Shown here piece by piece: positions 1 to 64,000 of a DNA stretch of 64,000 bases. This DNA comes from Acuticoccus sediminis (GTDB lineage Bacteria > Pseudomonadota > Alphaproteobacteria > Rhizobiales > Amorphaceae): assembly GCF_003258595.1 (NCBI RefSeq), contig NZ_QHHQ01000005.1, positions 372,001 through 436,000 on the forward strand, in the 5' to 3' direction. How positions within the stretch are numbered: the stretch's first letter is position 1; the number at the start of each line of letters is the position of its first letter. The position numbers were made by a program, and so were the translations under genes. Under the pieces are notes generated by a model that worked only from the letters and a program-made list of their open reading frames with translations, was not told where the DNA came from and did not search any database.

Positions 1-1
1 C

Positions 2-301
2 CGGTTCAGCGCCTACGAGCGGGTGTGCTATCTCATCCTCGAGATCGCCTTCCGGCTCGACGCGACGGACGAGAACTCGGCGAGCCGCGACTTCCGCGTG
101 CCGCTGACGCAGAGCGACATTGCCGACTTGCTCGGCCTCACCAACGTCTACGTCTCCAAGACGATGTCGCGGATCGAGAACGACGGGCTGATCAGCCGTG
201 ACGGCAACCGCATCAGGATCCTCAAGCTCCGGACGATGGCGGAGCTCTGCAACTTCAACGGCGACCCGCACATCGATTCGAGCTGGTTTCCGGTCAAGTG
301 A
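2..301 (+). CDS. Crp/Fnr-family transcriptional regulator, C-terminal part (5' truncated)
   Basis: The last 99 codons of a regulator run into the left edge of the window; the reading frame stays open upstream of the first in-frame GTG at 23, so the gene begins outside. The visible part is the winged helix-turn-helix of the Crp/Fnr family: a helical segment (YLILEIAFRL), then a linker with the typical LTQSDIADLLGLT and VSKTMSRIENDGLI pattern, which are the positioning and recognition helices. The sensor domain lies outside, so neither an Fnr-type Fe-S site nor a cyclic-nucleotide pocket can be judged. It is 39 bp upstream of crtX on the same strand. Control of the carotenoid genes is possible but is inference from position only. 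Confidence 0.85.
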   Translation, partial: RFSAYERVCYLILEIAFRLDATDENSASRDFRVPLTQSDIADLLGLTNVYVSKTMSRIENDGLISRDGNRIRILKLRTMAELCNFNGDPHIDSSWFPVK

Positions 302-340
302 TGCGCTGAGGCGCGCATCCGCGGCCGCGCGGGTGGCGCC

Positions 341-1573
341 GTGAGGGTCGTCTTCGCCAGCCACGGCTCGCTCGGCGACCTTGTGCCGTTCCTGGAGATC
401 GGCAAGGCGCTCGCGGCCCGCGGCCACACCGCGACGGTGGCGACCCATCCGGCGCATCGCGCCAGCGTCGCCGCCGCCGGGCTCGGCTTCGCGCCGATGC
501 GCCCGGACCGGCCGGACGATCCCGCCTTCCACGCCCGCTTCATGCACCCGCGCCGCGGCCCCGCCTTCGCCTACACCAGGTATCTCGGCCCGGCGGTCGC
601 GGCGAGCGACGCCGACCTTTCCGCCGCGGTGGCGGGCGCCGACGTCCTCGTCAGCGTGACGCTCGCACTCGCCGCGCCGATCGTCGCCGCGCGCACGGGG
701 GTGCCGTGGCTCTCCGCGGCGTTCCAGCCGGCGATGCTCTACAGCGCGCTCGACCCGCCCCGCCTCGCGATGCTCCCCCTCGTGCGCGGCTGGCCGCAGT
801 ACAACGCGCGCGTGCTCGCCTACGCCGAGAAGGGCGTCGAGGCCTGGGCCGCGCCGCTTCGCGCCTACCGCGCCGCCGCCGGCCTCGGCGACTACCCCGC
901 CCACCCCGCCTTCCGTGGCCAGCATTCGCCCGATGGCGTGCTGGCGCTCTACTCCCCCCTCTTCGGCCCGGTGCCGGCGGACGCGCCGCGCGGCACCGTC
1001 CAGACCGGACAGGTGCTGCAGACCGGCAGCCCGCCGCTCGATCCGCGGATCGCCGACTTCCTGGCGGACGGCGAGCCGCCCGTGGTCTTCACCCTCGGCT
1101 CCGCCTCCGCCCACGTCGCCCGCCGCTTCTTCGAGGACAGCGCCCGCGCCGCGCGCCGCCTCGGCGTGCGTGCCCTCCTCCTCGCCGGGGGCGCGGGCGC
1201 AGGTCGCGATCTGCCGTCCGATCCGGCGCTCATGGTCGCGGGAAGCGCGCCCTACCAGGCCGTCTTCCCGCATGCGGCAGCGGTGGTGCACCAGGGCGGA
1301 ATCGGCACGATCGCGCTCGCGATGGCGGCCGGCGTGCCGATGGTCGCCGTTCCCTTCTCCCACGACCAGCCCGACAATGCGGCCCGCGCGGCCCGGGCGG
1401 GCGTGGCGCGGGTCGTGCCTCGCTGGCGCTACCGTCTCTCCGCTGCGCCGATCCTCCGACAGGTCCTGGACGACGGCGGGATGCGGGCGACCAGCGCCCG
1501 TCTCGCCCCGCTGATCGCAGCCGAGAACGGCGCGGAGCGGGCGGCGGACGCGATTATCGCCGCCGCGCGCTGA
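341..1573 (+). CDS. crtX: UGT-type glycosyltransferase, likely carotenoid (zeaxanthin) glucosyltransferase
   Basis: A 410-residue GT1 (MGT/UGT-like) glycosyltransferase. The N-terminus (VVFASHGSLGDLVPFLEIG) is the Rossmann start with the catalytic-His region, and the C-terminal donor site holds HQGGIGTIALAMAAGVP and, shortly after, HDQPDNA, the classical UGT signature ending in DQ. The start is a GTG that puts VVFASHG at the very N-terminus. It is convergent with crtY and next to crtW and crtZ, so addition of a sugar to hydroxylated carotenoids (CrtX) is the natural reading. Macrolide, rhamnosyl or sterol glycosyltransferases share the same fold, so the substrate is inferred from the neighbours. 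Its stop codon and that of crtY abut with no spacer. Confidence 0.75.
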   Translation: MRVVFASHGSLGDLVPFLEIGKALAARGHTATVATHPAHRASVAAAGLGFAPMRPDRPDDPAFHARFMHPRRGPAFAYTRYLGPAVAASDADLSAAVAGADVLVSVTLALAAPIVAARTGVPWLSAAFQPAMLYSALDPPRLAMLPLVRGWPQYNARVLAYAEKGVEAWAAPLRAYRAAAGLGDYPAHPAFRGQHSPDGVLALYSPLFGPVPADAPRGTVQTGQVLQTGSPPLDPRIADFLADGEPPVVFTLGSASAHVARRFFEDSARAARRLGVRALLLAGGAGAGRDLPSDPALMVAGSAPYQAVFPHAAAVVHQGGIGTIALAMAAGVPMVAVPFSHDQPDNAARAARAGVARVVPRWRYRLSAAPILRQVLDDGGMRATSARLAPLIAAENGAERAADAIIAAAR

Positions 1574-2731
1574 TCAGCCGGCGGAGCGCTCCGGCAGGGC
1601 GCGGAGCGCGCCGGCGACCGGCACCGGCGGCTTGCCGAGGAGCACCCGCAGCCGGTCGGACCGGCGCATGCGGCCGGCGTAGAAGCGCTCGATGAGGGGC
1701 TGCGGCAGGCGGTGAAAGCGCTCGAGGACGAGGTGCCGGTCCTCCGGCCGGCCGGCGAGGAAGAGCATCCGGTTCAGGAGCCGCTCGTACGCCGTCCGTG
1801 CGACATGCCGGCGCACCAGGTCGCCGACCCGCTCCGAGACGCGCGCGGTGGTGACCGGTCCCGGCATCGCCCCCAGCATCAGCGCCGTCTCCACGGCGAC
1901 GGGGAGCGAATAGCTCGTCACCGGATGGAAGAGGCCCGCCCGCAGTCCGATCGGGACCGCCCCGCCATCCGGCGCCGCGTCCACCCACAGGGCGCGCGCG
2001 TCGCCCCCCAGGACGAGCGGCAGCGAACCGGCCTCCTCGCGGATCACCTCCGTGACACGCCAACCCCGCCCTGCGGCGTAGCCGGCGATGCGCGCCGCGA
2101 CCGTCGCGCGGTCGAGCGCCGGTTGGTCGGTATAATAGGTGTCCTCGACGAGGAGCGTGTCGGCGGTGAACGGGAGCAGGTAGACGAAGCGGTAACCGTC
2201 CAGCTGCTCCACCGTCGCGTCCATGATCGTCGGGCGCGTCAGGCCGTGCGGCGCCGCGAGCCGGACCTCCTGACCGAGGAAGACCTGGTGGCGCAGTGCA
2301 AGTCCCGCGAGCCGCGTCGGCCCGCGCGCGTCGATCACCGCCTCGCCCTCGACGCGCGTGCCGTCGCCGAGCGTCGCCCCGCCGGCATCGAGCCCCGTCA
2401 CGGAGGTGCCCAGCCGGACCCGCTCGCCGAGGCGCTGCCGGGCGGCGCGGTCGAGGCTCTGCGCGGTGATCGAGCGGTAGGGCGTCGACAGCGTGCGCGA
2501 GAGACCGCGGAAGCGCACGTCGTAGCCCGGCCAGCTATGGGCGACGAGCGGATCGACGAGGCGGGTCCCGGGCGCGTCGAGGTCCGTCGCGTAGAAGCTC
2601 CAGGTGTGGGCACCGCCGAGACGCTCGCCCGCCTCCAGCAGCGTCACGGAGACGTCCGGCCGGTCGGCGAAGGCGAGCGCGGTCAGTACACCCGAGAGGC
2701 CGCCGCCCGCGATGATCAGTCGTTGCGCCAT
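1574..2731 (-). CDS. crtY: Lycopene beta-cyclase
   Basis: A 385-residue FAD-dependent cyclase that closes both ends of lycopene to beta-ionone rings. The N-terminus LIIAGGGLSGVLTALAF followed by an acidic residue after the second strand (VTLLEAG) is the dinucleotide-binding fold. HTWSF near residue 42 and YRSITAQSLD near residue 100 are CrtY family motifs, and the segment around residues 170-220 (FLGQEVRL, PTIMDATVEQ, YRFVYLLPF) fits the family. The ATG at 2731 was chosen because it places the FAD motif four residues in; an in-frame extension to 2800 adds only non-conserved sequence running over the crtW start. The gene is divergent from crtW and convergent with crtX. Confidence 0.92.
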   Translation of the reverse strand: MAQRLIIAGGGLSGVLTALAFADRPDVSVTLLEAGERLGGAHTWSFYATDLDAPGTRLVDPLVAHSWPGYDVRFRGLSRTLSTPYRSITAQSLDRAARQRLGERVRLGTSVTGLDAGGATLGDGTRVEGEAVIDARGPTRLAGLALRHQVFLGQEVRLAAPHGLTRPTIMDATVEQLDGYRFVYLLPFTADTLLVEDTYYTDQPALDRATVAARIAGYAAGRGWRVTEVIREEAGSLPLVLGGDARALWVDAAPDGGAVPIGLRAGLFHPVTSYSLPVAVETALMLGAMPGPVTTARVSERVGDLVRRHVARTAYERLLNRMLFLAGRPEDRHLVLERFHRLPQPLIERFYAGRMRRSDRLRVLLGKPPVPVAGALRALPERSAG

Positions 2732-2757
2732 GCCCTCGCCTCGCCGCGTCCATCCGT

Positions 2758-2768
2758 GTATGTCATAC
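2758..2768. promoter_or_regulatory. Short palindrome in the crtY-crtW divergent gap
   Basis: The 41-bp gap between the divergent crtY and crtW start codons holds GTATG-T-CATAC, a perfect inverted repeat with a one-base centre. It lies only 4 bp from the crtW start, so a bound protein could affect both genes. It is not a clear match to the PpsR/CrtJ or Fnr consensus. Chance occurrence of so short a palindrome is quite possible. Confidence 0.3.
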
Positions 2769-2772
2769 CGCC

Positions 2773-3567
2773 ATGAACGGGAACGTCCTGTCGCCCGCAC
2801 GCGCCCGGCAGCGCGACACGATCGTCGGCCTGACGCTGGCGCTTGCCATCATCGGCGCCTGGCTCGCGGTCCATGTGTCCGCGATCTTCATCGTCGACTG
2901 GCAGGTGACGCCGGGATGGCTCGCCCTCCCCTTCGTCGCGGTGCAGACGTGGCTCTCGGTCGGGCTGTTCATCGTCGCCCACGACTGCATGCACGGCTCG
3001 CTCGCACCGGGCCGGCCCGCGGTCAACCGTGCCTTCGGCCGCGTCGCGCTGTTCCTCTACGCGGCGTTCTCGTACGACCGGCTCCTGCCGAAGCACCACA
3101 TGCACCACCGCCGCCCCGGATCGCCGCAGGACCCGGACTTCCACGCCGACGCGCCGGACGCGTTCGCCCCGTGGTTCCTGCGCTTCTTCCTCGAATACTA
3201 CGGCTGGCGCGAACTCGGCGCGATGGCGGCGGCGATGGCGCTCTACATCCTCGCCACGGGGGTCTCGGTGCCGGCGCTCCTCCTGTTCTACGCCGTGCCC
3301 GCGGTGCTGTCGGCGGTGCAGCTCTTCTATTTCGGCACCTTCCGGCCCCACCGGATCGACGCGGCGCCCTTCGCCGACAGGCACAACACGCGCACGGACG
3401 GTTTCCCGCCGCTGCTGTCGCTCCTGACCTGCTTCCACTTCGGCTACCACCACGAGCATCACCTCGCGCCGACGACGCCCTGGTGGCGCCTTCCCGCCGC
3501 GCACCGTGCGATGACCGCCGGCGCCGTCCCGCCGGCCGGCCCCGCCGCCGCGAGGGGGCGGGCATGA
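2773..3567 (+). CDS. crtW: Beta-carotene ketolase
   Basis: A 264-residue integral membrane di-iron ketolase of the CrtW type, adding 4-keto groups to beta-ionone rings (canthaxanthin, astaxanthin). The three histidine clusters are in order: HDCMH near residue 75, HHMHH near residue 110 and HHEHH near residue 225, with the hydrophobic segments expected between them (residues 18-40, 45-70, 150-190). The ATG at 2773 gives the usual length. The crtZ start overlaps its stop by four bases (ATGA), so ketolase and hydroxylase are translated together. This supports a keto- and hydroxy-carotenoid (astaxanthin-like) end product. CrtW is the better name than CrtO, which is an unrelated flavoprotein. Confidence 0.93.
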   Translation: MNGNVLSPARARQRDTIVGLTLALAIIGAWLAVHVSAIFIVDWQVTPGWLALPFVAVQTWLSVGLFIVAHDCMHGSLAPGRPAVNRAFGRVALFLYAAFSYDRLLPKHHMHHRRPGSPQDPDFHADAPDAFAPWFLRFFLEYYGWRELGAMAAAMALYILATGVSVPALLLFYAVPAVLSAVQLFYFGTFRPHRIDAAPFADRHNTRTDGFPPLLSLLTCFHFGYHHEHHLAPTTPWWRLPAAHRAMTAGAVPPAGPAAARGRA

Positions 3568-4085
3568 TCCTCAACACCCTCATCGTGATCGCCACCGTCG
3601 TCGCGATGGAGGGGGTCGCCTACGCCACCCACCGCTTCGTCATGCACGGCCCGCTCGGCTGGGGCTGGCACCGCTCGCACCACGAGGAGGCCGACGGTGT
3701 CCTCGAGAAGAACGACCTCTACGCCGTCGTCTTCACCGTCCTGTCGGGTGCGCTGATCACCTTCGGGATCGCCGGGGTGTGGCCGCTGCGGCAGATCGGC
3801 GTCGGCCTGATGGTGTACGGCATCCTCTACTTCATCGTGCACGACGGGCTGGTACATCAGCGCTGGCCGTTCCGCTGGGTGCCGCGGCGGGGCTACCTGA
3901 AGCGCCTGGTGCAGGCCCACAAGATGCACCACGCGGTTGACGGACGGGACGGTTGTGTGTCCTTCGGCTTTCTCTACGCGCCGCCGGTCACGGACCTGAA
4001 GCGGCGGCTCGCCCGGACGGGCGCGCTTCGCAGCAGGGGGGCCGCGCCGGGCGGCACCCGCAACGGGACCTCGCCAGTGACCTAA
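3564..4085 (+). CDS. crtZ: Beta-carotene 3-hydroxylase
   Basis: A 173-residue membrane hydroxylase of the fatty-acid-hydroxylase superfamily that adds 3-OH groups to beta-carotene or canthaxanthin. The His clusters are HRFVMHG (about residue 27), HRSHH (about 40), HDGLVHQRW (about 93) and HKMHH (about 117). Two hydrophobic hairpins (residues 3-24 and 55-90) fit the family. The C-terminal 25 residues are Arg/Gly/Thr-rich and not conserved. The ATG overlaps the crtW stop (ATGA). The early carotenoid genes crtE, crtB and crtI are not in this window, so the precursor lycopene must come from elsewhere or from genes to the left. Confidence 0.93.
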
Positions 4086-4413
4086 GTCCGCCCTATTGTT
4101 GAGACAATCGGTCCCGCCCGGCCCGGACGGCACGGCCTGTCCGAGGCGGCGGGGGCGAACATCGGCGGGTCCGCCGGCCGGCCGCGGGCTCCGCGGCGGC
4201 GCCAGCCCGGGCCCGCCGCCCACCCCAATCGCATCACCCATCACGCAATCTAGAGGGGCTCGCGGGGATATATACGCACCTTTGGGATGCGAAGCGTGCT
4301 TTTCGCAGCCTTCCGACGCCGATTGGCGCGGCAAACGGTTGCGGTCCGCCCCCCTCTGGTCTAGCCAACACTCGCGTTTCACGCCCTGCCGGAAGCCGGA
4401 GACAACTGACCTT
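4086..4413. other. Gene-free stretch between crtZ and sucD (probable sucD promoter region)
   Basis: No credible gene is visible in these 328 bp; an open frame upstream of sucD is Pro/Arg-rich GC noise. Near its left end an inverted repeat ATTGT-TGAG-ACAAT sits at 4095-4108, ten bases after the crtZ stop, with no T-run. The middle holds the only AT-rich patch (around 4268-4276, GATATATAC), which could be part of a sucD promoter, but I cannot pair it with a convincing -35 element. Confidence 0.5.
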
Positions 4414-5316
4414 ATGTCCATCCTCGTCGACAAGAATACCAAAGTCATCGTGCAGGGCCTGACCGGCAAGACCGGCTCGTTCCACACCGAGCAGGCACTC
4501 GCCTACCACGGCACGCAGATGGTGGCCGGCGTTCATCCCAAGAAGGGTGGCGAGACCTGGACGAGCGAAAGCGGCAAGTCCCTGCCGATCTATACCACCG
4601 TGGGCGACGCCCGCGAGGCCACCGGCGCCGACGCGTCGGTGATCTACGTGCCGCCCGCGGGCGCCGGCGCCGCCATCCTCGAGGCGATCGAGGCGGAGGT
4701 GCCGCTCATCATCTGCATCACGGAAGGCATTCCGGTGATGGACATGGTGAAGGTGAAGGCCGCGCTCGACCGTTCGTCCTCGCGCCTCATCGGGCCGAAC
4801 TGCCCGGGCGTCCTGACCCCGAACGAGTGCAAGATCGGCATCATGCCGGGCTCGATCTTCCGCGACGGCTCCGTCGGCATCGTGTCCCGCTCGGGCACCC
4901 TCACCTACGAGGCGGTGTTCCAGACCTCGGCCGAGGGCCTGGGCCAGACGACCGCCGTCGGCATCGGCGGTGACCCGGTGAAGGGCACCGAGTTCATCGA
5001 CATGCTGGAGATGTTCCTCGCCGACGACGAGACCGAGTCCATCATCATGATCGGCGAGATCGGCGGTTCCGCCGAGGAAGAAGCCGCCCAGTTCATCGCC
5101 GACGAAGCGAAGAAGGGCCGCAAGAAGCCGATGGCGGGCTTCATCGCCGGCCGCACGGCGCCTCCGGGCCGCACCATGGGCCACGCCGGCGCGGTCATCT
5201 CCGGCGGCAAGGGCGGCGCGGAAGACAAGATCGCCGCGATGGAAGCGGCCGGCATCCGGGTCTCCCCGTCCCCGGCCCAGCTCGGCAAGACCCTCGTCAA
5301 GGTCCTCAAGGGCTGA
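4414..5316 (+). CDS. sucD: Succinyl-CoA synthetase (ADP-forming) alpha subunit
   Basis: A 300-residue alpha subunit of the TCA-cycle enzyme that makes succinate and ATP from succinyl-CoA. The CoA-binding Rossmann domain starts at [14 protein letters not shown], the central [20 protein letters not shown] is the family signature, and the phospho-accepting His lies in [14 protein letters not shown] near residue 255. The length is normal. The partner subunit gene sucC is usually immediately upstream, often with mdh before it; here the upstream neighbour is crtZ. A catalytic complex needs SucC from elsewhere. Downstream, sucA, sucB and lpdA still follow in the usual order after two unrelated genes. 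Confidence 0.96.
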
Positions 5317-5363
5317 CGACGCCGCCGGCCCGGGCCTTCGTTCCCGGCCGGCGAACCAGCGAC

Positions 5364-5400
5364 GCTCCGGTCCGGGAGGCATCGGCCTCCCGCCCGGAGC
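5364..5400. terminator. Long hairpin between convergent sucD and the exported-protein gene
   Basis: Two nested inverted repeats form one stem: GCTCCGG (5364-5370) with CCGGAGC (5394-5400), and CGGGAGG (5373-5379) with CCTCCCG (5386-5392), around a 6-base loop. There is no U-tract on either side, so it is not a textbook intrinsic terminator. Its place between two converging genes fits an RNA 3'-end stabiliser or a Rho-assisted stop working in both directions. Confidence 0.5.
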
Positions 5401-5431
5401 GGTCACCGGACGGCGCGCCCGCCTGACGGCC

Positions 5432-5941
5432 TCAGGGGCCGACCACCTGCGGCGCGATCTTGCTCAGCGCCTCCTCGGCGTTGGCCTTCGCGCGGGCCCC
5501 GTCGCCCGCGACCGAGCGGATGGTGAGCGTGTCGCCATCGCGCATCAGGTACGCGGTGCTGCCCTGCAGCCCCATTTTGGCGATCGGATAGGTCGTCTGC
5601 CAGCCGACCGCGTCACCGACCTCGACCGCCTGCATCCTGCACTCGGGCTCCCGCGACTGGCATATCGCCTCCAGCTCCTCGATCGGGGTATCGCCGTTGC
5701 GGTACCGCCCCTCCGTGCCGTCGGTGTTTGTGCCGATGATGACGTCGACCGCCGTCATCGCGTCGCAGCCGTTGCACACCAGCATCAGCCGCTCCGGCGC
5801 GGCGCGGAAGACGAAGGCGCCGCCGTCGTAGCCGGCGGTGTCGACGGAGAGACTGCTGAGGTCGCGCGTGGCGAAGCCGTCGGCCGCGGCCGGCACGGAC
5901 AGGAGGACGAGCGCGGCCGCGCCCCAAAGGCGAAATGACAT
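5432..5941 (-). CDS. Small exported protein of unknown function
   Basis: A 169-residue protein with a clear Sec signal peptide: MSFRLWGAAALVLLSVPAAADG, cleavage likely after the AAA region. The ATG at 5941 is preceded by a good ribosome site (GGAGGT read on the minus strand, about 5946-5951); frames extending further upstream lack this and have no signal. The mature part has three cysteines, two of them close together in LVCNGCDAM and one in EPECRM, so disulphides or metal binding are possible. I recognise no family. It is convergent with sucD and divergent from the DUF1810 gene. A periplasmic location is inferred from the signal peptide. Confidence 0.75.
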   Translation of the reverse strand: MSFRLWGAAALVLLSVPAAADGFATRDLSSLSVDTAGYDGGAFVFRAAPERLMLVCNGCDAMTAVDVIIGTNTDGTEGRYRNGDTPIEELEAICQSREPECRMQAVEVGDAVGWQTTYPIAKMGLQGSTAYLMRDGDTLTIRSVAGDGARAKANAEEALSKIAPQVVGP

Positions 5942-6160
5942 GGAAACCTCCGGAATGTTTTCCGGTCGGACCCAACCCCAACTCCGTGTCGAAACAACGA
6001 CAACCGGCCCATCGGTCCACCGCCTGCGCCCGAACGGCACGCTCTGACCCCCGTCACGCACCGTCCGCGCGCGATGTCCCGCAGGGAAAGCGCGTGCGCC
6101 GGAGTGCATCCGTGTGTAAAATGGATGGAAACAAAAATATAAGCGACGTGGGGAGTCTCG

Positions 6161-6718
6161 GTGACCGATACCTTTAATCTGGATCGATTCTTAACGGCAC
6201 AGGAGCGGGATTACGCGGCGGCGCTCTCGGAGCTCGGAACGGGCTTCAAGGCCTCGCACTGGATCTGGTATATTTTCCCGCAGCACGTCGACCTCGGCCG
6301 CTCGGCGACCGCGCGCCTCTACGGCATCGCGTCGCTGCAGGAGGCCGCCGCCTACTTCCACCATCCGGTCCTGGGCGCCCGGCTGATCGAGGCGACGGAG
6401 GCCGCGCTCGCCTCCGGCGTCACCGACCCCACCGCGCTCTTCGGCAGTCCCGACGACCTCAAGGTCCGCTCGTGCCTGACGCTGTTTCTGGAGGTCGAGC
6501 CGGGCGAGGAGACACTCGCTCGTGCGCTAACGACGTTCTACGGCGGCCGGCGGGACGAAAAGACGCTGGACCTCCTCTACCCGGACCGGGTCGCCGAGGG
6601 CGACGGGGACGATGACGGGCCGTCTGCCCAGTTGACCGAAAAAGCACGGCATTCTGACCAGAAAGCCGGCAATCCGAGCCATGAGGCGAACGGTTCGGAG
6701 GCAACGCTGAAATCGTGA
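6161..6718 (+). CDS. DUF1810 family protein
   Basis: A 185-residue cytosolic protein matching the DUF1810 pattern: FLTAQERDYAAALSELG at the start, then KASHWIWYIFPQ, ATARLYGI, and LKVRSCLTLFLEVEPGE. The family covers about residues 1-145. The tail from 148 on is acidic and polar (GDGDDDGPSAQ onward) and looks unstructured. Translation starts at a GTG with GGGGAG six or seven bases upstream. The family has no established function that I can rely on. It stands directly before sucA, and the probable sucA promoter begins right at its stop codon, so the two are probably separate units. Confidence 0.85.
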   Translation: MTDTFNLDRFLTAQERDYAAALSELGTGFKASHWIWYIFPQHVDLGRSATARLYGIASLQEAAAYFHHPVLGARLIEATEAALASGVTDPTALFGSPDDLKVRSCLTLFLEVEPGEETLARALTTFYGGRRDEKTLDLLYPDRVAEGDGDDDGPSAQLTEKARHSDQKAGNPSHEANGSEATLKS

Positions 6719-6749
6719 CTTGACTGTGGCTGCCCGGCGGCGCCTAGAC
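6719..6749 (+). promoter_or_regulatory. Probable sucA promoter
   Basis: CTTGAC (6719-6724) directly follows the DUF1810 stop and matches the usual alphaproteobacterial -35 element. About 18 bases later CTAGAC (6744-6749) can serve as a weak -10. The spacing is acceptable, and the transcript would have a leader of roughly 55 bases containing the hairpin at 6772-6786. Confidence 0.45.
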
Positions 6750-6771
6750 GGTTCAGATTTTGCCCCAAAGA

Positions 6772-6786
6772 CCCTATGCTATAGGG
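6772..6786 (+). repeat. Inverted repeat in the sucA leader
   Basis: CCCTAT-GCT-ATAGGG is a perfect 6-bp stem with a 3-base loop, flanked by extra C and G bases, about 25 bases before the sucA ATG. It is either a small leader hairpin or a protein-binding palindrome. AT-containing palindromes are rare in this GC-rich sequence. Confidence 0.4.
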
Positions 6787-6810
6787 GCATCAAACTCACG
6801 GACCCCTGCC

Positions 6811-9759
6811 ATGGCTCGCCAAGACGCGAACGCCGCGTTTCTCAATTCCTCATTCCTATACGGCGGCAACGCCGAGTACCTTGAGCAGCTGTACGCTCGG
6901 TACCAGGTCGACCCGACCTCGGTCGATGCGGGCTGGCAGGCCTTCTTCGCCGAGATGCAGGACGACCGGCACGCCGTCGAAGTCCAGGCGAAGGGTCCGA
7001 AGTGGGCCCGCCAGGACTGGCCTGTGCCGATGAACGGCGAGCTGGTCTCCGCGCTCGACGGCAACTGGGGTGAGATCGAGACCCGCGTCACCGAGAAGGT
7101 GGCCCAGAAGGCGCAGCAGCAGGGCCAGGTCGTCGGCGAGTCGGACATCCGCCGCGCCGCCCGCGACTCGGTCCGCGCGATCATGATGATCCGCGCCTAC
7201 CGCATGCGCGGCCACTACCACGCCAACCTCGACCCGCTGGGCATCACCGGCATGCGCGACGAGGAGCTGCGCCCGCAGGCCTACGGCTTCACCGAGGCGG
7301 ACATGGACCGCCCGATCTTCCTCGACAACGTGCTCGGCCTCGAGTTCGCGACCGTGCGCCAGATGATCGACATCCTGGAGCGCACCTACTGTCAGACGAT
7401 GGGCGTGGAATTCATGCACATCTCCGACGGTTACGAGAAGGGCTGGCTCCAGGAGCGCATCGAGGGGCCGGACAAGGGCATCGCCTTCACGCTCGAGGGC
7501 CGCAAGGCGATCCTCAACAAGCTCGTCGAGGCGGAAGGCTTCGAGAAGTTCCTCGGCATCAAGTACACCGGCACCAAGCGCTTCGGTCTCGACGGCGGCG
7601 AAGCCGTCATCCCGGCGCTGGAGCAGATCATCAAGCGCGGCGGCAACCTCGGCGTCCGCGACATCGCCGTCGGCATGGCCCACCGCGGCCGCCTCAACGT
7701 GCTCGCCCAGGTCCTCGGCAAGCCGCTCCGCGCCATCTTCCACGAGTTCAAGGGCGGCTCGTTCAAGCCCGACGAGGTCGAGGGTTCGGGCGACGTGAAG
7801 TACCACCTCGGTGCCTCGTCCGACCGTGAGTTCGACGGCAACTCCGTCCACCTGTCGCTGACCGCCAACCCCTCCCACCTCGAGATCGTGGACCCCGTCG
7901 TGCTCGGCAAAGTGCGCGCCAAGCAGGACCAGCTCAACGACACCGAGCGCATGAAGGTCCTCGGCCTGCTGCTGCACGGCGACGCGGCCTTCGCCGGCCA
8001 GGGCGTCGTCGCGGAGTGCTTCGGCCTGTCGGGCCTGAAGGGCCACCGCACCGGCGGCTCGATCCACGTCATCATCAACAACCAGATCGGCTTCACGACG
8101 AACCCGCACTTCTCGCGCTCGTCGCCCTACCCGTCCGACGTCGCCAAGATGATCGAGGCGCCGATCTTCCACGTGAACGGCGACGACCCCGAGGCGGTGG
8201 TCTACGCGGCGAAGGTGGCGACCGAGTTCCGGCAGAAGTTCCACAAGCCGGTCGTCATCGACATGTTCTGCTACCGCCGGTTCGGCCACAACGAGAGCGA
8301 CGAGCCCTCGTTCACCCAGCCGGTCATGTACAAGAAGATCCGCCAGCACCCGTCCACGCTGGAGATCTACGGCAAGCGCCTGGTCGACGAGGGCGTCGTC
8401 TCGAACGACGAGGTCGAGCAGATGAAGGCCGACTGGCGCAAGCACCTCGACGAGGAGTTCGAGGCCGGCCAGTCGTTCCTGCCGAACAAGGCCGACTGGC
8501 TCGACGGCCGCTGGAAGGCCATCAAGCCGGGCGATGACGCGGACGACCCGCGCCGCGGCCACACCGGCGTCGACATGGACGAGCTGAAGTCCATCGGCGA
8601 GGCGCTCTCGACCGTACCGGAGGGCTTCCACATCCACCGCACCGTCGGCCGGTTCATGGAGAACCGCCGCAAGATGATCGAGACCGGCCAGGGCGTCGAC
8701 TGGGCGACCGCCGAGGCGCTCGCCTTCGGCACGCTGCTGAAGGACGGCTACCCGGTCCGCCTCTCCGGCCAGGACTGCGAGCGCGGCACGTTCTCGCAGC
8801 GCCACTCGGTGCTCTACGATCAGGAGAACGAGGAGCGCTACATCCCGCTCAACAACCTGGGCGGCGAGCAGAAGCGCTACGAGGTCATCAACTCGATGCT
8901 CTCCGAGGAGGCCGTCCTCGGCTTCGAGTACGGCTACTCCCTCGCCGAGCCGAACGCGCTGGTCGCCTGGGAAGCCCAGTTCGGCGACTTCGCCAACGGC
9001 GCGCAGGTGGTGTTCGACCAGTTCATCTCGTCGGGCGAGCGCAAGTGGCTGCGCATGACGGGCCTCGTCTGCCTGCTGCCGCATGGCTACGAGGGCCAGG
9101 GTCCGGAGCACTCCTCCGCCCGCCTGGAGCGCTTCCTCCAGCTCTGCGCGGAGGACAACATGCAGGTCGCCAACTGCTCGACGCCGGCGAACTACTTCCA
9201 CATCCTGCGCCGCCAGCTGAAGCGCGACCTGCGCAAGCCGCTGATCCTGATGACGCCGAAGTCGCTGCTGCGCCACAAGCGCTGCGTGTCGACGCTCGAC
9301 GAGCTGGGTCCGGATTCCACCTTCCACCGCGTCCTTCTGGACGATGCGCAGCTCGGCCGCACCGGCGACTTCAAGCTCGCCGCCGACGACAAGATCCGCC
9401 GCGTCGTGCTGTGCACCGGCAAGGTCTACTACGACCTTCTCGAGGCGCGCGAGGAGCGGGGCGTCGACGACGTCTACCTGCTGCGGGTGGAGCAGCTCTA
9501 TCCGTTCCCGGCCAAGTCGGTGATCAGCGAGCTGAAGCGCTTCCCGAACGCGGAGCTGGTGTGGTGCCAGGAGGAGCCGGCCAACATGGGCTCCTGGTCC
9601 TTCGTGCAGCCGTACCTCGACTGGTGCCTCGGCCAGACCAAGATGACCAACGATCGGCCGCGCTACGCCGGGCGTCCGGCGGCCGCGTCGCCGGCGACAG
9701 GTCTCGCCAAGCGTCACCAGCAGCAGCTCGAGGCCTTCCTCGAGCAGGTCTACGGGTAA
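6811..9759 (+). CDS. sucA: 2-oxoglutarate dehydrogenase E1 component
   Basis: A 982-residue thiamine-diphosphate enzyme that decarboxylates 2-oxoglutarate and passes the succinyl group to the lipoyl arm of SucB. The short N-terminal motif FLYGGNAEYLEQLYARYQ is the segment that anchors E1 to E2 in this family. The catalytic core shows GMAHRGRLNVLAQVLGKP near residue 290 and GDAAFAGQGVVAE near 390, the ThDP/Mg region. The transketolase-like C-terminal half includes PHGYEGQGPEHSSARLERFLQ. The ATG at 6811 gives the canonical start; an upstream in-frame start at 6760 would lie within the leader hairpin. It is followed at 150 bp by sucB. Confidence 0.97.
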   Translation: MARQDANAAFLNSSFLYGGNAEYLEQLYARYQVDPTSVDAGWQAFFAEMQDDRHAVEVQAKGPKWARQDWPVPMNGELVSALDGNWGEIETRVTEKVAQKAQQQGQVVGESDIRRAARDSVRAIMMIRAYRMRGHYHANLDPLGITGMRDEELRPQAYGFTEADMDRPIFLDNVLGLEFATVRQMIDILERTYCQTMGVEFMHISDGYEKGWLQERIEGPDKGIAFTLEGRKAILNKLVEAEGFEKFLGIKYTGTKRFGLDGGEAVIPALEQIIKRGGNLGVRDIAVGMAHRGRLNVLAQVLGKPLRAIFHEFKGGSFKPDEVEGSGDVKYHLGASSDREFDGNSVHLSLTANPSHLEIVDPVVLGKVRAKQDQLNDTERMKVLGLLLHGDAAFAGQGVVAECFGLSGLKGHRTGGSIHVIINNQIGFTTNPHFSRSSPYPSDVAKMIEAPIFHVNGDDPEAVVYAAKVATEFRQKFHKPVVIDMFCYRRFGHNESDEPSFTQPVMYKKIRQHPSTLEIYGKRLVDEGVVSNDEVEQMKADWRKHLDEEFEAGQSFLPNKADWLDGRWKAIKPGDDADDPRRGHTGVDMDELKSIGEALSTVPEGFHIHRTVGRFMENRRKMIETGQGVDWATAEALAFGTLLKDGYPVRLSGQDCERGTFSQRHSVLYDQENEERYIPLNNLGGEQKRYEVINSMLSEEAVLGFEYGYSLAEPNALVAWEAQFGDFANGAQVVFDQFISSGERKWLRMTGLVCLLPHGYEGQGPEHSSARLERFLQLCAEDNMQVANCSTPANYFHILRRQLKRDLRKPLILMTPKSLLRHKRCVSTLDELGPDSTFHRVLLDDAQLGRTGDFKLAADDKIRRVVLCTGKVYYDLLEAREERGVDDVYLLRVEQLYPFPAKSVISELKRFPNAELVWCQEEPANMGSWSFVQPYLDWCLGQTKMTNDRPRYAGRPAAASPATGLAKRHQQQLEAFLEQVYG

Positions 9760-9909
9760 CCACCGGGTATTCCAGCCCGGGACCGATCACTTGGCGTTGC
9801 GCTTGCTTCGCGATCCCGATCGGTCCACATAGCCACGGGCTCGGTGCGGATTTTGCGGCCCCGCACCGGCCTCACGAACCGCCGCCGCGACAATTGCGAC
9901 AAGAGCGCC

Positions 9910-11442
9910 ATGACCGATATTCGCGTCCCGACCCTGGGTGAATCCGTCACCGAAGCCACGATAGCCAAGTGGTTCAAGGCGGAGGGCGACACTGTCGCTG
10001 CGGACGAGCCGCTGCTGGAACTGGAAACCGACAAGGTGTCGGTCGAGGTTCCCGCCCCGGCCGCCGGTACCCTGTCCGAAATCACCGCCAAGGACGGCGA
10101 GACGGTCGAGGTCGGCGCCCTCCTCGGTCAGATCAGCGAGTCCGGTGCCGCGGCGAAGCCGAAGGCCGAAGCCGCCCCGGCCGAGAAGCCGGCCCCGTCC
10201 GGCAACGGTGCCGCCCCCTCCGCCGCGACGACCGAAGTCCGCGTCCCCACCCTCGGTGAGAGCGTCACCGAGGCGACGGTCGCCCGCATCATCAAGAACG
10301 CCGGCGAAAGCATCGGCGCCGACGAGCCGATCGTCGAGCTCGAGACCGACAAGGTCAGCGTCGAGGTCCCGGCCCCGGTCGGCGGCACGATCGCGAGCCT
10401 CGCCGTCAAGGAAGGCGACACCGTCGAGGTCGGCGGCCTGATCGCCACGATCGGCGGCTCCGGCGCTGCGGCCGCGCCCGCCGCCGCTCCCGCCCCGGCC
10501 AAGGCCGCCGAGGCCCCGAAAGCGAGCGCGCCCGCCGCCTCCGGCGACATGCCGCCCGCCCCGTCCGCCAAGAAGGCGATGGCCGAATCCGGCCTCTCCG
10601 CCGACCAGGTCGAGGGCACCGGCAAGCGCGGCCAGATCCTGAAGGGCGACGTCCTGAAGGCGCTCGAGAGCGGCGTGACCGCCCCGTCCGCGTCCGCCGC
10701 CCCGGCGCAGCAGAGCCGCGCGCCCAGCACCGGCGACGACGCCGAGCGCGAGGAACGCGTCCCCATGACGCGCCTGCGCCGCACCATCGCCAAGCGCCTC
10801 AAGGACGCCCAGAACACCGCCGCGATGCTGACGACGTTCAACGACGTCGACATGTCCGCCGTGATGGAGCTGCGCAAGCAGTACAAGGATGTCTTCGAGA
10901 AGAAGCACAAGGTGAAGCTCGGCTTCATGGCGTTCTTCGCGAAGGCCTGCGTCCACGCACTGAAGGAAGTTCCCGCGGTCAACGCCGAGATCGACGGCAA
11001 CGACCTCGTCTACAAGAACTACTACCACATGGGCGTCGCCGTTGGCACCGATAAGGGCCTCGTCGTCCCGGTGGTGAAGAACTGCGACCAGCTCGGCTTC
11101 GCCGACATCGAGAAGACCATCGCCGACTTCGGCAAGCGCGCCCGCGACGGCCAGCTCAAGCTGGACGAGATGCAGGGCGGCACCTTCACGATCACCAACG
11201 GCGGCATCTACGGCTCGCTGATGTCGACTCCGATCCTCAACGCGCCGCAGTCCGGCATCCTCGGCATGCACCGCATCGAGCAGCGTCCCGTCGCCGTCGG
11301 CAACGAGATCAAGCTGCGGCCGATGATGTACCTCGCCCTCTCCTACGACCACCGCATCGTCGACGGCAAAGAGGCCGTCACCTTCCTGGTGCGCGTCAAG
11401 GAGGCCATCGAGGACCCGCAGCGCCTGCTGCTCGACCTCTAG
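9910..11442 (+). CDS. sucB: Dihydrolipoamide succinyltransferase (E2o) with two lipoyl domains
   Basis: A 510-residue E2 of the 2-oxoglutarate dehydrogenase complex. It has two lipoyl domains rather than the usual single one: residues about 3-77 with lipoyl-lysine K42 in [12 protein letters not shown], and residues about 109-183 with K148 in the identical [12 protein letters not shown]. The two lysines are 106 residues apart, and the DNA of the two copies is also close, so this is an internal duplication. Each is followed by an Ala/Pro linker. Next come a peripheral-subunit-binding domain (about 218-255) and the catalytic domain ending in [15 protein letters not shown] with the active His and Asp. 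The duplication accounts for the extra length over the roughly 400-residue single-domain form. Confidence 0.96.
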
Positions 11443-11472
11443 GGGTCGCCGCGGCGCAGCAAGCGCCCATCA

Positions 11473-11510
11473 TGCCGGCTGCCGTCCCGTCCGGGTTTCG
11501 GCAGCCGGCA
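11473..11510 (+). terminator. Strong hairpin after sucB
   Basis: TGCCGGCTGCCG (11473-11484) pairs perfectly with CGGCAGCCGGCA (11499-11510), a 12-bp stem with a 14-base loop, 30 bases after the sucB stop. No T-run follows. It probably stabilises the sucAB message or partly stops transcription before the MAPEG gene and lpdA. Confidence 0.5.
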
Positions 11511-11695
11511 GCCTGTGCCAGGATCCGGCCGGCCATCCGCAACGAATGGGCGCCTATCCCGATGACTGCCACCGACACGGCGCTCGCCGACACGGCTTCT
11601 GGCGTGGGGAGCCGGTACGCCGGGGAAACCCTCACTGACTTCGCGCACGTCCCGCCCCTGTCGGCGCGCGTGAGACGGGCGAAGGCCGCGTAGCG

Positions 11696-12094
11696 ATGGC
11701 CACCGAACTCGTCTGCGTCGGGCTGGCCGGCATTCTCGTCGTCTTCTACATCCTGGCGCCGGCCGTCGCCCGCGCCCTCTCCTCGCCCGCGTGGGCCGCC
11801 GGCAACCGCGACGGGACCGCGCCGCAGACCGGGCTGCGCAGCCAACGCGCCGAGCGCGCCGCGCGGAACATCCTGGAGACCTTCCCGGTGTTCGCCGCCG
11901 TCACCCTGGCCGTCGTCCTCGGCGGCGCGACGTCGACGCTGTCGGCCATCGGCGCCGTCCTCTACGTGGTCGCGCGGGTCGCCTACTGGCCCGCCTATGT
12001 CTACGGCCTCGGCCCGCTGCGCTCGATGATCTACGGCCTGTCGATGCTCGGGATCGTGCTGGAGCTCATAGCCCTGCTCCTCGGGGCGCTCTGA
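11696..12094 (+). CDS. MAPEG family membrane protein
   Basis: A 132-residue protein with four hydrophobic segments (about 5-25, 62-78, 80-100, 108-130). The conserved MAPEG feature is present between segments one and two: the Arg/Glu-rich RAERAARNILETFPVFAAV, in which R, N and E line the glutathione site in characterised members. MAPEG proteins are trimeric inner-membrane proteins related to glutathione transferases and eicosanoid enzymes; the bacterial substrate is unknown. It sits between sucB and lpdA with an 80-bp gap to lpdA, so it may be cotranscribed with lpdA. A direct link to the dehydrogenase complex is not shown by the sequence. Confidence 0.88.
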   Translation: MATELVCVGLAGILVVFYILAPAVARALSSPAWAAGNRDGTAPQTGLRSQRAERAARNILETFPVFAAVTLAVVLGGATSTLSAIGAVLYVVARVAYWPAYVYGLGPLRSMIYGLSMLGIVLELIALLLGAL

Positions 12095-12174
12095 CCTGCA
12101 ATTACAGTCGAGAGACTTGACCCGCCGCCCGGAAGCGCACAGGTGGAGCGCGGCAATTTTCGAAGGAGCGGACG

Positions 12175-13575
12175 ATGGCAGCCTATGACGTAACGGTGAT
12201 CGGCTCGGGTCCGGGCGGATACGTGGCAGCCATTCGCTGCGCCCAGCTCGGGCTGAAGACGGCAGTGGTCGAGAAGTGGCCGACCTTCGGCGGGACCTGC
12301 CTCAACGTGGGCTGCATCCCCTCCAAGGCCCTGCTTCACGCCTCCGAGCTCTACGAGGAAGCCGGCCACGGCTTCGCCGACATGGGCATCGCCGTGGAGC
12401 CCAAGCTCGACGTCGCCAAGATGCTGGCCTTCAAGGACGAGGGCGTCGCCGGCAACGTCAAGGGCGTCGACTTCCTGTTCAAGAAGAACAAGATCGACAC
12501 CTTCCGTGGCACCGGCTCGATCGCCGGTCAGGGCAAGGTGAAGGTCACCGCCGAGGACGGCTCGGTCCAGGAGATCGAGACCCGGAACACCATCATCGCG
12601 TCCGGCTCGGACGTCGCCCGCCTCCCGGGCGTCGAGATCGACGAGAAGCGCGTCGTCTCCTCCACCGGCGCGCTGACGCTCGACCAGGTGCCGGGCAAGA
12701 TGGTCGTCATCGGCGGCGGCGTGATCGGGCTGGAGCTCGGCTCGGTGTGGCGCCGCCTCGGCGCAGAGGTCACCGTGGTGGAGTTCCTCGACAAGATCCT
12801 CCCGCCGGAGGACAACGAGGTCTCCAAGCAGTTCCAGCGGATCCTCGGCAAGCAGGGCTTCAAGTTCAAGCTGTCCAGCAAGGTGACCGGCGTCGACACC
12901 TCCGGCAAGACGCTGAAGGTCTCGGTCGAGCCGGCCAAGGGCGGCGACACGGAGACGATCGAGGCGGACGTCGTCCTCGTCGCCATCGGCCGCGTGCCGT
13001 ACACCAAGGGCCTCGGCCTCGAGGAGGCCGGCATCGCGATGGACGAGCGCGGCCGCATCAAGACCGACGACCACTACCGCACCAACGTGCCGGGCGTGTG
13101 GGCGATCGGCGACGTGATCACCGGTCCGATGCTGGCCCACAAGGCCGAGGACGAGGGCGTCGCCTGCGCCGAGCTGATCGCCGGCCAGAAGCCGCACGTG
13201 AACTACGAGGCGATCCCCTCCGTCGTCTACACCTACCCCGAGGTTGCCTCCGTCGGCCGCACCGAGGAGCAGCTGAAGAAGGACGGCGTCGCCTACAACG
13301 TCGGCAAGTTCCCCTTCACCGCCAACGGGCGCGCCAAGGTGAACCGCACGACGGACGGCTTCGTGAAGATCCTCGCCGACAAGACGACGGACCGGGTGCT
13401 CGGCGTCCACATCGTCGGCCCGGATGCCGGCACGATGATCGGCGAAGTCACGCTCGGCATGGAGTTCGGCGCCGCGGCCGAGGACATCGCGCGCACCTGC
13501 CACGCGCACCCGACGCTTTCCGAGGCGATCAAGGAAGCCGCCCTCGCCGTCGCCAACCGCGCGATCCACATGTGA
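12175..13575 (+). CDS. lpdA: Dihydrolipoamide dehydrogenase (E3)
   Basis: A 466-residue FAD enzyme that reoxidises the lipoyl arms of SucB and passes electrons to NAD. The N-terminal [21 protein letters not shown] binds FAD, the redox disulphide is [13 protein letters not shown] with C42 and C47, the NAD-binding [15 protein letters not shown] is near residue 180, and the C-terminal HAHPTLSEA carries the active His. The start has a good ribosome site (GAAGGAGCGG before the ATG). It closes the sucA-sucB-MAPEG-lpdA block and is followed by a strong intrinsic terminator. The same E3 may also serve pyruvate dehydrogenase if no second copy exists elsewhere. Confidence 0.97.
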
Positions 13576-13643
13576 TCGCCCGGGGCCCCGCCGCTCGCGG
13601 CCGGGGCCGACGAGGGCCTCCACGGAGGCGCCGCACGCAATGC

Positions 13644-13678
13644 ACGGCCCGGCGGTCCCGCGACCCCGGGCCGTTTTC
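13644..13678 (+). terminator. Intrinsic terminator of the suc/lpdA block
   Basis: ACGGCCCGG (13644-13652) pairs with CCGGGCCGT (13666-13674); inside, GGTC (13654-13657) pairs with GACC (13662-13665) around a 4-base loop, with one bulged C. The stem runs straight into TTTTCT. It is about 70 bases after the lpdA stop. Confidence 0.85.
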
Positions 13679-13698
13679 TGTCGAGCCGTTTTCTGTCG
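13671..13698 (+). repeat. Tandem 13-base repeat containing the terminator tail
   Basis: CCGTTTTCTGTCG occurs at 13671-13683 and again at 13686-13698, separated by AG. The first copy contains the end of the terminator stem and its U-tract; the second copies the tail without its own stem. It looks like a small slippage duplication. Confidence 0.7.
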
Positions 13699-14088
13699 GG
13701 TCAGTTCCGCAGGCCGCGCCCACGGTCGGGCGGGAGAGCAGTCGGACAGGCCGTGAAGCTCCTCCGGCAGCCGCCGGGGGCCGCGCGGCGCGGGTCTCTG
13801 CCCATGCCTGCATCACGCTCGATTGCGCCCCGCCTTGATGGCGAGGCGTGTCTGGGCGGCCAGAAGCCGCGTCAGGCCCCTTCGACGGGTGGTGCGCCAG
13901 TGGCCAGTACACCATGCGCGAAGAGCCCTCACGCCTCTCCGAGGCCTCCACAGGGTCGTCCCGAGCCGTCAGGACCGGCTGAACTCAACTCCCCCGGTGG
14001 CCCGGAGGATTGCCTCTCACGCTTGCCATGTCGCCCTGCCGGGCGGATCGCCCGGGCCGGGTGCGATGTGCGGAGCGTCATGAGGGGG

Positions 14089-14403
14089 TCAGGTCAGCAG
14101 TCGGTCCGACTTGCGATGGGTGAGAAGCGGGCGTTCCGGCAGCGGGGACGCGGACGGCGCCCCCCGTGCCGGACCAGTCCGGGACAACACACGACGTCTC
14201 CCCGAGAGGCGTGTCGCCACGCCGCCCAGCAAAACACCAAGCGCGAGTGCGGCGAGGAGCGCGGCATAGACCGGCACCTCGACCGAACGTCCCGGGTCCC
14301 GCAGCGGATCGAGATACAGCACCACCGTGTGCCGGTTCGCCACCGCCACCCCCACCAGCACGGCGGAGATGATCAGCGTGGCGACGCCCGCCGCACGGCG
14401 CAC
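14089..14403 (-). CDS. lapA: LapA-type (DUF1049) inner-membrane protein
   Basis: A 104-residue protein with two transmembrane segments (about 5-22 and 43-66) and, between them, the family pattern VANRHTVVLYLDP. It follows ihfB at a 6-bp distance and starts at GTG. In many alphaproteobacteria a DUF1049/LapA gene stands directly after ihfB, so synteny agrees. In enterobacteria LapA (YciS) works with LapB in controlling LpxC and lipopolysaccharide assembly; no LapB-like TPR protein is adjacent here, so that role is only inferred. The C-terminal 30 residues are basic and Ser/Pro-rich and probably cytosolic. Confidence 0.8.
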   Translation of the reverse strand: MRRAAGVATLIISAVLVGVAVANRHTVVLYLDPLRDPGRSVEVPVYAALLAALALGVLLGGVATRLSGRRRVLSRTGPARGAPSASPLPERPLLTHRKSDRLLT

Positions 14404-14409
14404 CGATCG

Positions 14410-14763
14410 CTATTCCGCCGCGCGGCTGTATCGACCGTCGGGGTCCTCACCCAAACTAGGGCGACTCCCGGATCGGACCTGCGCCGCCGCGTTGATGCGG
14501 TCGCGCATTTCCTTTCCTGTCCGGAAGAATGGTGCAGCCTTCTGCTCCACCTTCACCGGTTCGCCCGTACGCGGATTGCGCCCCGTACGTGCCTCTCTGA
14601 TCCGAACGGAGAAGGCTCCAAAGCCCCTCAGCTCGACGCGGTTTCCGTCCCTCATAGCATTCGCGATCTCATCGACGAACGCATTCATCACGCCCTCCAC
14701 GTCCCGCTGGAGCAAATGCGGGTTCTGGAGCTGGAGACGCGTGACTAGCTCGGACTTAATCAT
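14410..14763 (-). CDS. ihfB: Integration host factor beta subunit
   Basis: A 117-residue member of the HU/IHF family. The first 90 residues are canonical: [17 protein letters not shown], then the helix [14 protein letters not shown], then the beta arms with [13 protein letters not shown] and [10 protein letters not shown], whose Pro intercalates and bends [22 protein letters not shown] is the usual signature. The tail beyond residue 95 is an extra polar extension of about 20 residues. The start overlaps the end of sppA by 8 bp, so translation is coupled. IHF is a heterodimer with IhfA, which must be encoded elsewhere. Confidence 0.93.
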
Positions 14764-15724
14764 TGTTTTTCACCTTAGTGTCCGAAGAAATTGAAGCGTG
14801 CCAAAGGGACATAAGACCGTCAACCGAGCTTGTTGGTGTAATTGCCGGTAAACTCACTCCAATCGCGGCAAAAATTCGATCAATCATCGCGTTCGCCATG
14901 CGGGCGGTCAAAGAAAGGTCGCTTTCGCGTTTCGCCTTATAGGTCTGGACCGGGATGTTGGGTGAAAGGCCGTGCTCGCGCGCCAGCCAGGCGACCGCCT
15001 GCTCCTCTCCCCCGATCTCGTCGATGAGCTTGGCCTCGAGGGCCTGGTTGCCGGTGTAGATCCGGCCGTCCGCCAGACGGCGAGCCTCTGGCTCCGGCAG
15101 GCCGCGCCGTTCGACCACCAGCGAGACGAACCAGTTATAGCTGTCGTCCACCACGCTCTGCAGAACGGCGACGGCCTCCGGGCTCGCCGCGTCGAACGGG
15201 CTCGGCTCCGCCTTCAGCGGGCCGGAGGCGACCTTGTCGACCTCGATCCCCAGGGTGTCGAGGAGCTTCTCCACCTGCCCGTACTGGATCAGGACGCCGA
15301 TCGAGCCGGTCAGGCTGGTGCGGTGGGCGACGATGTGGTCGGCCGCCATCGCCGTCATGTACGCGGCGGAGGCGCCCAGCGTGTTGATATGCGCGACGAC
15401 CGGTTTATCCACAGCCGCCTTGCGCAGCGCATCGTACAGGCGCTCGCCGCCGACGGACGTTCCGCCCGGCGAATCGATCGACAGCAGGATCGCCGCGACG
15501 CTCTTGTCCTTGCGCACCTTCTCGATGAGCTGCATCAGCGGCCGGTCGGAGACGATGGCGCCGTTGATCGTGATGCGGGCGACGTGCTGGCCCTGCGGCT
15601 TCACGACCATCGCCACTGCGACGGCGATCGCGCCCGCGACCAGGACGAACGCCAGTCCCCGCCAGAATGCGATCCGCCTCGCCTGCCGGCGACGATCGAG
15701 GAGGGCGTCCACTTCCAGGGTCAT
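14756..15724 (-). CDS. sppA: Signal peptide peptidase SppA (short form, S49 family)
   Basis: A 322-residue membrane-anchored serine protease that digests cleaved signal peptides. One N-terminal membrane anchor spans about residues 22-42. The catalytic Ser is S119 in GASAAYMTA and the general-base Lys is K171 in [22 protein letters not shown] near residue 82 is the oxyanion-loop motif. The length fits the short SppA type that forms octamers. It overlaps ihfB at its 3' end and follows folC with a 42-bp gap, a link usually not seen since sppA-ihfB and folC normally stand apart. Confidence 0.93.
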
Positions 15725-15766
15725 GGCGTCTACTCGCTTTATCCGACTGGCGTTTTAGCACGCGCT

Positions 15767-17086
15767 CTAGGTCGGTGGAGTACCGTTCTGGGCCAAAACA
15801 TCGCCAACAAGATAAAGTGACCCGCAGATCAGAATGCGCGGGGGCGGCTCATAGCGCCAGTTCTCCGACAAAAGTCGTAGAGCGGTGCGCACCGAGGTGA
15901 CCGGCTCGGCCGACAGCCCCGCCTCGGCGGCGGCATCCGCCAGCGCGGCCGGCGGGATCGCCGCGTCGCTGGACGGGACGCCCACGGTGAAGACGTGGCG
16001 CACCAGCCCGGCGAAGTGCTTGAAGAAGCCGGCCGGGTCCTTCGTCGTCAGCATCCCGGTGATCAGGAACAGCGGCCGCGAGACGCGGTCCTCGAGGTCG
16101 GCGAGCGCGGCCGCGACCACCTCCCCCGCGTCCGCGTTGTGGCCGCCGTCGAGCCAGATGTCGGCGTCCGGCGGCGCCCAGTCGCAGATGCGCCCGCGCG
16201 TCAGGCGGTGCATGCGCCCGGGCCAGTCCACCGTGCTCATCGCCGTCTCGATGGACGCCGGGTCGCGCAGGATGCCCGTCACCCGCGCCGTGGCGATGGC
16301 AACGCCAGCGTTCACCGTCTGGTGCCGGCCGGGAAGGCGCGGCAGCGGCATGTCGAGGAGCCCGTTCTCGTCCTGGAAGACGAGGCGGCCGTTCTCCTGC
16401 GTGGCGGTCCAGTCCATCCCGCCGAGGTGCAGCGGGGCGCGCGTCAGGCCGGCCTGGCGCTCGATCACCGCCGTCACCTGCTCCTTCTGCGGCGCGGAGA
16501 TCACCGGCACGTTGCTCTTGATGATGCCCGCCTTTTCCATCGCGATCTCGCCCAGCGTCGGGCCGAGGAAGCCCACGTGGTCGATGCCGATCGACGTCAG
16601 CACCGAGGCGATGGGCTTCGGCACGACATTGGTCGCGTCGAGCCGGCCGCCGAGGCCCGTCTCCAGCACGACCGCGTCCGCGGGGTGTTCGCTGAAGAGC
16701 ACGAACGCGGCCGCGGTGGTGATCTCGAAGAAGGTGATCGGCTCGCCGTTGTTCGCAGCCTCGACGCGCTCCAGCGCCTCGGTCAGCACCTCGTCGGAGA
16801 CGAGCTTGCCGCCGCCCTCCGCGCCGAGGCGGATGCGTTCGTTGAAGCTCACCAGGTGCGGCGAGGTGTAGACGTGCGCCCGCTGGCCGTCGGCCTCCAG
16901 CATGGCGCGCAGCATGGCGGTGACGGAACCCTTGCCGTTGGTCCCGGCGATGTGGATCACCGGCGGCAGGCGGAGCTCGGGATGGTCCAGCCGCTCGAGC
17001 AGCCGTTCCAGCCGGCCGAGCGAGAGGTCGATGCTTTTGGGGTGGAGCGCGGAGATGCGCTCCAAAAGCGGACTGGTCGCGTCCAT
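15767..17086 (-). CDS. folC: Bifunctional folylpolyglutamate / dihydrofolate synthase
   Basis: A 439-residue Mur-ligase-type enzyme that adds glutamate to dihydropteroate and tetrahydrofolate. The ATP P-loop is GTNGKGS at residues 48-54, followed by YTSPHLVSFNERIRL. The central domain contains ETGLGGRLDATNVV and IGIDHVGFLGPTLGEIAMEKAGI with the catalytic Lys region, and the C-terminal domain has WLDGGHNADAG. It starts 5 bp after the accD stop, the usual alphaproteobacterial trpA-accD-folC order. Confidence 0.95.
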   Translation of the reverse strand: MDATSPLLERISALHPKSIDLSLGRLERLLERLDHPELRLPPVIHIAGTNGKGSVTAMLRAMLEADGQRAHVYTSPHLVSFNERIRLGAEGGGKLVSDEVLTEALERVEAANNGEPITFFEITTAAAFVLFSEHPADAVVLETGLGGRLDATNVVPKPIASVLTSIGIDHVGFLGPTLGEIAMEKAGIIKSNVPVISAPQKEQVTAVIERQAGLTRAPLHLGGMDWTATQENGRLVFQDENGLLDMPLPRLPGRHQTVNAGVAIATARVTGILRDPASIETAMSTVDWPGRMHRLTRGRICDWAPPDADIWLDGGHNADAGEVVAAALADLEDRVSRPLFLITGMLTTKDPAGFFKHFAGLVRHVFTVGVPSSDAAIPPAALADAAAEAGLSAEPVTSVRTALRLLSENWRYEPPPRILICGSLYLVGDVLAQNGTPPT

Positions 17087-17091
17087 ATGGA

Positions 17092-18075
17092 TCAGGAGAC
17101 GGCGGGTGCCGTCTCCTCGTCCGGGGTCTCCGGCGTCGTGGAGGCGACCTCGGCGGCGGCCTTCTGCGGTGCGGCCTCCGGCTCGGGAACGGCCTCGGGC
17201 GCCGGCAGCGCGCCGACGGCGAGGGCGGGACGGTGCAGCAGGACGCGCAGCAGGCGGCCGAGCGTCGACTTCATCTCGTGGCGGTGGACGACCATGTCGA
17301 CCATGCCGTGGTCGTAGAGGTATTCGGCCCGCTGGAAGCCCTCGGGGAGCTTCTCGCGGATCGTCTGCTCGATCACGCGCGGGCCGGCGAAGCCGATGAG
17401 CGCGCCCGGCTCGGCGATGTGGACGTCGCCCAGCATCGCGTACGACGCGGTCACGCCGCCCGTGGTCGGATTGGTCAGGACGACGACGTACGGCAGCCCC
17501 GCCTCGCGCAGCGCGATGAGCGCGGCGGTGGTCCGCGGCATCTGCATCAGCGACAGGATCCCCTCCTGCATCCGCGCCCCGCCGGAGGCGGCGAAGAGGA
17601 TGTAGGGGGTCTTGTTCGCAAGCGCGGTCTGCGCACCCATCACGATCGCCTCGCCCGCGGCCATGCCGAGCGAGCCGCCCATGAAGGCGAAGTCCTGAAT
17701 GGCCACGGTGACCGGGATCGTCTCCAGCGTGCCCCTGGCGACCGTCACGGCGTCGTCGCGCCCGGTCTTGGCCCGGGCGTCGCGCAGGCGGTCCTGGTAG
17801 CGCCGCTCGTCACGGAACTTCAGCGGGTCGTGAGGGACGGTCGGCAGCGGCAGCAGCTCGTAGGCGCCGGCGTCGAAGATCGAGGCGAGGCGGTCCGGCA
17901 GCGGCATGCGCATGTGGAACCCGGACCCCGGAACGACCCAGCCGTTCTGCTCGAGGTCCCGGTGAAAGACCATCTCGCCCGTTTCCGGGCACTTGATCCA
18001 GAGGTTCTTCGGCGTGTCCCGCTTCGTCCAGAAGGACGAGATCTTGGGGCGGACGACGGACGAGATCCAGTTCAT
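17092..18075 (-). CDS. accD: Acetyl-CoA carboxylase carboxyltransferase beta subunit
   Basis: A 327-residue subunit that, with AccA, moves CO2 from biotin to acetyl-CoA in the first step of fatty-acid synthesis. The crotonase-like core carries [15 protein letters not shown] and [20 protein letters not shown], and the C-terminal part [16 protein letters not shown]. The N-terminal zinc ribbon is degenerate: of the four cysteines expected only C29 remains ([14 protein letters not shown]), and the second pair is replaced by VVPGSGFH. The same loss is seen in rhizobial AccD, so it marks the lineage. The tail from about 285 is Ala/Pro/Glu-rich. The start overlaps the trpA stop by 4 bp. Confidence 0.95.
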
Positions 18076-18887
18076 GCAGCAACCTTCCGGGCGTCCCTGA
18101 CGCCTCTGGCGAGCGCGGCGACGAATGTCTTGGCCGCGGTGGCCGCCTCTCCGGGCGCGGCCTTCGCGATGGTGTCGACGATGGCCGAGCCGACCACGAC
18201 GGCGTCCGCGACGCGGGCGATGGCGGCGGCCTGGTCGGGGGTCTTGACGCCGAAACCGACGGCGACCGGAAGATCCGTCGCGCCCTTCAGCCGCTCCACC
18301 GCGCGGTGGACGTCGACCGTGGCCGCGCTGGCGGTTCCCGTGATCCCGGCGATGGCGACGTAGTACAGGAATCCCGACGTGTTCGCCAGAACGGCCGGCA
18401 GGCGTGCGTCATCGGTGGTCGGCGTCGCGAGGCGGATGAAGTCGAGGCCGATGTTGCGCGCCGGAAGGCACAGCTCGTCGTCCTCCTCCGGCGGGAGGTC
18501 GACGACGATCAGCCCGTCCACGCCCGCCGTCTTCGCCTCTTCGAGGAAGGTGTCGACGCCGCGATGGTAGATCGGATTGTAGTAGCCCATCAGCACGATG
18601 GGCGTCGTGTCGTTCCTGGCGCGGAAGCGGCGCACCAGGTCGAGCGTCACGGTCATGGACCCGCCCGCCGCGAGGGCGCGCAGCGACGCGGCCTGGATCG
18701 CCGGGCCGTCGGCCATCGGGTCGGTGAACGGCATGCCGAGCTCGATCACGTCCGCCCCCGCCTCGGCGAGCGCGTCGAGGATCCGGGCGGAGCTCTCGAT
18801 GTCCGGGTCGGCGGCCGTGACGAACGTCACCAGCCCCGCACGGCCTTCGCGCGAGAGCCCCTCGAAACACGCAGCGATGCGGCTCAT
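18072..18887 (-). CDS. trpA: Tryptophan synthase alpha chain
   Basis: A 271-residue TIM barrel that cleaves indole-glycerol phosphate to indole. The catalytic residues match the enterobacterial numbering: E49 in [11 protein letters not shown] and D60 in [10 protein letters not shown]. The phosphate-binding loops lie in [12 protein letters not shown] and [10 protein letters not shown]. The ATG at 18887 is the first start that follows the small upstream gene and overlaps its stop by one base (TGATG), so translation is coupled. The 3' end overlaps accD by 4 bp. Indole is channelled to TrpB, whose gene lies one small gene upstream. Confidence 0.96.
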
Positions 18888-19183
18888 CAGTGACCCCTGT
18901 GCTTGGTCTGGATCCCGAAGAGGGCGCCGATATCGGAATTGTGGGAGATGGCGAAGATCTCGATGCTCTCGAGCGCGTCCACGAACCAGCGGATCGTGCG
19001 CAGCCGCTCCACGTTCTGGTAGATCGACGACAGCGCGTCCTCGCCGGAGAAGACGAAGAACCGGCCGTGCCACCAGTCGCCGCCGTGGGTCAGCAGGATC
19101 TCGGCGATCTGCCGGTCGGCCCAGTTTTCCGGATCGACCTCGGTCGCAGGCATGGCGTGCTGAACCGTCGTCATGTCGAGCAT
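18887..19183 (-). CDS. Small unknown protein encoded between trpB and trpA
   Basis: A 98-residue protein of unknown family, placed where trpB and trpA are normally adjacent. It begins 18 bp after the trpB stop (ATG at 19183; a TTG at 19201 is an alternative) and its stop overlaps the trpA start by one base. That tight coupling is the main evidence that it is real. The protein is mixed acidic and aromatic, with [27 protein letters not shown] and [13 protein letters not shown] as the most structured-looking segments; no membrane segment or signal. There is no obvious ribosome site at either start. It might modulate tryptophan synthase, but nothing in the sequence proves it. Confidence 0.65.
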
Positions 19184-19201
19184 GTAAACGAGAGCGTACA
19201 A

Positions 19202-20428
19202 TTAATTGGCCTTCTGAGCGCGGGCGTCGATCGCGGCGGCGACGGTGTGAACGTCCTTGTCCCCGCGCCCGCACAGATTCATCAGGACGATTTGGTCACG
19301 ACCCATCGTCGGTGCAACCTTTGCCACGTGCGCGAGCGCGTGCGACGGCTCGAGCGCCGGCAGGATGCCCTCCGTCCGGGCGAGGAGCTGGAACGCGGCC
19401 AGGGCCTCCTCGTCGTTGATCGGCACGTAGGAGACGCGGCCCGTCTCCTTCAGCCACGAGTGCTCCGGACCGATGCCGGGATAGTCGAGCCCGGCCGAGA
19501 TCGAGTGGCCCTCGAGGATCTGCCCGTCGTCGTCCTGCAGGAGGTAGGTGCGGTTGCCGTGGAGGACGCCCGGCGCGCCCGCCGTCAGCGAGGCGCAGTG
19601 CTTGTCGCCGTCGAGCCCCTCCCCGCCGGCCTCGACGCCGGTGATCGCCACCGCCGCGTCGTCCAGGAACGGGTGGAACAGGCCGATGGCGTTGGAGCCG
19701 CCGCCGACCGCGGCCACCAGCAGGTCCGGCAGGCGGCCCGCCATCTCCAGGATCTGCGTGCGCGCCTCGTTGCCGATGACGGACTGGAAGTCACGCACCA
19801 TCGCCGGGTACGGATGCGGCCCCGCGGCGGTGCCGATGAGGTAGTAGGTATTGTCGACGTTGGCGACCCAATCGCGCAGCGCCTCGTTCATCGCGTCCTT
19901 CAGCGTGCCGGCGCCCGCCTCCACCGGCACCACCTCGGCGCCCAGGAGGCGCATGCGGAACACGTTCGGCGCCTGCCGCTCGATGTCCTTGGCGCCCATG
20001 TAGACGACGCACGGCAGCCCGAAGCGGGCGCACACCGTGGCGGTCGCGACGCCGTGCTGGCCCGCGCCCGTCTCGGCGATGATCCGCGTCTTGCCCATGC
20101 GCTGGGCGAGCAGGATCTGGCCGATGCAGTTGTTGATCTTGTGGCTGCCGGTGTGGTTCAGCTCGTCGCGCTTCAGGTAGACGCGCGCGCCGCCCAGCTC
20201 GTCGCTGAGTCGCTCGGCGTAGTAGAGCGGCGACGGACGGCCGATGTAGTGGGTGCCCAGCGTCGACAGTTCCGCGGCGAAGGCCGTGTCGTTGCGCGCC
20301 TCGTCCCAGGACTTTTCGAGCTCCAGGATCAGCGGCATCAGGGTCTCGGCCACGAAGCGGCCACCGAAGATCCCGAAGCGACCTCGCTCGTCGGGACCAT
20401 TGCGGAATGAATTGGGGCGTTCGCTCAC
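19202..20428 (-). CDS. trpB: Tryptophan synthase beta chain
   Basis: A 408-residue PLP enzyme that joins indole and serine. The PLP-binding lysine is K97 in HTGSHKINN, and the glycine-rich phosphate loop is [33 protein letters not shown] at the N-terminus is typical of the TrpB1 type that pairs with TrpA. It starts at GTG. The 101-bp gap before it contains two CTTGAC hexamers 13 bases apart on the minus strand (about 20506-20524), so trpB may have a promoter of its own in addition to read-through from trpF and the GT90 gene. Confidence 0.96.
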
Positions 20429-20529
20429 CGTTCGGCCTCACGGAAATGTCGGAGAAGCGGCGGACAGTCGGTCGGCTCGCCGTCGGCCACTCAGCATGAA
20501 GGGTCAAGTGCGGTCAAGGCACTTGGGCG

Positions 20530-21630
20530 CTACTGCGGTACGGGCGCCGCCTTGTCCGGATCAAACCATCGCACGCGGCGGTGGTACTCGCGAACCACGC
20601 GGTCGAACAGCGACCGCTCGACATCGGGGTCGCGGAAGGCCTGCATGAAACGCTTGCCGTTCTCGGCGATCTCGCGACACGCCGCCGGATTGGCCTCGCA
20701 CCATGCGAACACCTCGCCGAGATCGGACAGGTCGTATGCCACCTCGACGTAGTGCACGCCCGGGACGAGATAGCTTTCGCAGGCCCACGACTCGTTCCGG
20801 CAGCGCGGCATCAGGACGACGGAGTTGGACGCCAGGATCCACTTGAGGCCCGACGCCAGATCGTTGCCCTCGAGCACCAGGAGGTACTTGGCCTCGAGCT
20901 GCTCCTTCTGCGTGAGGCGCGGCTTCTTGCAGCGCTCAATCTCACCGTGCCGGGGTGTGAAGCCGACCTGCTGGAGCTGGACGATCCCCGAGAAGCCGAG
21001 ATCGAGCGCCTCGTTCCGCGCGATCGCGTCCCAGTCGCGGTAGATGAAGTAGCGGCTTCCGTAGGGTTCTGCCCAGAACACGCCCGTCGTCGATCCGCGC
21101 CAGACCACACGGGACGCCTTCTCGTCGAACGGGATGTCGTTGGCGCCGACGTCGTCCACGGGCTTGAAATGCCGCTCGTCGTTCAGCGGCAGCAGGATCG
21201 AGCAGCCACCGCTGTCGACGCGGCGCGCCTTGTGGAAGGTCGGCGAGGTCGACGGCCGGAGGTCGTCGCCGATCACGAGCTGGAAGCGGCGGTTGATGCC
21301 GAGCCGGTGATGCGCCTCGATCAACGGGTCGAAGTATCGCTCCTTCAGACGCGCCTTGCTCGCCGGGTTGCGATGGAAGCTCTTGTTGGCGACGTAGTTG
21401 CTCGAACGGCGAAGTGAAAATTCGAACGGCTTCTGCGGGTTGGCAAGAAGCGCCGTATCCGGCGTGATGGGAAAGCGCTGCCCCGGCTCGTCGGCCAGCG
21501 GCGCGAGATAGAACGCGAGCCGCTCGTCGGCGGACAGGCTGAGCTTCGGTTGCGCGGCCGCGCGACCGACGCGCTCGGCGTCCCCGGCGCCGCCCTCTGG
21601 CATGGATCGTGACGCCGCAGTGTCGGACAC
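20530..21630 (-). CDS. GT90 (CAP10/LpsA-like) glycosyltransferase
   Basis: A 366-residue protein resembling glycosyltransferase family 90 (CAP10, KDEL-motif and LpsA-type transferases). The diagnostic C-terminal half has VVWRGSTTG near residue 178, then KYLLVLEGNDLASGLKWIL and SNSVVLMP, PGVHYVEVAYDLSDL, which in the family form the nucleotide-sugar site. No membrane segment or signal is present, so it is likely cytosolic or peripheral, acting on lipopolysaccharide or a surface glycan. It starts at GTG 3 bp after the trpF stop with GAGGGG upstream; an ATG at 21603 is the alternative. Its position between trpF and trpB is unusual. Confidence 0.82.
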   Translation of the reverse strand: MSDTAASRSMPEGGAGDAERVGRAAAQPKLSLSADERLAFYLAPLADEPGQRFPITPDTALLANPQKPFEFSLRRSSNYVANKSFHRNPASKARLKERYFDPLIEAHHRLGINRRFQLVIGDDLRPSTSPTFHKARRVDSGGCSILLPLNDERHFKPVDDVGANDIPFDEKASRVVWRGSTTGVFWAEPYGSRYFIYRDWDAIARNEALDLGFSGIVQLQQVGFTPRHGEIERCKKPRLTQKEQLEAKYLLVLEGNDLASGLKWILASNSVVLMPRCRNESWACESYLVPGVHYVEVAYDLSDLGEVFAWCEANPAACREIAENGKRFMQAFRDPDVERSLFDRVVREYHRRVRWFDPDKAAPVPQ

Positions 21631-21633
21631 GCC

Positions 21634-22317
21634 CTATCCCCTCGTGGCGACGGCCGCGACGAACGCCGCCATCTTCTCCGGATCCTTCAGCCGGTCGGTC
21701 TCGACCCCGGACGACACGTCGACCGCGTAGGGCCGGGCCGTCCGGAGTGCCGCCGCGACCGTCTCGGGCGTCAGGCCGCCGGAGAGCATGTAGAGGGTGT
21801 CCGGCGGCAGCGCGTCCAGCACCGACCAGTCGAAGCTGACGCCGTGACCGCCCGGGCGGTCGGCGTCCTTCGGCGGCTTGGCGTCGAGCACCAGCAGCGC
21901 GCCGTCATAGTCCGCCGCCGCGGCGAGGTCGGCCGCGGAGGCGACGCCGAGGGCCTTGGCCATCGGCCGCCCGTAGCGCTCCGCGAGCGCGCGCACGCGC
22001 TCCGGGCTCTCCTTGCCGTGGAGCTGCACCGCGTCGGGCCGGACGGTGCGCATCAGCGCGTCCAGCGTCGCGTCGTCCGCGTCGACGGTCAGGGCGACGG
22101 TCATCGCCCGCCCCCGCGCGCGGTCGGCGACCGCCGCCGCCTCCTCCAGCGGGAGGTGGCGCGGGCTGGGGGGAAAGTGGACGAGGCCGATCATGTCGGC
22201 ACCCGCCGCGACCGCCGCGTCGGCGAGGTCGGGGCGGGTGATGCCGCAGATCTTGACCCGCGGACGCACCGCCGGCTTCGGCCAGCGCGGATCGATCCGC
22301 AGGCCGGCGGCGATCAC
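21634..22317 (-). CDS. trpF: Phosphoribosylanthranilate isomerase
   Basis: A 227-residue TIM barrel for the third step of tryptophan synthesis. The general base Cys is C24 in VKICGITRPDLADA, the middle motif is PDAVQLHGKE, and the general-acid Asp and phosphate loop are in YMLSGGLTPETV and AVDVSSGVET. About 18 N-terminal residues precede the usual start, so a shorter form is possible, but the GTG at 22317 overlaps the fabI stop (GTGA) and is therefore favoured. The gene belongs to the trpF-B-A group; anthranilate-forming genes are not in the window. Confidence 0.94.
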   Translation of the reverse strand: MIAAGLRIDPRWPKPAVRPRVKICGITRPDLADAAVAAGADMIGLVHFPPSPRHLPLEEAAAVADRARGRAMTVALTVDADDATLDALMRTVRPDAVQLHGKESPERVRALAERYGRPMAKALGVASAADLAAAADYDGALLVLDAKPPKDADRPGGHGVSFDWSVLDALPPDTLYMLSGGLTPETVAAALRTARPYAVDVSSGVETDRLKDPEKMAAFVAAVATRG

Positions 22318-23186
22318 GATCCCTCGGCCAGGATGCCGGGCGCCGTCGCCTCGACCTTCTCCTCGATGATCTCCCGGCGCTCCTCCGCCCGGAGCTCGTC
22401 GAGCTTGGGCATGGAGACGATGTTGTAGCCCGAATCCACATAGTGGATCTCGCCGGTCACGCCGGACGAGTAGTCGGACAGCAGGTACGCCGAGGACCGG
22501 CCGATCTCGTCGATGGTGACCGTGCGCTCCAGCGGCGAGTGCTTGCGCTGGTAGTTGAACATCAGCCGCGCATCGGTGACGCCGGCGCCCGCCAGGGTGC
22601 GCACGGGGCCCGCCGAGATCGCGTTGACGCGCACGCCGCCGCTGCCGAAATCCGCAGCGAGGTAGCGCACCGACGACTCAAGGGCCGCCTTCGCCACGCC
22701 CATGACGTTGTAGTTCGGCATGACCTTGACGGAGCCGCCGTAGGTCAGGGTCAGCATCGACCCGCCGTTGGTCATCAGGGCGGCCGCGCGCTTGGCCGAC
22801 TCGGTGAACGAGAAGCACGAGATCACCATCGTGCGGGTGAAGTTCTCGCGCGTGGTGTCCGCGTAGAGGCCCTTCAGCTCGTTCTTGTCGGAGAAGGCGA
22901 CGGCGTGGACGAAGAAGTCGATCGACCCCCAGGTCCTGCCGGCGGTCTCGAACAGGCGGTCGACGGAGGCGAGATCCTCCACGTCGCACTGCTCGAGGAA
23001 CGCCGCCTCGACCTTGTCGGCCAGCGGGCGCACGCGGCGGCCGAACTGGTCGTTCTGGTAGGTCAGACCGATTTCCGCCCCCTCGGCGGCCAGCGTCTGC
23101 GTGATCCCCCACGCGATGGAGTGGTTGTTGGCAACGCCCATCACCACGCCGCGCTTGCCGGCCATGAGTCCCACGCGCTCACCCAT
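22314..23186 (-). CDS. fabI: Enoyl-[acyl-carrier-protein] reductase (NADH)
   Basis: A 290-residue SDR-type reductase for the last step of each fatty-acid elongation cycle; the triclosan target. The N-terminus [19 protein letters not shown] is the family NAD motif, and the catalytic pair is Y159 and K166 in YNVMGVAK. The C-terminal 20 residues are extra compared with E. coli. The start overlaps the fabB stop by 8 bp and the stop overlaps trpF, so fatty-acid and tryptophan genes are translationally linked here. Confidence 0.95.
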
Positions 23187-24399
23187 CGTAGCGCGCCAGG
23201 ACCAGTGAGGCGTTGGTACCGCCGAAACCGAAGCCGTTGGACAAGATCGTGTTCAGCTCTACGTTGTCGAGCCGCTCGCGTACGATCGGCACGTCCTCGA
23301 ATGCGGGGTCCAGCTCGTCGATGTTGGCGGACGCGGCGATGAAGCCGGACCGCATCATGAGCAGCGAGTAGATGGCCTCGTGCACGCCGGCCGCGCCCTG
23401 GGCATGGCCGGAGAGCGACTTCGTCCCCGAGATCGGCGGGATGTCCTTGCCGAACACGGCGCGGATCGCCTCCACCTCCTTGAGGTCGCCGATCGGCGTC
23501 GCGGTGGCGTGCGGGTTGATGTAGTCGATCTTGCGGCCCCCGGCTTCCTTGATGGCCATGCGCATCGCCCGCTCGCCGCCCTCGCCCGACGGCGCGACCA
23601 TGTCGTGGCCGTCCGACGTCGCGGCGTAGCCGACGATCTCGGCGATGATCGGCGCGCCGCGGGCCTTGGCGTGCTCCAGCTCCTCGAGGACGAGGACACC
23701 GCCGCCGCCGGCGATGACGAAGCCGTCACGGTTCTTGTCGAACGGACGCGAGGCGACCGCGGGCGTGTCGTTGTAGTGCGTCGACATGGCGCCCATGGCG
23801 TCGAACAGGACGGAGAGCGTCCAGTCGAGCTCCTCGCAGCCGCCGGCGAAGACGACGTCCTGCTTGCCGAGCGCGATCTGCTCGGCGGCGTGGCCGATGC
23901 AGATGTTGGTCGTCGCGCACGCCGCGGAGATCGAATAGTTGATCCCCTTGATCTTGAAGTGGGTCGACAGCGTCGCCGACGCGGTCGAACTCATCGCCTT
24001 GGGCACCGCGAACGGGCCGACCCGCTTGGGACCCTTGGCGCGCGCGATGTCGGCCGCTTCCACGATGGTGCGGGTCGACGGGCCGCCGGAGCCCATCACG
24101 ATGCCGGTGCGCTCGTTGGAGACTTCGTACGGCTCCAGCCCGGACTCGCGGATCGCCTGATCCATGGCGACATGGTTCCAGGCGGTGCCGCCGCCGTGGA
24201 AGCGCATGGCACGGCGGTCGACCGACTCGGTCGGGTCCAGCGTGGGCGCGCCATGCACTTGGCAACGGAAACCGTGTTCAGCATAGGATTCGGCCCGGAC
24301 GATGCCGGACCGGCCTTCCTGCAACGATGCGGTCACCTCTTGCGTCGACCCGCCGAGCGGCGAGACGATGCCCATTCCGGTGACGACGACGCGTCTCAT
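23179..24399 (-). CDS. fabB: 3-oxoacyl-[acyl-carrier-protein] synthase I (FabB type)
   Basis: A 406-residue condensing enzyme needed for unsaturated fatty-acid elongation. The nucleophile is C161 in [10 protein letters not shown]; the two catalytic histidines are H297 in [12 protein letters not shown] and H332 in [11 protein letters not shown]. The first His motif usually reads HGTSTPVGD; here it reads HATATPIGD, a mild change next to an intact His. The N-terminus [13 protein letters not shown] and C-terminus [14 protein letters not shown] are standard. It follows fabA by 28 bp, the classic fabA-fabB-fabI operon. Confidence 0.95.
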
Positions 24400-24427
24400 A
24401 GTGCTCCTTTTGCGGGGCGCCGCCGAC

Positions 24428-24955
24428 TTAGCTGCCGGCCGGTGCCGCCCCGTCCTTGAACAGACCGACCCTCAGATCCTCGGCCTTGTAGATGGCCTCG
24501 CCGTCCGCCTTCAACCAGCCGTCGCCGATCCCGAGCGTCAGCTTGGAACGCATGACGCGCTTCAAGTCGATACCGTACTCGATCAGCTTCACTTTCGGCG
24601 TGACCATGCCGGAGAATTTGACGCCGCCGACGGACAGCGCGCGACCGCGCCCCTGTCCCCCGACCCAGCCGAGGAAGAACCCCAGCATCTGCCACATCGC
24701 GTCGAGTCCGAGGCAGCCCGGCATCACCGGGTCGCCGCGGAAGTGACAGGCGAAGAACCACAGGTCCTCGCGCACTTCCAGCTCGGCGCGGATCGCGCCC
24801 TTGCCGTTCGCCCCGCCCTCGGCGGAGATATGGCTGATACGGTCGAACATCAGCATCGGCGGAAGCGGAAGCTGCGGATTTCCAGGACCAAACAACTCGC
24901 CCCGCCCGCAAGCGAGAAGATCCTCATATTCGAACCGCGACCTTGTCATCGTCAT
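24428..24955 (-). CDS. fabA: 3-hydroxydecanoyl-[acyl-carrier-protein] dehydratase/isomerase
   Basis: A 175-residue hot-dog-fold enzyme that dehydrates 3-hydroxyacyl-ACP and isomerises the C10 trans-2 product to cis-3, the branch point for unsaturated fatty acids. The catalytic residues align with E. coli: H71 in [14 protein letters not shown] and D85 in [10 protein letters not shown]. The ATG at 24955 gives the normal length (ATG at 24949 is two codons on). It is the first gene of the long minus-strand run and is divergent from irr, an arrangement typical of rhizobia. Confidence 0.95.
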
Positions 24956-25108
24956 CGCCAAACGCTCGTTCTCCCGATCGGCCGCCAGCTCTTCACCTAA
25001 GACGCACAGGGCCCGGCTGCAAACCGCTGCCGGCCATGCAATTCTTTCACGGTGCCCGATATCGCCCAACTGGTCGGCAAGGCAAGCATTTCCAACCAAG
25101 CCCCTACA

Positions 25109-25137
25109 TTGATCTCATACCGGCGAACAGCTATATC
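25109..25137 (+). promoter_or_regulatory. Promoter of irr
   Basis: TTGATC (25109-25114), a 17-base spacer and TATATC (25132-25137, preceded by C) match the alphaproteobacterial housekeeping promoter well. Transcription would begin near 25144, giving a leader of about 55 bases before the ATG at 25200; this argues against the TTG at 25140 as the start. No convincing iron-control element (TTTAGAA-type inverted repeat) is visible in the fabA-irr gap. Confidence 0.6.
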
Positions 25138-25199
25138 CGTTGGGGCGTGCGCAGTTCGTGTGCACGGTAATGGTTCTTCTGGGTTCTTGGGACGAGGCA

Positions 25200-25658
25200 A
25201 TGGCAGTTTTCTTCTCGCGCGAAACGATGGACGGCGCGAAGGACGTGCGGTCTCCGGCCGTGGATATCCGCGACATGCTGAAGACCTCCGGTCTGCGGCC
25301 GACGCGTCAGCGCGTCGCGCTCGGCGACCTGTTGTTCGCCCGGGGCCACCGGCACATTTCGGCAGAAGGCCTGCATGAAGAGGCGATTACCGCCCGCGTC
25401 CCGGTGTCGCTGGCGACCGTCTACAACACGCTGCACCAGTTCACCGAGGTCGGCCTCCTGCGCGAAATCGCGGTCGACGGCACGAAGACCTACTTCGACA
25501 CCAACACCGACGACCACCACCATTTCTTCGACGAGACGAACGGCGAAGTGACCGACATTCCGGGCGATTCGCTGTCCCTCGGCCGCCTGCCCGAGGCGCC
25601 GGAAGGCATGGAGATCTCGCGGGTCGACGTCGTGGTGCGGATCCGCCCGCGGCCCTGA
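25200..25658 (+). CDS. irr: Iron response regulator, Fur family
   Basis: A 152-residue Fur-superfamily regulator of the Irr type, which in rhizobia senses haem and represses haem synthesis and iron-use genes under iron limitation. The DNA-binding part reads GLRPTRQRVALGDLLF and VSLATVYNTLHQFTEVGLLRE; the haem/metal-sensing HHH is at residues 106-108 in TDDHHHFF. No N-terminal GCPWHD-type haem motif is present, so it is the HHH-only form. The ATG at 25200 has GACGAGG six bases upstream and lies after the predicted promoter. It is divergent from fabA, a conserved rhizobial link, and ends at an intrinsic terminator. Confidence 0.88.
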   Translation: MAVFFSRETMDGAKDVRSPAVDIRDMLKTSGLRPTRQRVALGDLLFARGHRHISAEGLHEEAITARVPVSLATVYNTLHQFTEVGLLREIAVDGTKTYFDTNTDDHHHFFDETNGEVTDIPGDSLSLGRLPEAPEGMEISRVDVVVRIRPRP

Positions 25659-25686
25659 TCCGCGCGATCCATCCACAGAAACATCG

Positions 25687-25727
25687 AGGCTCCGGCATAG
25701 GGTCGCACCCCGCCGGGGCCTTTTTTT
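25687..25727 (+). terminator. Intrinsic terminator of irr
   Basis: AGGCTCCGG (25687-25695) pairs with CCGGGGCCT (25713-25721), nine pairs with one G-U, and is followed by seven T (25721-25727). It is 28 bases after the irr stop and before the convergent thpR gene. Confidence 0.85.
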
Positions 25728-25870
25728 GTGTCCGCGTCGCTGCGCCGCGCCCCCGCACGGGCGCACGACCGGGACGGCAGGCCGCTCCCGTCGCCGCCGG
25801 GGCGGGGCCGGCCCTTCTCCTCACCCCCGCAAGGCGCGGCGGCACAGCCGCGCGAAAACTCCGGCGGGCG

Positions 25871-26422
25871 TCAGGCGGCGTGCGCCATCCCGAGCGGGTA
25901 GACGTCCTCGGTCACGTAAGGGCCGCCGCCGACGGACGAGCGGGACGACAGCAGCGCGAACGTCTCGGCCACGAACGGCGGCGCGGAGAAGCCGCCGCGC
26001 ACCGTCAGCCAGTCCGCGACGTCCCGGGCGCTCGCGCCCTTGCAGCGCGCGATCGTCACATGCGGCGTAAAGCGGCGCGGCTCGGCGGGGAGGCCGATGC
26101 GCTGCAGCGCCCGCTCCTGATCCGCCTGCAGCTCCATCAGCTCCGGCGTCGGCTCGACCCGCGCCCAGACGGAATGGGGCTGCTTCTTGTTGCCGAACGA
26201 ACCGAGGCCCGACAGCCGCACCGTCACCGGCGCCCGCCGGATCCGCGACAGGGCCGCCACAACCTCGTCCGCCGTCGGCTCGTCGATGTCGCCGATGAAC
26301 CGCAGCGTGACGTGGTAGTTCTCGGGATCGATGAACCGGGCCCCGCGCAGACCGCCGCGAAGACCGGTCAGCCACATTCGAACATCCTCGGGAAGGGTGA
26401 GAGCGGTGAACAGGCGCGGCAT
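25871..26422 (-). CDS. thpR: RNA 2',3'-cyclic phosphodiesterase
   Basis: A 183-residue 2H phosphoesterase (LigT/ThpR). The two HxTx motifs are HVTL at H37 (ENYHVTLRFIG) and HVTI at H121 (FTPHVTIARCK), the defining catalytic pair of the superfamily, and the spacing is normal. It hydrolyses 2',3'-cyclic phosphate ends of RNA and was first described as a tRNA ligase-like activity. The gene is convergent with irr and divergent from uraH, and looks monocistronic. Confidence 0.92.
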   Translation of the reverse strand: MPRLFTALTLPEDVRMWLTGLRGGLRGARFIDPENYHVTLRFIGDIDEPTADEVVAALSRIRRAPVTVRLSGLGSFGNKKQPHSVWARVEPTPELMELQADQERALQRIGLPAEPRRFTPHVTIARCKGASARDVADWLTVRGGFSAPPFVAETFALLSSRSSVGGGPYVTEDVYPLGMAHAA

Positions 26423-26639
26423 GACGACCTCCGTTCATGCGACTGCCGGTGTTCGGCGCGACTCGCCGACCACTCGGCTGAAGGGATTGTCCGCGACTCG
26501 GCCTCGGATTGGCAAGTCCGCGAACCGTCGCGCACCGGGGCGTCGACGTCCCCGTCCATGCAAGATCCGGGCAAGAACTTCACGCTGGCCGGCCGCAGAC
26601 CCTCAGTGTAGCCTTCCGCCGACGGCACCGGGGACAAGT

Positions 26640-26987
26640 ATGGCAGGACGGCTCACCACGCACGTGCTCGACACCGTTCACGGCACGCCCGCCAGCGGCG
26701 TCGCGGTTACATTGTGCGACCAGGACGGCAACGAGATCGCCTCCGGAACCACCAACGCCGACGGCCGCCTCGACGGTCCGATCCTGGACGGCGACACCTT
26801 CCTGCCGGGTCGGTACACCCTGGAATTCGGCGCCGGAGACTACTTCCGCCGCGTCGGCCTCGACCTGCCGGAGCCGGCCTTCCTCGACGTCGTGGTGATC
26901 GCCTTCGGCATCGCCGACGCCAGCTCGCACTACCACGTCCCCCTCCTCATCTCCCCCTACTCGTATTCCACCTATCGCGGGTCCTGA
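26640..26987 (+). CDS. uraH: 5-hydroxyisourate hydrolase (transthyretin-like)
   Basis: A 115-residue transthyretin-related protein that opens 5-hydroxyisourate in the urate-to-allantoin path. It has the N-terminal signature LTTHVLDTVHGTPA with the active His at position 8 and the C-terminal YRGS tetrapeptide that distinguishes hydrolases from transthyretin; HYHVPLLISPYSYSTYRGS is the full terminal motif. The ATG at 26640 gives the usual length. xdhA begins 3 bp downstream, so the two form a purine-catabolic pair. Confidence 0.95.
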   Translation: MAGRLTTHVLDTVHGTPASGVAVTLCDQDGNEIASGTTNADGRLDGPILDGDTFLPGRYTLEFGAGDYFRRVGLDLPEPAFLDVVVIAFGIADASSHYHVPLLISPYSYSTYRGS

Positions 26988-26990
26988 CCG

Positions 26991-28421
26991 GTGAGCGAAA
27001 CGCCGCGCGAGGCGATGTCCGCCACCATCGACTTCACGCTCAACGGCGCGCCCCGCAGTGTCGCCGGCCTGCCGCCGACGACGACCCTCCTGGAATACCT
27101 GCGCGCCGCCGGCCTCACCGGCACCAAGGAGGGCTGCGCCGAGGGGGACTGCGGGACCTGCACCGTCGCCGTTCGCGACGCCGCCGGGACGCTGCGCGCG
27201 GTCAACGCCTGCATCATGCTGCTGCCGATGGCGCACGGGTGCGCGGTGACGACGGTCGAAGGGCTCGAGGATCACCCGATCCAGCGGGAGATGGCGGACC
27301 GCCATGCATCGCAGTGCGGCTTCTGCACGCCCGGCTTCGTGATGTCGCTGTGGGCCCGGGAGCCGGGCGAGCCGGCCGACAGGCAGGCGATCACCGACCG
27401 CCTCGCCGGCAACCTTTGCCGCTGCACCGGCTACGGCCCGATCATCGAGGCGGCGGAAGTCTCGGCCCCGGCCGCCGACGCCCTTCGGAGCGGCGAGACT
27501 GCCGCCCCGGCGCGCCCCGCCCCCGGCCTCGACTACGAGGCGGACGGCCGGCGCTACATCGCCCCCACCACCGAGGCGGCCTTCGCCGAGGCCGCCGCCA
27601 GCCACCCGGAGGCGACGATCCTCTCCGGCGCGACCGACGTCGGCCTGTGGGTCACCAAGCGCCTGTTCGACCCGCCGGCGATCATTTCCACCCGCAGCGT
27701 CGCCGGGCTCGACGCGATCGAGGAGCGCGGCGGGACGCTCGTCGTCGGCGCCGGGGCGCGCCTCTCGGCGTTCGCGCGGGCGATCGCCGGGACGGCGGGG
27801 ATCGCCGAGCTGATGCGCCGCTTCGGCGGCCTCCAGGTGCGCAACGCCGGGACCGTGGGCGGCAACATCGCCAACGGCTCACCCATCGGCGACCTGCCGC
27901 CCGCGCTCATCGCCGCCGGCGCCACGCTCGAGCTCGGCCACCGGGACGGCGGCCGCACCCTGCCGCTCGAGGACTACTTCATCGCCTACGGCCGCCAGGA
28001 TCGGCGGCCGGGGGAGTACGTGCGCGCCGTCCATGTCCCGCTGGCCGGTCTGGCGCAGCTCGCCTGCCACAAGGTCAGCAAGCGCTTCGATTCCGACATC
28101 ACCGCCGTCCTCGGTGCCTTCGCGCTCACGCTGGACGGCGGGACCGTGCGGGACGTCCACCTCGCCTACGGCGGCATGGCGGCGATCCCGAAGCGCGCGG
28201 CCGCCGCCGAGGCCGCCCTCTCCGGCCGGCCCTACACGGCCGAAACCGTCGCCGCAGCGGCCGAGGCGCTCGCCGAGGACTTCTCGCCCATCTCCGACAT
28301 GCGCGCCTCGTCGGCCTACCGCCTGACGGTCGCGCGCAATCTCCTGAAGCGGGATTTCATCGAACGGACCGACCCCGCGGTCGCAACCCGCCTCGCCCGC
28401 GCCGCGGACGTCGCCGCCTGA
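26991..28421 (+). CDS. xdhA: Xanthine dehydrogenase small subunit
   Basis: A 476-residue subunit carrying the two 2Fe-2S clusters and FAD. Cluster II cysteines are in GCAEGDCGTCTVAV, cluster I cysteines in CGFCTPGFVMSL and NLCRCTGYGPII. The FAD domain from about residue 180 contains ILSGATDVGLWVTKRL and NAGTVGGNIANGSPIGD. Start GTG at 26991 follows uraH by 3 bp; ATG at 27015 is an alternative. The molybdopterin subunit gene xdhB and the maturation gene xdhC, normally directly downstream, are absent: the next gene is convergent and unrelated. The enzyme therefore needs XdhB from elsewhere. Confidence 0.94.
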   Translation: MSETPREAMSATIDFTLNGAPRSVAGLPPTTTLLEYLRAAGLTGTKEGCAEGDCGTCTVAVRDAAGTLRAVNACIMLLPMAHGCAVTTVEGLEDHPIQREMADRHASQCGFCTPGFVMSLWAREPGEPADRQAITDRLAGNLCRCTGYGPIIEAAEVSAPAADALRSGETAAPARPAPGLDYEADGRRYIAPTTEAAFAEAAASHPEATILSGATDVGLWVTKRLFDPPAIISTRSVAGLDAIEERGGTLVVGAGARLSAFARAIAGTAGIAELMRRFGGLQVRNAGTVGGNIANGSPIGDLPPALIAAGATLELGHRDGGRTLPLEDYFIAYGRQDRRPGEYVRAVHVPLAGLAQLACHKVSKRFDSDITAVLGAFALTLDGGTVRDVHLAYGGMAAIPKRAAAAEAALSGRPYTAETVAAAAEALAEDFSPISDMRASSAYRLTVARNLLKRDFIERTDPAVATRLARAADVAA

Positions 28422-28472
28422 CGCGGCGCGGCGTGGCCCGCCGGAACACGGCCCGGGGCCGCGGGGCGCGCC

Positions 28473-29192
28473 TCAGTGCGAGAGGCCGAGGTCCGCGAAC
28501 ACCAGCGGCAGTGTCTGGTGCGCCTCCGTGCCGGTCATGCCGGGACGGATCATCGGGTGGTAGAGGACGTTCATCAGCGCCTGGTCGAACTTCGTGAACT
28601 CGGCGTGCTGCGACTGGTCGTTGAAGACGCTCTCGGTGAGACTGTCGTCGTCGTTCATCGGCCCGAGGCCCTGCAGCACCTCCTCCACCAGGCAGCGGGG
28701 GAAGAGGAAGTCGTCGTCCGCGACGATCACCGCCGTCGACTGCTGGATGCGCCCGTTCATCGTCGTCACGCCGACGAGGCAGCGCGCGTTCATCGCGATG
28801 GAGTCGGCCTGAAGCTCGCTCGCCACCACGTCGGCGAAGTCCTGCGCCCGGACGAGGATGACGCGGAAGTTCGCCCGCGAGCGCTGGTTGACCACCGCCG
28901 CCTGGAGATGCCCGATGCGGCGCGGCAGGCGGTTCAGGAACCGCTGCGCCTCGAGCTGGCGGCCCGTGCCGGACCGGTCGTCGATGAAGAAACGGACGGG
29001 TCCGACGAACCGCTTCACCCGGTACGCGTCGGCGTGGCCGCCGTACTCCAGGCCGAAGACGGTGCGGAAGAAGGCATCCTTCAACGCCTCGGGATCGACC
29101 TCCTCGCCCGCGGCGGGGCCGCGGCCGACCGTCACGAAGGAGGCCAGGAGCGCGATACCGAGAAGTCTTAAGAATTTGTGCATGGAACCCAT
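28473..29192 (-). CDS. Exported DUF2927 protein
   Basis: A 239-residue protein with a Sec signal peptide (HKFLRLLGIALLASFVTVG, cleavage near residue 30). The mature part fits DUF2927: FRVILVRAQDFADVV in the middle, then CLVEEVLQGLGPMNDD and SVFNDQSQHAEFTKFD, and PGMTGTEA near the end. The family is found in alphaproteobacteria and has no firm function; the CLVEE segment with following Asp cluster resembles the region near metalloprotease motifs but lacks a clear HExxH. Two close ATGs (29192, 29183) are possible starts; neither has a good ribosome site. It is convergent with xdhA and divergent from tag. Confidence 0.8.
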   Translation of the reverse strand: MGSMHKFLRLLGIALLASFVTVGRGPAAGEEVDPEALKDAFFRTVFGLEYGGHADAYRVKRFVGPVRFFIDDRSGTGRQLEAQRFLNRLPRRIGHLQAAVVNQRSRANFRVILVRAQDFADVVASELQADSIAMNARCLVGVTTMNGRIQQSTAVIVADDDFLFPRCLVEEVLQGLGPMNDDDSLTESVFNDQSQHAEFTKFDQALMNVLYHPMIRPGMTGTEAHQTLPLVFADLGLSH

Positions 29193-29257
29193 CCGATGCC
29201 GACGCCGTGATGGTGCTGCAACACCGGATGGGGCACAACCTCTTTGGTTAGCGAAAA

Positions 29258-29273
29258 GTAACTAAGGGTTAAC
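29258..29273. promoter_or_regulatory. CtrA-like box upstream of tag and the DUF2927 gene
   Basis: GTAA-CTAAGGG-TTAAC differs by one base from the CtrA consensus TTAA-N7-TTAAC. It lies in the AT-rich centre of the divergent gap, 48 bp before the tag start and 66 bp from the DUF2927 start. CtrA is the cell-cycle regulator of alphaproteobacteria. A single near-match can be chance. Confidence 0.3.
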
Positions 29274-29320
29274 CGCTTGCGGCATGGGTTCACACAGGCA
29301 GCGATTCGGCAGGGGTTCGC

Positions 29321-29950
29321 GTGAGTCTCGCCCCCGGCCTCATCGACCTGCCCGACGGACGGCCGCGCTGCTGGTGGCATCAGGGCCTGCCCGACTACGT
29401 CACCTACCATGACACCGAATGGGGCCGGCCGATCGCCGACGACACGCGCCTGTTCGAGAAGATCTGTCTCGAAGGCTTCCAGTCCGGCCTCTCTTGGCTG
29501 ACGATCCTGCGCAAGCGGGAGAACTTCCGCGCCGCCTTCAGGGGCTTCGACATCGCCACCGTCGCCCGCTTCGACGAGGCGGACGTCGCCCGCCTCCTCG
29601 CCGATCCGGGAATCGTGCGGCACCGCGGGAAGATCGAGGCGGCGATCAGCAACGCGCGTTGCGCGGAGACAATGCTGGAGCGCGAGGGCTCCCTCGCCGC
29701 CTACATCTGGCGGCACGAGCCGGACAATGCCGACGCGCTGGACTACGAGACGGCCACCACCCGCACCATCCTGCCGGAGGCGGCGGCGCTGTCGAAGACG
29801 CTGCGCAAGGCCGGGTGGCGCTTCGTCGGGCCGACGACGGTGACGGCGATGTTCCAGGCGGCCGGCCTCGTCAACGACCACCTGGAGGGCTGCATCTGCC
29901 GCGAGGCGGTCTCGAAGGCGCGCGCCGAATTCGTCCGTCCGCGCGCCTGA
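29321..29950 (+). CDS. tag: DNA-3-methyladenine glycosylase I
   Basis: A 209-residue base-excision enzyme removing 3-methyladenine. The zinc ligands fit E. coli Tag: C17 (RCWW), H30 (YHDTEWG), H187 and C191 (NDHLEGC). LFEKICLEGFQSGLSWLTIL and RHRGKIEAAISNA are further family motifs. It starts at GTG. It is convergent with ilvN (12 bp between stops) and divergent from the DUF2927 gene. No adaptive-response operator can be recognised. Confidence 0.95.
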   Translation: MSLAPGLIDLPDGRPRCWWHQGLPDYVTYHDTEWGRPIADDTRLFEKICLEGFQSGLSWLTILRKRENFRAAFRGFDIATVARFDEADVARLLADPGIVRHRGKIEAAISNARCAETMLEREGSLAAYIWRHEPDNADALDYETATTRTILPEAAALSKTLRKAGWRFVGPTTVTAMFQAAGLVNDHLEGCICREAVSKARAEFVRPRA

Positions 29951-29962
29951 GGCCCGCCGGCG

Positions 29963-30508
29963 TCAGGTCGGATCCGACCCGCGGGTGATCGCGGCGATCC
30001 CGGTGCGGGAGACCTCGACCAGCCCCACCGAGGCCATGAGCGCGATGAAGCGCTCGATCTCGGCCGTGGCGCCGGTGATCTCGAACACGAAGGAGGTCAG
30101 CGTCGCGTCGATGGTGCGCGCGTCGAACGCCTGCGCCAGGCGCAGCGCCTCGAGCCGCTGTTCGCCGCGCCCGGACACCTTTACGAGCGCCAGCTCCCGC
30201 TCCACCGCGTCGCGCATGTCGGCGGTGAGATCGGCGACGCGGTGGACCGGGACGAGCCGGGCGAGCTGGTTCTTGATCTGATCGATCACCATGGGCGTGC
30301 CCGTGGTGACGATGGTAATTCGCGACAGGCTGCGCTCGTGCTCGGTCTCGGAGACGGTGAGCGAGTCGATGTTGTAGCCGCGGCCGGAGAACAGGCCGAT
30401 CACGCGGGCGAGGACACCGGGCTCGTTGTCCACGAGCACCGTGATGGTGTGCTTCTCCTTCGCCTCCTCGGGTCGCAATGCCGGCGCGATTCCGATGGGT
30501 TGGTTCAT
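29963..30508 (-). CDS. ilvN: Acetolactate synthase small (regulatory) subunit
   Basis: A 181-residue regulatory subunit of the first common enzyme of valine, leucine and isoleucine synthesis. The N-terminal ACT domain (about 20-95) has HTITVLVDNEPGVLARVIGLFSGRGYNIDSL, in which branched-chain end products bind; the C-terminal domain follows. The ATG at 30508 has GAGGGAAG upstream. The catalytic gene ilvB normally abuts ilvN, but here a DUF167 gene and about 520 bp lie between them, so ilvN may have a promoter of its own and not share the ilvB attenuator fully. Confidence 0.95.
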   Translation of the reverse strand: MNQPIGIAPALRPEEAKEKHTITVLVDNEPGVLARVIGLFSGRGYNIDSLTVSETEHERSLSRITIVTTGTPMVIDQIKNQLARLVPVHRVADLTADMRDAVERELALVKVSGRGEQRLEALRLAQAFDARTIDATLTSFVFEITGATAEIERFIALMASVGLVEVSRTGIAAITRGSDPT

Positions 30509-30843
30509 GTCTTCTTCCCTCTGGCCGCAGTTGTCCGCGGCTCTTCAAGCCAGTTGACCCGTGTGACGCCCTCGATCGAGCCACCGGAACGCGATCCGTC
30601 GGCCGTCCCCGATCGCGGGAGGCGGCGGCCAGGTCCGCAGTTTAGCAACGCGTGGCGAGGCTTTCCCGCGGAATCGGCCTCGCCCCAAGTCCTTCGGGGG
30701 CCTCGTCCCGCGACGAACGCCCCACCGTCCCGACACTTTCGATGGCGCGGCGCCGCCCCGGACACGGCCGCCCGCCCCGCGGTTCGTGGAACCCCGCCGC
30801 GATCGCGGAAGTTCTGCGAACAAACCTCAGGGAGGATCGCATC
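30509..30843. other. Gene-free stretch upstream of ilvN
   Basis: I see no credible coding region in these 335 bp; open frames are Arg/Pro/Gly-rich shadows. It must hold the minus-strand ribosome site of ilvN (AGAGGGAAG, near 30514-30522) and possibly an ilvN promoter, as well as the upstream region of the small exported protein gene at 30844. No clear -10/-35 pair stands out. Confidence 0.4.
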
Positions 30844-31083
30844 GTGTTTCGCACGATCACGTTCGGCGGCGCGATAGCACTACTCGCTCTCACAACCGCC
30901 GGAGCGCACACCGGGAACAGGACCGACGCCACCGCGGCACGATCCGGCGAGCGGAGCGGCCGCGTAGGCGGCGCGGGACCGAACGCCGGCACCGACCCGT
31001 CGCGACCGCAGCGGCGGGACCGGCCGGCGGGTCACCGCCCGCCGAACGCGGACAGCACCGCGTCGGGCGGGCAGTCGACGTAG
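30844..31083 (+). CDS. Possible small exported protein
   Basis: A 79-residue open frame starting at GTG with a strong ribosome site GGGAGGA nine bases upstream. The first 22 residues (FRTITFGGAIALLALTTAGA) look like a Sec signal peptide. The rest is Arg/Gly/Asp/Thr-rich and low complexity. The last 52 bp overlap the convergent end of the DUF167 gene. The signal peptide plus ribosome site speak for a real gene; the composition of the mature part and the overlap speak against. Confidence 0.4.
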   Translation: MFRTITFGGAIALLALTTAGAHTGNRTDATAARSGERSGRVGGAGPNAGTDPSRPQRRDRPAGHRPPNADSTASGGQST

Positions 31084-31343
31084 AGGCGCTTCTGCCGCGA
31101 GGTGGTGCCGGCGACGATCCTGGCGCCGCTCTTGGCGATGCCGAGCGCCTTCGCGACGGTCGCCGCCACCGCGACGTTCGCCGCCCCCTTGTCGGGCACG
31201 GCGCGCACGCGCACGGCCAGCCACTCGGCCCCGTCCCCCATCCGCACGACGCCGTCGACGCCGTCGGCCGACGCGCGCGGCGTGACGCGGACGGCGATCA
31301 CCGTCCCCTCCCCGTCCGCGCGCAGCCAGCCGGCCTCGCTCAC
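31032..31343 (-). CDS. DUF167 (YggU) family protein
   Basis: A 103-residue protein of the DUF167/YggU fold: IAVRVTPRASADGVDGV at the start, then WLAVRVRAVPDKGAANVAVAATVAKALG and GTTSRQKRLYV. This matches the small alpha/beta family with no settled function. It begins 13 bp after the ilvB stop and is probably cotranscribed with ilvB, splitting ilvB from ilvN. The 3' end may overlap a small exported-protein gene on the other strand. Confidence 0.85.
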   Translation of the reverse strand: MSEAGWLRADGEGTVIAVRVTPRASADGVDGVVRMGDGAEWLAVRVRAVPDKGAANVAVAATVAKALGIAKSGARIVAGTTSRQKRLYVDCPPDAVLSAFGGR

Positions 31344-31356
31344 ACGTCCGCTCCGG

Positions 31357-33138
31357 TCAGACCAGCGCCCGGCCGACGTCCTCCAGCGCGTCCTCGACCT
31401 CCTCGACCTCGACGTCGTCGCGCGAGGCCAGCAGGATCTCGTTGTGCGCCTTGCCCGAGGGGATCATCGGGAAGCAGTTGGTAAGGTTCGCCACGCGGCA
31501 ATCCATCAGCACCGGACCCGGGTGGGCGATCATCTCGGCGATCGCGTCATCGAGCTCGGCCGGGTCCTGCACCGCCATGCCCTTCCAGCCGTACGCCTTC
31601 GCCAGCATCTCGAAGTCCGGCAGCGCGTCGGAGTAGGAGTGCGACAGGCGGTTGCCGTGGTTGAGCTGCTGCCACTGGCGCACCATGCCCATGTGCTGGT
31701 TGTTCAGGATGAACACCTTCACCGGCAGGTCGTACTGCGTCGCCGTGCCCAGCTCCTGGATGTTCATCTGGACCGACGCGTCGCCGACGATCGACAGCAC
31801 CAGCGAACCGGGATGCGCGATCTGCGCGCCGATCGCCGCCGGCAGGCCGTAGCCCATGGTGCCGAGGCCGCCGGAGGTCATCCAGCGGTTCGGCTTGTCG
31901 AAGCCGTAGAACTGCGCCGCCCACATCTGGTGCTGGCCGACGTCGGTGGTGACGTAGGTGTCCTTGTCCTTCGTCAGCTCGAAGAGGCGCTCGATCGCCT
32001 CCTGCGGCATGATCACGTCGGCGCGCGTCTCGTAGGCGAGCGACTTCTTCGCGCGCCAGGTGTTGATGTCGGCCCACCAGTCCTTCAGCCGCGACTTGTC
32101 GTGCAGGCCCGTCTCGGACCACACGCGGACCATGTCCTCCAGCGCGTGCGCGGCGTCGCCGATGATCGGCAGGTCCACCTTGACGTTCTTGTTGATCGAC
32201 GAGGGATCGATGTCGATGTGGATCTTGCGGCTGCCGGGCGAGAAGGCGTCGATGCGGCCGGTGATGCGGTCGTCGAAGCGCGCGCCGATGCAGATCATCA
32301 GATCGCACCCGTGCATCGCGAGGTTCGCCTCGTAGGTGCCGTGCATGCCCAGCATGCCCAGCCACTGCGGGTGGCTCGCCGGCATGGCGCCGAGGCCCAT
32401 CAGCGTGGAGGTGACGGGGAAGCCGGTCATGTCCGCCAGCTCGCGCAACAGGTGCGAGGCCGCGGGGCCGGAATTGATGAGGCCGCCGCCGGTGTAGAAG
32501 ACCGGCCGGCTCGCCGCCTTCATCAGCGCCACGGCCTGGCGGATGCCGACCATCTCCGGCCGCACCTTCGGCTGGTACGTCTTGTGGCTGGCGGCGCGCG
32601 GCGGGTTGTACGGCCCGGTCGCGATCTGCACGTCCTTCGGGATGTCGATGACGACGGGACCCGGACGGCCAGAGGTCGCGACGTAGAAGGCCTCGGACAG
32701 GATGCGCGGCAGGTCCTCGACGCGGCGGACCAGGTAGTTGTGCTTGGTACACGGGCGGGTGATGCCGACCGTGTCGCACTCCTGGAAGGCGTCGGAGCCG
32801 ATGAGGTGCGTCGGCACCTGGCCGGTGATGCACACCATGGGAATGGAATCGAGCATCGCGTCGGTGAGCGCGGTGACGACGTTGGTGGCGCCCGGACCGG
32901 ACGTCACGAGCACGACGCCGGGCCGACCGGTCGAGCGGGCATAGCCCTCGGCCATGTGGCCGGCGCCCTGCTCGTGACGCACCAGGATGTGACGGACGTC
33001 TTCCTGCTGGAAGATCTCGTCGTAGATCGGCAGGACCGCGCCGCCGGGATAGCCGAAGATCGTGTCGACGCCGTGGTCCTTCAGCGCCTCGATCACCATT
33101 TGCGCACCGCTCATGCGGCCTGAGTTGCGCTCGTCCAT
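31357..33138 (-). CDS. ilvB: Acetolactate synthase large (catalytic) subunit
   Basis: A 593-residue ThDP/FAD enzyme condensing two pyruvates (valine, leucine) or pyruvate with 2-oxobutyrate (isoleucine). The catalytic Glu is E56 in [14 protein letters not shown]; the ThDP/Mg motif is [15 protein letters not shown] followed by [12 protein letters not shown]. The start at 33138 was chosen because upstream in-frame codons fall in the attenuator region. The gene is preceded by a leader-peptide attenuator (33190-33325). The name ilvI would be equally fitting; with one small subunit in the window, IlvB is the catalytic partner of IlvN. Confidence 0.95.
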
Positions 33139-33189
33139 TCTTAGTCTCTCCGCTCCGCCGTGCCGGCGTACCGCCTGACGGTCCAAAGG

Positions 33190-33217
33190 GCCCGCTCAGG
33201 TCCGGTGGAGAGCGGGC
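33190..33217 (-). repeat. Hairpin between the ilvB attenuator and ilvB start
   Basis: GCCCGCTC (33190-33197) and GAGCGGGC (33210-33217) form a perfect 8-bp stem with a 12-base loop. It lies just downstream of the attenuator's T-run on the ilvB transcript, 50 bases before the ilvB start, with no U-tract of its own. It could shield the 5' end of the ilvB message or block the ribosome site region. Confidence 0.5.
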
Positions 33218-33220
33218 ATG

Positions 33221-33293
33221 AAAAAAGGCCCCGTGAGGGACCTTGAACCGCGCACCACCGTTCCCGAGCCCTGGTCAGACTCTGGTGGTGCGC
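33221..33293 (-). terminator. Transcription attenuator of ilvB (pause hairpin plus terminator)
   Basis: On the minus strand, GCGCACCACC (33284-33293) pairs perfectly over 10 bp with GGTGGTGCGC (33250-33259); this first hairpin begins inside the leader-peptide codons. Then AAGGTCCC (33237-33244) pairs with GGGGCCTT (33225-33232) around TCAC, with one G-U pair, followed by a run of six T (33221-33226). This is the usual pause-hairpin and terminator pair of an amino-acid attenuator. I do not see an equally strong alternative (antiterminator) pairing between the two. Confidence 0.85.
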
Positions 33294-33325
33294 CCCGCTA
33301 CGATAAGGATGAGGGTCGTGCCCAT
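33275..33325 (-). CDS. ilvB leader peptide (branched-chain amino-acid sensor)
   Basis: A 16-codon open frame, MGTTLILIVAGRTTRV, with ribosome site GAGGA five bases before its ATG. It contains Leu-Ile-Leu-Ile-Val in a row, the three end products of the pathway that ilvB starts. Its last codons lie inside the first arm of the pause hairpin. Ribosome stalling at these codons when charged Leu, Ile or Val tRNA is scarce would free the downstream sequence and prevent termination. The frame is too short for ordinary gene calling. Confidence 0.85.
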   Translation of the reverse strand: MGTTLILIVAGRTTRV

Positions 33326-33522
33326 GCCGTTCCTCGTTGATCGTGGGCGTTGCCTTATCACGCGCCAGAGTGCCGCGCAATGCTGCTTTGCCGATTGGCG
33401 GGCGAAGCCGGAAGGCCCCGCGCCAGCCCCGCCCCGCGGCGCATGGCTGACCTGATCGTCGCACCGTGATCGTCCGTGCCGGAAGCGGATTACCTTTCAA
33501 CGAGTTGAAAGAGGATCCCCCT

Positions 33523-34101
33523 GTGAGCGCCGAGACCATCGCGGAACGCCGACCCTTCGTCTTCGACAGCCCGGACGGCTTCGGAATTGTCTCGCGCGCA
33601 CTGCACTGGGGGATGGCCGCGCTGTTCGCCTGGCAGTTCACCAGCGCGGCCTTGCGGGCGCTGGCGCCGGATTCGGCCGCCCGGACCTTCTTCTGGGCAT
33701 ACCACGTCGACATCGGCGCGACGATTTTCGTCCTCGCGATCGCGCGCGGCCTCTGGGGCCTCCTCAACGCGCCCCATCGGCCGGCGGAGGGCGACTCCAC
33801 GTTCGAGCGGATCGCCGCCCAGTTCGGACAGCTCGCGCTCCATGCGCTGATGATCGTGGTGCCGCTGCTCGCCATCCTGCGCTCCATCGGCAACGACCGC
33901 GCCTTCACGGTGTGGGGCGTCGAGCTGGTGGCGGCGGGCGGCGAGAAGAACGCGGCGCTGGTCGCGGCCGGCAACGCCGCGCACGGCCTCCTCGGCTGGG
34001 CGCTGGCGCTGCTGATCGCCGGGCACATCGTGATGGCGCTGTTCCATCACCTCGTCAGGCGCGACGCCACGCTGGCTCGCATGCTCGGCGGCCCGCGCTA
34101 G
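33523..34101 (+). CDS. Cytochrome b561 family membrane protein
   Basis: A 192-residue di-haem b561 protein with four hydrophobic segments. Candidate haem ligands are in SRALHWGMAALF (first helix), FFWAYHVDIGATIF (second), QLALHALMIVVPLLA (third) and NAAHGLLGWALALLIAGHIVMALFHH (fourth). Such proteins shuttle electrons from quinol to periplasmic acceptors or superoxide. The GTG at 33523 is preceded by GAGGA at seven bases; the frame is open further up to 33466 but without a site. It is convergent with miaA and divergent from ilvB, whose attenuator region lies upstream. Confidence 0.85.
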   Translation: MSAETIAERRPFVFDSPDGFGIVSRALHWGMAALFAWQFTSAALRALAPDSAARTFFWAYHVDIGATIFVLAIARGLWGLLNAPHRPAEGDSTFERIAAQFGQLALHALMIVVPLLAILRSIGNDRAFTVWGVELVAAGGEKNAALVAAGNAAHGLLGWALALLIAGHIVMALFHHLVRRDATLARMLGGPR

Positions 34102-34125
34102 ACCCGGGCGGCGCCGCCGACGCGT

Positions 34126-35043
34126 CTAGGTGGAGGCCGGTCCAACGGGGCCGACGGCGAGGTCCGGCACCTCCCCCGGCGCCAGGCGGTGCCAGTCGGC
34201 GAAGCGGTGGCGGAACCACGTCTCCTGCCGCTTTGCGTACTGGCGGGTCCGGTTGACGGCGTCGGCGACCGCTTCCTCGCGCTGGACGAGCCCCATCGCG
34301 TGGGCGGAGAGCTGGGCGACGCCGATCGCCTTCATCGCGGGCAGCGCCGGGTCGAGGCGCCGCGCGGTAAGTGCCACCGCCTCCTCGACCGCGCCCTCGT
34401 CCATCATCGCGTCGAATCGGTCGGCGATGCGCTGGCGCAACAGATCGCGCGCCGGCGCAACGACGAAGCGGGCGACACCCGGCCCCGGCGGCAGGACCGG
34501 CGGCGTCCGCTCCTCCTGCCAGTCGGTGAGCGATCGTCCGGTCGCGTCCACCACCTCGAGCGCGCGCACGATGCGCTGCGGGTCCGACGGGCGGAGCCGC
34601 GCGGCGGTCGCCGGATCGCGCGCGGCAAGGACCCCGTGCAGCGCCTCCGGCGTCTCCGCGGCCTGCGCCTCCCGCCAGCGGCGGCGCACCGCCTCGGGGA
34701 TCTCCGGCATCGGCGACAGCCCGGTGGTGAGCGCGGCGAGGTAGAGGCCCGTGCCGCCGACGATGATGGGCACCCTCCCCTCGGCGCGGGCCGCCGCGAT
34801 CGCCGCCCCGGCCTCGCCGAGCCAGCGGGCAACGGAGGTCGCCTCGGCGGCATCGACGTGGCCGTAGAGCCGGTGGGGGACGCGCGCCTCGTCCTCGGCG
34901 CCCGGCCGGGCGGTGAGGACGCGCAGGTCGCGGTAGACCTGCATCGAATCGGCATTGATGATCGTGCCGCCGAGCCGGTCTGCAATGGTGAGGGCCAGAT
35001 GAGACTTGCCGGACGCCGTCGGACCGGCGATGAGGACGGCCAT
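34126..35043 (-). CDS. miaA: tRNA dimethylallyltransferase
   Basis: A 305-residue enzyme that prenylates A37 in tRNAs reading UNN codons. The P-loop is GPTASGKS at residues 7-14, followed by INADSMQVYRDL and, further on, GGTGLYLAALTTGL and TRQYAKRQETWFRH. The ATG at 35043 is favoured; a GTG at 35055 is in frame. The start codon overlaps that of the divergent serB: both ATGs lie within CATG. That leaves each promoter and ribosome site within the other gene's coding sequence. Confidence 0.94.
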   Translation of the reverse strand: MAVLIAGPTASGKSHLALTIADRLGGTIINADSMQVYRDLRVLTARPGAEDEARVPHRLYGHVDAAEATSVARWLGEAGAAIAAARAEGRVPIIVGGTGLYLAALTTGLSPMPEIPEAVRRRWREAQAAETPEALHGVLAARDPATAARLRPSDPQRIVRALEVVDATGRSLTDWQEERTPPVLPPGPGVARFVVAPARDLLRQRIADRFDAMMDEGAVEEAVALTARRLDPALPAMKAIGVAQLSAHAMGLVQREEAVADAVNRTRQYAKRQETWFRHRFADWHRLAPGEVPDLAVGPVGPAST

Positions 35044-35920
35044 GATAGTCGTCACACTCGTCGCCCCCGGTCCCCTTTCGCCTCAACTCGTCGCGTCGCT
35101 GGTCGGCACGCTCGGCGCCCACCGGGCCGACCGCGTCGACGAGCAGGCCACCGACATCTATGTCGAAGGCGACCGCAGGGCGATCCGCGAGACGGTCTTT
35201 ACCCACATCCACGACGCGCCGGTGGATGCGATCGTGCAGCCGGCGCGGACGCGGCGCAAGCGCCTCCTCATCTCCGACATGGACTCCACGCTGATCGGCC
35301 AGGAGTGCATCGACGAGCTGGCCGCCGTGCACGACCTGAAGCCTCGGGTGGCCGCGATCACCGAGCGCGCCATGCGCGGCGAGCTCGCCTTCGCCGACGC
35401 GCTGATCGAGCGGGTGAAGCTCCTGACGGGGATCCCCGAGTCCTCGATCGAGACCCTCCTCGACACCGTGATCACGCCCTCGCCGGGCGCGGCCGAGATG
35501 ATCGCCGTCGCCAAACGGAACGGGATCCGCACGGTGCTGGTATCAGGCGGTTTCATGCACTTCGCCGAGCCCGTGGCCGAGCGGCTCGGGATCGACGCGG
35601 CGTTCGCCAACCGCCTGATCGCGGCGGACGGCATACTGACGGGAGCCGTCGCCCAGCCGATCCTGGGCGCCGACGAGAAGAAGGTGCGCCTCCTCACCGA
35701 ATGCGAGGCGCTCGGCATCACGCCCGAGGACGCAATCGCGCTCGGCGACGGGGCCAACGATCTCGCCATGGTGGAAACGGCGGGACTGGGCATCGCATAC
35801 CGGCCGAAGCCGATCCTGGCAGCCGCGGCGGACGGGGTGCTGCGGCACTGCGATCTCACGGCGGCACTCTACGCCATGGGTATCGCACCGAATACGGAAA
35901 GTTCAGTATCCAGTGTTTAG
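35042..35920 (+). CDS. serB: Phosphoserine phosphatase
   Basis: A 292-residue HAD phosphatase for the last step of serine synthesis. The nucleophile motif is DMDSTLIGQE with D79 and D81; motif II is VLVSGGFMHF, and the Mg motif is ALGDGANDLAMV. An ACT-like N-terminal part covers about residues 1-70. Ribosome site GAGGA lies five bases before the ATG, inside miaA. At the 3' end its stop overlaps by 3 bp the end of a small minus-strand gene. Confidence 0.95.
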   Translation: MIVVTLVAPGPLSPQLVASLVGTLGAHRADRVDEQATDIYVEGDRRAIRETVFTHIHDAPVDAIVQPARTRRKRLLISDMDSTLIGQECIDELAAVHDLKPRVAAITERAMRGELAFADALIERVKLLTGIPESSIETLLDTVITPSPGAAEMIAVAKRNGIRTVLVSGGFMHFAEPVAERLGIDAAFANRLIAADGILTGAVAQPILGADEKKVRLLTECEALGITPEDAIALGDGANDLAMVETAGLGIAYRPKPILAAAADGVLRHCDLTAALYAMGIAPNTESSVSSV

Positions 35921-36021
35921 AGAAGTCCGAAACAAACTGCGATGACGAATGCCATCGCGGCGGTCATAGACAGGATGCCAGTGCTGCGGCTGGAAAGAGC
36001 CAGTGCAAGAAGCTTCGACAT
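35917..36021 (-). CDS. 34-residue membrane protein
   Basis: A very short gene with a full set of expression signals: a promoter (36071-36099), a leader of about 45 bases and ribosome site GGGGAG five bases before the ATG. The protein begins MSKLLALALSSRSTG and ends in one hydrophobic stretch (TAAMAFVIAVCFGLL), so it is probably a single-span inner-membrane peptide. Its third codon positions are less GC-rich than those of neighbouring genes. It runs tail to tail with serB, overlapping its stop by 3 bp. I recognise no family and cannot name a function. Confidence 0.65.
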   Translation of the reverse strand: MSKLLALALSSRSTGILSMTAAMAFVIAVCFGLL

Positions 36022-36338
36022 GTCCACTCCCCAAGTGCTCTTCGTGACATTCTTTTGATCGTGGGCCGCAAAGATAGGCAGGGGTGCCTAACCTTGCAAC
36101 AGGAAAGTGACACCACTGGCTCATCCAGAGGTTCCGCCTGGGGTTTTCCCCACCGGGCCCCCTTGCCCCGCGGCCCAGCGCGACGCACAGAGTGCGGCTC
36201 TGCCTCGGTCTTCGCCCCGGTGTTTCCGATTCGACGCCTCCGACGCTCACACCACGCCGACGCTCCGGCCCGACCGACCGGCGTCCATGCTTCGCTCCGG
36301 AGCAGCTCGGCCCCAAAACCTGACGGATCCGCTCGGCC
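36022..36338. other. Intergenic stretch before the ABC exporter
   Basis: These 317 bp separate the divergent small-protein gene and the ABC exporter. The left part holds the minus-strand promoter and ribosome site of the small protein. The right part (about 36120-36330) is GC-rich with no credible gene; it should contain the exporter promoter, which I cannot pin down. Confidence 0.4.
36071..36099 (-). promoter_or_regulatory. Promoter of the 34-residue protein
   Basis: Read on the minus strand: TTGCAA (36094-36099), a 17-base spacer and TATCTT (36071-36076). Both hexamers match the consensus at four of six bases with ideal spacing. It points to the small gene at 35917-36021; if that frame is not translated, the same promoter would make a small RNA antisense to the end of serB. 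Confidence 0.6.
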
Positions 36339-38141
36339 ATGAACAAACCACAGCGCATCGAGACGATGAAGGGGACGGCACCGGCCGTGTCCGCGAGCGC
36401 CGTGCCGCCCCGCAACTGGCCGCTGGCCGTCAGGCTGTGGAACGACCACATCCGCGAGCATCGCAGCAAGATCCTGCTGTCGCTGGTGGCAGTCGCCTTC
36501 GTCGCGGCCAGCACCAGCCTCTACCCGGTGCTCATAAACTGGGCATTCCAGGCCCTCAGCGAACGCAGCTCCTGGGCCATCTCGACCCTGCCGTGGCTGG
36601 TTCTCGTCGCCGCCGGCGTCCGTGGCATGGCCACCTATGCCCAGGTGGCGCTCACCCAGCAGGCGGTGACGCAGATCGAAGCCGATATGCAAAAGCGCCT
36701 CTACCGCACGCTGGTGGAGGCCGACCTCACTTCGATCACCGCCCACACCCCGGCCGCCTGGACGCAGCGCTTCACGACCGACCTCGTCTTCGTGCGCAGC
36801 GCGCTGACGCGGCTCGTCAACATCCTGGTGCGGGAGGGGCTGACCGTCGTCGCCCTCTTCGCCACCATGTTCTACCTCGACTGGATGCTGACGCTGATCG
36901 CGGTGACGATCGTGCCGTTCGCGCTGATCCCGGTGAGCCGGATCGGCAAGCGCCTGCGCCGCGTCTCGCGCCGCACGCAGGAGCGGACGGGCGACATGGC
37001 GAGCCTGACGTCCGAGACCTTCAGCGCCGCGCGCGTCGTGAAGACCTACCGCCTCGAGGACTATCTCAGCGAGCAGGCGGACAACTCCTTCGAGATGCTC
37101 AAGCGGCTCCGCTACAAGTCGATGATCCAGAAGGGCCGCGTCGACCCGCTGATGGAATGTGTCGGCGGCGTCGCCGTCGCGCTGGTGCTCGGCTTCGTGG
37201 GCTGGCGCATCATGTCCGGCCAGTCGACCGTGGGCGAGTTCTCGGGCTTCCTCGGCGCGCTCCTCATCGCGGCGCAGCCGATGCGCGCGCTCGGCAACCT
37301 CGCGACCATCGTGCAGGAGGGCTTCGCCGCGCTCCACCGCTACTACGCCGTTATCGACGAGCCGGTGACCGTCACGGACCATCCCGGCGCGAAACCGGCG
37401 AGCTTCGGCGCCGACACGGTCAGCATCGAGAGCGTCAGCTTCAGCTACGGCGACAGCGCCCCCGCCCTCTTCGACGTCTCGTTCGAGGCGCAGGCCGGCG
37501 AGACGACCGCCATCGTCGGGCGCAGCGGCGCCGGCAAGTCCACCGTCTTCAACCTCATCCCCCGGCTCTACGACCCGTCGTCCGGGCGGGTGGTGATCGG
37601 CGGGGAGGACATCGCCGGGGTGACGCTCGCCTCGCTGCGCGAGCGCATCGCGATCGTCTCGCAGGACGTCGTCATCTTCAACGACACCGTCGGCGCCAAC
37701 ATCGCGCTCGGCCGGCCGGGGGCGACGGCGACCGAGATCGAGGACGCGGCGCGGCTCGCCGGCGCGCACGACTTCATCATGCGCGACCCGCTCGGCTACG
37801 ACGCGCCGGCCGGCGACCGCGGCTCGAACTACTCCGGCGGCGAGCGCCAGCGCATCGCCCTGGCGCGCGCCTTCCTGAAGGACGCGCCGATCCTCCTCCT
37901 CGACGAGGCGACGTCGGCGCTCGACGCGGAGTCCGAGCAGATCGTGCGCGAGGCGCTCGCCCGCCTCACCAGGGGGCGGACGACGCTCGTCATCGCCCAC
38001 CGCCTCGCGACCGTGCGCGCGGCGGAGAAGATCGTCGTGCTCGATGGCGGGCGCGTCGCCGAGATCGGCACCCACGACGCGCTCGTCGCGGCGGGCGGGC
38101 TCTATGCCCGCTTCCACCGCCTGCAGCTCCAGGCCGACTGA
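36339..38141 (+). CDS. MsbA-type ABC exporter (membrane and ATPase fused)
   Basis: A 600-residue half-transporter. The membrane domain covers about residues 40-325 with six predicted spans; the ATPase domain begins near 360. Walker A is GRSGAGKST (394-402), the Q-loop IVSQDVVIFNDT, the signature NYSGGERQR near 500, Walker B ILLLDEATSALD and the switch His in VIAHRLATVR. The protein fits the MsbA/lipid A or multidrug exporter class; the cargo cannot be told from sequence. It is not followed by an HlyD-type adaptor, so it is not an obvious type I secretion ATPase for the RTX protein next door, with which it is convergent. Confidence 0.9.
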   Translation: MNKPQRIETMKGTAPAVSASAVPPRNWPLAVRLWNDHIREHRSKILLSLVAVAFVAASTSLYPVLINWAFQALSERSSWAISTLPWLVLVAAGVRGMATYAQVALTQQAVTQIEADMQKRLYRTLVEADLTSITAHTPAAWTQRFTTDLVFVRSALTRLVNILVREGLTVVALFATMFYLDWMLTLIAVTIVPFALIPVSRIGKRLRRVSRRTQERTGDMASLTSETFSAARVVKTYRLEDYLSEQADNSFEMLKRLRYKSMIQKGRVDPLMECVGGVAVALVLGFVGWRIMSGQSTVGEFSGFLGALLIAAQPMRALGNLATIVQEGFAALHRYYAVIDEPVTVTDHPGAKPASFGADTVSIESVSFSYGDSAPALFDVSFEAQAGETTAIVGRSGAGKSTVFNLIPRLYDPSSGRVVIGGEDIAGVTLASLRERIAIVSQDVVIFNDTVGANIALGRPGATATEIEDAARLAGAHDFIMRDPLGYDAPAGDRGSNYSGGERQRIALARAFLKDAPILLLDEATSALDAESEQIVREALARLTRGRTTLVIAHRLATVRAAEKIVVLDGGRVAEIGTHDALVAAGGLYARFHRLQLQAD

Positions 38142-38151
38142 CGCACGGCCC

Positions 38152-38180
38152 GGCGGCCGGCACCACCGGCACCGGCCGCC
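38152..38180. terminator. Hairpin between convergent exporter and RTX genes
   Basis: GGCGGCCGG (38152-38160) and CCGGCCGCC (38172-38180) form a perfect 9-bp stem with an 11-base loop, filling most of the 45-bp gap between two converging stop codons. No U-tract is present on either strand. A bidirectional transcript end is likely. Confidence 0.45.
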
Positions 38181-38186
38181 ACGGCA

Positions 38187-39749
38187 TCAGATGATGTCGT
38201 AGCCGATGACGAGTTCGCGCGTGTTGATCCCCTCGACGATGAGGAAGGTGTCGCCGTTGTAGCGGATCTCGTCGCCCACGAAGGACAGGCGCCAGCTCTC
38301 CGGGGACACGTCCGTCAGATAGATGACGTCCTCGTCGAAGTAGAAGTCGGTGATGACGGTGACGCCCTCGTCGCGCGCGCCGACGTCGAACTCGTCGTAG
38401 CCGTAGCCGCCGGTCAGCGTGTCGTAGCCGCTGCCCGCGACGACGATGTCGTCGCCGTTGCCGCCGGCTACCCAGTCGTCGCCGCTCTCGCCGTCGACAT
38501 AGTCGTGGCCGTTGCCACCGCGGATGATGTCGTCGCCGTTCCAGCCGTAGACCGAGTCGTTGCCGGCGCCGCCGCCCAGCGTGTCGTTGCCGTTGCCGCC
38601 GTCCACGTAGTCGGCACCCGAACCGCCGATCAGCGAGTCGTCGCCCGCGGCGCCCAGGAGGTCGTCGTCGCCGTCGTCGCCGAAGGCGGTGTCGTTGCCC
38701 TGGCCGAGGGCGATGTAGTCATTGCCGGTGCCGCCGCCGCCGAAGTCGTCGCCGTTGGCGCCGCGGATGACATCGTCGCCGGCCTCGCCTTCCATGCTGT
38801 CGTTGCCGGCAGCACCCAGCAGCTCGTCGTCGCCGTCGCCGCCGAACAGCGTGTCGTTGCCGTTGCGGCCGACCACGAGGTCGTCGCCCTTGCCGCCGTC
38901 GACGACGTCGTCGCCCCGCCCGCCGTCCACGGTGTCGTTGTCGAGCCGGCCCTGGATCGTGTCGTTGCCGGAGCCGCCGTAGAGCGCATCCTCGCCGGTG
39001 AAGCCGGTGATGCTGTCGTGGCCGTTGTTGCCGAGGATCAGGTTGTCGTCGCTGTCGCCGAACAGCAGGTCGTTGCCCGGGCCGCCGGAGACGTCGGCGA
39101 GGCCGATGGTGTTGCTGATGAAGGAGATCGGCCCGGCGCCGCTGGCGCTGGCACTGGCGGCGAGCGCGTCGCCGCTGGCGGCGGTGTTGTCGCTGAGGTT
39201 GCTGTCGGTGATCGTCGCGGTGCTGCCGTCGGCGACGAAGACCGCCCCGCCGGCGATCACCGCGTCGTTCGCGATGAAGAGGGAGTCGCGCACCGTGAGG
39301 CTCGCGCCGCGCGAGAAGATCGCGCCGCCGAGGCCGTCGCCCGAGCTGCTCGTGCCCGTCGCGCGGTTGCCGGTGAAGGTCATGTCCTCGAACGTGAGGG
39401 CGCCGCCGACGTGGCGGACGGCGCCGCCGTTGCGGTTCACCGCGAGGCCGCCGTCGAAGACCATCGACGACATCTCGACGTCGCCCGCCGTGACGTTGAA
39501 GAGGCGGCTGCGGATCGAGGTGGTGATCGTCATCTCGTCGGCGCCGCCGATGATGTCGACCGAATCGCTGATCGCGATCTGACCCAGGTCCAGCGAGATC
39601 GTCTGCCCGGCGATCGTGTTGCTGAATGTGATGGTGTCCGCGCCGGCATTCGCGTTGGCGAGCTCGACGGCTTCGCGCAGGGACAGGTCGGCGGGGGAAA
39701 CATTTCCGTCGGACTCGTCGTTGACGGTCGTGACGACATATGTGGCCAT
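38187..39749 (-). CDS. Secreted RTX-type calcium-binding protein with beta-helix N-terminal part
   Basis: A 520-residue acidic protein. The N-terminal part (about 1-215) opens with TVNDESDGNVSPADLSLREAVELAN, typical of secreted parallel beta-helix proteins, then Asn/Gly/Thr-rich coils (FTGNRATG, NSLSDN-like turns). From about 220 to 465 run roughly twenty hemolysin-type nonapeptides such as GGSGNDTIQ and GGDGDDELL, which bind calcium. The end (VTVITDFYFDEDVIYLTDV onward) resembles the C-terminal signal of type I secretion substrates. No signal peptide is present, and no type I secretion genes are adjacent. The ATG has AGGGAG upstream. Likely role: cell-surface or matrix protein. Confidence 0.85.
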   Translation of the reverse strand: MATYVVTTVNDESDGNVSPADLSLREAVELANANAGADTITFSNTIAGQTISLDLGQIAISDSVDIIGGADEMTITTSIRSRLFNVTAGDVEMSSMVFDGGLAVNRNGGAVRHVGGALTFEDMTFTGNRATGTSSSGDGLGGAIFSRGASLTVRDSLFIANDAVIAGGAVFVADGSTATITDSNLSDNTAASGDALAASASASGAGPISFISNTIGLADVSGGPGNDLLFGDSDDNLILGNNGHDSITGFTGEDALYGGSGNDTIQGRLDNDTVDGGRGDDVVDGGKGDDLVVGRNGNDTLFGGDGDDELLGAAGNDSMEGEAGDDVIRGANGDDFGGGGTGNDYIALGQGNDTAFGDDGDDDLLGAAGDDSLIGGSGADYVDGGNGNDTLGGGAGNDSVYGWNGDDIIRGGNGHDYVDGESGDDWVAGGNGDDIVVAGSGYDTLTGGYGYDEFDVGARDEGVTVITDFYFDEDVIYLTDVSPESWRLSFVGDEIRYNGDTFLIVEGINTRELVIGYDII

Positions 39750-39980
39750 CTCAGTAGTCTCCCTAAAGGACGTTTCGTTTAATTGTGCGGGTCGTGATTA
39801 TGGGTGTACGAAATAACACTCCTCCGGGTTGCAGGGTAATTCGTGATGATCCGAAGTCGCGGCAGAGGGCCATTTTCGGCCTTGTGACCGGACATCGTCC
39901 CGCCTCTGCAGCGTGTCTTTCCGAACGTTGCCGGCGCGGCTTCGATTGGGAAAAACAATGCGTTTCACCTTGATTTTTGG

Positions 39981-40736
39981 TTATCCGACCATGCCCTCGA
40001 CTGCGGCGATAAGGCGCACCAGATCCTCCTCCCGCGACAGGCGGTGGTCGCCGTCCTTGATCAGCGTGACGACGACGTCGTCGTGGGCGAGGCGGTCGAC
40101 GAGCTGAAGCGCGTGCCGGTACGGCACGTCCGGGTCGCGCACGCCCTGCAGGATGTGCACCGGGCACCCGGTCTCGATCGGCGCGTCGGTGTAGAGGAGG
40201 TGCTGCCGCCCGTCCTCGAAGAGCCGCCGCGTCACCGGGGTCGGGTCGCCGTACTCGGACGGAAGGTGGAGGATCCCCTCGCGCAGCAACGTCTCCTTCT
40301 GCTCGTCGCCGAGGGCCGGCCACATCAGCCGCTCGGTGAAGTCGGCGGCCGGGGCGAGAAGGACGAGGCCGGCGAGCGGGTTGCCGGCCGCGCGGCGGAT
40401 CCGGGCGAGGAGCAGGGCGATCCACCCGCCCATGGAGGAGCCGACGGCCACCGTCGGCCCGGGGCAGAACTCGTCGGCGACACGCTGCGCATCGGCGAGC
40501 CAGTCCGACAGCGCGTAGTTCTCGAACGTGCCGCTCGAGGCGCCGTGGCCGCGATAGTCGAACCGCACCACGCGCCGGCCGGTGGCCCTCCCCCACTCGG
40601 CGAGGCGCACGGCCTTGCCGCCGGTCATGTCGGACCGGAAGCCGCTCAGCCACAGAAAGGTGGGGCCATCGCCTTCGGTGATCTCCACGGCGAGCTCGTC
40701 GGCGCCCATTGAGATCCGGGTTGCCTTGTCCATCAT
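39981..40736 (-). CDS. Alpha/beta hydrolase
   Basis: A 251-residue single-domain hydrolase. The nucleophile elbow is VGSSMGGWIA near residue 100; the likely acid is in GVRDPDVPYR and the His in DGDHRLSREED. The oxyanion region is FLWLSGFRSDM, and FDYRGHGASSG is the strand-4 signature common in carboxylesterases and acylpeptide hydrolases. The start has two adjacent ATGs (40736 and 40733). It is divergent from a glycosyltransferase with a palindrome between them. Substrate unknown. Confidence 0.88.
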   Translation of the reverse strand: MMDKATRISMGADELAVEITEGDGPTFLWLSGFRSDMTGGKAVRLAEWGRATGRRVVRFDYRGHGASSGTFENYALSDWLADAQRVADEFCPGPTVAVGSSMGGWIALLLARIRRAAGNPLAGLVLLAPAADFTERLMWPALGDEQKETLLREGILHLPSEYGDPTPVTRRLFEDGRQHLLYTDAPIETGCPVHILQGVRDPDVPYRHALQLVDRLAHDDVVVTLIKDGDHRLSREEDLVRLIAAVEGMVG

Positions 40737-40768
40737 GCGTAGGAGCTTCTTTGCTAAGAGAGAACGGA

Positions 40769-40789
40769 GGCGGCCATTGTACGGCCGCC
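40769..40789. promoter_or_regulatory. Palindrome in the hydrolase-glycosyltransferase divergent gap
   Basis: GGCGGCC-ATTGTAC-GGCCGCC has perfect 7-bp arms and sits in the middle of the 70-bp gap between two divergent start codons, 17 bp before the glycosyltransferase ATG. It may be an operator serving both genes or a 5' hairpin of the glycosyltransferase message. Confidence 0.4.
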
Positions 40790-40806
40790 ACGACGAAGGG
40801 GAGTTC

Positions 40807-41988
40807 ATGACTGCGCGGCCGATGACGATCCTGCAAGTGATTCCCCAGCTCGAGACCGGGGGCGCCGAGCGCACGACGCTCGACATCGCCGACGCGCTGG
40901 TGAAGCGCGGGGACAGGGCGATCGTCGTCTCCGAGGGCGGGCGGATGCTGCCCGAGCTCGAGGCGATGGGGGCCGAGCACGTCACGATGCCCGTCTCCAC
41001 CAAGCAGCCGTTCGCGATGCGGCGCAACGCCAAGCGCCTCGCCGAGCTGATGGAGCGCGAGGGCGTCGACGTCATCCACGCCCGCTCGCGGGCGCCGGCA
41101 TGGTCCTCGCTGTGGGCGGCGAAGTGGACCCGCAGGCCGTTCGTGACCACCTACCACGGCGCCTACAAGGAGGCGTCCTACCTGAAGAACCTCTACAACT
41201 CGGTGATGGCGCGCGGCGACGCCGTCATCGCCAACTCGGCCTTCACCGCCGGGCTGATCGCCGCGCGCCACCCGTTCGCGCGGGAGCGGATCGTGACGAT
41301 CCACAGGGGCATCGACCTGTCGGCGTTCGAGCGGCCGGTCGGCAACCGCGCCGAGGCGCTGCGCCGGAGCTGGGGCGTCGAGAGTGGCGAGCGGGTCCTC
41401 ATCAACGTCGCGCGGCTGACGCCCTGGAAGGGACAGCTCGTGCTCATCGAGGCGCTCGGCATGGTGCGCGAACGGCTGCCGTCGGGCTGGGTGTGCGTCC
41501 TGGCGGGCGACGACCAGGGGCGGTCGGACTATCGCCGCGAGCTCGAGGAGACCATCGGCGCGCTCGAGCTCGGCCGGCGGGTGCGGATCGCCGGGCACGT
41601 GAGCGACGTGCCCGGCGCGCTGGCGGCCTCGGCGATCGCGGTCCAGCCGTCGATCGAGCCGGAGGCGTTCGGGCGCGCGGCGGTGGAGGCGCAGGCGGCG
41701 GGGCTGCCGGTGATCGTCTCGGACCTCGGCGCGGTGCGCGAGACGGTGCTGGCGCCGCCGGAGGTGAGCGAGGCCGCGCGGACCGGCTGGCGGGTGAAAC
41801 CCGGCGAGGCGGAGCCCCTCGCCGACGCCCTCCTCCAGGCGCTTCAGGCCGGCGACGACACGCTGGCGGAGATCGGCGCGCGCGGCCGGGCGCACGCCTT
41901 CACCCACTTTTCACTGGCGTCGATGACGCAAAAGACTCTCGCGATCTACGATGACCTTTTGGAGAATGGGAAAACCACGCTATATTAG
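40807..41988 (+). CDS. GT4 glycosyltransferase (lipopolysaccharide or glycan type)
   Basis: A 393-residue GT-B transferase of family 4. The N-terminal half begins ILQVIPQLETGGAERTTLDIADAL; the donor half has RVLINVARLTPWKGQLVLIEAL and the retaining-GT4 motif EAFGRAAVEAQAAGLPVIVSDLG (the E-x7-E pattern). SRAPAWSSLWAAK and TTYHGAYKE near residues 100-115 are as in lipopolysaccharide core transferases. The ATG at 40807 has AGGGGAG upstream. No transmembrane segment. The infC promoter lies inside its last codons. Confidence 0.9.
   Translation: MTARPMTILQVIPQLETGGAERTTLDIADALVKRGDRAIVVSEGGRMLPELEAMGAEHVTMPVSTKQPFAMRRNAKRLAELMEREGVDVIHARSRAPAWSSLWAAKWTRRPFVTTYHGAYKEASYLKNLYNSVMARGDAVIANSAFTAGLIAARHPFARERIVTIHRGIDLSAFERPVGNRAEALRRSWGVESGERVLINVARLTPWKGQLVLIEALGMVRERLPSGWVCVLAGDDQGRSDYRRELEETIGALELGRRVRIAGHVSDVPGALAASAIAVQPSIEPEAFGRAAVEAQAAGLPVIVSDLGAVRETVLAPPEVSEAARTGWRVKPGEAEPLADALLQALQAGDDTLAEIGARGRAHAFTHFSLASMTQKTLAIYDDLLENGKTTLY
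41958..41986 (+). promoter_or_regulatory. Promoter of infC, inside the end of the glycosyltransferase gene
   Basis: TATATT (41981-41986, preceded by C) is a near-ideal -10, one of few in this GC-rich window. TTTGGA at 41958-41963 with 17-base spacing, or TTGGAG one base on, can serve as -35. Transcription would start about 41993, giving a leader of about 70 bases that opens with a hairpin. Confidence 0.55.
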
Positions 41989-41992
41989 GGGG

Positions 41993-42035
41993 TGACGCTT
42001 GCCATCGGGGAACGGAACCAGGTCCTCGAGCGTCA
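41993..42035 (+). repeat. Inverted repeat at the 5' end of the infC leader
   Basis: TGACGCT (41993-41999) and AGCGTCA (42029-42035) can pair over 7 bp with a 29-base loop. The first arm coincides with the expected transcription start of infC and the second ends about 17 bases before the ribosome site. It may protect the message or take part in translational control. Confidence 0.4.
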
Positions 42036-42064
42036 TCCGACAAACGATTTTTGGAGACACCACC

Positions 42065-42613
42065 ATTCGTCGACCACACCGCGCCCCCGCTCCGGTACTG
42101 AAGCAAGGTCCGAGGACCAACCGTGACATCCGCGTGCCCCGCGTCCAGCTCGTGGACGATGACGGAGCAAATCGCGGCATCGTGTCCATCGACGAAGCGA
42201 TCCAGCTCGCCGAGGACGCCGGGCTCGACCTCGTCGAGGTCGCACCGAACGCCGATCCTCCGGTCTGCAAGATCCTGGACTACGGCCGCTTCAAGTTCCA
42301 GTCTCAGAAGAAGGCGGCTGAGGCGCGCAAAAAGCAGAAGACCTTCGAGGTCAAAGAGATCAAGATGCGCCCGAACATCGACACGCACGACTACGACGTG
42401 AAGATGAAGGCCATCAAGAAATTCTTCGACGAAGGCGACAAGGTGAAGGTCACCCTGCGCTTCCGCGGCCGCGAAATGGCCCACCAGAACCTGGGCATGG
42501 AACTCCTGAACAAGGTCCGGATCGACACGGCGGAAATCGCCAAGGTCGAAGCCGAGCCGAAGCTCGAGGGTCGCCAGATGGTGATGGTGCTGGCTCCGAC
42601 CGCCCCGCGCTAA
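42065..42613 (+). CDS. infC: Translation initiation factor IF-3
   Basis: A 182-residue IF-3 that keeps 30S subunits apart from 50S and checks the start codon. The N-domain has [15 protein letters not shown] and [23 protein letters not shown]; the C-domain has [17 protein letters not shown] and [15 protein letters not shown]. Translation very likely begins at the rare ATT at 42065 (ATT CGT CGA CCA, giving MRRPHRAP), with GGAG eight bases upstream; no ATG or GTG is suitably placed. Rare start codons are the known basis of infC autocontrol. The usual followers rpmI and rplT are absent; an intrinsic terminator follows instead. Confidence 0.93.
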
Positions 42614-42662
42614 ATCGCACCTCCGCCCCGGGCCGGACCCGGGCGGGCGCCATGATCGGACG

Positions 42663-42694
42663 ACGGCCGCATGCTCCGCGCATGCGGCCGTTTT
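42663..42694 (+). terminator. Intrinsic terminator of infC
   Basis: ACGGCCGCATGC (42663-42674) pairs perfectly with GCATGCGGCCGT (42680-42691), a 12-bp stem with a 5-base loop, followed by TTTT. It is about 50 bases after the infC stop. Confidence 0.88.
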
Positions 42695-42828
42695 CATTGG
42701 CATGTCCGGAAGTGTGGCCGGGCGTCGCCGGACCGCCCCACACGCTTACGGCGAAATCCACTGCGTGAGCGACGGGCAGGATCCCGCAGGTTCAGGCAGT
42801 TTCGCGCCGTCCCGCCTTTCCAGCCGGA

Positions 42829-42847
42829 CTGAAAGTATATACTTCAG
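42829..42847. promoter_or_regulatory. Operator-like palindrome upstream of the RHH-like gene
   Basis: CTGAA-A-GTATATAC-TTCAG: GTATATAC is self-complementary and is flanked by CTGAA and TTCAG, making an almost perfect 19-bp palindrome with one extra A. It contains a TATATA element that could be the -10 box, 55 bp before the ATG at 42902. The AT-rich core stands out in this GC-rich sequence and fits a repressor site covering a promoter. Confidence 0.5.
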
Positions 42848-42901
42848 GTTGCATCTTCGGCCCGCTTGTCGTAGGTTTCCTCAACCAGAGGAGGAAACCG
42901 T

Positions 42902-43390
42902 ATGGTCGCTGCCGTTCCGATCACGCTGCATCTCGACTCCGCCGTCATCGTGGCCCTCACCAACGACACCGGCGATCTCGGCATGAGCCTCGACGCCTAC
43001 CTGACCGAGCTGATCACCCGGCACGAGCGCCCCATCCGCGGCACCGAGATCGACCACGCCGACCTCATCGCCTCGTTCATCCTCCTCGCCCTGCGCGTCC
43101 GGGACGAGGGGCGGTTCGACGAGGACTTCATCCTCACCGTCTTCCGCACGGCCGTCTCCGCCCCGCGCATGCGCGCGGCCTACGAACGCGCGATCGGCGG
43201 GGACGCCTACGCCCCGAACCTGCCGGGGAAGATCCTTCTGAACATGTCGCTCGGCTGGCACATCCGCAACGCCGTCGGTGCCAGCCCCAAGCGGGACGCC
43301 ACCGGCACCGAGCTGCGCCGCCGCGTCACCGGCGAGGCGATCGACGCCTACACGTTGCTGGAACGGGCGCGCCTGCCGATCATCGCCTGA
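42902..43390 (+). CDS. Unknown protein with ribbon-helix-helix-like N-terminus
   Basis: A 162-residue protein of no recognised family. The start has a strong ribosome site (GAGGAGG). The first 45 residues look like a ribbon-helix-helix DNA-binding fold: a short strand PITLHLD, helix SAVIVALTNDTGDLG, and helix SLDAYLTELITRHE. The rest (about 50-162) is helical and soluble, with LIASFILLALRVRDEGRFDEDF and LPGKILLNMSLGWHIRNAVG. A palindrome over a possible -10 box lies just upstream, so autorepression is a reasonable guess. The RHH call rests on pattern only. Confidence 0.7.
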   Translation: MVAAVPITLHLDSAVIVALTNDTGDLGMSLDAYLTELITRHERPIRGTEIDHADLIASFILLALRVRDEGRFDEDFILTVFRTAVSAPRMRAAYERAIGGDAYAPNLPGKILLNMSLGWHIRNAVGASPKRDATGTELRRRVTGEAIDAYTLLERARLPIIA

Positions 43391-43406
43391 CGCGCCGTTC
43401 CGGCCA

Positions 43407-43694
43407 TCATTTCGACAGGATGCGGATCACCCGTGCGAACAGCCAGATCGGCACGACGATCACCGCACCGACGATCATGATGTTGAAGAACTGCGAGACC
43501 GATTCAAAGCCGAGGTTGGTCAGCGCGCGGAACCGCTGATCGACCCAGTTGATGATGTCGTTCGGATTGATGTCGAGCATCGTCAGGATGAGACCGACGA
43601 CGAACGACATCACGACGAGGCGGATCAATACGCCGACGGGCGAACCGCCCAACACTCTCTCCGTCGCACCAAACCGTCGCTCAAGTGAGCTCAT
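43407..43694 (-). CDS. Small membrane protein (DUF6460-like)
   Basis: A 95-residue protein with two membrane spans (about 20-40 and 68-90): VLIRLVVMSFVVGLILTML and MIVGAVIVVPIWLFARVI, with NPNDIINWVDQRFRAL between them. The pattern (two spans, central Asp/Trp helix, VVPIWL near the end) agrees with the DUF6460 family of rhizobial proteins as I recall it. It is alone on the minus strand, convergent with the RHH-like gene by 16 bp. Function unknown. Confidence 0.75.
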   Translation of the reverse strand: MSSLERRFGATERVLGGSPVGVLIRLVVMSFVVGLILTMLDINPNDIINWVDQRFRALTNLGFESVSQFFNIMIVGAVIVVPIWLFARVIRILSK

Positions 43695-43778
43695 TCGACC
43701 CTCCGTTTGTCTGGATATAGGACGAAAGCAAGGCGCTACCAGAGCGTTCCCTCTCTACCCGCAGTCGCAGGCCGGCGC

Positions 43779-44696
43779 CTACAGGTAGACCGGGTTGGTC
43801 CAGGCGGTGCGCCCGTCGTGACCGACCGCGACGATGCGGACCCAGTCGCCGGCGAACGCGCGCAAGGGGAGCCGCGCCCGCGTGACCATGCCGCCGTGCC
43901 GGGGCGAACTCACCGTCACGCCGCGACACCCGCGGCCGACGGCGGCGATGTGGCCGACCTCCGAGGTCTCCACGACCGCCTCCCCGTCCTCGATCGACAG
44001 CGCGTGGATCACCGGGCCGGTGCTGGCGTAGTAGTGCCCCGCCTTCATCGCCGCCAGCAGCGCCTCCGGCTCGTTGGCGGGCGCCTTCACCATCATCCAC
44101 GCGTGGCCGTGGTCGGCGACCTTGAAGTGCGCATCGTCGGTCGCGTAGCCCGAGAGGTGCCGGTACCCCTCGTTGATCAGCGCGTCCCAGAACGACACGC
44201 CGTCGCCGCGCCCCGTCTCCAGCGCCGAGGAGGTGTTGTAGATCTCGACGGCATGGGCATGCCCGGCCATCGCCCGCCCGTCCTCGATCGTCAGCGACGA
44301 CCATTGCGGATGGGCGATCCCGACGAACGCACCGGCGGCATGGCAGCGCGCGGCCAGGGCCACGCCGGTCTCCTCCGGCGCCGTCGGGGCGAAGTCCTCC
44401 GGCAGGCCCACCGCCAGGACGTGCCAGATGTCGCCGTGCGAGTTGGCCGGCGCGTGAACCTCCGCCCCCAGCAGCGTCGTGAAGCGGTTCGTCCGCTCCC
44501 CCCGCGTGTCGGTGATCGGGAAACCGAAGCGGCTCAGGAAATGATCCGACAGGCACAGGAAGTCGTACCCCGCCTCGCGGTAGAAGGCGCAGACGTCCGA
44601 CGGGTCGCGCACGCCGTCCGACCGGGTCGAGTGCGTGTGCACGTTCCCCCGAAAAAACCGTCCCTCCGACGTGAACGCGTCCAGACCGCTCGGCAT
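43779..44696 (-). CDS. PHP-domain metal-dependent hydrolase
   Basis: A 305-residue PHP-fold protein. The metal ligands are visible: H20 and H22 in GNVHTHSTRSDG, D51 and H52 in LCLSDHF, E in LLGAEVH, H in GIAHPQW, and D/H in TDDAHF. The C-terminal 60 residues form an extra beta domain (VVETSEVGHIAAVG, RIVAVGHDGRTAW), as in the CehA/McbA branch of this family. Start ATG 44696 has GAGGGAG seven bases upstream. It is divergent from the polyamine-type importer, so a phosphoesterase acting on the imported compound is possible but unproven. Confidence 0.85.
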   Translation of the reverse strand: MPSGLDAFTSEGRFFRGNVHTHSTRSDGVRDPSDVCAFYREAGYDFLCLSDHFLSRFGFPITDTRGERTNRFTTLLGAEVHAPANSHGDIWHVLAVGLPEDFAPTAPEETGVALAARCHAAGAFVGIAHPQWSSLTIEDGRAMAGHAHAVEIYNTSSALETGRGDGVSFWDALINEGYRHLSGYATDDAHFKVADHGHAWMMVKAPANEPEALLAAMKAGHYYASTGPVIHALSIEDGEAVVETSEVGHIAAVGRGCRGVTVSSPRHGGMVTRARLPLRAFAGDWVRIVAVGHDGRTAWTNPVYL

Positions 44697-44883
44697 CCCA
44701 GATCTCCCTCGCATCCGCCCCGGATACGGCCCCTCGATGGCACACACATGACACCGCCGCCAGCGGTCTGTCGGCCATCGCCGGTCGCAGGGGTTGAGGC
44801 AAATGTCATAAGAGCTTCATGGTACTTAAACCTATTGGACACCAAGCGGCGTTAGCTGGCCGCAAACCATCACGGAGTCCCCC

Positions 44884-46017
44884 ATGTCCATTTCGCGTCG
44901 CGTCGTCCTGAAGTCGTCGGCGGCAGCCTCGACGCTGCTCGCAGCGCCCGCCGTCCTGCGTGGACCGGCGTTCGGCCAGTCGTCCGGCACGGTGAACGTG
45001 TTCGCCTGGGGCGACTACATCCAGCAGAACATGATCGATGCGTTCGAGGGCGAGACCGGCATCAAGGTGAACCTCTCGACCTACGGCTCCAACGACGAGG
45101 CGACGCAGAAGCTGAAGGCCTCCGGCGGCAAGGGCTTCGACGTGATCTTCCCGTCGATCACCAACGTCGCCAACTACGTCGACAACGGCGACCTGCTGCT
45201 GCAGGAGATCGACGAGAGCCGCGCGAACGTCTCGGCGATCATCCCGTCGATGTACCGCGATTCCATCCAGCTCGGCGGCGTGCAGCTCGGCAAGCGCGTG
45301 GCGATCCCGTTCGACTGGGGCACCGAGGCGATCACATTCGATTCGTCCGCCATGGACCTTGCCGACGCCGACGTCTCCTACGGTTCGCTCTGGGCGCCGG
45401 AGGCCACGGGTGCCGCCGCGTTCCGCCAGAAGTCGGTCCTCATGGGCACCGGCCTCTACCTGACGGCCAACGGCGACCTCGAGTCGAACCGCATGTACGA
45501 CGCCTACAAGACCGAGGAGGACATGCGCCGCATCTTCGAGGCCGTGACCACCTTCATCATCGACCACAAGGCGAACTTCGGCGCCTTCTGGAACAACGCC
45601 ACCGAGGCGACGAACGCCTTCCAGCAGGCCGGCTGCACCATCGGCCAGACGTGGGACACGACCGGCATCCTGCTGAACCGCGACGATGCGAAGTACAAGT
45701 ACCGCATGCCCAAGGAAGGCGGCCTCACCTGGATGGACTCCATGGGCATTCCCGCCGGCGCCGAGAACGTCGACCAGGCGTACGCCTTCATCAACGCGCT
45801 GCTGACGCCGAAGATGGGCGGGATGTTCGCGTCCAACACCGGCTACAACTCGTGCGTCGACGGCGCCGCACTCTATGCCGGCGAGGAGTACGCCAAGCAG
45901 TTCAACGAGATCTACAACACGGAGAACCTCGCGAACCTGTGGTGGTGGCAGTCGGACACGCCGTTCTTCGCGGCGGGCGTGCAGGAGTACGTCGACCGCA
46001 TCACCAACGCGGCGTAA
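44884..46017 (+). CDS. ABC importer substrate-binding protein (polyamine type), Tat-exported
   Basis: A 377-residue PotD/PotF-like periplasmic binding protein. The N-terminus SRRVVLKSSAAASTLLAAPAVL is a twin-arginine signal (S-R-R-x-x-L-K), so it is folded before export. VNVFAWGDYIQQNMIDAFEGETGIKV starts the mature fold. The middle VAIPFDWGTEAITFD and the end LWWWQSDTPFFAAGVQEYV are family features. The ATG has GGAG upstream. It heads the operon with an ATPase and two permeases. Spermidine or putrescine is the usual ligand, but related proteins take other amines or amino-acid derivatives. Confidence 0.9.
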   Translation: MSISRRVVLKSSAAASTLLAAPAVLRGPAFGQSSGTVNVFAWGDYIQQNMIDAFEGETGIKVNLSTYGSNDEATQKLKASGGKGFDVIFPSITNVANYVDNGDLLLQEIDESRANVSAIIPSMYRDSIQLGGVQLGKRVAIPFDWGTEAITFDSSAMDLADADVSYGSLWAPEATGAAAFRQKSVLMGTGLYLTANGDLESNRMYDAYKTEEDMRRIFEAVTTFIIDHKANFGAFWNNATEATNAFQQAGCTIGQTWDTTGILLNRDDAKYKYRMPKEGGLTWMDSMGIPAGAENVDQAYAFINALLTPKMGGMFASNTGYNSCVDGAALYAGEEYAKQFNEIYNTENLANLWWWQSDTPFFAAGVQEYVDRITNAA

Positions 46018-46109
46018 CGCCCCGCACCGGCGGCCCGTCGCGGGACGGGCCGCCGCGTCGCCGGGCCGCCCCCCGGCTTCCCCCCACCGGCAGCGAAGGA
46101 TCCCACACC

Positions 46110-47216
46110 ATGCGCGGACAGAGCGTCGAGCTGACCGGTGTCTCCATGCGCTTCGGCGACTTCACCGCCGTCGCCGAGACGGACGTCACCATCCGCGCCG
46201 GGGAGTTCTTCTCGATCCTCGGCCCGTCGGGCTGCGGCAAGACCACGCTCCTGCGGATCGTCTCCGGCTTCCTGACCCCCTCCGGCGGGCGCGTCGCCAT
46301 CGGCGGCGAGACGGTCAACCACCTCTCGGCCAACCGCCGCCCCACCGCGATGATCTTCCAGAACCTCGCCCTCTTCCCGTTGATGAAGGTGTGGGAGAAC
46401 GTCGCCTTCGGGCTGGAGGCGCGCGGAGTGCCCAAAGCCGTGCGGCGCAAGCGCGCCGACGAGCTGCTCGAGCTCGTCGCCCTCACCGGCCATGCGGACA
46501 AGCGCCCGACGGAGCTGTCGGGCGGGCAGCGACAGCGCGTCGCCATCGCCCGCGCCCTCGCGGTGGAGCCGGCGGTGCTCTGCCTCGATGAGCCTCTCTC
46601 CGCACTGGACCTCAAGCTGCGCCAGCACATGCGCACCGAGCTGAAGGCGATCCAGCGGGCGACCGGCGTCACCTTCATCTACATCACCCACGACCAGGGC
46701 GAGGCGCTGGCGATGTCGGACCGCATCGCCGTGATGCACGCCGGCCGCATCGAGCAGGTCGGCCCCGCCGACGAGGTCTACGACCGGCCCGAGACCCCCT
46801 TCGTCGCGACCTTCGTGGGCGAGCAGAACGTCCTTTCCGGCCGGATCACCCGCGTCGCCGACGGCATGGCCGCCGTCGCGACCCCGCTCGGCGAGTTCCT
46901 CGGCCGCAACACGCTGGGGCTGAACGAGGGCGACGCCGCCATGCTGATGGTGCGGCCCGAGCGCATGGTGCTGGACGGCGAGGCGCGGAACTCATTCGGC
47001 GCGACGCTGGAACGGCGGGACCTCGAGGGTCCGTTCGTGCAGCTCGTCCTCTCCGCGGGCGACCAGCTCGTCTCCGTGCAGATGCCCAACGTCGGCAGGG
47101 CGCCGATGGCGGGCGCGATGCGGATCGGCTTCGCGCCGGAGGACGCGATCGTCATGCCGCCGGACGCCGAGGCGATCGCCACCGCCGAGGCGGCCCGCAC
47201 CGGCGAGGCGGCCTGA
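46110..47216 (+). CDS. ABC importer ATP-binding protein (PotA type)
   Basis: A 368-residue ATPase. Walker A is GPSGCGKTT near residue 40, the Q-loop MIFQNLALFP, the signature LSGGQRQRVAIARAL near 140, Walker B AVLCLDEPLSALD, and the switch His ITHDQGEAL. A TOBE regulatory domain fills residues about 245-350. The stop overlaps the next start by one base (TGATG). It powers the importer with the two permeases that follow. Confidence 0.93.
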   Translation: MRGQSVELTGVSMRFGDFTAVAETDVTIRAGEFFSILGPSGCGKTTLLRIVSGFLTPSGGRVAIGGETVNHLSANRRPTAMIFQNLALFPLMKVWENVAFGLEARGVPKAVRRKRADELLELVALTGHADKRPTELSGGQRQRVAIARALAVEPAVLCLDEPLSALDLKLRQHMRTELKAIQRATGVTFIYITHDQGEALAMSDRIAVMHAGRIEQVGPADEVYDRPETPFVATFVGEQNVLSGRITRVADGMAAVATPLGEFLGRNTLGLNEGDAAMLMVRPERMVLDGEARNSFGATLERRDLEGPFVQLVLSAGDQLVSVQMPNVGRAPMAGAMRIGFAPEDAIVMPPDAEAIATAEAARTGEAA

Positions 47217-48517
47217 TGGGCGCCTACCTGCGCGCCTTCGGCTGGCCGCTCGGCACGCTGTTCCTGGTGGTCACCGTCGCCTGGATCGCCGGGATGATCG
47301 TCGTGCCGCAGCTCACCATGCTCGAGCGCGCCTTCGTCTACATCGACAACAGCGACGACCTCACGGTCGCCAACACCCGCCTCAACCGCCTGACCCGCGA
47401 CATCGCCACCGTCGCGCTCGACATCCGCGTGCTGGAACGCCAGCGCGACGCGGGCGGAAGCGCCGGGGCAGCGCCCTCCCCGACTGTCGGCGTCCCCACG
47501 GTCGGCGTCCCCTCGGTGAGCGGCCCGTCGACGCCGCGCCCATCGGTCCCGTCCGTAGCGGTCCCCAACGCCAGCGGCCCGTCCGCCGGACCCGCGACAC
47601 CCGCCGTCCCGTCGGTGACGATCCCGTCGGCGGCGCTGCCCTCGCCCGGAGGCGCTCCGGCGGCGGACACGGGCCAGGACGTCGAGGCGAGGATCGCCGC
47701 GCTCGGGGAGCGGAAGGCCGCGCTCGAGGCCCGGCTGGCCGAGCTCGAGACCGAGCGCGACCGCCTCGCCGAGGAGAAGGCCGCCGCGCCGCACTACTCG
47801 GTCCGCAACTTCACCACGATGAGCGAGGTGCACCTCAGGATCTTCCTCTCGACCCTCTTCTACGCGACGCTCGTCACGGTGATCGCGTTCGTGGTCTGCT
47901 ATCCGGTCGCGTTCGCGGTGGCGATGTCGAGGAGCGGCGGGAAGACGGCGCTGCTCCTCCTCGGCCTCGTCATCCCCTACACCATCAACGAGCTGCTGCG
48001 GATCTTCGCCTGGGTCATGATCCTGGAGCGCGAGGGGGTACTGAACTCCCTCCTCACCGCCCTCGGCGTGTTCCCGGACGGGGGCGGGCCGCGCTGGGTC
48101 GCCTCCAACTGGGCGGTCTTCACCGTGATGATCTACGCGTACGTGCTCTTCATGGTCTTTCCGCTCTACAACACGCTCGACACGCTCGACCGGAACCAGA
48201 TCGACGCGGCGCGCGACCTCGGCGCCTCGACCTTCAAGCTGCACACCCGCATCGTCATCCCCCACGCCAAGCCGGGGATCGCGGTCGGCGCCATCATGGT
48301 GTTCATGCTGTCGGCGGGCACCATCGCCGCGCCCGAGATCGTCGGCCGCGGCCTCCACCCCGACTGGTTCAGCCAGGTGATCTACCGCCGCTTCTTCGAG
48401 AGCGCGAACTGGAACCAGGGCTCGGCCTACTCGCTGATGCTCCTCCTCGCCTGCGTCATCTTCGTGATGCTCGTCATGCGCCTCTTCCGCGTCTCCATCC
48501 GGGACATCGCCAAATGA
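47216..48517 (+). CDS. ABC importer permease 1 (PotB type) with large periplasmic insert
   Basis: A 433-residue permease, far longer than the usual 280-310. The first membrane span (about 12-30) is followed by an insert of some 150 residues: a helix (50-78), a Pro/Ser/Val/Gly-rich stretch with repeats like PTVGVPTVGVPSV (86-145), and a likely coiled coil (ARIAALGERKAALEARLAEL, 158-190). The rest (about 195-433) is a normal PotB domain with the EAA loop IDAARDLGASTFKLHTRIVIPHAKPG. The reading frame is uninterrupted. The insert should lie in the periplasm and may contact the binding protein or the cell wall. Confidence 0.93.
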   Translation: MGAYLRAFGWPLGTLFLVVTVAWIAGMIVVPQLTMLERAFVYIDNSDDLTVANTRLNRLTRDIATVALDIRVLERQRDAGGSAGAAPSPTVGVPTVGVPSVSGPSTPRPSVPSVAVPNASGPSAGPATPAVPSVTIPSAALPSPGGAPAADTGQDVEARIAALGERKAALEARLAELETERDRLAEEKAAAPHYSVRNFTTMSEVHLRIFLSTLFYATLVTVIAFVVCYPVAFAVAMSRSGGKTALLLLGLVIPYTINELLRIFAWVMILEREGVLNSLLTALGVFPDGGGPRWVASNWAVFTVMIYAYVLFMVFPLYNTLDTLDRNQIDAARDLGASTFKLHTRIVIPHAKPGIAVGAIMVFMLSAGTIAAPEIVGRGLHPDWFSQVIYRRFFESANWNQGSAYSLMLLLACVIFVMLVMRLFRVSIRDIAK

Positions 48518-48539
48518 GCCGCCGAGAGGGAGGGCGCAG

Positions 48540-49376
48540 ATGACCGCCGTCGACGGTCCCGCCATAGTGGCCGCCCGGGGCCAGCGCCGCCGGCGCGACT
48601 GGTCCGACGCCGTGCTCGGGGCCTACCTCCTCGTCTTCTTCGCGTTCATGTTCGCGCCGCTCCTCATCATGGTCGGCGCGGCCTTCAACGACTACCCGAC
48701 GCCCTCGATCACCGAGTGGCGCGGGTTCACGCTCAGGTGGTTCATCGAACTGCCGCAAGACGCGCGTATGATGCAGGGTCTCTGGAACTCGCTCATGGTG
48801 GCCGCGGGTGTCCTTGCCATCGCCATTCCGCTGGGCCTTTCGGGCGCCCTTGTCCTGTCCCGCCTCTCCTCGAGGGCGACGGGCGTGCTCTACGCCATCC
48901 TCGTCTCGCCGATGCTCACCCCCGGCATCATCCTCGGCATCACCACGATGATCTTCTGGCGCGATCTCTTCGGCGTCCAGGCGGGGCTGTTCACGGCGAT
49001 GGTCGCGCAGGCGTCCTTCATCTCCTCCTACGTGCTGCTGATGTTCATGGCGCGCCTCTCCCGCCAGGACCGCACGCTGGAGGAGGCGGCGGCCGACCTC
49101 GGCGCCTCGCCCTTCTTCACCTTCCGGCGCATCACCCTGCCGTTCCTGATGCCCACCATCGGGACCGCGGCGCTCATCGCCCTGCTGCAGTCGATCGAGA
49201 ACTACAACACCACATTCTTCGCCATCGGACCGGACTGGACGCTCGTCACCGAGATCGGCTCACGCATGCGCTTCGGCCTGTCGCCGATCATCAACGCCGT
49301 CGGGGTCATCTTCATCACCATCACCGTCATCGCCGCCGCCACCTGGGCGCTGCTGCGGACGCGGACGGCCCGTTGA
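48540..49376 (+). CDS. ABC importer permease 2 (PotC type)
   Basis: A 278-residue permease of ordinary length with six membrane spans. The EAA loop is LEEAAADLGASPFFTFRRITLPFLMP near residue 185, which docks on the ATPase. It follows permease 1 by 22 bp with a ribosome site GGGAGGG. The stop codon overlaps the TTG start of the following unknown gene (TTGA). Confidence 0.93.
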   Translation: MTAVDGPAIVAARGQRRRRDWSDAVLGAYLLVFFAFMFAPLLIMVGAAFNDYPTPSITEWRGFTLRWFIELPQDARMMQGLWNSLMVAAGVLAIAIPLGLSGALVLSRLSSRATGVLYAILVSPMLTPGIILGITTMIFWRDLFGVQAGLFTAMVAQASFISSYVLLMFMARLSRQDRTLEEAAADLGASPFFTFRRITLPFLMPTIGTAALIALLQSIENYNTTFFAIGPDWTLVTEIGSRMRFGLSPIINAVGVIFITITVIAAATWALLRTRTAR

Positions 49377-50059
49377 AGATCCGCCTGCGCTGCCTTCCGG
49401 GCTACGCCGGGCACGTTCCCGAGCCGGTCCTCGCCCGCCGGTCCCTCCCCGAATGGCTGCGCACCATGCCGCCGAGCGCCGAGAGCACGGTGCTCGGCGC
49501 CCAGGTCCGCACGGTCAAGCAGTGCCTGCCCTTCGTGGAGGCGATGCAGACGGGGCTCATCTTCCGCCTCGCCGCCGACCTCACGCTGAAGGACGGAACC
49601 TTCTCCTGGAACAGCGGGCTGCCGGTCCACCCGGTGGCCCGCCTCTCCCGCGCGCCGATCGGCGTCCACGTGCCCGAGCAGGCGACCGGCGCGCCGTTCG
49701 CCGACCCGCACCACTTCATCGTCAAGTTCACCAACCACTGGACGGTGTCGCTGCCGGAGGGATTCGGGCTGCTGGTCGGGCACCCCTACAACCGGGAGGA
49801 CCTGCCGTTCCGCACCCTCTGGGGCGTCGTCGAGCGGTTCGACGACGGGTTCGTCCACTTCCCCGCCCTCTGGACCGACCACGCCGTGAACGTCACGGTC
49901 CCCCGGGGAACCCCGGTGGCGCAGGCCGTCCCGATCCCCCTCGAGCCGCTGGACCTCGACATCGCCGAGATGGACGACGGCGAGCTTGCCCGGCACATCG
50001 ACCTTGAAGACAGGATCCAGTCCGAGCCGGGCCACTACCGGCGGACCCGCCGAGGGTAA
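49373..50059 (+). CDS. Unknown protein coupled to the polyamine-type importer (DUF6065-like)
   Basis: A 228-residue soluble protein starting at TTG that overlaps the permease stop by 4 bp, so it is part of the operon. Features: CLPGYAGHVPEPVLARRSLPEWLRTMP at the start, TVKQCLPFVEAMQTG, APIGVHVPEQATGAPF, then FTNHWTVSLPEGFGLLVGHPYNREDLPFRTL, and PRGTPVAQAVPI near the end. The pattern resembles an uncharacterised family I believe is listed as DUF6065, with a beta-rich, possibly cupin-like core; no metal-binding triad is obvious. A role in using or sensing the imported compound is inferred only from operon position. Confidence 0.7.
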   Translation: MKIRLRCLPGYAGHVPEPVLARRSLPEWLRTMPPSAESTVLGAQVRTVKQCLPFVEAMQTGLIFRLAADLTLKDGTFSWNSGLPVHPVARLSRAPIGVHVPEQATGAPFADPHHFIVKFTNHWTVSLPEGFGLLVGHPYNREDLPFRTLWGVVERFDDGFVHFPALWTDHAVNVTVPRGTPVAQAVPIPLEPLDLDIAEMDDGELARHIDLEDRIQSEPGHYRRTRRG

Positions 50060-50210
50060 CCACCGCCGGCACGCGACCGCCGCAACGCCCGGCAAGGGGC
50101 GATGGTCCGGCGCAACGGCGGGGACGCCGGAGGATTTGGGTGACGCGTCGGGAGGGGCCGCCTGCGGACGGGACCTGCGGCTCCCCGTCCCGGGCCGCCT
50201 GCGATCCGGC

Positions 50211-50819
50211 CTACGGCACGCCCTGCCCGGGCCGCCAGCGGCGGACATCGAGCGGGATGCGGCCCGTGGCGCCCTGCGTCGCGATCTTCAGCGCCGTCGC
50301 GGCGGGGAGTGCCGCCATGTGGCGGTCGGCCGCGTCGAGGTCGCCGAGGTCGCGCCATGCCGCCGCGCGGGTCTGCTCCGCCTCGGCGCCGCCGACGTCG
50401 CCGAGGACCGCGAGCGCCTCGCTCGGTTCGCCCGCCGCGACCTGGAGCGCGGCGAGGTTGGTCCGCGCGTCGGCGTCGCCGGGGTGCCTCGCGAGGACGC
50501 GGCGGAAGGCGTCCGTGGCGCCCGGGCGGTCGCCGGCGTCCATCAGCGCGGCCCCCAGCTCGAAGAGGGCGTTGCCGTGGGCGGGGTCCTGGGCGAGCGC
50601 GGTGCGCGCGGCCTCGGCCGCCTCGACGGCACGGCCGGCCCGGCGCAGCGCGACCGCCTTGTTGTAGGAGAGCGAGGCGGACGGGGCGAGCGCGATCAGC
50701 CCGTCCAGCGCGGCGACGGCCGCCGCCCAGTCGGACCGCGCGACGGCGGTCTGGAACGCCGCCGCCAGCACCTCCGGCCGCGCCCGGGAGCCCCCGGGCC
50801 GCGGCCCTCGCGGAGGCAC
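50211..50819 (-). CDS. TPR-repeat protein
   Basis: A 202-residue helical protein with at least three tetratricopeptide repeats: ASLSYNKAVALRRAGRAVEAA, HGNALFELGAALMDAGDRPGA and DADARTNLAALQVAAGEPSEAL. No signal or membrane segment. It starts at GTG two bases after the stop of the acetolactate-synthase-like gene, so it is the last gene of the thrC operon. TPR proteins are scaffolds; the partner is not indicated. Confidence 0.75.
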   Translation of the reverse strand: MPPRGPRPGGSRARPEVLAAAFQTAVARSDWAAAVAALDGLIALAPSASLSYNKAVALRRAGRAVEAAEAARTALAQDPAHGNALFELGAALMDAGDRPGATDAFRRVLARHPGDADARTNLAALQVAAGEPSEALAVLGDVGGAEAEQTRAAAWRDLGDLDAADRHMAALPAATALKIATQGATGRIPLDVRRWRPGQGVP

Positions 50820-50821
50820 GT

Positions 50822-52468
50822 CTACGCCGTGGCGAAGGACGACAGGCGCAGGCCGGTGGAGAGCGCCTCGGGGTCCATGTGCAGGTGGATGATCGACGGC
50901 AGGCCCGACGCCACCGCCGCGTCGAACGCGTCGGCGAACTCGGACGTCTCGCGCACCGTCGCGCCGAAGCCGCCGTAGCTCTCGGCGAGCTTGGCGAAGT
51001 TCGGGTTGACCAGCTTCGTGCCGGAGGGGCGCCCCGGGTACTCGCGCTCCTGGTGCATGCGGATCGTGCCGTACATGCCGTTGTCCGCCACGATGGTGAT
51101 CAGCCCCGCGCCGTACTGCGCCGCCGTGCCGAACTCCTGGCAGGTCATCTGGAAGCAGCCGTCGCCGGCGAAGCAGACCACCGTCTCCTTCGGATGGCGC
51201 AGCTTCGCCGCCACCGCCGCGGGAAGGCCGTAGCCCATCGAGCCGGACGTCGGGGCGAGCTGCGAGCGCCAGCCGCGGAAGCGGTAGTAGCGGTGCACCC
51301 AGCCGGAGTAGTTGCCGGCGCCGTTGGTGATGATCGCGTTGTCGCCGAGCGTGCGCGAGAGGTGCGAGACCACCTCCTCCATCTTCACCGCGCCGGGCGT
51401 CTCCTTCGGGGTGGACCAGGCCTCGTAGGCCTCGCGCGCGTCCTTGCGCCACTTCGCCCACCGTGCGGTGCCGCCCTTCGGCCATGCGGCGGCGAGCGCC
51501 TTGAAGAACGGCGTCGGCGTCGAGACGATGCCGAGGTCGGGACGGTAGACGCGGCCGATCTCGTCGCCCGTCGGGTAGACGTGGATCAGCGTCTGGCTGG
51601 GCTCCGGCACCTCGAAGAGGGTGTAGCCCTGGGTCGTCATCTCGCCGAGGCGCGCGCCCACGACGAGCACGACGTCGGCGTCCAGCACCACCTTCTTGAG
51701 GCCCGGCGCTATGGCGACGCCCATGTCGCCGACGCACTGCGGCGTGCGCGAGTCGATGTAGTCCTGGCAGCGCAGCGAGGTCGCGACGGGGATGTCCGAC
51801 GCCTCGGCGAACGCCTTCAGCGCCGCGCACGTCTCCGACGACCAGCCCGGGCCGCCGACGATGACGAGCGGACGCTCCGCCTTGCTCAGCATCGCGATCG
51901 TGCGCTCGACCATCGCCGGGCTCGCCTCGGCCATCGCCGGGTTGGAGGCCGGCGCGGACGGGCTGCTCGACGTGGAGGAGAGCATCGTCTCCGGCAGCGC
52001 CAGCACGACCGGGCCGGGGCGGCCGGACATCGCCGTGTGGAAGGCGTGGCTGACGTATTCGGGGATGCGGTCGACCGAGTCGATCTGCGCCGCCCACTTC
52101 GCGAGCGGGCCGAACATCTGCCGGTAGTCGACCTCCTGGAAGGCCTCACGGTCGACCATGTCGGCGCCGACCTGGCCGATGAAGAGGACCATCGGCGTCG
52201 AATCCTGCATCGCCACGTGGACGCCGGAGGAGCCGTTGGTCGCGCCGGGGCCGCGCGTCACGAAGGCGATCCCGGGCCGGCCGGTCAGCTTGCCGTCGGC
52301 CTCGGCCATCATCGTCGCGCCGCCTTCCTGGCGGCAGCCGATCACGTCGACTCCCGACTCGTGCAGGCCGTCGAGCGCGGCGAGGAAGCTCTCGCCCGGC
52401 ACCTGGAAGACGCGGTCGACGCCTTCGATCTTGAGCTGTTCGACCAGAAGCTGACCGCCGTGACGCAT
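50822..52468 (-). CDS. ThDP-dependent acetolactate-synthase-like enzyme
   Basis: A 548-residue member of the acetolactate synthase/pyruvate oxidase class. The catalytic Glu is E48 in CRQEGGATMMAEADGKL, and the ThDP motif is GDGCFQMTCQEFGTA with DNGMYGTIRM following. It differs from IlvB in the active-site channel (FQVPGESFLAALDGLHESG) and lacks a neighbouring small subunit, so it is likely a catabolic or side enzyme (for instance a 2-oxo-acid decarboxylase or sulphopyruvate-type enzyme) and not the biosynthetic one. It follows the GGDEF/EAL gene by 5 bp and precedes the TPR gene. Confidence 0.85.
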   Translation of the reverse strand: MRHGGQLLVEQLKIEGVDRVFQVPGESFLAALDGLHESGVDVIGCRQEGGATMMAEADGKLTGRPGIAFVTRGPGATNGSSGVHVAMQDSTPMVLFIGQVGADMVDREAFQEVDYRQMFGPLAKWAAQIDSVDRIPEYVSHAFHTAMSGRPGPVVLALPETMLSSTSSSPSAPASNPAMAEASPAMVERTIAMLSKAERPLVIVGGPGWSSETCAALKAFAEASDIPVATSLRCQDYIDSRTPQCVGDMGVAIAPGLKKVVLDADVVLVVGARLGEMTTQGYTLFEVPEPSQTLIHVYPTGDEIGRVYRPDLGIVSTPTPFFKALAAAWPKGGTARWAKWRKDAREAYEAWSTPKETPGAVKMEEVVSHLSRTLGDNAIITNGAGNYSGWVHRYYRFRGWRSQLAPTSGSMGYGLPAAVAAKLRHPKETVVCFAGDGCFQMTCQEFGTAAQYGAGLITIVADNGMYGTIRMHQEREYPGRPSGTKLVNPNFAKLAESYGGFGATVRETSEFADAFDAAVASGLPSIIHLHMDPEALSTGLRLSSFATA

Positions 52469-52473
52469 GTTTC

Positions 52474-55317
52474 CTATTCCGCCGCTTGTTGTGTTTGTAG
52501 TTTCTTGGATTTGCCGAGGGACGTCACCGCCCGGCCGAACGCCGGACCCACGCCGAAGTTGGCCCCCAAGGCCTTCAGCTTAGCCGCCTGGGCGTCCGTC
52601 TCCACCCCCGCGACCATGACCTTGGCGCCGAGCGCGCCGGCGACTCCGAACATCGCCTCGGCCAGCTTGTCCGTGCGCGGACGCTCGCCGACATGGGCCG
52701 TCAGGCCCTCGTCGAAGCGCACGCCGTCGATGGAGAGGCGCGACAGGACCGTCGGCGCGCTCGTGCGGCGGGCGAAGTCCACCAGCCAGACCGAGGCGCC
52801 CACGTCGCGCAGCCGCGTGACGAGCTGGACGCAGAACTCCGGGTTGTCGGTGACGATGCGCTCCGGCACGCCGATCTGCAGCGTCCCCGGCTCGAGGCGC
52901 GCGCGGGCGATGATGGTCTTGATGTCGCCCACCAGCTCGGAGCGGAAGGCCTCGGCGATCGGCAGCGTCACCATCAGGGTGAGCGGGTTGCCGGACGAGC
53001 GCCACTCGCCGAGCGTCTGCGCGCAGCGGTCGAGCGTCGCGAGCGCCATCTGCAGCGCCATGTTCTCGTGCGAGGCGACCTCGAGCAGCTCGCTCCAGGA
53101 GAGCGGGCCCTGCAGCGGGTGCTGCCAGGTCGGAACCGCCTCGTAGCCGGTGACCTTGCCGCTCTCGAAGTCCTGCACCGGGCGGAACTGCAGCTTGACC
53201 CTGTCCTCGGCGATGGCGCGCTTGAGATCGCGCGCGAGCGAGCGGCCGGACATGTTGAGGCGCCGCATCAGCGGGTCGAACACCTCGGCGCGGTCGCCGC
53301 CCTGCCGCTTGGCGCGGCGGAGCGCGAGCTCGGCATTGTCGAGGATCTCGGCTGCGTTCTCGGCCTTGAGGTCGATGCCGGCGATGCCGAGCGAGCAGAT
53401 GACGACGATCTCCTCGTCCGCGAACGGGATCGGCGCGCCCATCGCCTGCCGCACCCGCTCGGAGAGCTCCTCCAGCTTGTTGGGGTCGGAGTAGACGAGG
53501 AGGCCGAACGAATCGCCCGAGAGCCGCGCCACGCTGTCGTGCCGGCGCAGGATGCGGCCGAGCCGGCGGGCCATGGTGAGGAGCACCGAATCGCCGACCG
53601 ACTGGCCGTACTGGTCGTTGATCTCGGCGAAGTTGTCCGGGTTGACGACGCACACGAAGAGGCGCTGCGCGGTCTGCTCGTTGGACCAGGCCCGCGCCAT
53701 CTCGATGCGGTCGAGGAACAGCGCCTGGTTCGGCAGGCCGGTCAGGTTGTCGTAGACGCTGTCGTGCAGCAGTCGCTCCTCGACGGTCTTCGCCTCGGTC
53801 TGGTCGGTGAGCGTGCCGACGCAGCGGATGATCTCGCCGTCGGTGCCGATCACCGGCCGCGCGCGCAGGCGGAACCAGCGGAAGTGCCCGTCCTGGCCGC
53901 GGAAGCGGAAGAGGTCGTTGATGCGTCCGCGGCGGCGTTCGGTCGTCGCTTCGAGGACGGCGCGGAAGCGGTCGCGGTCCTGAGGGTGGAGCGCCGGGAA
54001 CCAGTCCTGCGGCGGCCCCTGGAGGGCGCCGCGGTCGAGGCCGAGCAGCCGCTCCGCCTCGGCGCCGCAGGTGATGTGGTCACGCTGCAGGTCCCAGTCC
54101 CAGACGATGTCGCCGGCGCCGGCGAGGGCCAGCACGTCGCGCTCGACGTTCTTGGCGAGCGCGGGGGCGATGGTGGTCCCGGCGAAGGCGTGCTGCATCA
54201 CCGTGAAGCCGATGAGGAGCACCAGCAGGACGAGGCCGCCGTTGAGCGCCGGCTGCACGAAGTCGTTGCTGATGTCGCCGACCACGGTGAGACCGGCGGC
54301 GACGATCCACCCGATCAGCAGCACCCACGTCGGCAGGATCATCACCGCGCGCTCGTTGCCGCGGATCGCGGCGACGATGATCGAGAACAGGCCGAGCAGG
54401 GCGACGACCGGCAGCGCCTGACGCGAGATCTGCGCGACGAGCTCCGGCGTCTGGAAGGAGAGCCAGCCGGCGACGGCCGTCAGCGGCAGGAACGCCAGGA
54501 GGAGGCTCGTCTGCCGGAGCCGCCATCGGGCGATCTGCAGGTAGGAGAGCACGAAGGCCGCGAGGGATATGACGAGCATCGCCTCGCTGAAGGCCCGCAA
54601 CGCCGTCTCCGAGGCGAGACGGGTCGCGACGATGTCGGCGAGGAAGGCGAAGTCGATCAGGACATAGCCGAAGCCCACCCAGGCGAGGACCGCCGAGGCG
54701 GCGAACATCATCGTGCCCTTGATGACGAACATCGCCAGGAAGAACAGCGCCATCAGGCCGGCGATGCCGACGATGATGCCCTTGAACAGCGTGTAGGCGT
54801 TCTGGCTGTCGCGGTAGGCGTTGGGCTCCCACAGGCGCAGCATGGGGAGGTTGTCGTCGCCGAGCTCCAGCACGAACGTCACCGTCGCGCCGGGGTCGAG
54901 GGTGATGAGGAAGACGTCCGCCTCGGTCGACGGGACGCGCTGCGGCGGGAAGCCCTCCGACGGCGTGATGCCGACGATGCGCACCGAGCCGAGGTCCGGA
55001 TGGACGACGCCCGAGCCCGCGAGGCGATGGTGCTGCGCGACCAGAAGGCGGTCGAGCTGCTCGTCTCCGGGGTTCTGCAGGCCGATGACCGCCCAGTGGC
55101 GCGTGCCCTCGTGGGTCGGCGTCACCTCGATGCGCTGCACCACGCCGTTGATGTCGGGCGCGGTGGAGACCTGCAGGCGGTCGGGCTCGTCGAGGTAGAT
55201 CTCGGCGAACGGACGCAGGTCCGTGACCGGCGCGTTGTTGCTGACGGGGACGGCCTCGACGGCATGGGCATTGACGCTCACGAGGGTCATCAATGCGGCG
55301 AGAAGCCAGCGCATCAT
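52474..55317 (-). CDS. Membrane sensor with PAS and degenerate GGDEF and EAL domains
   Basis: A 947-residue protein: signal peptide (1-19), a periplasmic domain (about 20-170), seven membrane spans (about 178-380), a PAS domain with PAC (395-510), a GGDEF domain (515-680) and an EAL domain (695-935). The catalytic motifs are broken: SGDSF (600-604) in place of GGDEF, EAVPTW (726-731) in place of EAL-x-RW, VDFARR in place of the DDFGTG loop, and VAGVET in place of the AEGVE end. It thus probably binds ligand or c-di-GMP without making or degrading it. ATG 55317 overlaps the GNAT stop (ATGA). Confidence 0.88.
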   Translation of the reverse strand: MMRWLLAALMTLVSVNAHAVEAVPVSNNAPVTDLRPFAEIYLDEPDRLQVSTAPDINGVVQRIEVTPTHEGTRHWAVIGLQNPGDEQLDRLLVAQHHRLAGSGVVHPDLGSVRIVGITPSEGFPPQRVPSTEADVFLITLDPGATVTFVLELGDDNLPMLRLWEPNAYRDSQNAYTLFKGIIVGIAGLMALFFLAMFVIKGTMMFAASAVLAWVGFGYVLIDFAFLADIVATRLASETALRAFSEAMLVISLAAFVLSYLQIARWRLRQTSLLLAFLPLTAVAGWLSFQTPELVAQISRQALPVVALLGLFSIIVAAIRGNERAVMILPTWVLLIGWIVAAGLTVVGDISNDFVQPALNGGLVLLVLLIGFTVMQHAFAGTTIAPALAKNVERDVLALAGAGDIVWDWDLQRDHITCGAEAERLLGLDRGALQGPPQDWFPALHPQDRDRFRAVLEATTERRRGRINDLFRFRGQDGHFRWFRLRARPVIGTDGEIIRCVGTLTDQTEAKTVEERLLHDSVYDNLTGLPNQALFLDRIEMARAWSNEQTAQRLFVCVVNPDNFAEINDQYGQSVGDSVLLTMARRLGRILRRHDSVARLSGDSFGLLVYSDPNKLEELSERVRQAMGAPIPFADEEIVVICSLGIAGIDLKAENAAEILDNAELALRRAKRQGGDRAEVFDPLMRRLNMSGRSLARDLKRAIAEDRVKLQFRPVQDFESGKVTGYEAVPTWQHPLQGPLSWSELLEVASHENMALQMALATLDRCAQTLGEWRSSGNPLTLMVTLPIAEAFRSELVGDIKTIIARARLEPGTLQIGVPERIVTDNPEFCVQLVTRLRDVGASVWLVDFARRTSAPTVLSRLSIDGVRFDEGLTAHVGERPRTDKLAEAMFGVAGALGAKVMVAGVETDAQAAKLKALGANFGVGPAFGRAVTSLGKSKKLQTQQAAE

Positions 55318-55940
55318 CGCTCGGTGTCTCGTGTGGGGTCGATGGTGTCCCCGTTGACGAGGCCGAAGAGAACGTGGTCGCGCCACGCCCCGTTGATGCA
55401 CAGGAACCTCCGCGCGTAGCCCTCTTCCGTGAAGCCGACGCGCTTCAGGAGGCGGATGGAGCGCTCGTTGTGGGGCAAGGTGGCCGCCTCGATCCGGTTG
55501 AGGCCCAGAGTGTCGAAGCAAAAGGGGATGATGGCACGAACGGCGTCGCCCATGATGCCCTGCCCCGCGAAGCGCTCGCCCATCCAGTAGCCGAGCGAGC
55601 AGGACTGCGTGACGCCGCGCTTGACGTGCGCGAGCGTCATCCCGCCGGCGAGGCAGCTCGTCGCCTCGTCGAACACGAAGAGCGCGTAGCCCTCATCGGC
55701 ACGGATCTCGCGGTGATAGCGGCGCAGGCGCCGGCGGTAGGCCATGCGCGTGAGGTCGTCGCGCGGCCACGTCGGCTCCCAGGGCTTCAGGAAATGCCGG
55801 CTGTCCGCGCGCAGCTTGCTCCACTCGGCGTAGTCGTGCGCAACGGGCATCTTCAGCCGCGTACGGATGCCCCTGATGACCGTGCTCTCGTTCAACGCGG
55901 CCGTGCCGCGAAGCGGACCAGAACGCGGCAGCGCACTCAT
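55314..55940 (-). CDS. GNAT acetyltransferase (RimJ-like)
   Basis: A 208-residue N-acetyltransferase. The acetyl-CoA site is SCSLGYWMGERFAGQGIMGDAVRAI and the family motif LNRIEAATLPHNERSIRLLKRVGF follows. It resembles RimJ/RimL enzymes that acetylate ribosomal-protein N-termini. It overlaps both the M16 peptidase upstream and the GGDEF/EAL gene downstream by 4 bp (ATGA in each case). Confidence 0.9.
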   Translation of the reverse strand: MSALPRSGPLRGTAALNESTVIRGIRTRLKMPVAHDYAEWSKLRADSRHFLKPWEPTWPRDDLTRMAYRRRLRRYHREIRADEGYALFVFDEATSCLAGGMTLAHVKRGVTQSCSLGYWMGERFAGQGIMGDAVRAIIPFCFDTLGLNRIEAATLPHNERSIRLLKRVGFTEEGYARRFLCINGAWRDHVLFGLVNGDTIDPTRDTER

Positions 55941-57205
55941 ACGGCAGGAACCTCCGCGCCGAACCGGGCCGTGATCGTGGCGGCGTCGAACGCGTCCGCG
56001 GAGCCGACGGTGACGACCGTCGGGACCGAGCGGGAGACCTCCGACAGAAGGCGGCGCACGTCGGTGTCGCTGACCTTCTCGATCTCGGCGATGCGCTCTT
56101 CCTTCGACACGGGGCGGCCGAAGACGATCGCCTGGCGGGCGGCCTGGCCCATCCGCGCGTTGCAGCTCTCGCGGCTCATCAGCAGGCCGGCGCGCAGCTG
56201 CGCCTTGGCCCGCTGCAGCTCCTCCGGCGTCACCGTGGCGATGGCGCTCTCCAGCTCGTCGAGCACGACGGTGCGCGCCTCGGCGACGTCCTCCGGCGAG
56301 GTCGCGAGGTGGATGGCGAAGACGCCCGAATCGGAGAAGGCCCAGTGGAAGGCGGAGGTGTCGTAGACGAGGCCCCGCTCCTCCCGCAGCGCCTGGAAGA
56401 GGCGCGAGGAGAGGCCGCCGCCCAGCACCATCGCGGCGAGCTGCGCGACGACGGCGTCGTCATGGAGCGCGGCGCGCCCCTCGAATCCGAAGATGAGCTG
56501 GCACTCGGACGCGTCGTCGCTCTCGGCCATCGCGCCGCCGGTGTACGTCGCCGCGGGGGCGGTGCGCGCGGCGCGGGTCGGGACGCGCTCGAACGCCCGG
56601 GCGATGCTGTCGACGAGGCGGTCGTGGCAGACCTTGCCGGCGGCGACGACGGTCATCGACGGGGCGGTGTAGTTCGCCTCGAAGAAGGCGCGCAGCGCGT
56701 CCGGCGACACGGCGCCGACGGAGGCGCGGGTGCCGAGGATGCGCCGGCCCAGCGGCTGGCCGACGAAGGCCGCCTCCGGCAGCGCGTCGAACGCGCGGTC
56801 CTCGGGGATGTCCTCGGCGGCGCCGATCTCCTGCAGGATCACGTGGCGCTCGCGCTCCACGTCCGCCGGGTCGAAGGCGGGCTCTGTCAGGATGTCGGCG
56901 AAGATGTCGAGCGCGAGGGGAAGGTCCTCGGTCAGCATCCGGGCGTGGTAGGCGGTGGTCTCGACGCTGGTGGCGGCGTTGATCTCGCCGCCGACGGTCT
57001 CGATCGCCTCGGAGATGGCGCGGGCGGAGCGGTTCGCGGTGCCCTTGAAGGCCATGTGCTCCATGAAGTGGGCGATGCCGTGCTCGCCCTCGAGCTCGGA
57101 GCGCGTGCCGGTCTCGACCCAGACGCCGACGGCGACGGAATCGACGTGCGCCATCGAGTCGGTGACGACCGTCAGGCCGGACGGGAGGCGGGTCAGCTCG
57201 GTCAT
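55937..57205 (-). CDS. M16 family zinc peptidase
   Basis: A 422-residue peptidase of the mitochondrial-processing-peptidase type. The inverted zinc motif is H46-F-M-E49-H50 in HFMEHMAFKGT, and the third ligand is in the downstream VERERHVILQEIGAAED region. The C-terminal repeat has GLVYDTSAFHWAFSDSGVF. It starts overlapping thrC by 4 bp. The substrate is unknown; rhizobial genomes carry this gene directly after thrC. Confidence 0.93.
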   Translation of the reverse strand: MTELTRLPSGLTVVTDSMAHVDSVAVGVWVETGTRSELEGEHGIAHFMEHMAFKGTANRSARAISEAIETVGGEINAATSVETTAYHARMLTEDLPLALDIFADILTEPAFDPADVERERHVILQEIGAAEDIPEDRAFDALPEAAFVGQPLGRRILGTRASVGAVSPDALRAFFEANYTAPSMTVVAAGKVCHDRLVDSIARAFERVPTRAARTAPAATYTGGAMAESDDASECQLIFGFEGRAALHDDAVVAQLAAMVLGGGLSSRLFQALREERGLVYDTSAFHWAFSDSGVFAIHLATSPEDVAEARTVVLDELESAIATVTPEELQRAKAQLRAGLLMSRESCNARMGQAARQAIVFGRPVSKEERIAEIEKVSDTDVRRLLSEVSRSVPTVVTVGSADAFDAATITARFGAEVPAV

Positions 57206-58599
57206 GCCGCCACCGCGCGCGACCGCTCCAGCACGATGTCCGCGACCGCCTTCACGTCGGCGGCGACCCTGGTGGAGCGCTCCGGGCTCGACATCACCTC
57301 GGCGAGGCGCTCCGGCTGCTCGGGGCGGCGGCCGCAGCCGGCTTCCACCGCGTCCGGGAACTTCGCCGGGTGCGCGGTGGAGAGCGTCACCACCGGGGTT
57401 CCGTCCGGGACCTTCGCCTCCCGCGCGGCCTTGAGGCCGACGGCGGTGTGCGTGTCCACGATGAGGCCGGTCTCGGCGTAGATCTCGCCGATGACCTTGC
57501 GGGTCTCCTCGTCGTCGGAGCGGCCGGAGGAGAAGAGCGTGCGCATCTCGGCCAGTTCCGGGGCGGTCAGCTCGAAGCCGCCGGAAAGGTCGGCGAGGCG
57601 CTCCTTCACGGAGGCGGCGTTGCGGCCGGAGAGGTCGAACACCAGCCGCTCGAAGTTGGACGAGACCTGGATGTCCATCGACGGCGAGGTCGACGGCGAG
57701 ACGCGGCCCGGCATGTAGCGCCCGGTCTTCAGCGTGCGGTCGAGGATGTCGTTCTGGTTGGTGGCGATGATGAGCTGCTCCACCGGCAGGCCCATCTTGT
57801 GGGCGACGTAGCCGGCGAGGATGTCGCCGAAGTTGCCCGTCGGCACCGAGAAGGCGACCTTGCGGTGCGGCGCGCCGAGCGTCAGCGCGGCGAAGAGGTA
57901 GTAGGTGATCTGCGCCGCGACGCGGGCCCAGTTGATCGAGTTCACGCCGCTCATCGCGACGCGCTCGTTGAACTCGCGGTCGACGAACAGAGCCTTGACG
58001 ATGCGCTGGCAGTCGTCGAAGTCGCCGGCGACGGCGAGGGTGTGGACGTTGTCGTCGGCGATGGTGGTCATCTGCCGGCGCTGCACGTCGGAGACGCGCC
58101 CGTCCGGATAGAGGATGAAGAGGTCGATCGCCGAACGGCCGCGGAAGGCGTCGGCTGCGGCGGCGCCGGTGTCGCCGGAGGTCGCCGTCACGATGGTCGC
58201 GCGGCGGCCGCGCTGCGACAAAATGCGGTCCATCAGGCGCGCGAGCGTCTGCATCGCGACGTCCTTGAAGGCGAGCGTCGGGCCGTGGAACAGCTCAAGA
58301 ATGAACTGGTTGGGGCCGATCTGCACCAGCGGCGTGCGTGCGGGGTGGGCGAAGGTGCCCATCGCGGCGTCGATGTCGGCCTTCAGCTCGTCGTCGGTCA
58401 GCTCACCGGCGGCGAAGCGGGAGAGGACGGCGTGGGCCATCGTCTCGAACGGCTGTCCGGCGAGGGACTGAAGGGTCGCGGGATCCAGTGTCGGGTAGGC
58501 ATCGGGCACGAAAAGACCACCGTCCGGGGCAAGCCCGGTCAGCGTTGCATCGCAGAACCCTAGCGGCTCGGCGCCGCCCCTCGTGGAGATGTACTGCAC
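57202..58599 (-). CDS. thrC: Threonine synthase
   Basis: A 465-residue PLP enzyme that converts O-phosphohomoserine to threonine. The PLP lysine is K112 in GPTLAFKDVAMQ; VQYISTRGGAEPLGF at the start and TATSGDTGAAAADAFRG near residue 145 are family motifs. The GTG at 58599 is preferred because it starts at VQYISTRG and has GGGAGGA ten bases upstream; a TTG at 58620 is possible. It heads the operon thrC, M16, GNAT, GGDEF/EAL, ALS-like, TPR. Confidence 0.94.
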   Translation of the reverse strand: MQYISTRGGAEPLGFCDATLTGLAPDGGLFVPDAYPTLDPATLQSLAGQPFETMAHAVLSRFAAGELTDDELKADIDAAMGTFAHPARTPLVQIGPNQFILELFHGPTLAFKDVAMQTLARLMDRILSQRGRRATIVTATSGDTGAAAADAFRGRSAIDLFILYPDGRVSDVQRRQMTTIADDNVHTLAVAGDFDDCQRIVKALFVDREFNERVAMSGVNSINWARVAAQITYYLFAALTLGAPHRKVAFSVPTGNFGDILAGYVAHKMGLPVEQLIIATNQNDILDRTLKTGRYMPGRVSPSTSPSMDIQVSSNFERLVFDLSGRNAASVKERLADLSGGFELTAPELAEMRTLFSSGRSDDEETRKVIGEIYAETGLIVDTHTAVGLKAAREAKVPDGTPVVTLSTAHPAKFPDAVEAGCGRRPEQPERLAEVMSSPERSTRVAADVKAVADIVLERSRAVAA

Positions 58600-58653
58600 C
58601 CGAAACCAATCCTCCCGCAAAGGCCACTGTCACAAGCGCGTCTGACGGCGCTC

Positions 58654-58659
58654 TGTCAA
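58654..58659 (-). promoter_or_regulatory. Possible -35 element of the thrC operon
   Basis: TTGACA on the minus strand, a perfect -35 hexamer, lies 54 bp before the thrC GTG and directly after the algH-thrC hairpin. The matching -10 would fall at about 58631-58636 (CTTGTG), which is poor. Confidence 0.35.
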
Positions 58660-58662
58660 CAC

Positions 58663-58691
58663 AATCCCGTCATTGGAATTATGTCGGGATT
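58663..58691 (-). terminator. Hairpin between algH and thrC
   Basis: AATCCCG (58663-58669) and CGGGATT (58685-58691) pair over 7 bp with a 15-base loop, overlapping the algH stop. No T-run follows on the minus strand. It may end or protect the algH transcript ahead of the thrC promoter. Confidence 0.4.
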
Positions 58692-59280
58692 ATGCGTGAC
58701 CGGCGGCCGAGGACAGTACCTGCGGGTCGAAACCCAGCTTCTTCACGGCCCGTTCGTACTTGCTCGCGACATCCATGTCGAACAGGAGATCGTGGTCGGC
58801 GGCGCAGTGCAGCCAGCCGTTGCCGGCGATCTCCGCCTCGAGCTGGCCGGGCGCCCAGCCGGCGTACCCAAGCGCGAGGAGCGCCTGGCTCGGACCCGAG
58901 CCGTGGGCGATGGCGCGCAGGATCTCCACGGTCGCCGTCAGGCAGACGTTGTCGCCGGCGACGAGCGTCGCCTCCTTGAGCATGAAGTCGGAAGTGTGGA
59001 GAACGAATCCGCGGCCGGTCTCGACCGGTCCGCCGTTGTGGACAGCGACGTTGCGCGCGGCCGCCGGCAGGCGGATCGCGTTCTCTTCCTCGACGACGCC
59101 GAGCTGCGTCAGAAGGTCCACGAAGGACACATTCTTCGCCGGCTTGTTCACGACGATGCCCATCGCGCCCTCCTCGGAGTGGGCGCAGAGAAAGACGACC
59201 GCCCGGTTGAACCGCTCGTCGCCCATCTGGGGCATGGCGATCAGGCACTGCCCTTCTAGATATCCTTCCGTTCTGTCCAT
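58690..59280 (-). CDS. YqgE/AlgH family protein (UPF0301)
   Basis: A 196-residue protein: [40 protein letters not shown] is the family N-terminus, and [13 protein letters not shown] and [16 protein letters not shown] follow. The family is often called AlgH after a Pseudomonas alginate regulator but its biochemical role is not settled. Start ATG 59280 gives the usual length. It is divergent from the peroxiredoxin gene with a 138-bp gap. Confidence 0.92.
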
Positions 59281-59418
59281 GGGCCGTCTCCCCGAGCCGT
59301 GCACATACAAGAGGGTAACACAGCATTCGTTCCGGTGAAGGCACGCTTCATGCCGGGGCTGTCGTTTGCCGCATGGCAAACCTATAAAGCGCGACAAACT
59401 AAACCTCGGAGGACGACC

Positions 59419-59904
59419 ATGACCATCGCCGTCGGCGACACGCTTCCCGCAGCGACCTTCAAGACCATGACCCCTGACGGCCCGTCGGACGTCACCACCG
59501 AGGAGCTGACGAAAGGCCGCAAGGTCGTCATCTTCGGGGTGCCGGGCGCCTTCACCCCGACCTGCCACAACAACCACCTCCCGGGCTTCCTCGCCGAGTA
59601 CGACGCGATCAAGGCCAAGGGCGTCGACGAGATCTGCGTCGTCGCGGTGAACGACGTGTTCGTGATGAACGCCTGGTCGAAGGCGACCGAGGCGGACGGC
59701 AAGATCACCTTCCTCGCCGACGGCTCGGCCAACTTCTCCCGCGCCGCCGGCCTCGACATCGACGCCTCCGGCTTCGGCATGGGCATCCGCTCCAAGCGCT
59801 ACGCCATGATCGTCGACAACGGCGTCGTGAAGGTCATCAACATTGAGGACACGCCGGGCAAGGCCGTCGCCTCCAGCGCAGAAGCCCTGCTCACGAGCCT
59901 CTGA
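59419..59904 (+). CDS. Peroxiredoxin (Prx5 type)
   Basis: A 161-residue thioredoxin-fold peroxidase. The peroxidatic Cys is C49 in [17 protein letters not shown], the Prx5/PMP20 signature. No second Cys with a typical resolving position is seen, so it is probably the one-Cys kind using glutathione or glutaredoxin. The ATG at 59419 has GGAGGA upstream. A methyltransferase gene begins at the base right after its stop. Confidence 0.93.
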
Positions 59905-60537
59905 GTGGCGCGCACGCCGCCACCGGGTACGCTCCAGGCGGTCTATGGTCCCGCGTCTTCTGAGGAGACGCGGGACTACTACGAGAAATGGGCCGCCGAC
60001 TATGACGCCGACACCGTCGGCCAGGGGTTCCGCATCCCCTATCTCGCGGCGGCCTTCCTCGCCCGCTACGCCCCGGCGAGCGCCTCCCCGGTGCTCGACG
60101 CGGCGTGCGGCACCGGCGTCGTCGGCGACGCGCTCGCCCTTCTCGGCTACGCGCCGCTCACCGGCGTCGACCTGACGCCGGCAATGCTCGCCCGGGCAAG
60201 GGCGCGCGGCATCTACGCGGCGCTGCACGAGGGCGACATCGCCGCACTTCCCTTCGCCGACGGCACCTTCGCGGCGACCGCCTGCATCGGTGCCTTCGGA
60301 CCGGGCCACGCGCCGCCCTCCGCCCTCGGCGAGCTGGCGCGGGTGACGGCGCCGGGCGGACACATCGTCTTCAACGTGCGGGCCGACACCTGGCGGGACC
60401 AGGGCTTCGAGGCGGCGATCGAGAGGCTGACCGACGCCGGCCGCTGGCGCCAGATCGAGCGATCCCGCCCGTTCCGCGTCTACCTCCTCAACGACCTCGA
60501 CCTGTCGGCGATCATCTTCGTCTTCCGCGTCACCTGA
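59905..60537 (+). CDS. SAM-dependent methyltransferase
   Basis: A 210-residue class I methyltransferase. Motif I is [15 protein letters not shown] near residue 63, followed by [15 protein letters not shown] and, at motif [24 protein letters not shown]. The N-terminal [23 protein letters not shown] is common in methyltransferases of small molecules. It begins with GTG at the base after the peroxiredoxin stop, without its own spacing, so it is translated by coupling. Substrate unknown. Confidence 0.88.
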
Positions 60538-60707
60538 CACGCCCGGCCCGCCGCCGGATGTGGCGCGCATCACGCCGGGGGCGTGCCCTGCGTCACGCGG
60601 CGGGCGCCGGCCGGGGCGGCGCACCGGGCGGGTGACACGGGTCACACCCTCCGGGGCCTCGTCCGTCCACCTCATGGGCATCGCAACAGGAAGCACATGA
60701 GGACGCC

Positions 60708-61031
60708 ATGCCGTTCGAACGCACGACCCTGACCGGCATCCTGCCCGGGATCGAGGACACCGAGGAGTTCCGGCTCGAGTACGCCGAGGCCGAGGGGCCG
60801 GGTCCCGACGGCAGCCTCTTCGAGGGGGACCCCGAGGAAGAGGAGGAGCTGCAGACCCGCCCCTCCCCCGAAACCACGACCGCGGCCGGCGACGACTGCG
60901 GCCCCGACGGCCCGCCCCTCCCCGCCGGCGACCAGATCATCACGGGCGACTGCGGCCCGGAGGACCCGTTGGCGGTCGGCGGCTTCTCGGACGTCGCCGG
61001 GATCGGAACAGAGATCACGCTCTTTTTCTGA
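60708..61031 (+). CDS. Small acidic protein of unknown function
   Basis: A 107-residue strongly acidic protein with ribosome site GAGGA six bases before its ATG. Segments such as [15 protein letters not shown] and two copies of a CGP motif ([14 protein letters not shown] and [13 protein letters not shown]) give it low complexity; no signal or membrane segment. The last residues, GTEITLFF, end in a hydrophobic tail. It may be a small anionic binding protein or a chaperone-like peptide. I recognise no family, and coding by chance in GC-rich DNA cannot be excluded. Confidence 0.55.
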
Positions 61032-61188
61032 CGGCGTTTTTCTCCGGGCGCCGTTCGCCCGCCTCCGGGCAGCCCGGCGCGCTCCACGAGGGTACGATCC
61101 GGCCGCCTTTGCGCGATCCCCAGCGCCGCGGCCGCGCGTACCGGGGGCCGGGCGGAGCGAGCTCGGCACGGGTGTCGGCGTGTCGCGG

Positions 61189-61217
61189 GCTTGACACTTG
61201 CGGGCCGAGGCTTGACA
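61189..61217 (+). promoter_or_regulatory. Two TTGACA hexamers upstream of ileS
   Basis: GGCTTGACA occurs twice, with TTGACA at 61191-61196 and 61212-61217, 21 bases apart. Each is a perfect -35 hexamer. I find no good -10 at the matching distance for either. The ileS ATG is about 110 bases downstream. The remaining 296-bp gap from 61032 holds no credible gene. Confidence 0.3.
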
Positions 61218-61327
61218 GCGTCGGGCAAATTCCCGTTCTGCCACCGACCTGGGACTGCGCGATGGCGCGTCCCCTGTCCGCCACCAGTGGCGCGGATCTG
61301 CCGCGCCAACCCGAGAAAGCGCTATCC

Positions 61328-64000
61328 ATGTCCGATTCGGCCGTCGAGTCCCGCGACTATTCCAAGACGCTGTTCCTGCCGCAGACGGACTTTCCCATGC
61401 GCGCGGGCCTGCCCAAGAAGGAGCCCGAGTGGCTCGCCAGGTGGCAGGAGATGGACCTTTACAAGCGCCTGCGCGAAGTGAGCGCGGGCCGCGAGAAGTT
61501 CATCCTCCACGACGGCCCGCCGTATGCGAACGGCAACATCCACATCGGCACCGCGCTCAACAAGATCCTCAAGGATTTCGTCGTCCGCTCGCATCAGATG
61601 GCAGGGTACGACGCCAACTACGTCCCCGGCTGGGACTGCCACGGCCTTCCCATCGAGTGGAAGGTCGAGGAGCAGTACCGCGCCAAGGGCAAGAACAAGG
61701 ACGAGGTCCCGGTCAACGAGTTCCGCAAGGAGTGCCGGGACTTCGCGACCCACTGGCTCGGCGTGCAGCGCGAGGAGTTCAAGCGGCTCGGCGTGGTGGG
61801 TGACTTCGACGACCCGTACCTCACCATGAGCTACGGCGCCGAGGCGCAGATCGCGCGCGAGATCATGACCTTCGCCAGCACCGGGCAGCTCTATCGCGGC
61901 TCCAAGCCGGTGATGTGGTCGGTGGTCGAGGGCACCGCCCTCGCCGAGGCCGAGGTCGAGTACCACGACTACCAGTCCGACACGATCACCGTCGCCTTCC
62001 CGCTCCACCGCGTCGGCGCGGGCGGGACGACCGAGGTGGCGAGCCCCGTCTGCTACGCCGGCGAGGCGGAAGCCCAGGGCGGGATGATGTCGCTCGACAT
62101 GCCCATGGACGTGACCCACGCCGAGGGGCACATGGGCACCGACCGGCAGGACCTCACCGGCGCGTCGGTGGTGATCTGGACCACCACGCCCTGGACGATC
62201 CCGGGCAACCGCGCCGTCGCCTACGGTCCGGGCATCGCCTACGGCCTCTACCGCGTCACCGAGGCGCCGGAGGGCAACTGGCTGAAGGCCGGCGCGAGGC
62301 TCGTCCTCGCCGACTCGCTCGCCGACGAGGTCATGAAGTCCACCCGCGTCACCGAGTTCGTGCGCGTGCGCGACGTGACCGGCGAGGAGCTTTCGGGCTA
62401 CCGCGCCTCCCACCCGCTCGCGGGTCACGAGAGCGGCGGCTACACCTTCCCCGTGCCGATCCTGCCGGGCGACCACGTCACCGACGACGCGGGTACCGGC
62501 TTCGTGCACACCGCCCCCGGCCATGGCGTGGAGGACTTCGAGGTCTGGATGGCGCACAAGCGCGACCTCGACATCGCGGGGATCCCCTCCGGCATCCCCT
62601 ACACGGTCGGCGCCGACGGCCTCTACACGAAGGACGCGCCGGGCTTCGAGGGCATCGCGGTCATCACCGGCAAGGGCGAGAAGGGCAAGGCCAACCAGGC
62701 CGTGATCGACGCGCTGAGCGCGTCGGGCAACCTCATCGCGCGGGGCCGGCTGAAGCACCAGTACCCGCACTCCTGGCGCTCCAAGAAGCCGGTCATCTTC
62801 CGCAACACGCCGCAGTGGTTCATCGCCATGGACCAGGAGATCCCGGCGACCGAGTACGCCCACGCCGGCGGCACGCTGCGCGAGCGCGCCGTGAAGGCCA
62901 TCGACACGACGCGCTTTGTGCCGCCCGCCGGCCGCAACCGCCTGCGCGGCATGATCGAGCACCGGCCCGACTGGGTCGTCTCGCGCCAGCGCGCCTGGGG
63001 CGTTCCGATCACCGTCTTCGTGAACGTCGAGACGGGCGAGCTCCTCAACGACGCGGGCGTCAACCAGTCCATCGCCGACGCCTTCGAGGCGGAGGGCGCC
63101 GACGCCTGGTTCGCCGACGGCGCCAAGGCGCGCTTCCTCGGCTCCGCCTTCGATCCCGACGAGTGGGAGATGGTGACGGACATCCTCGACGTCTGGTTCG
63201 ACTCGGGCTCGACGCACGCCTTCTGCCTCGCCAAGCGGCCGGACCTCAAGTGGCCGGCGGACGTCTACCTGGAAGGCTCCGACCAGCACCGCGGCTGGTT
63301 CCACTCCTCGCTCCTGGAGTCCTGCGGCACCCGCGGCCGCGCACCCTACAACACCGTCATCACCCACGGCTTCACCATGGCCGAGGACGGGCGGAAGATG
63401 TCGAAGTCGCTCGGCAACACCATCGCCCCGCAGGACATCATCAAGCAGTACGGCGCCGACATCCTGCGCCTCTGGGTCGCCTCCCAGGACTACTCGGACG
63501 ACCAGCGCATCGGCGACGAGATCATGAAGGGCGTCGCCGACGCCTACCGCAAGCTGCGCAACTCCATCCGCTGGATGCTCGGCACCCTGGCGCATGACGA
63601 CGGCACCGAGGTCGACCTCTCCGGGGCGCCCGAGCTCGAGCGGCTGATGCTGCACCGCCTCGCCGTCCTCGACGCCGAGGTGAAGGAGGCCTACCGCAAC
63701 TTCGACTACAGCCACGTCGCGCACACGCTGATGACGTTCGCCAACGTCGAGCTCTCGGCCTTCTACTTCGACATCCGCAAGGACGCGCTCTACTGCGACG
63801 CGCCCTCCTCCGCCCGCCGCCACGCGGCGCTGACGGTGGTCGGCAAGCTGTTCGACGCGCTCGTCACCTGGCTCGCGCCGATCCTGCCCTTCACCATGGA
63901 GGAGTCCTGGGCCTCCCGCGGCCGCGAGGGCTCGGTGCACCTCGAGCCCTACTTCAGCGCCGATCCGGCCTGGCGCGATGACGCCCTCGCGGCGCGCTGG
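61328..64000 (+). CDS. ileS: Isoleucyl-tRNA synthetase (3' truncated by window end)
   Basis: The first 891 codons of a class I synthetase; the frame is open to the edge of the window. The HIGH-type motif is HIGT at residues 72-75 ([16 protein letters not shown]), and KMSKS is at 690-694 ([14 protein letters not shown]). The editing domain (about 190-400) has [22 protein letters not shown] and [25 protein letters not shown] and [15 protein letters not shown] are also typical. The start ATG at 61328 gives [19 protein letters not shown], the usual N-terminus. It likely ends about 90-130 codons beyond the window. No T-box is seen, as expected for a proteobacterium. Confidence 0.96.

Follow-up and report, generated by a model that had tools for sequence, protein, structure and literature searches.

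The segment preceding ilvB in Acuticoccus sediminis very probably functions as a ribosome-mediated transcription attenuator of ilvB(N). It is located on the minus strand of the window (the whole stretch of 64,000 nucleotides that was analysed), where the attenuator is followed by ilvB, which starts at 33138, and then by ilvN/ilvH. The element brings together a leader frame with codons for products of the pathway (Leu-Ile-Leu-Ile-Val) upstream of a biosynthetic gene, an early stem (P1) which overlaps the leader codons in the window as well as in the ten sequences compared from the genus and family, and an intrinsic terminator between the leader and ilvB (Table 1). The conservation of these features is strong evidence for an attenuator. 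The leader-peptide attenuator proposed by the first-pass annotation is thus supported by conserved codons, a covarying P1, the terminator, the gene order and the precedent of Caulobacter.

The element belongs to a known kind, since attenuation of ilvBN is documented in Caulobacter and an ilvB leader peptide in alphaproteobacteria. An excerpt of one paper (PMC4117421), citing Tarleton et al. 1994, describes attenuation of Caulobacter ilvBN through a leader frame; the attenuator of Caulobacter crescentus resembles that of the window in belonging to an alphaproteobacterium and in combining a leader that has Ile/Val codons with a rho-independent terminator. An "ilvB leader peptide" that Vitreschak et al. 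2004 had described for alphaproteobacteria is named by Corbino et al. 2005 (PMC1273637, likewise an excerpt); it belongs to the same gene and the same class of bacteria as the leader of the window. As far as the literature searched shows, two points may be new: the identity of the element with the Rfam family RF02502, and the missing antiterminator.

Table 1. Features of the ilvB leader and the genes that follow it; coordinates are those of the window.
Feature	Coordinates	Strand	Basis
Promoter-like stretch, low confidence: TTGCGC (33380-33375), 17 nt, TAAGGC (33357-33352)	33352..33380	-	
Ribosome site GAGGA of the leader peptide, plausible	33331..33335	-	sequence
Leader peptide frame MGTTLILIVAGRTTRV	33275..33325	-	ATG at 33325, 16 codons, TGA 33277-33275
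Control codons CTC ATC CTT ATC GTA (Leu-Ile-Leu-Ile-Val)	33299..33313	-	sequence, codon counts
P1 5' arm (region 1), GCGCACCACC	33284..33293	-	folding; conservation; covariation
Inner stem 5' arm, inside P1	33277..33282	-	folding; genus comparison
Inner stem 3' arm, inside P1	33266..33271	-	folding; genus comparison
P1 3' arm (region 2), GGTGGTGCGC	33250..33259	-	folding; conservation; covariation
Intrinsic terminator stem-loop (regions 3 and 4), AAGGTCCC/GGGGCCTT	33225..33244	-	terminator scan; pair covariation
U-tract of terminator, six T	33221..33226	-	sequence
Second hairpin, GCCCGCTC (33217-33210) with GAGCGGGC (33197-33190), 3' of U-tract	33190..33217	-	
ilvB, acetolactate synthase large subunit, controlled gene	31357..33138	-	NF006581, 1083.6 bits, cut-off 974
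ilvN/ilvH, acetolactate synthase small subunit	29963..30508	-	NF008864, 212.2 bits, cut-off 119

Anatomy of the leader

The first-pass annotation had described a 16-residue frame with its own ribosome site, a perfect 10-bp hairpin starting inside its codons, an 8-bp terminator stem with six T, a Leu-Ile-Leu-Ile-Val run matching the pathway products and a further 8-bp hairpin before ilvB. As can be seen in Table 1, all of these were found. The GAGGA motif is separated from the leader ATG by five bases; this ribosome site is weaker or missing in several relatives. In the case of the Rhizobiaceae (L031, L034, L038 and similar loci), a TTATCA- or TAACA-like element, noticed by eye, ends a few bases 5' of the leader ATG, so that the transcript translated there may be leaderless.

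P1 consists of 10 bp with no mismatch, its 5' arm lying within leader codons 11-14, and the 6-bp inner stem encloses most of the leader stop codon. A helix as strong as P1 was obtained in 5 of 2000 dinucleotide shuffles of the segment that runs from the last Val codon to the terminator. Folding of the RNA from 33325 to 33138, which had been suggested as a check, returned both P1 and the inner stem, but the overall stability of these 188 nt was less convincing (z -1.72, with 10 of 200 shuffles as good). Being only mildly more stable than its shuffles, the leader offers weak evidence when a single sequence is folded.

The terminator stem contains 8 pairs, including one G-U, and carries the loop TCAC; since it overlaps the run of six T, the first two T are part of the stem. 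A RUUGCC-like sequence follows the U-tract in 59 of 72 ilvB leaders and in 7 of 87 other terminator-like sites of the same loci, as scored with one loose pattern; the corresponding site in the window (33220-33215, minus strand) reads CAUGCC. Every one of the 8 genus genomes keeps the core of the second hairpin, CCCGCTC/GAGCGGG, around loops of 7-21 nt; this core was not found in the two family-mates. Two roles considered for this hairpin were rejected: as a general part of ilvB leaders it reached p <=0.05 in 14 of 72, 8 of them belonging to the genus, and as a dispersed repeat it was met at 12 places in the genome vs 25 for a reversed control pattern.

A scan of the region upstream of the attenuator for the sigma-70 consensus found no promoter. 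The -35 TTG of the putative promoter listed in Table 1 is seen again, by eye, in several members of the genus and family. The promoter region falls within a gap of 140 bp that is bordered on its other side by a divergent cytochrome b561-like gene (33466-34101, plus strand; 46.3 bits against a family cut-off of 170); miaA (34126-35055, minus strand) lies beyond this gene.

Conservation among ilvB loci

The loci compared came from 41 whole genomes (that of the window and 40 relatives; 30 among the best matches were taken as loci) and from a further 80 named loci. Two of the resulting 110, L095 and L102, had no upstream DNA, leaving 108 to be scanned for a short L/I/V-rich frame with a terminator upstream of ilvB. 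This plan was detected in 76 loci. Three hits (L030, L071, L104) were removed as spurious by eye and L047 because of a wrong T-run, so that 72 leaders were analysed; in these, the distance between the ATG and the U-tract is 92-113 nt. The scan did not find the plan in 32 of the 108 loci, comprising 10 of Pelagibacter type (judged by title), 7 from relatives and 15 of mixed origin, and among them L062, L063 and L065 possess a leader frame and failed the terminator filter.

Closer to the window, an L/I/V-rich leader, P1 and the terminator are present in 8 of 8 genomes of the genus (its own included) and in 2 of 2 family-mates, with leader peptides such as MATTLILIVAGRTTRV, MATKLIIVVRRIIGVC, MTANLIIVVAERATRVH and MKHSLLVIRTRIARTG. 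The codons and stems on whose persistence in close relatives the first-pass annotation had staked its claim are therefore kept, and covariation, which it had suggested as a check, was observed as well. Over the ten sequences from genus and family, P1 is paired in 100 of 100 cells, and three of its pairs have changed on both sides, a number reached by 7 of 500 shuffles. The covariation score, the number of paired cells and the number of cells changed on both sides were each reached by 0 of 500 shuffles; the number of further pair types is unexceptional (152 of 500). When the partner was shifted by 1-3 columns, pairing fell to 14-54%.

Over the 72 leaders, P1 was taken in each case as the best helix returned by a search. 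The four pairs at its foot, mostly GCGC with GCGC, form in 72 of 72 leaders, which is partly so by construction because P1 was picked in this way; the positions next to the foot exchange AU, CG, GC and UA. In a mutual-information screen of 81 anchored columns and 72 rows (effective number 52), which takes no account of the tree, the top signals were terminator and P1 pairs.

Codon choice differs between the leader runs and the ilvB bodies that follow at each locus. Of the 145 Val codons in the runs, 85 are GUA, vs 1.8% of 3043 in the bodies; CUU accounts for 52 of 98 Leu codons vs 7.5% of 3057, and AUU for 48 of 96 Ile codons vs 13.2% of 2681. The placement of rare codons at the control positions is compatible with a sensing role.

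Relationship to the Rfam family RF02502

No match to Rfam was obtained for the window at the curated cut-off. At a laxer threshold, the family RF02502, "Rhizobiales sRNA Atu_C8", aligned with 33210..33326 of the minus strand over its full length (model positions 1-122 of 122; 46.8 bits, E 1.2e-8), short of its gathering score of 50 bits. This was the sole match; no other riboswitch, T-box or leader family of Rfam was found at E up to 1 in 33050-33450. Three genus-mates, G002, G004 and G007, exceed the cut-off with 52.4, 50.6 and 50.3 bits, respectively.

Among the 41 genomes, matches with E no higher than 0.1 occur in 27, and 8 contain one over the cut-off. When the places were compared, 27 of the 29 matches proved to lie directly upstream of ilvB on the same strand, and the two located elsewhere score 27.7 (G009:C4) and 25.1 bits (G033:C2). 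A search of 14 control genomes yielded one match, in E. coli, below the cut-off. Scores of 91-123 bits were found in 18 of 34 loci tested (4 of 14 in one set, 14 of 20 in another); these high scorers are leaders of Rhizobiaceae and near kin, e.g. Agrobacterium L038 with 121 bits. At E up to 0.01, 11 of the 14 loci of one set matched, the exceptions being L017, L070 and L074. The loci that pass, L031 and L038 for instance, carry the match directly before ilvB and share the anatomy of the window. In genome G031 (locus L024) there are two ilvB-like genes, on contigs C1559 and C1049, each with a strong match (119.5 and 115.3 bits).

The element of the window hence resembles Atu_C8 in its full-length match and in its place before ilvB, and differs in that the family is filed as an sRNA gene rather than a leader and in that the window scores below the cut-off. 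The family was presumably derived from an sRNA screen in Agrobacterium. The simplest reading of these data suggests that the Atu_C8 "sRNA" is the terminated ilvB leader. A literature search found no paper equating Atu_C8 or RF02502 with the ilvB leader, which is no proof that none exists.

Search for an antiterminator

The attenuators of E. coli thr, leu, trp and his share with the window a leader peptide with control codons, an early stem and a terminator. For the first three of these, region 3 is trapped as long as the ribosome is halted on the control codons and becomes free once the stop codon is reached. To compare these states, the RNA was truncated just before region 4, all of it up to a point 12 nt from the start of the A-site codon was hidden, and the pairing of region 3 with upstream sequence was computed. 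Seven leaders served as controls: the four of E. coli and three trpE leaders from the order of the window. The latter (L115, L116, L117) contain runs of WWW or WWWW, and their antiterminator profiles are those of the textbook. Five frames containing WW had been considered; L131 and L137 were set aside because about 620 bases separate them from a match that starts inside the profile, i.e. they probably lie within a gene.

At the 12-nt offset, region 3 pairing with the ribosome on the run and at the stop was 0.80 and 0.00 for thr, 0.60 and 0.01 for leu, and 0.62 and 0.00 for trp, and the trpE leaders gave 0.72/0.15, 0.60/0.16 and 0.92/0.47. The two states of his were not separated (0.64 vs 0.63), which was scored as a miss. 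The window differs from the E. coli pattern: region 3 was paired to 0.30 on the run and 0.49 at the stop, unlike textbook 2:3 pairing, and the means of the 58 ilvB leaders outside the Rhodobacterales were 0.23 and 0.48. A textbook antiterminator, defined as an excess of run over stop above 0.3, was recorded in 1 of these 58 leaders and in 2 of 14 from Rhodobacterales vs 6 of 7 controls. With offsets of 9 and 15 nt the counts were 0 and 1 of 58, 2 and 1 of 14, and 4 and 5 of 7 controls.

In the covariation screen, the best signal between region 3 and upstream columns (at least 60% complementarity) was 0.107, vs 0.31-0.81 for the true-stem pairs listed; this negative result is only suggestive, because no tree underlies the screen. 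Neither approach thus revealed a conserved pairing between region 3 and a segment upstream of it. The textbook antiterminator is not seen in ilvB leaders, although the method detects such a switch in the same order of bacteria. The earlier remark that no antiterminator pairing is obvious in the window now extends to 72 leaders with positive controls, and the word "complete", which had been applied to the attenuator, is unearned, for the switching step was not found among them.

One further candidate and one method were discarded. The RF02502 model draws a pair between the sequence that extends from the Leu/Ile/Val codons up to P1 and the sequence after the U-tract; such pairing is no better for cognate than for mixed partners: in the 58 leaders own pairs gave -4.12 and mixed pairs -4.07 kcal/mol, with 79 of 200 mixings as low, and the 14 Rhodobacterales gave 156 of 200. 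Full-length equilibrium folding was useless as a predictor of termination because it set the terminator close to 1 for the E. coli controls as well.

Proposed mechanism and alternatives

The amino-acid response and the direction of control would follow, by analogy, those of Caulobacter ilvBN. The polymerase would transcribe the leader with a ribosome translating the 16-residue peptide at the same time. When Leu, Ile and Val are plentiful, the ribosome would reach the stop codon inside P1, P1 could not stand, and the terminator would stop the transcript about 105 nt past the first base of the leader. When they are short, the ribosome would halt on the CTC-ATC-CTT-ATC-GTA run just before P1, so that P1 could fold and the polymerase would continue into ilvB.

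The computed states of P1 are consistent with such a course of events. At the 12-nt offset, P1 was formed to 0.71 with the ribosome on the run vs 0.00 at the stop (means of 58 leaders), the latter because a ribosome at the stop covers the 5' arm of P1. In the window, P1 was formed to 0.88-0.99 at this offset when the ribosome halted on Leu or Ile codons. With the ribosome halted on the last Val codon, P1 formation was 0.23 (mean of 58) and 0.06 (window) at 12 nt, and 0.66 and 0.88, respectively, at 9 nt; given the low values at 12 nt, shortage of Val might act unlike that of Leu or Ile.

In the Rhodobacterales, a group of 14 loci assigned from record titles, P1 and the terminator overlap in 14 of 14: 2-5 nt of the P1 3' arm belong to the terminator foot as well, at a cost to the terminator of 3.9 to 16.3 kcal/mol. 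The overlap is firm in 12 of them (3.9 to 9.7), as the stem of L088 and L089 is short and absent from the best fold. Henriciella (L083), placed in the Rhodobacterales by older taxonomies, stands outside this group and shows no overlap. In 57 other leaders, including the window, P1 and the terminator do not overlap and entail no cost, and in the window they are compatible; L022 overlaps by one base, at 0.7. Hence, P1 itself could be the antiterminator in the Rhodobacterales, as a two-hairpin switch of the right sign; a switch of that type does not apply to the window, where the two hairpins do not overlap.

A broader model can be put forward only tentatively, and we would not be surprised to see it fail: alphaproteobacterial ilvB leaders may be two-hairpin attenuators without a 2:3 antiterminator, in which P1, folding only during a halt, antiterminates, in the Rhodobacterales through 2-5 nt of the terminator foot and in the group of the window by another route, the terminated product being the Atu_C8 RNA.

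One alternative is the four-region scheme of the E. coli attenuators, in which a halted ribosome covers region 1, so that regions 2 and 3 pair and thereby prevent the terminator. In the folding test this scheme is followed by E. coli thr, leu and trp and by the three trpE leaders from the order of the window. Against it, a comparable run excess is scarce among ilvB leaders, region 3 shows no strong covariation with region 2, and the control codons of the window stop 5 nt short of region 1. We regard the four-region scheme as unlikely here. Chance adjacency of the three parts (short frame, stem, terminator) agrees with the fold energy of the whole stretch, which lies only mildly beyond that of shuffles, but not with the retention of the element through compensatory changes in the genus and its presence before ilvB in many other loci, and can practically be dismissed.

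The leader might instead serve mainly as the source of a trans-acting small RNA, perhaps also of a peptide, like rnTrpL/peTrpL of Sinorhizobium, with attenuation being secondary. Rfam files the same RNA as an sRNA, trans functions of an attenuator RNA and of its leader peptide are published for trpL of S. meliloti (as far as the excerpts of that literature go), and the RUUGCC-like sequence after the U-tract is enriched in ilvB leaders, although the window itself has CAUGCC. The position of nearly all RF02502 matches directly before ilvB and the retention of pathway codons both point to a role in cis, and a mainly trans-acting function therefore appears quite improbable.

The plan of the element recurs in many alphaproteobacteria, yet the switch seems unlike the textbook drawing, and a clear bench test is possible. 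If the Rfam sRNA entry really is an ilvB leader cut short, this would matter for genome annotation and for sRNA screens in the Rhizobiales.
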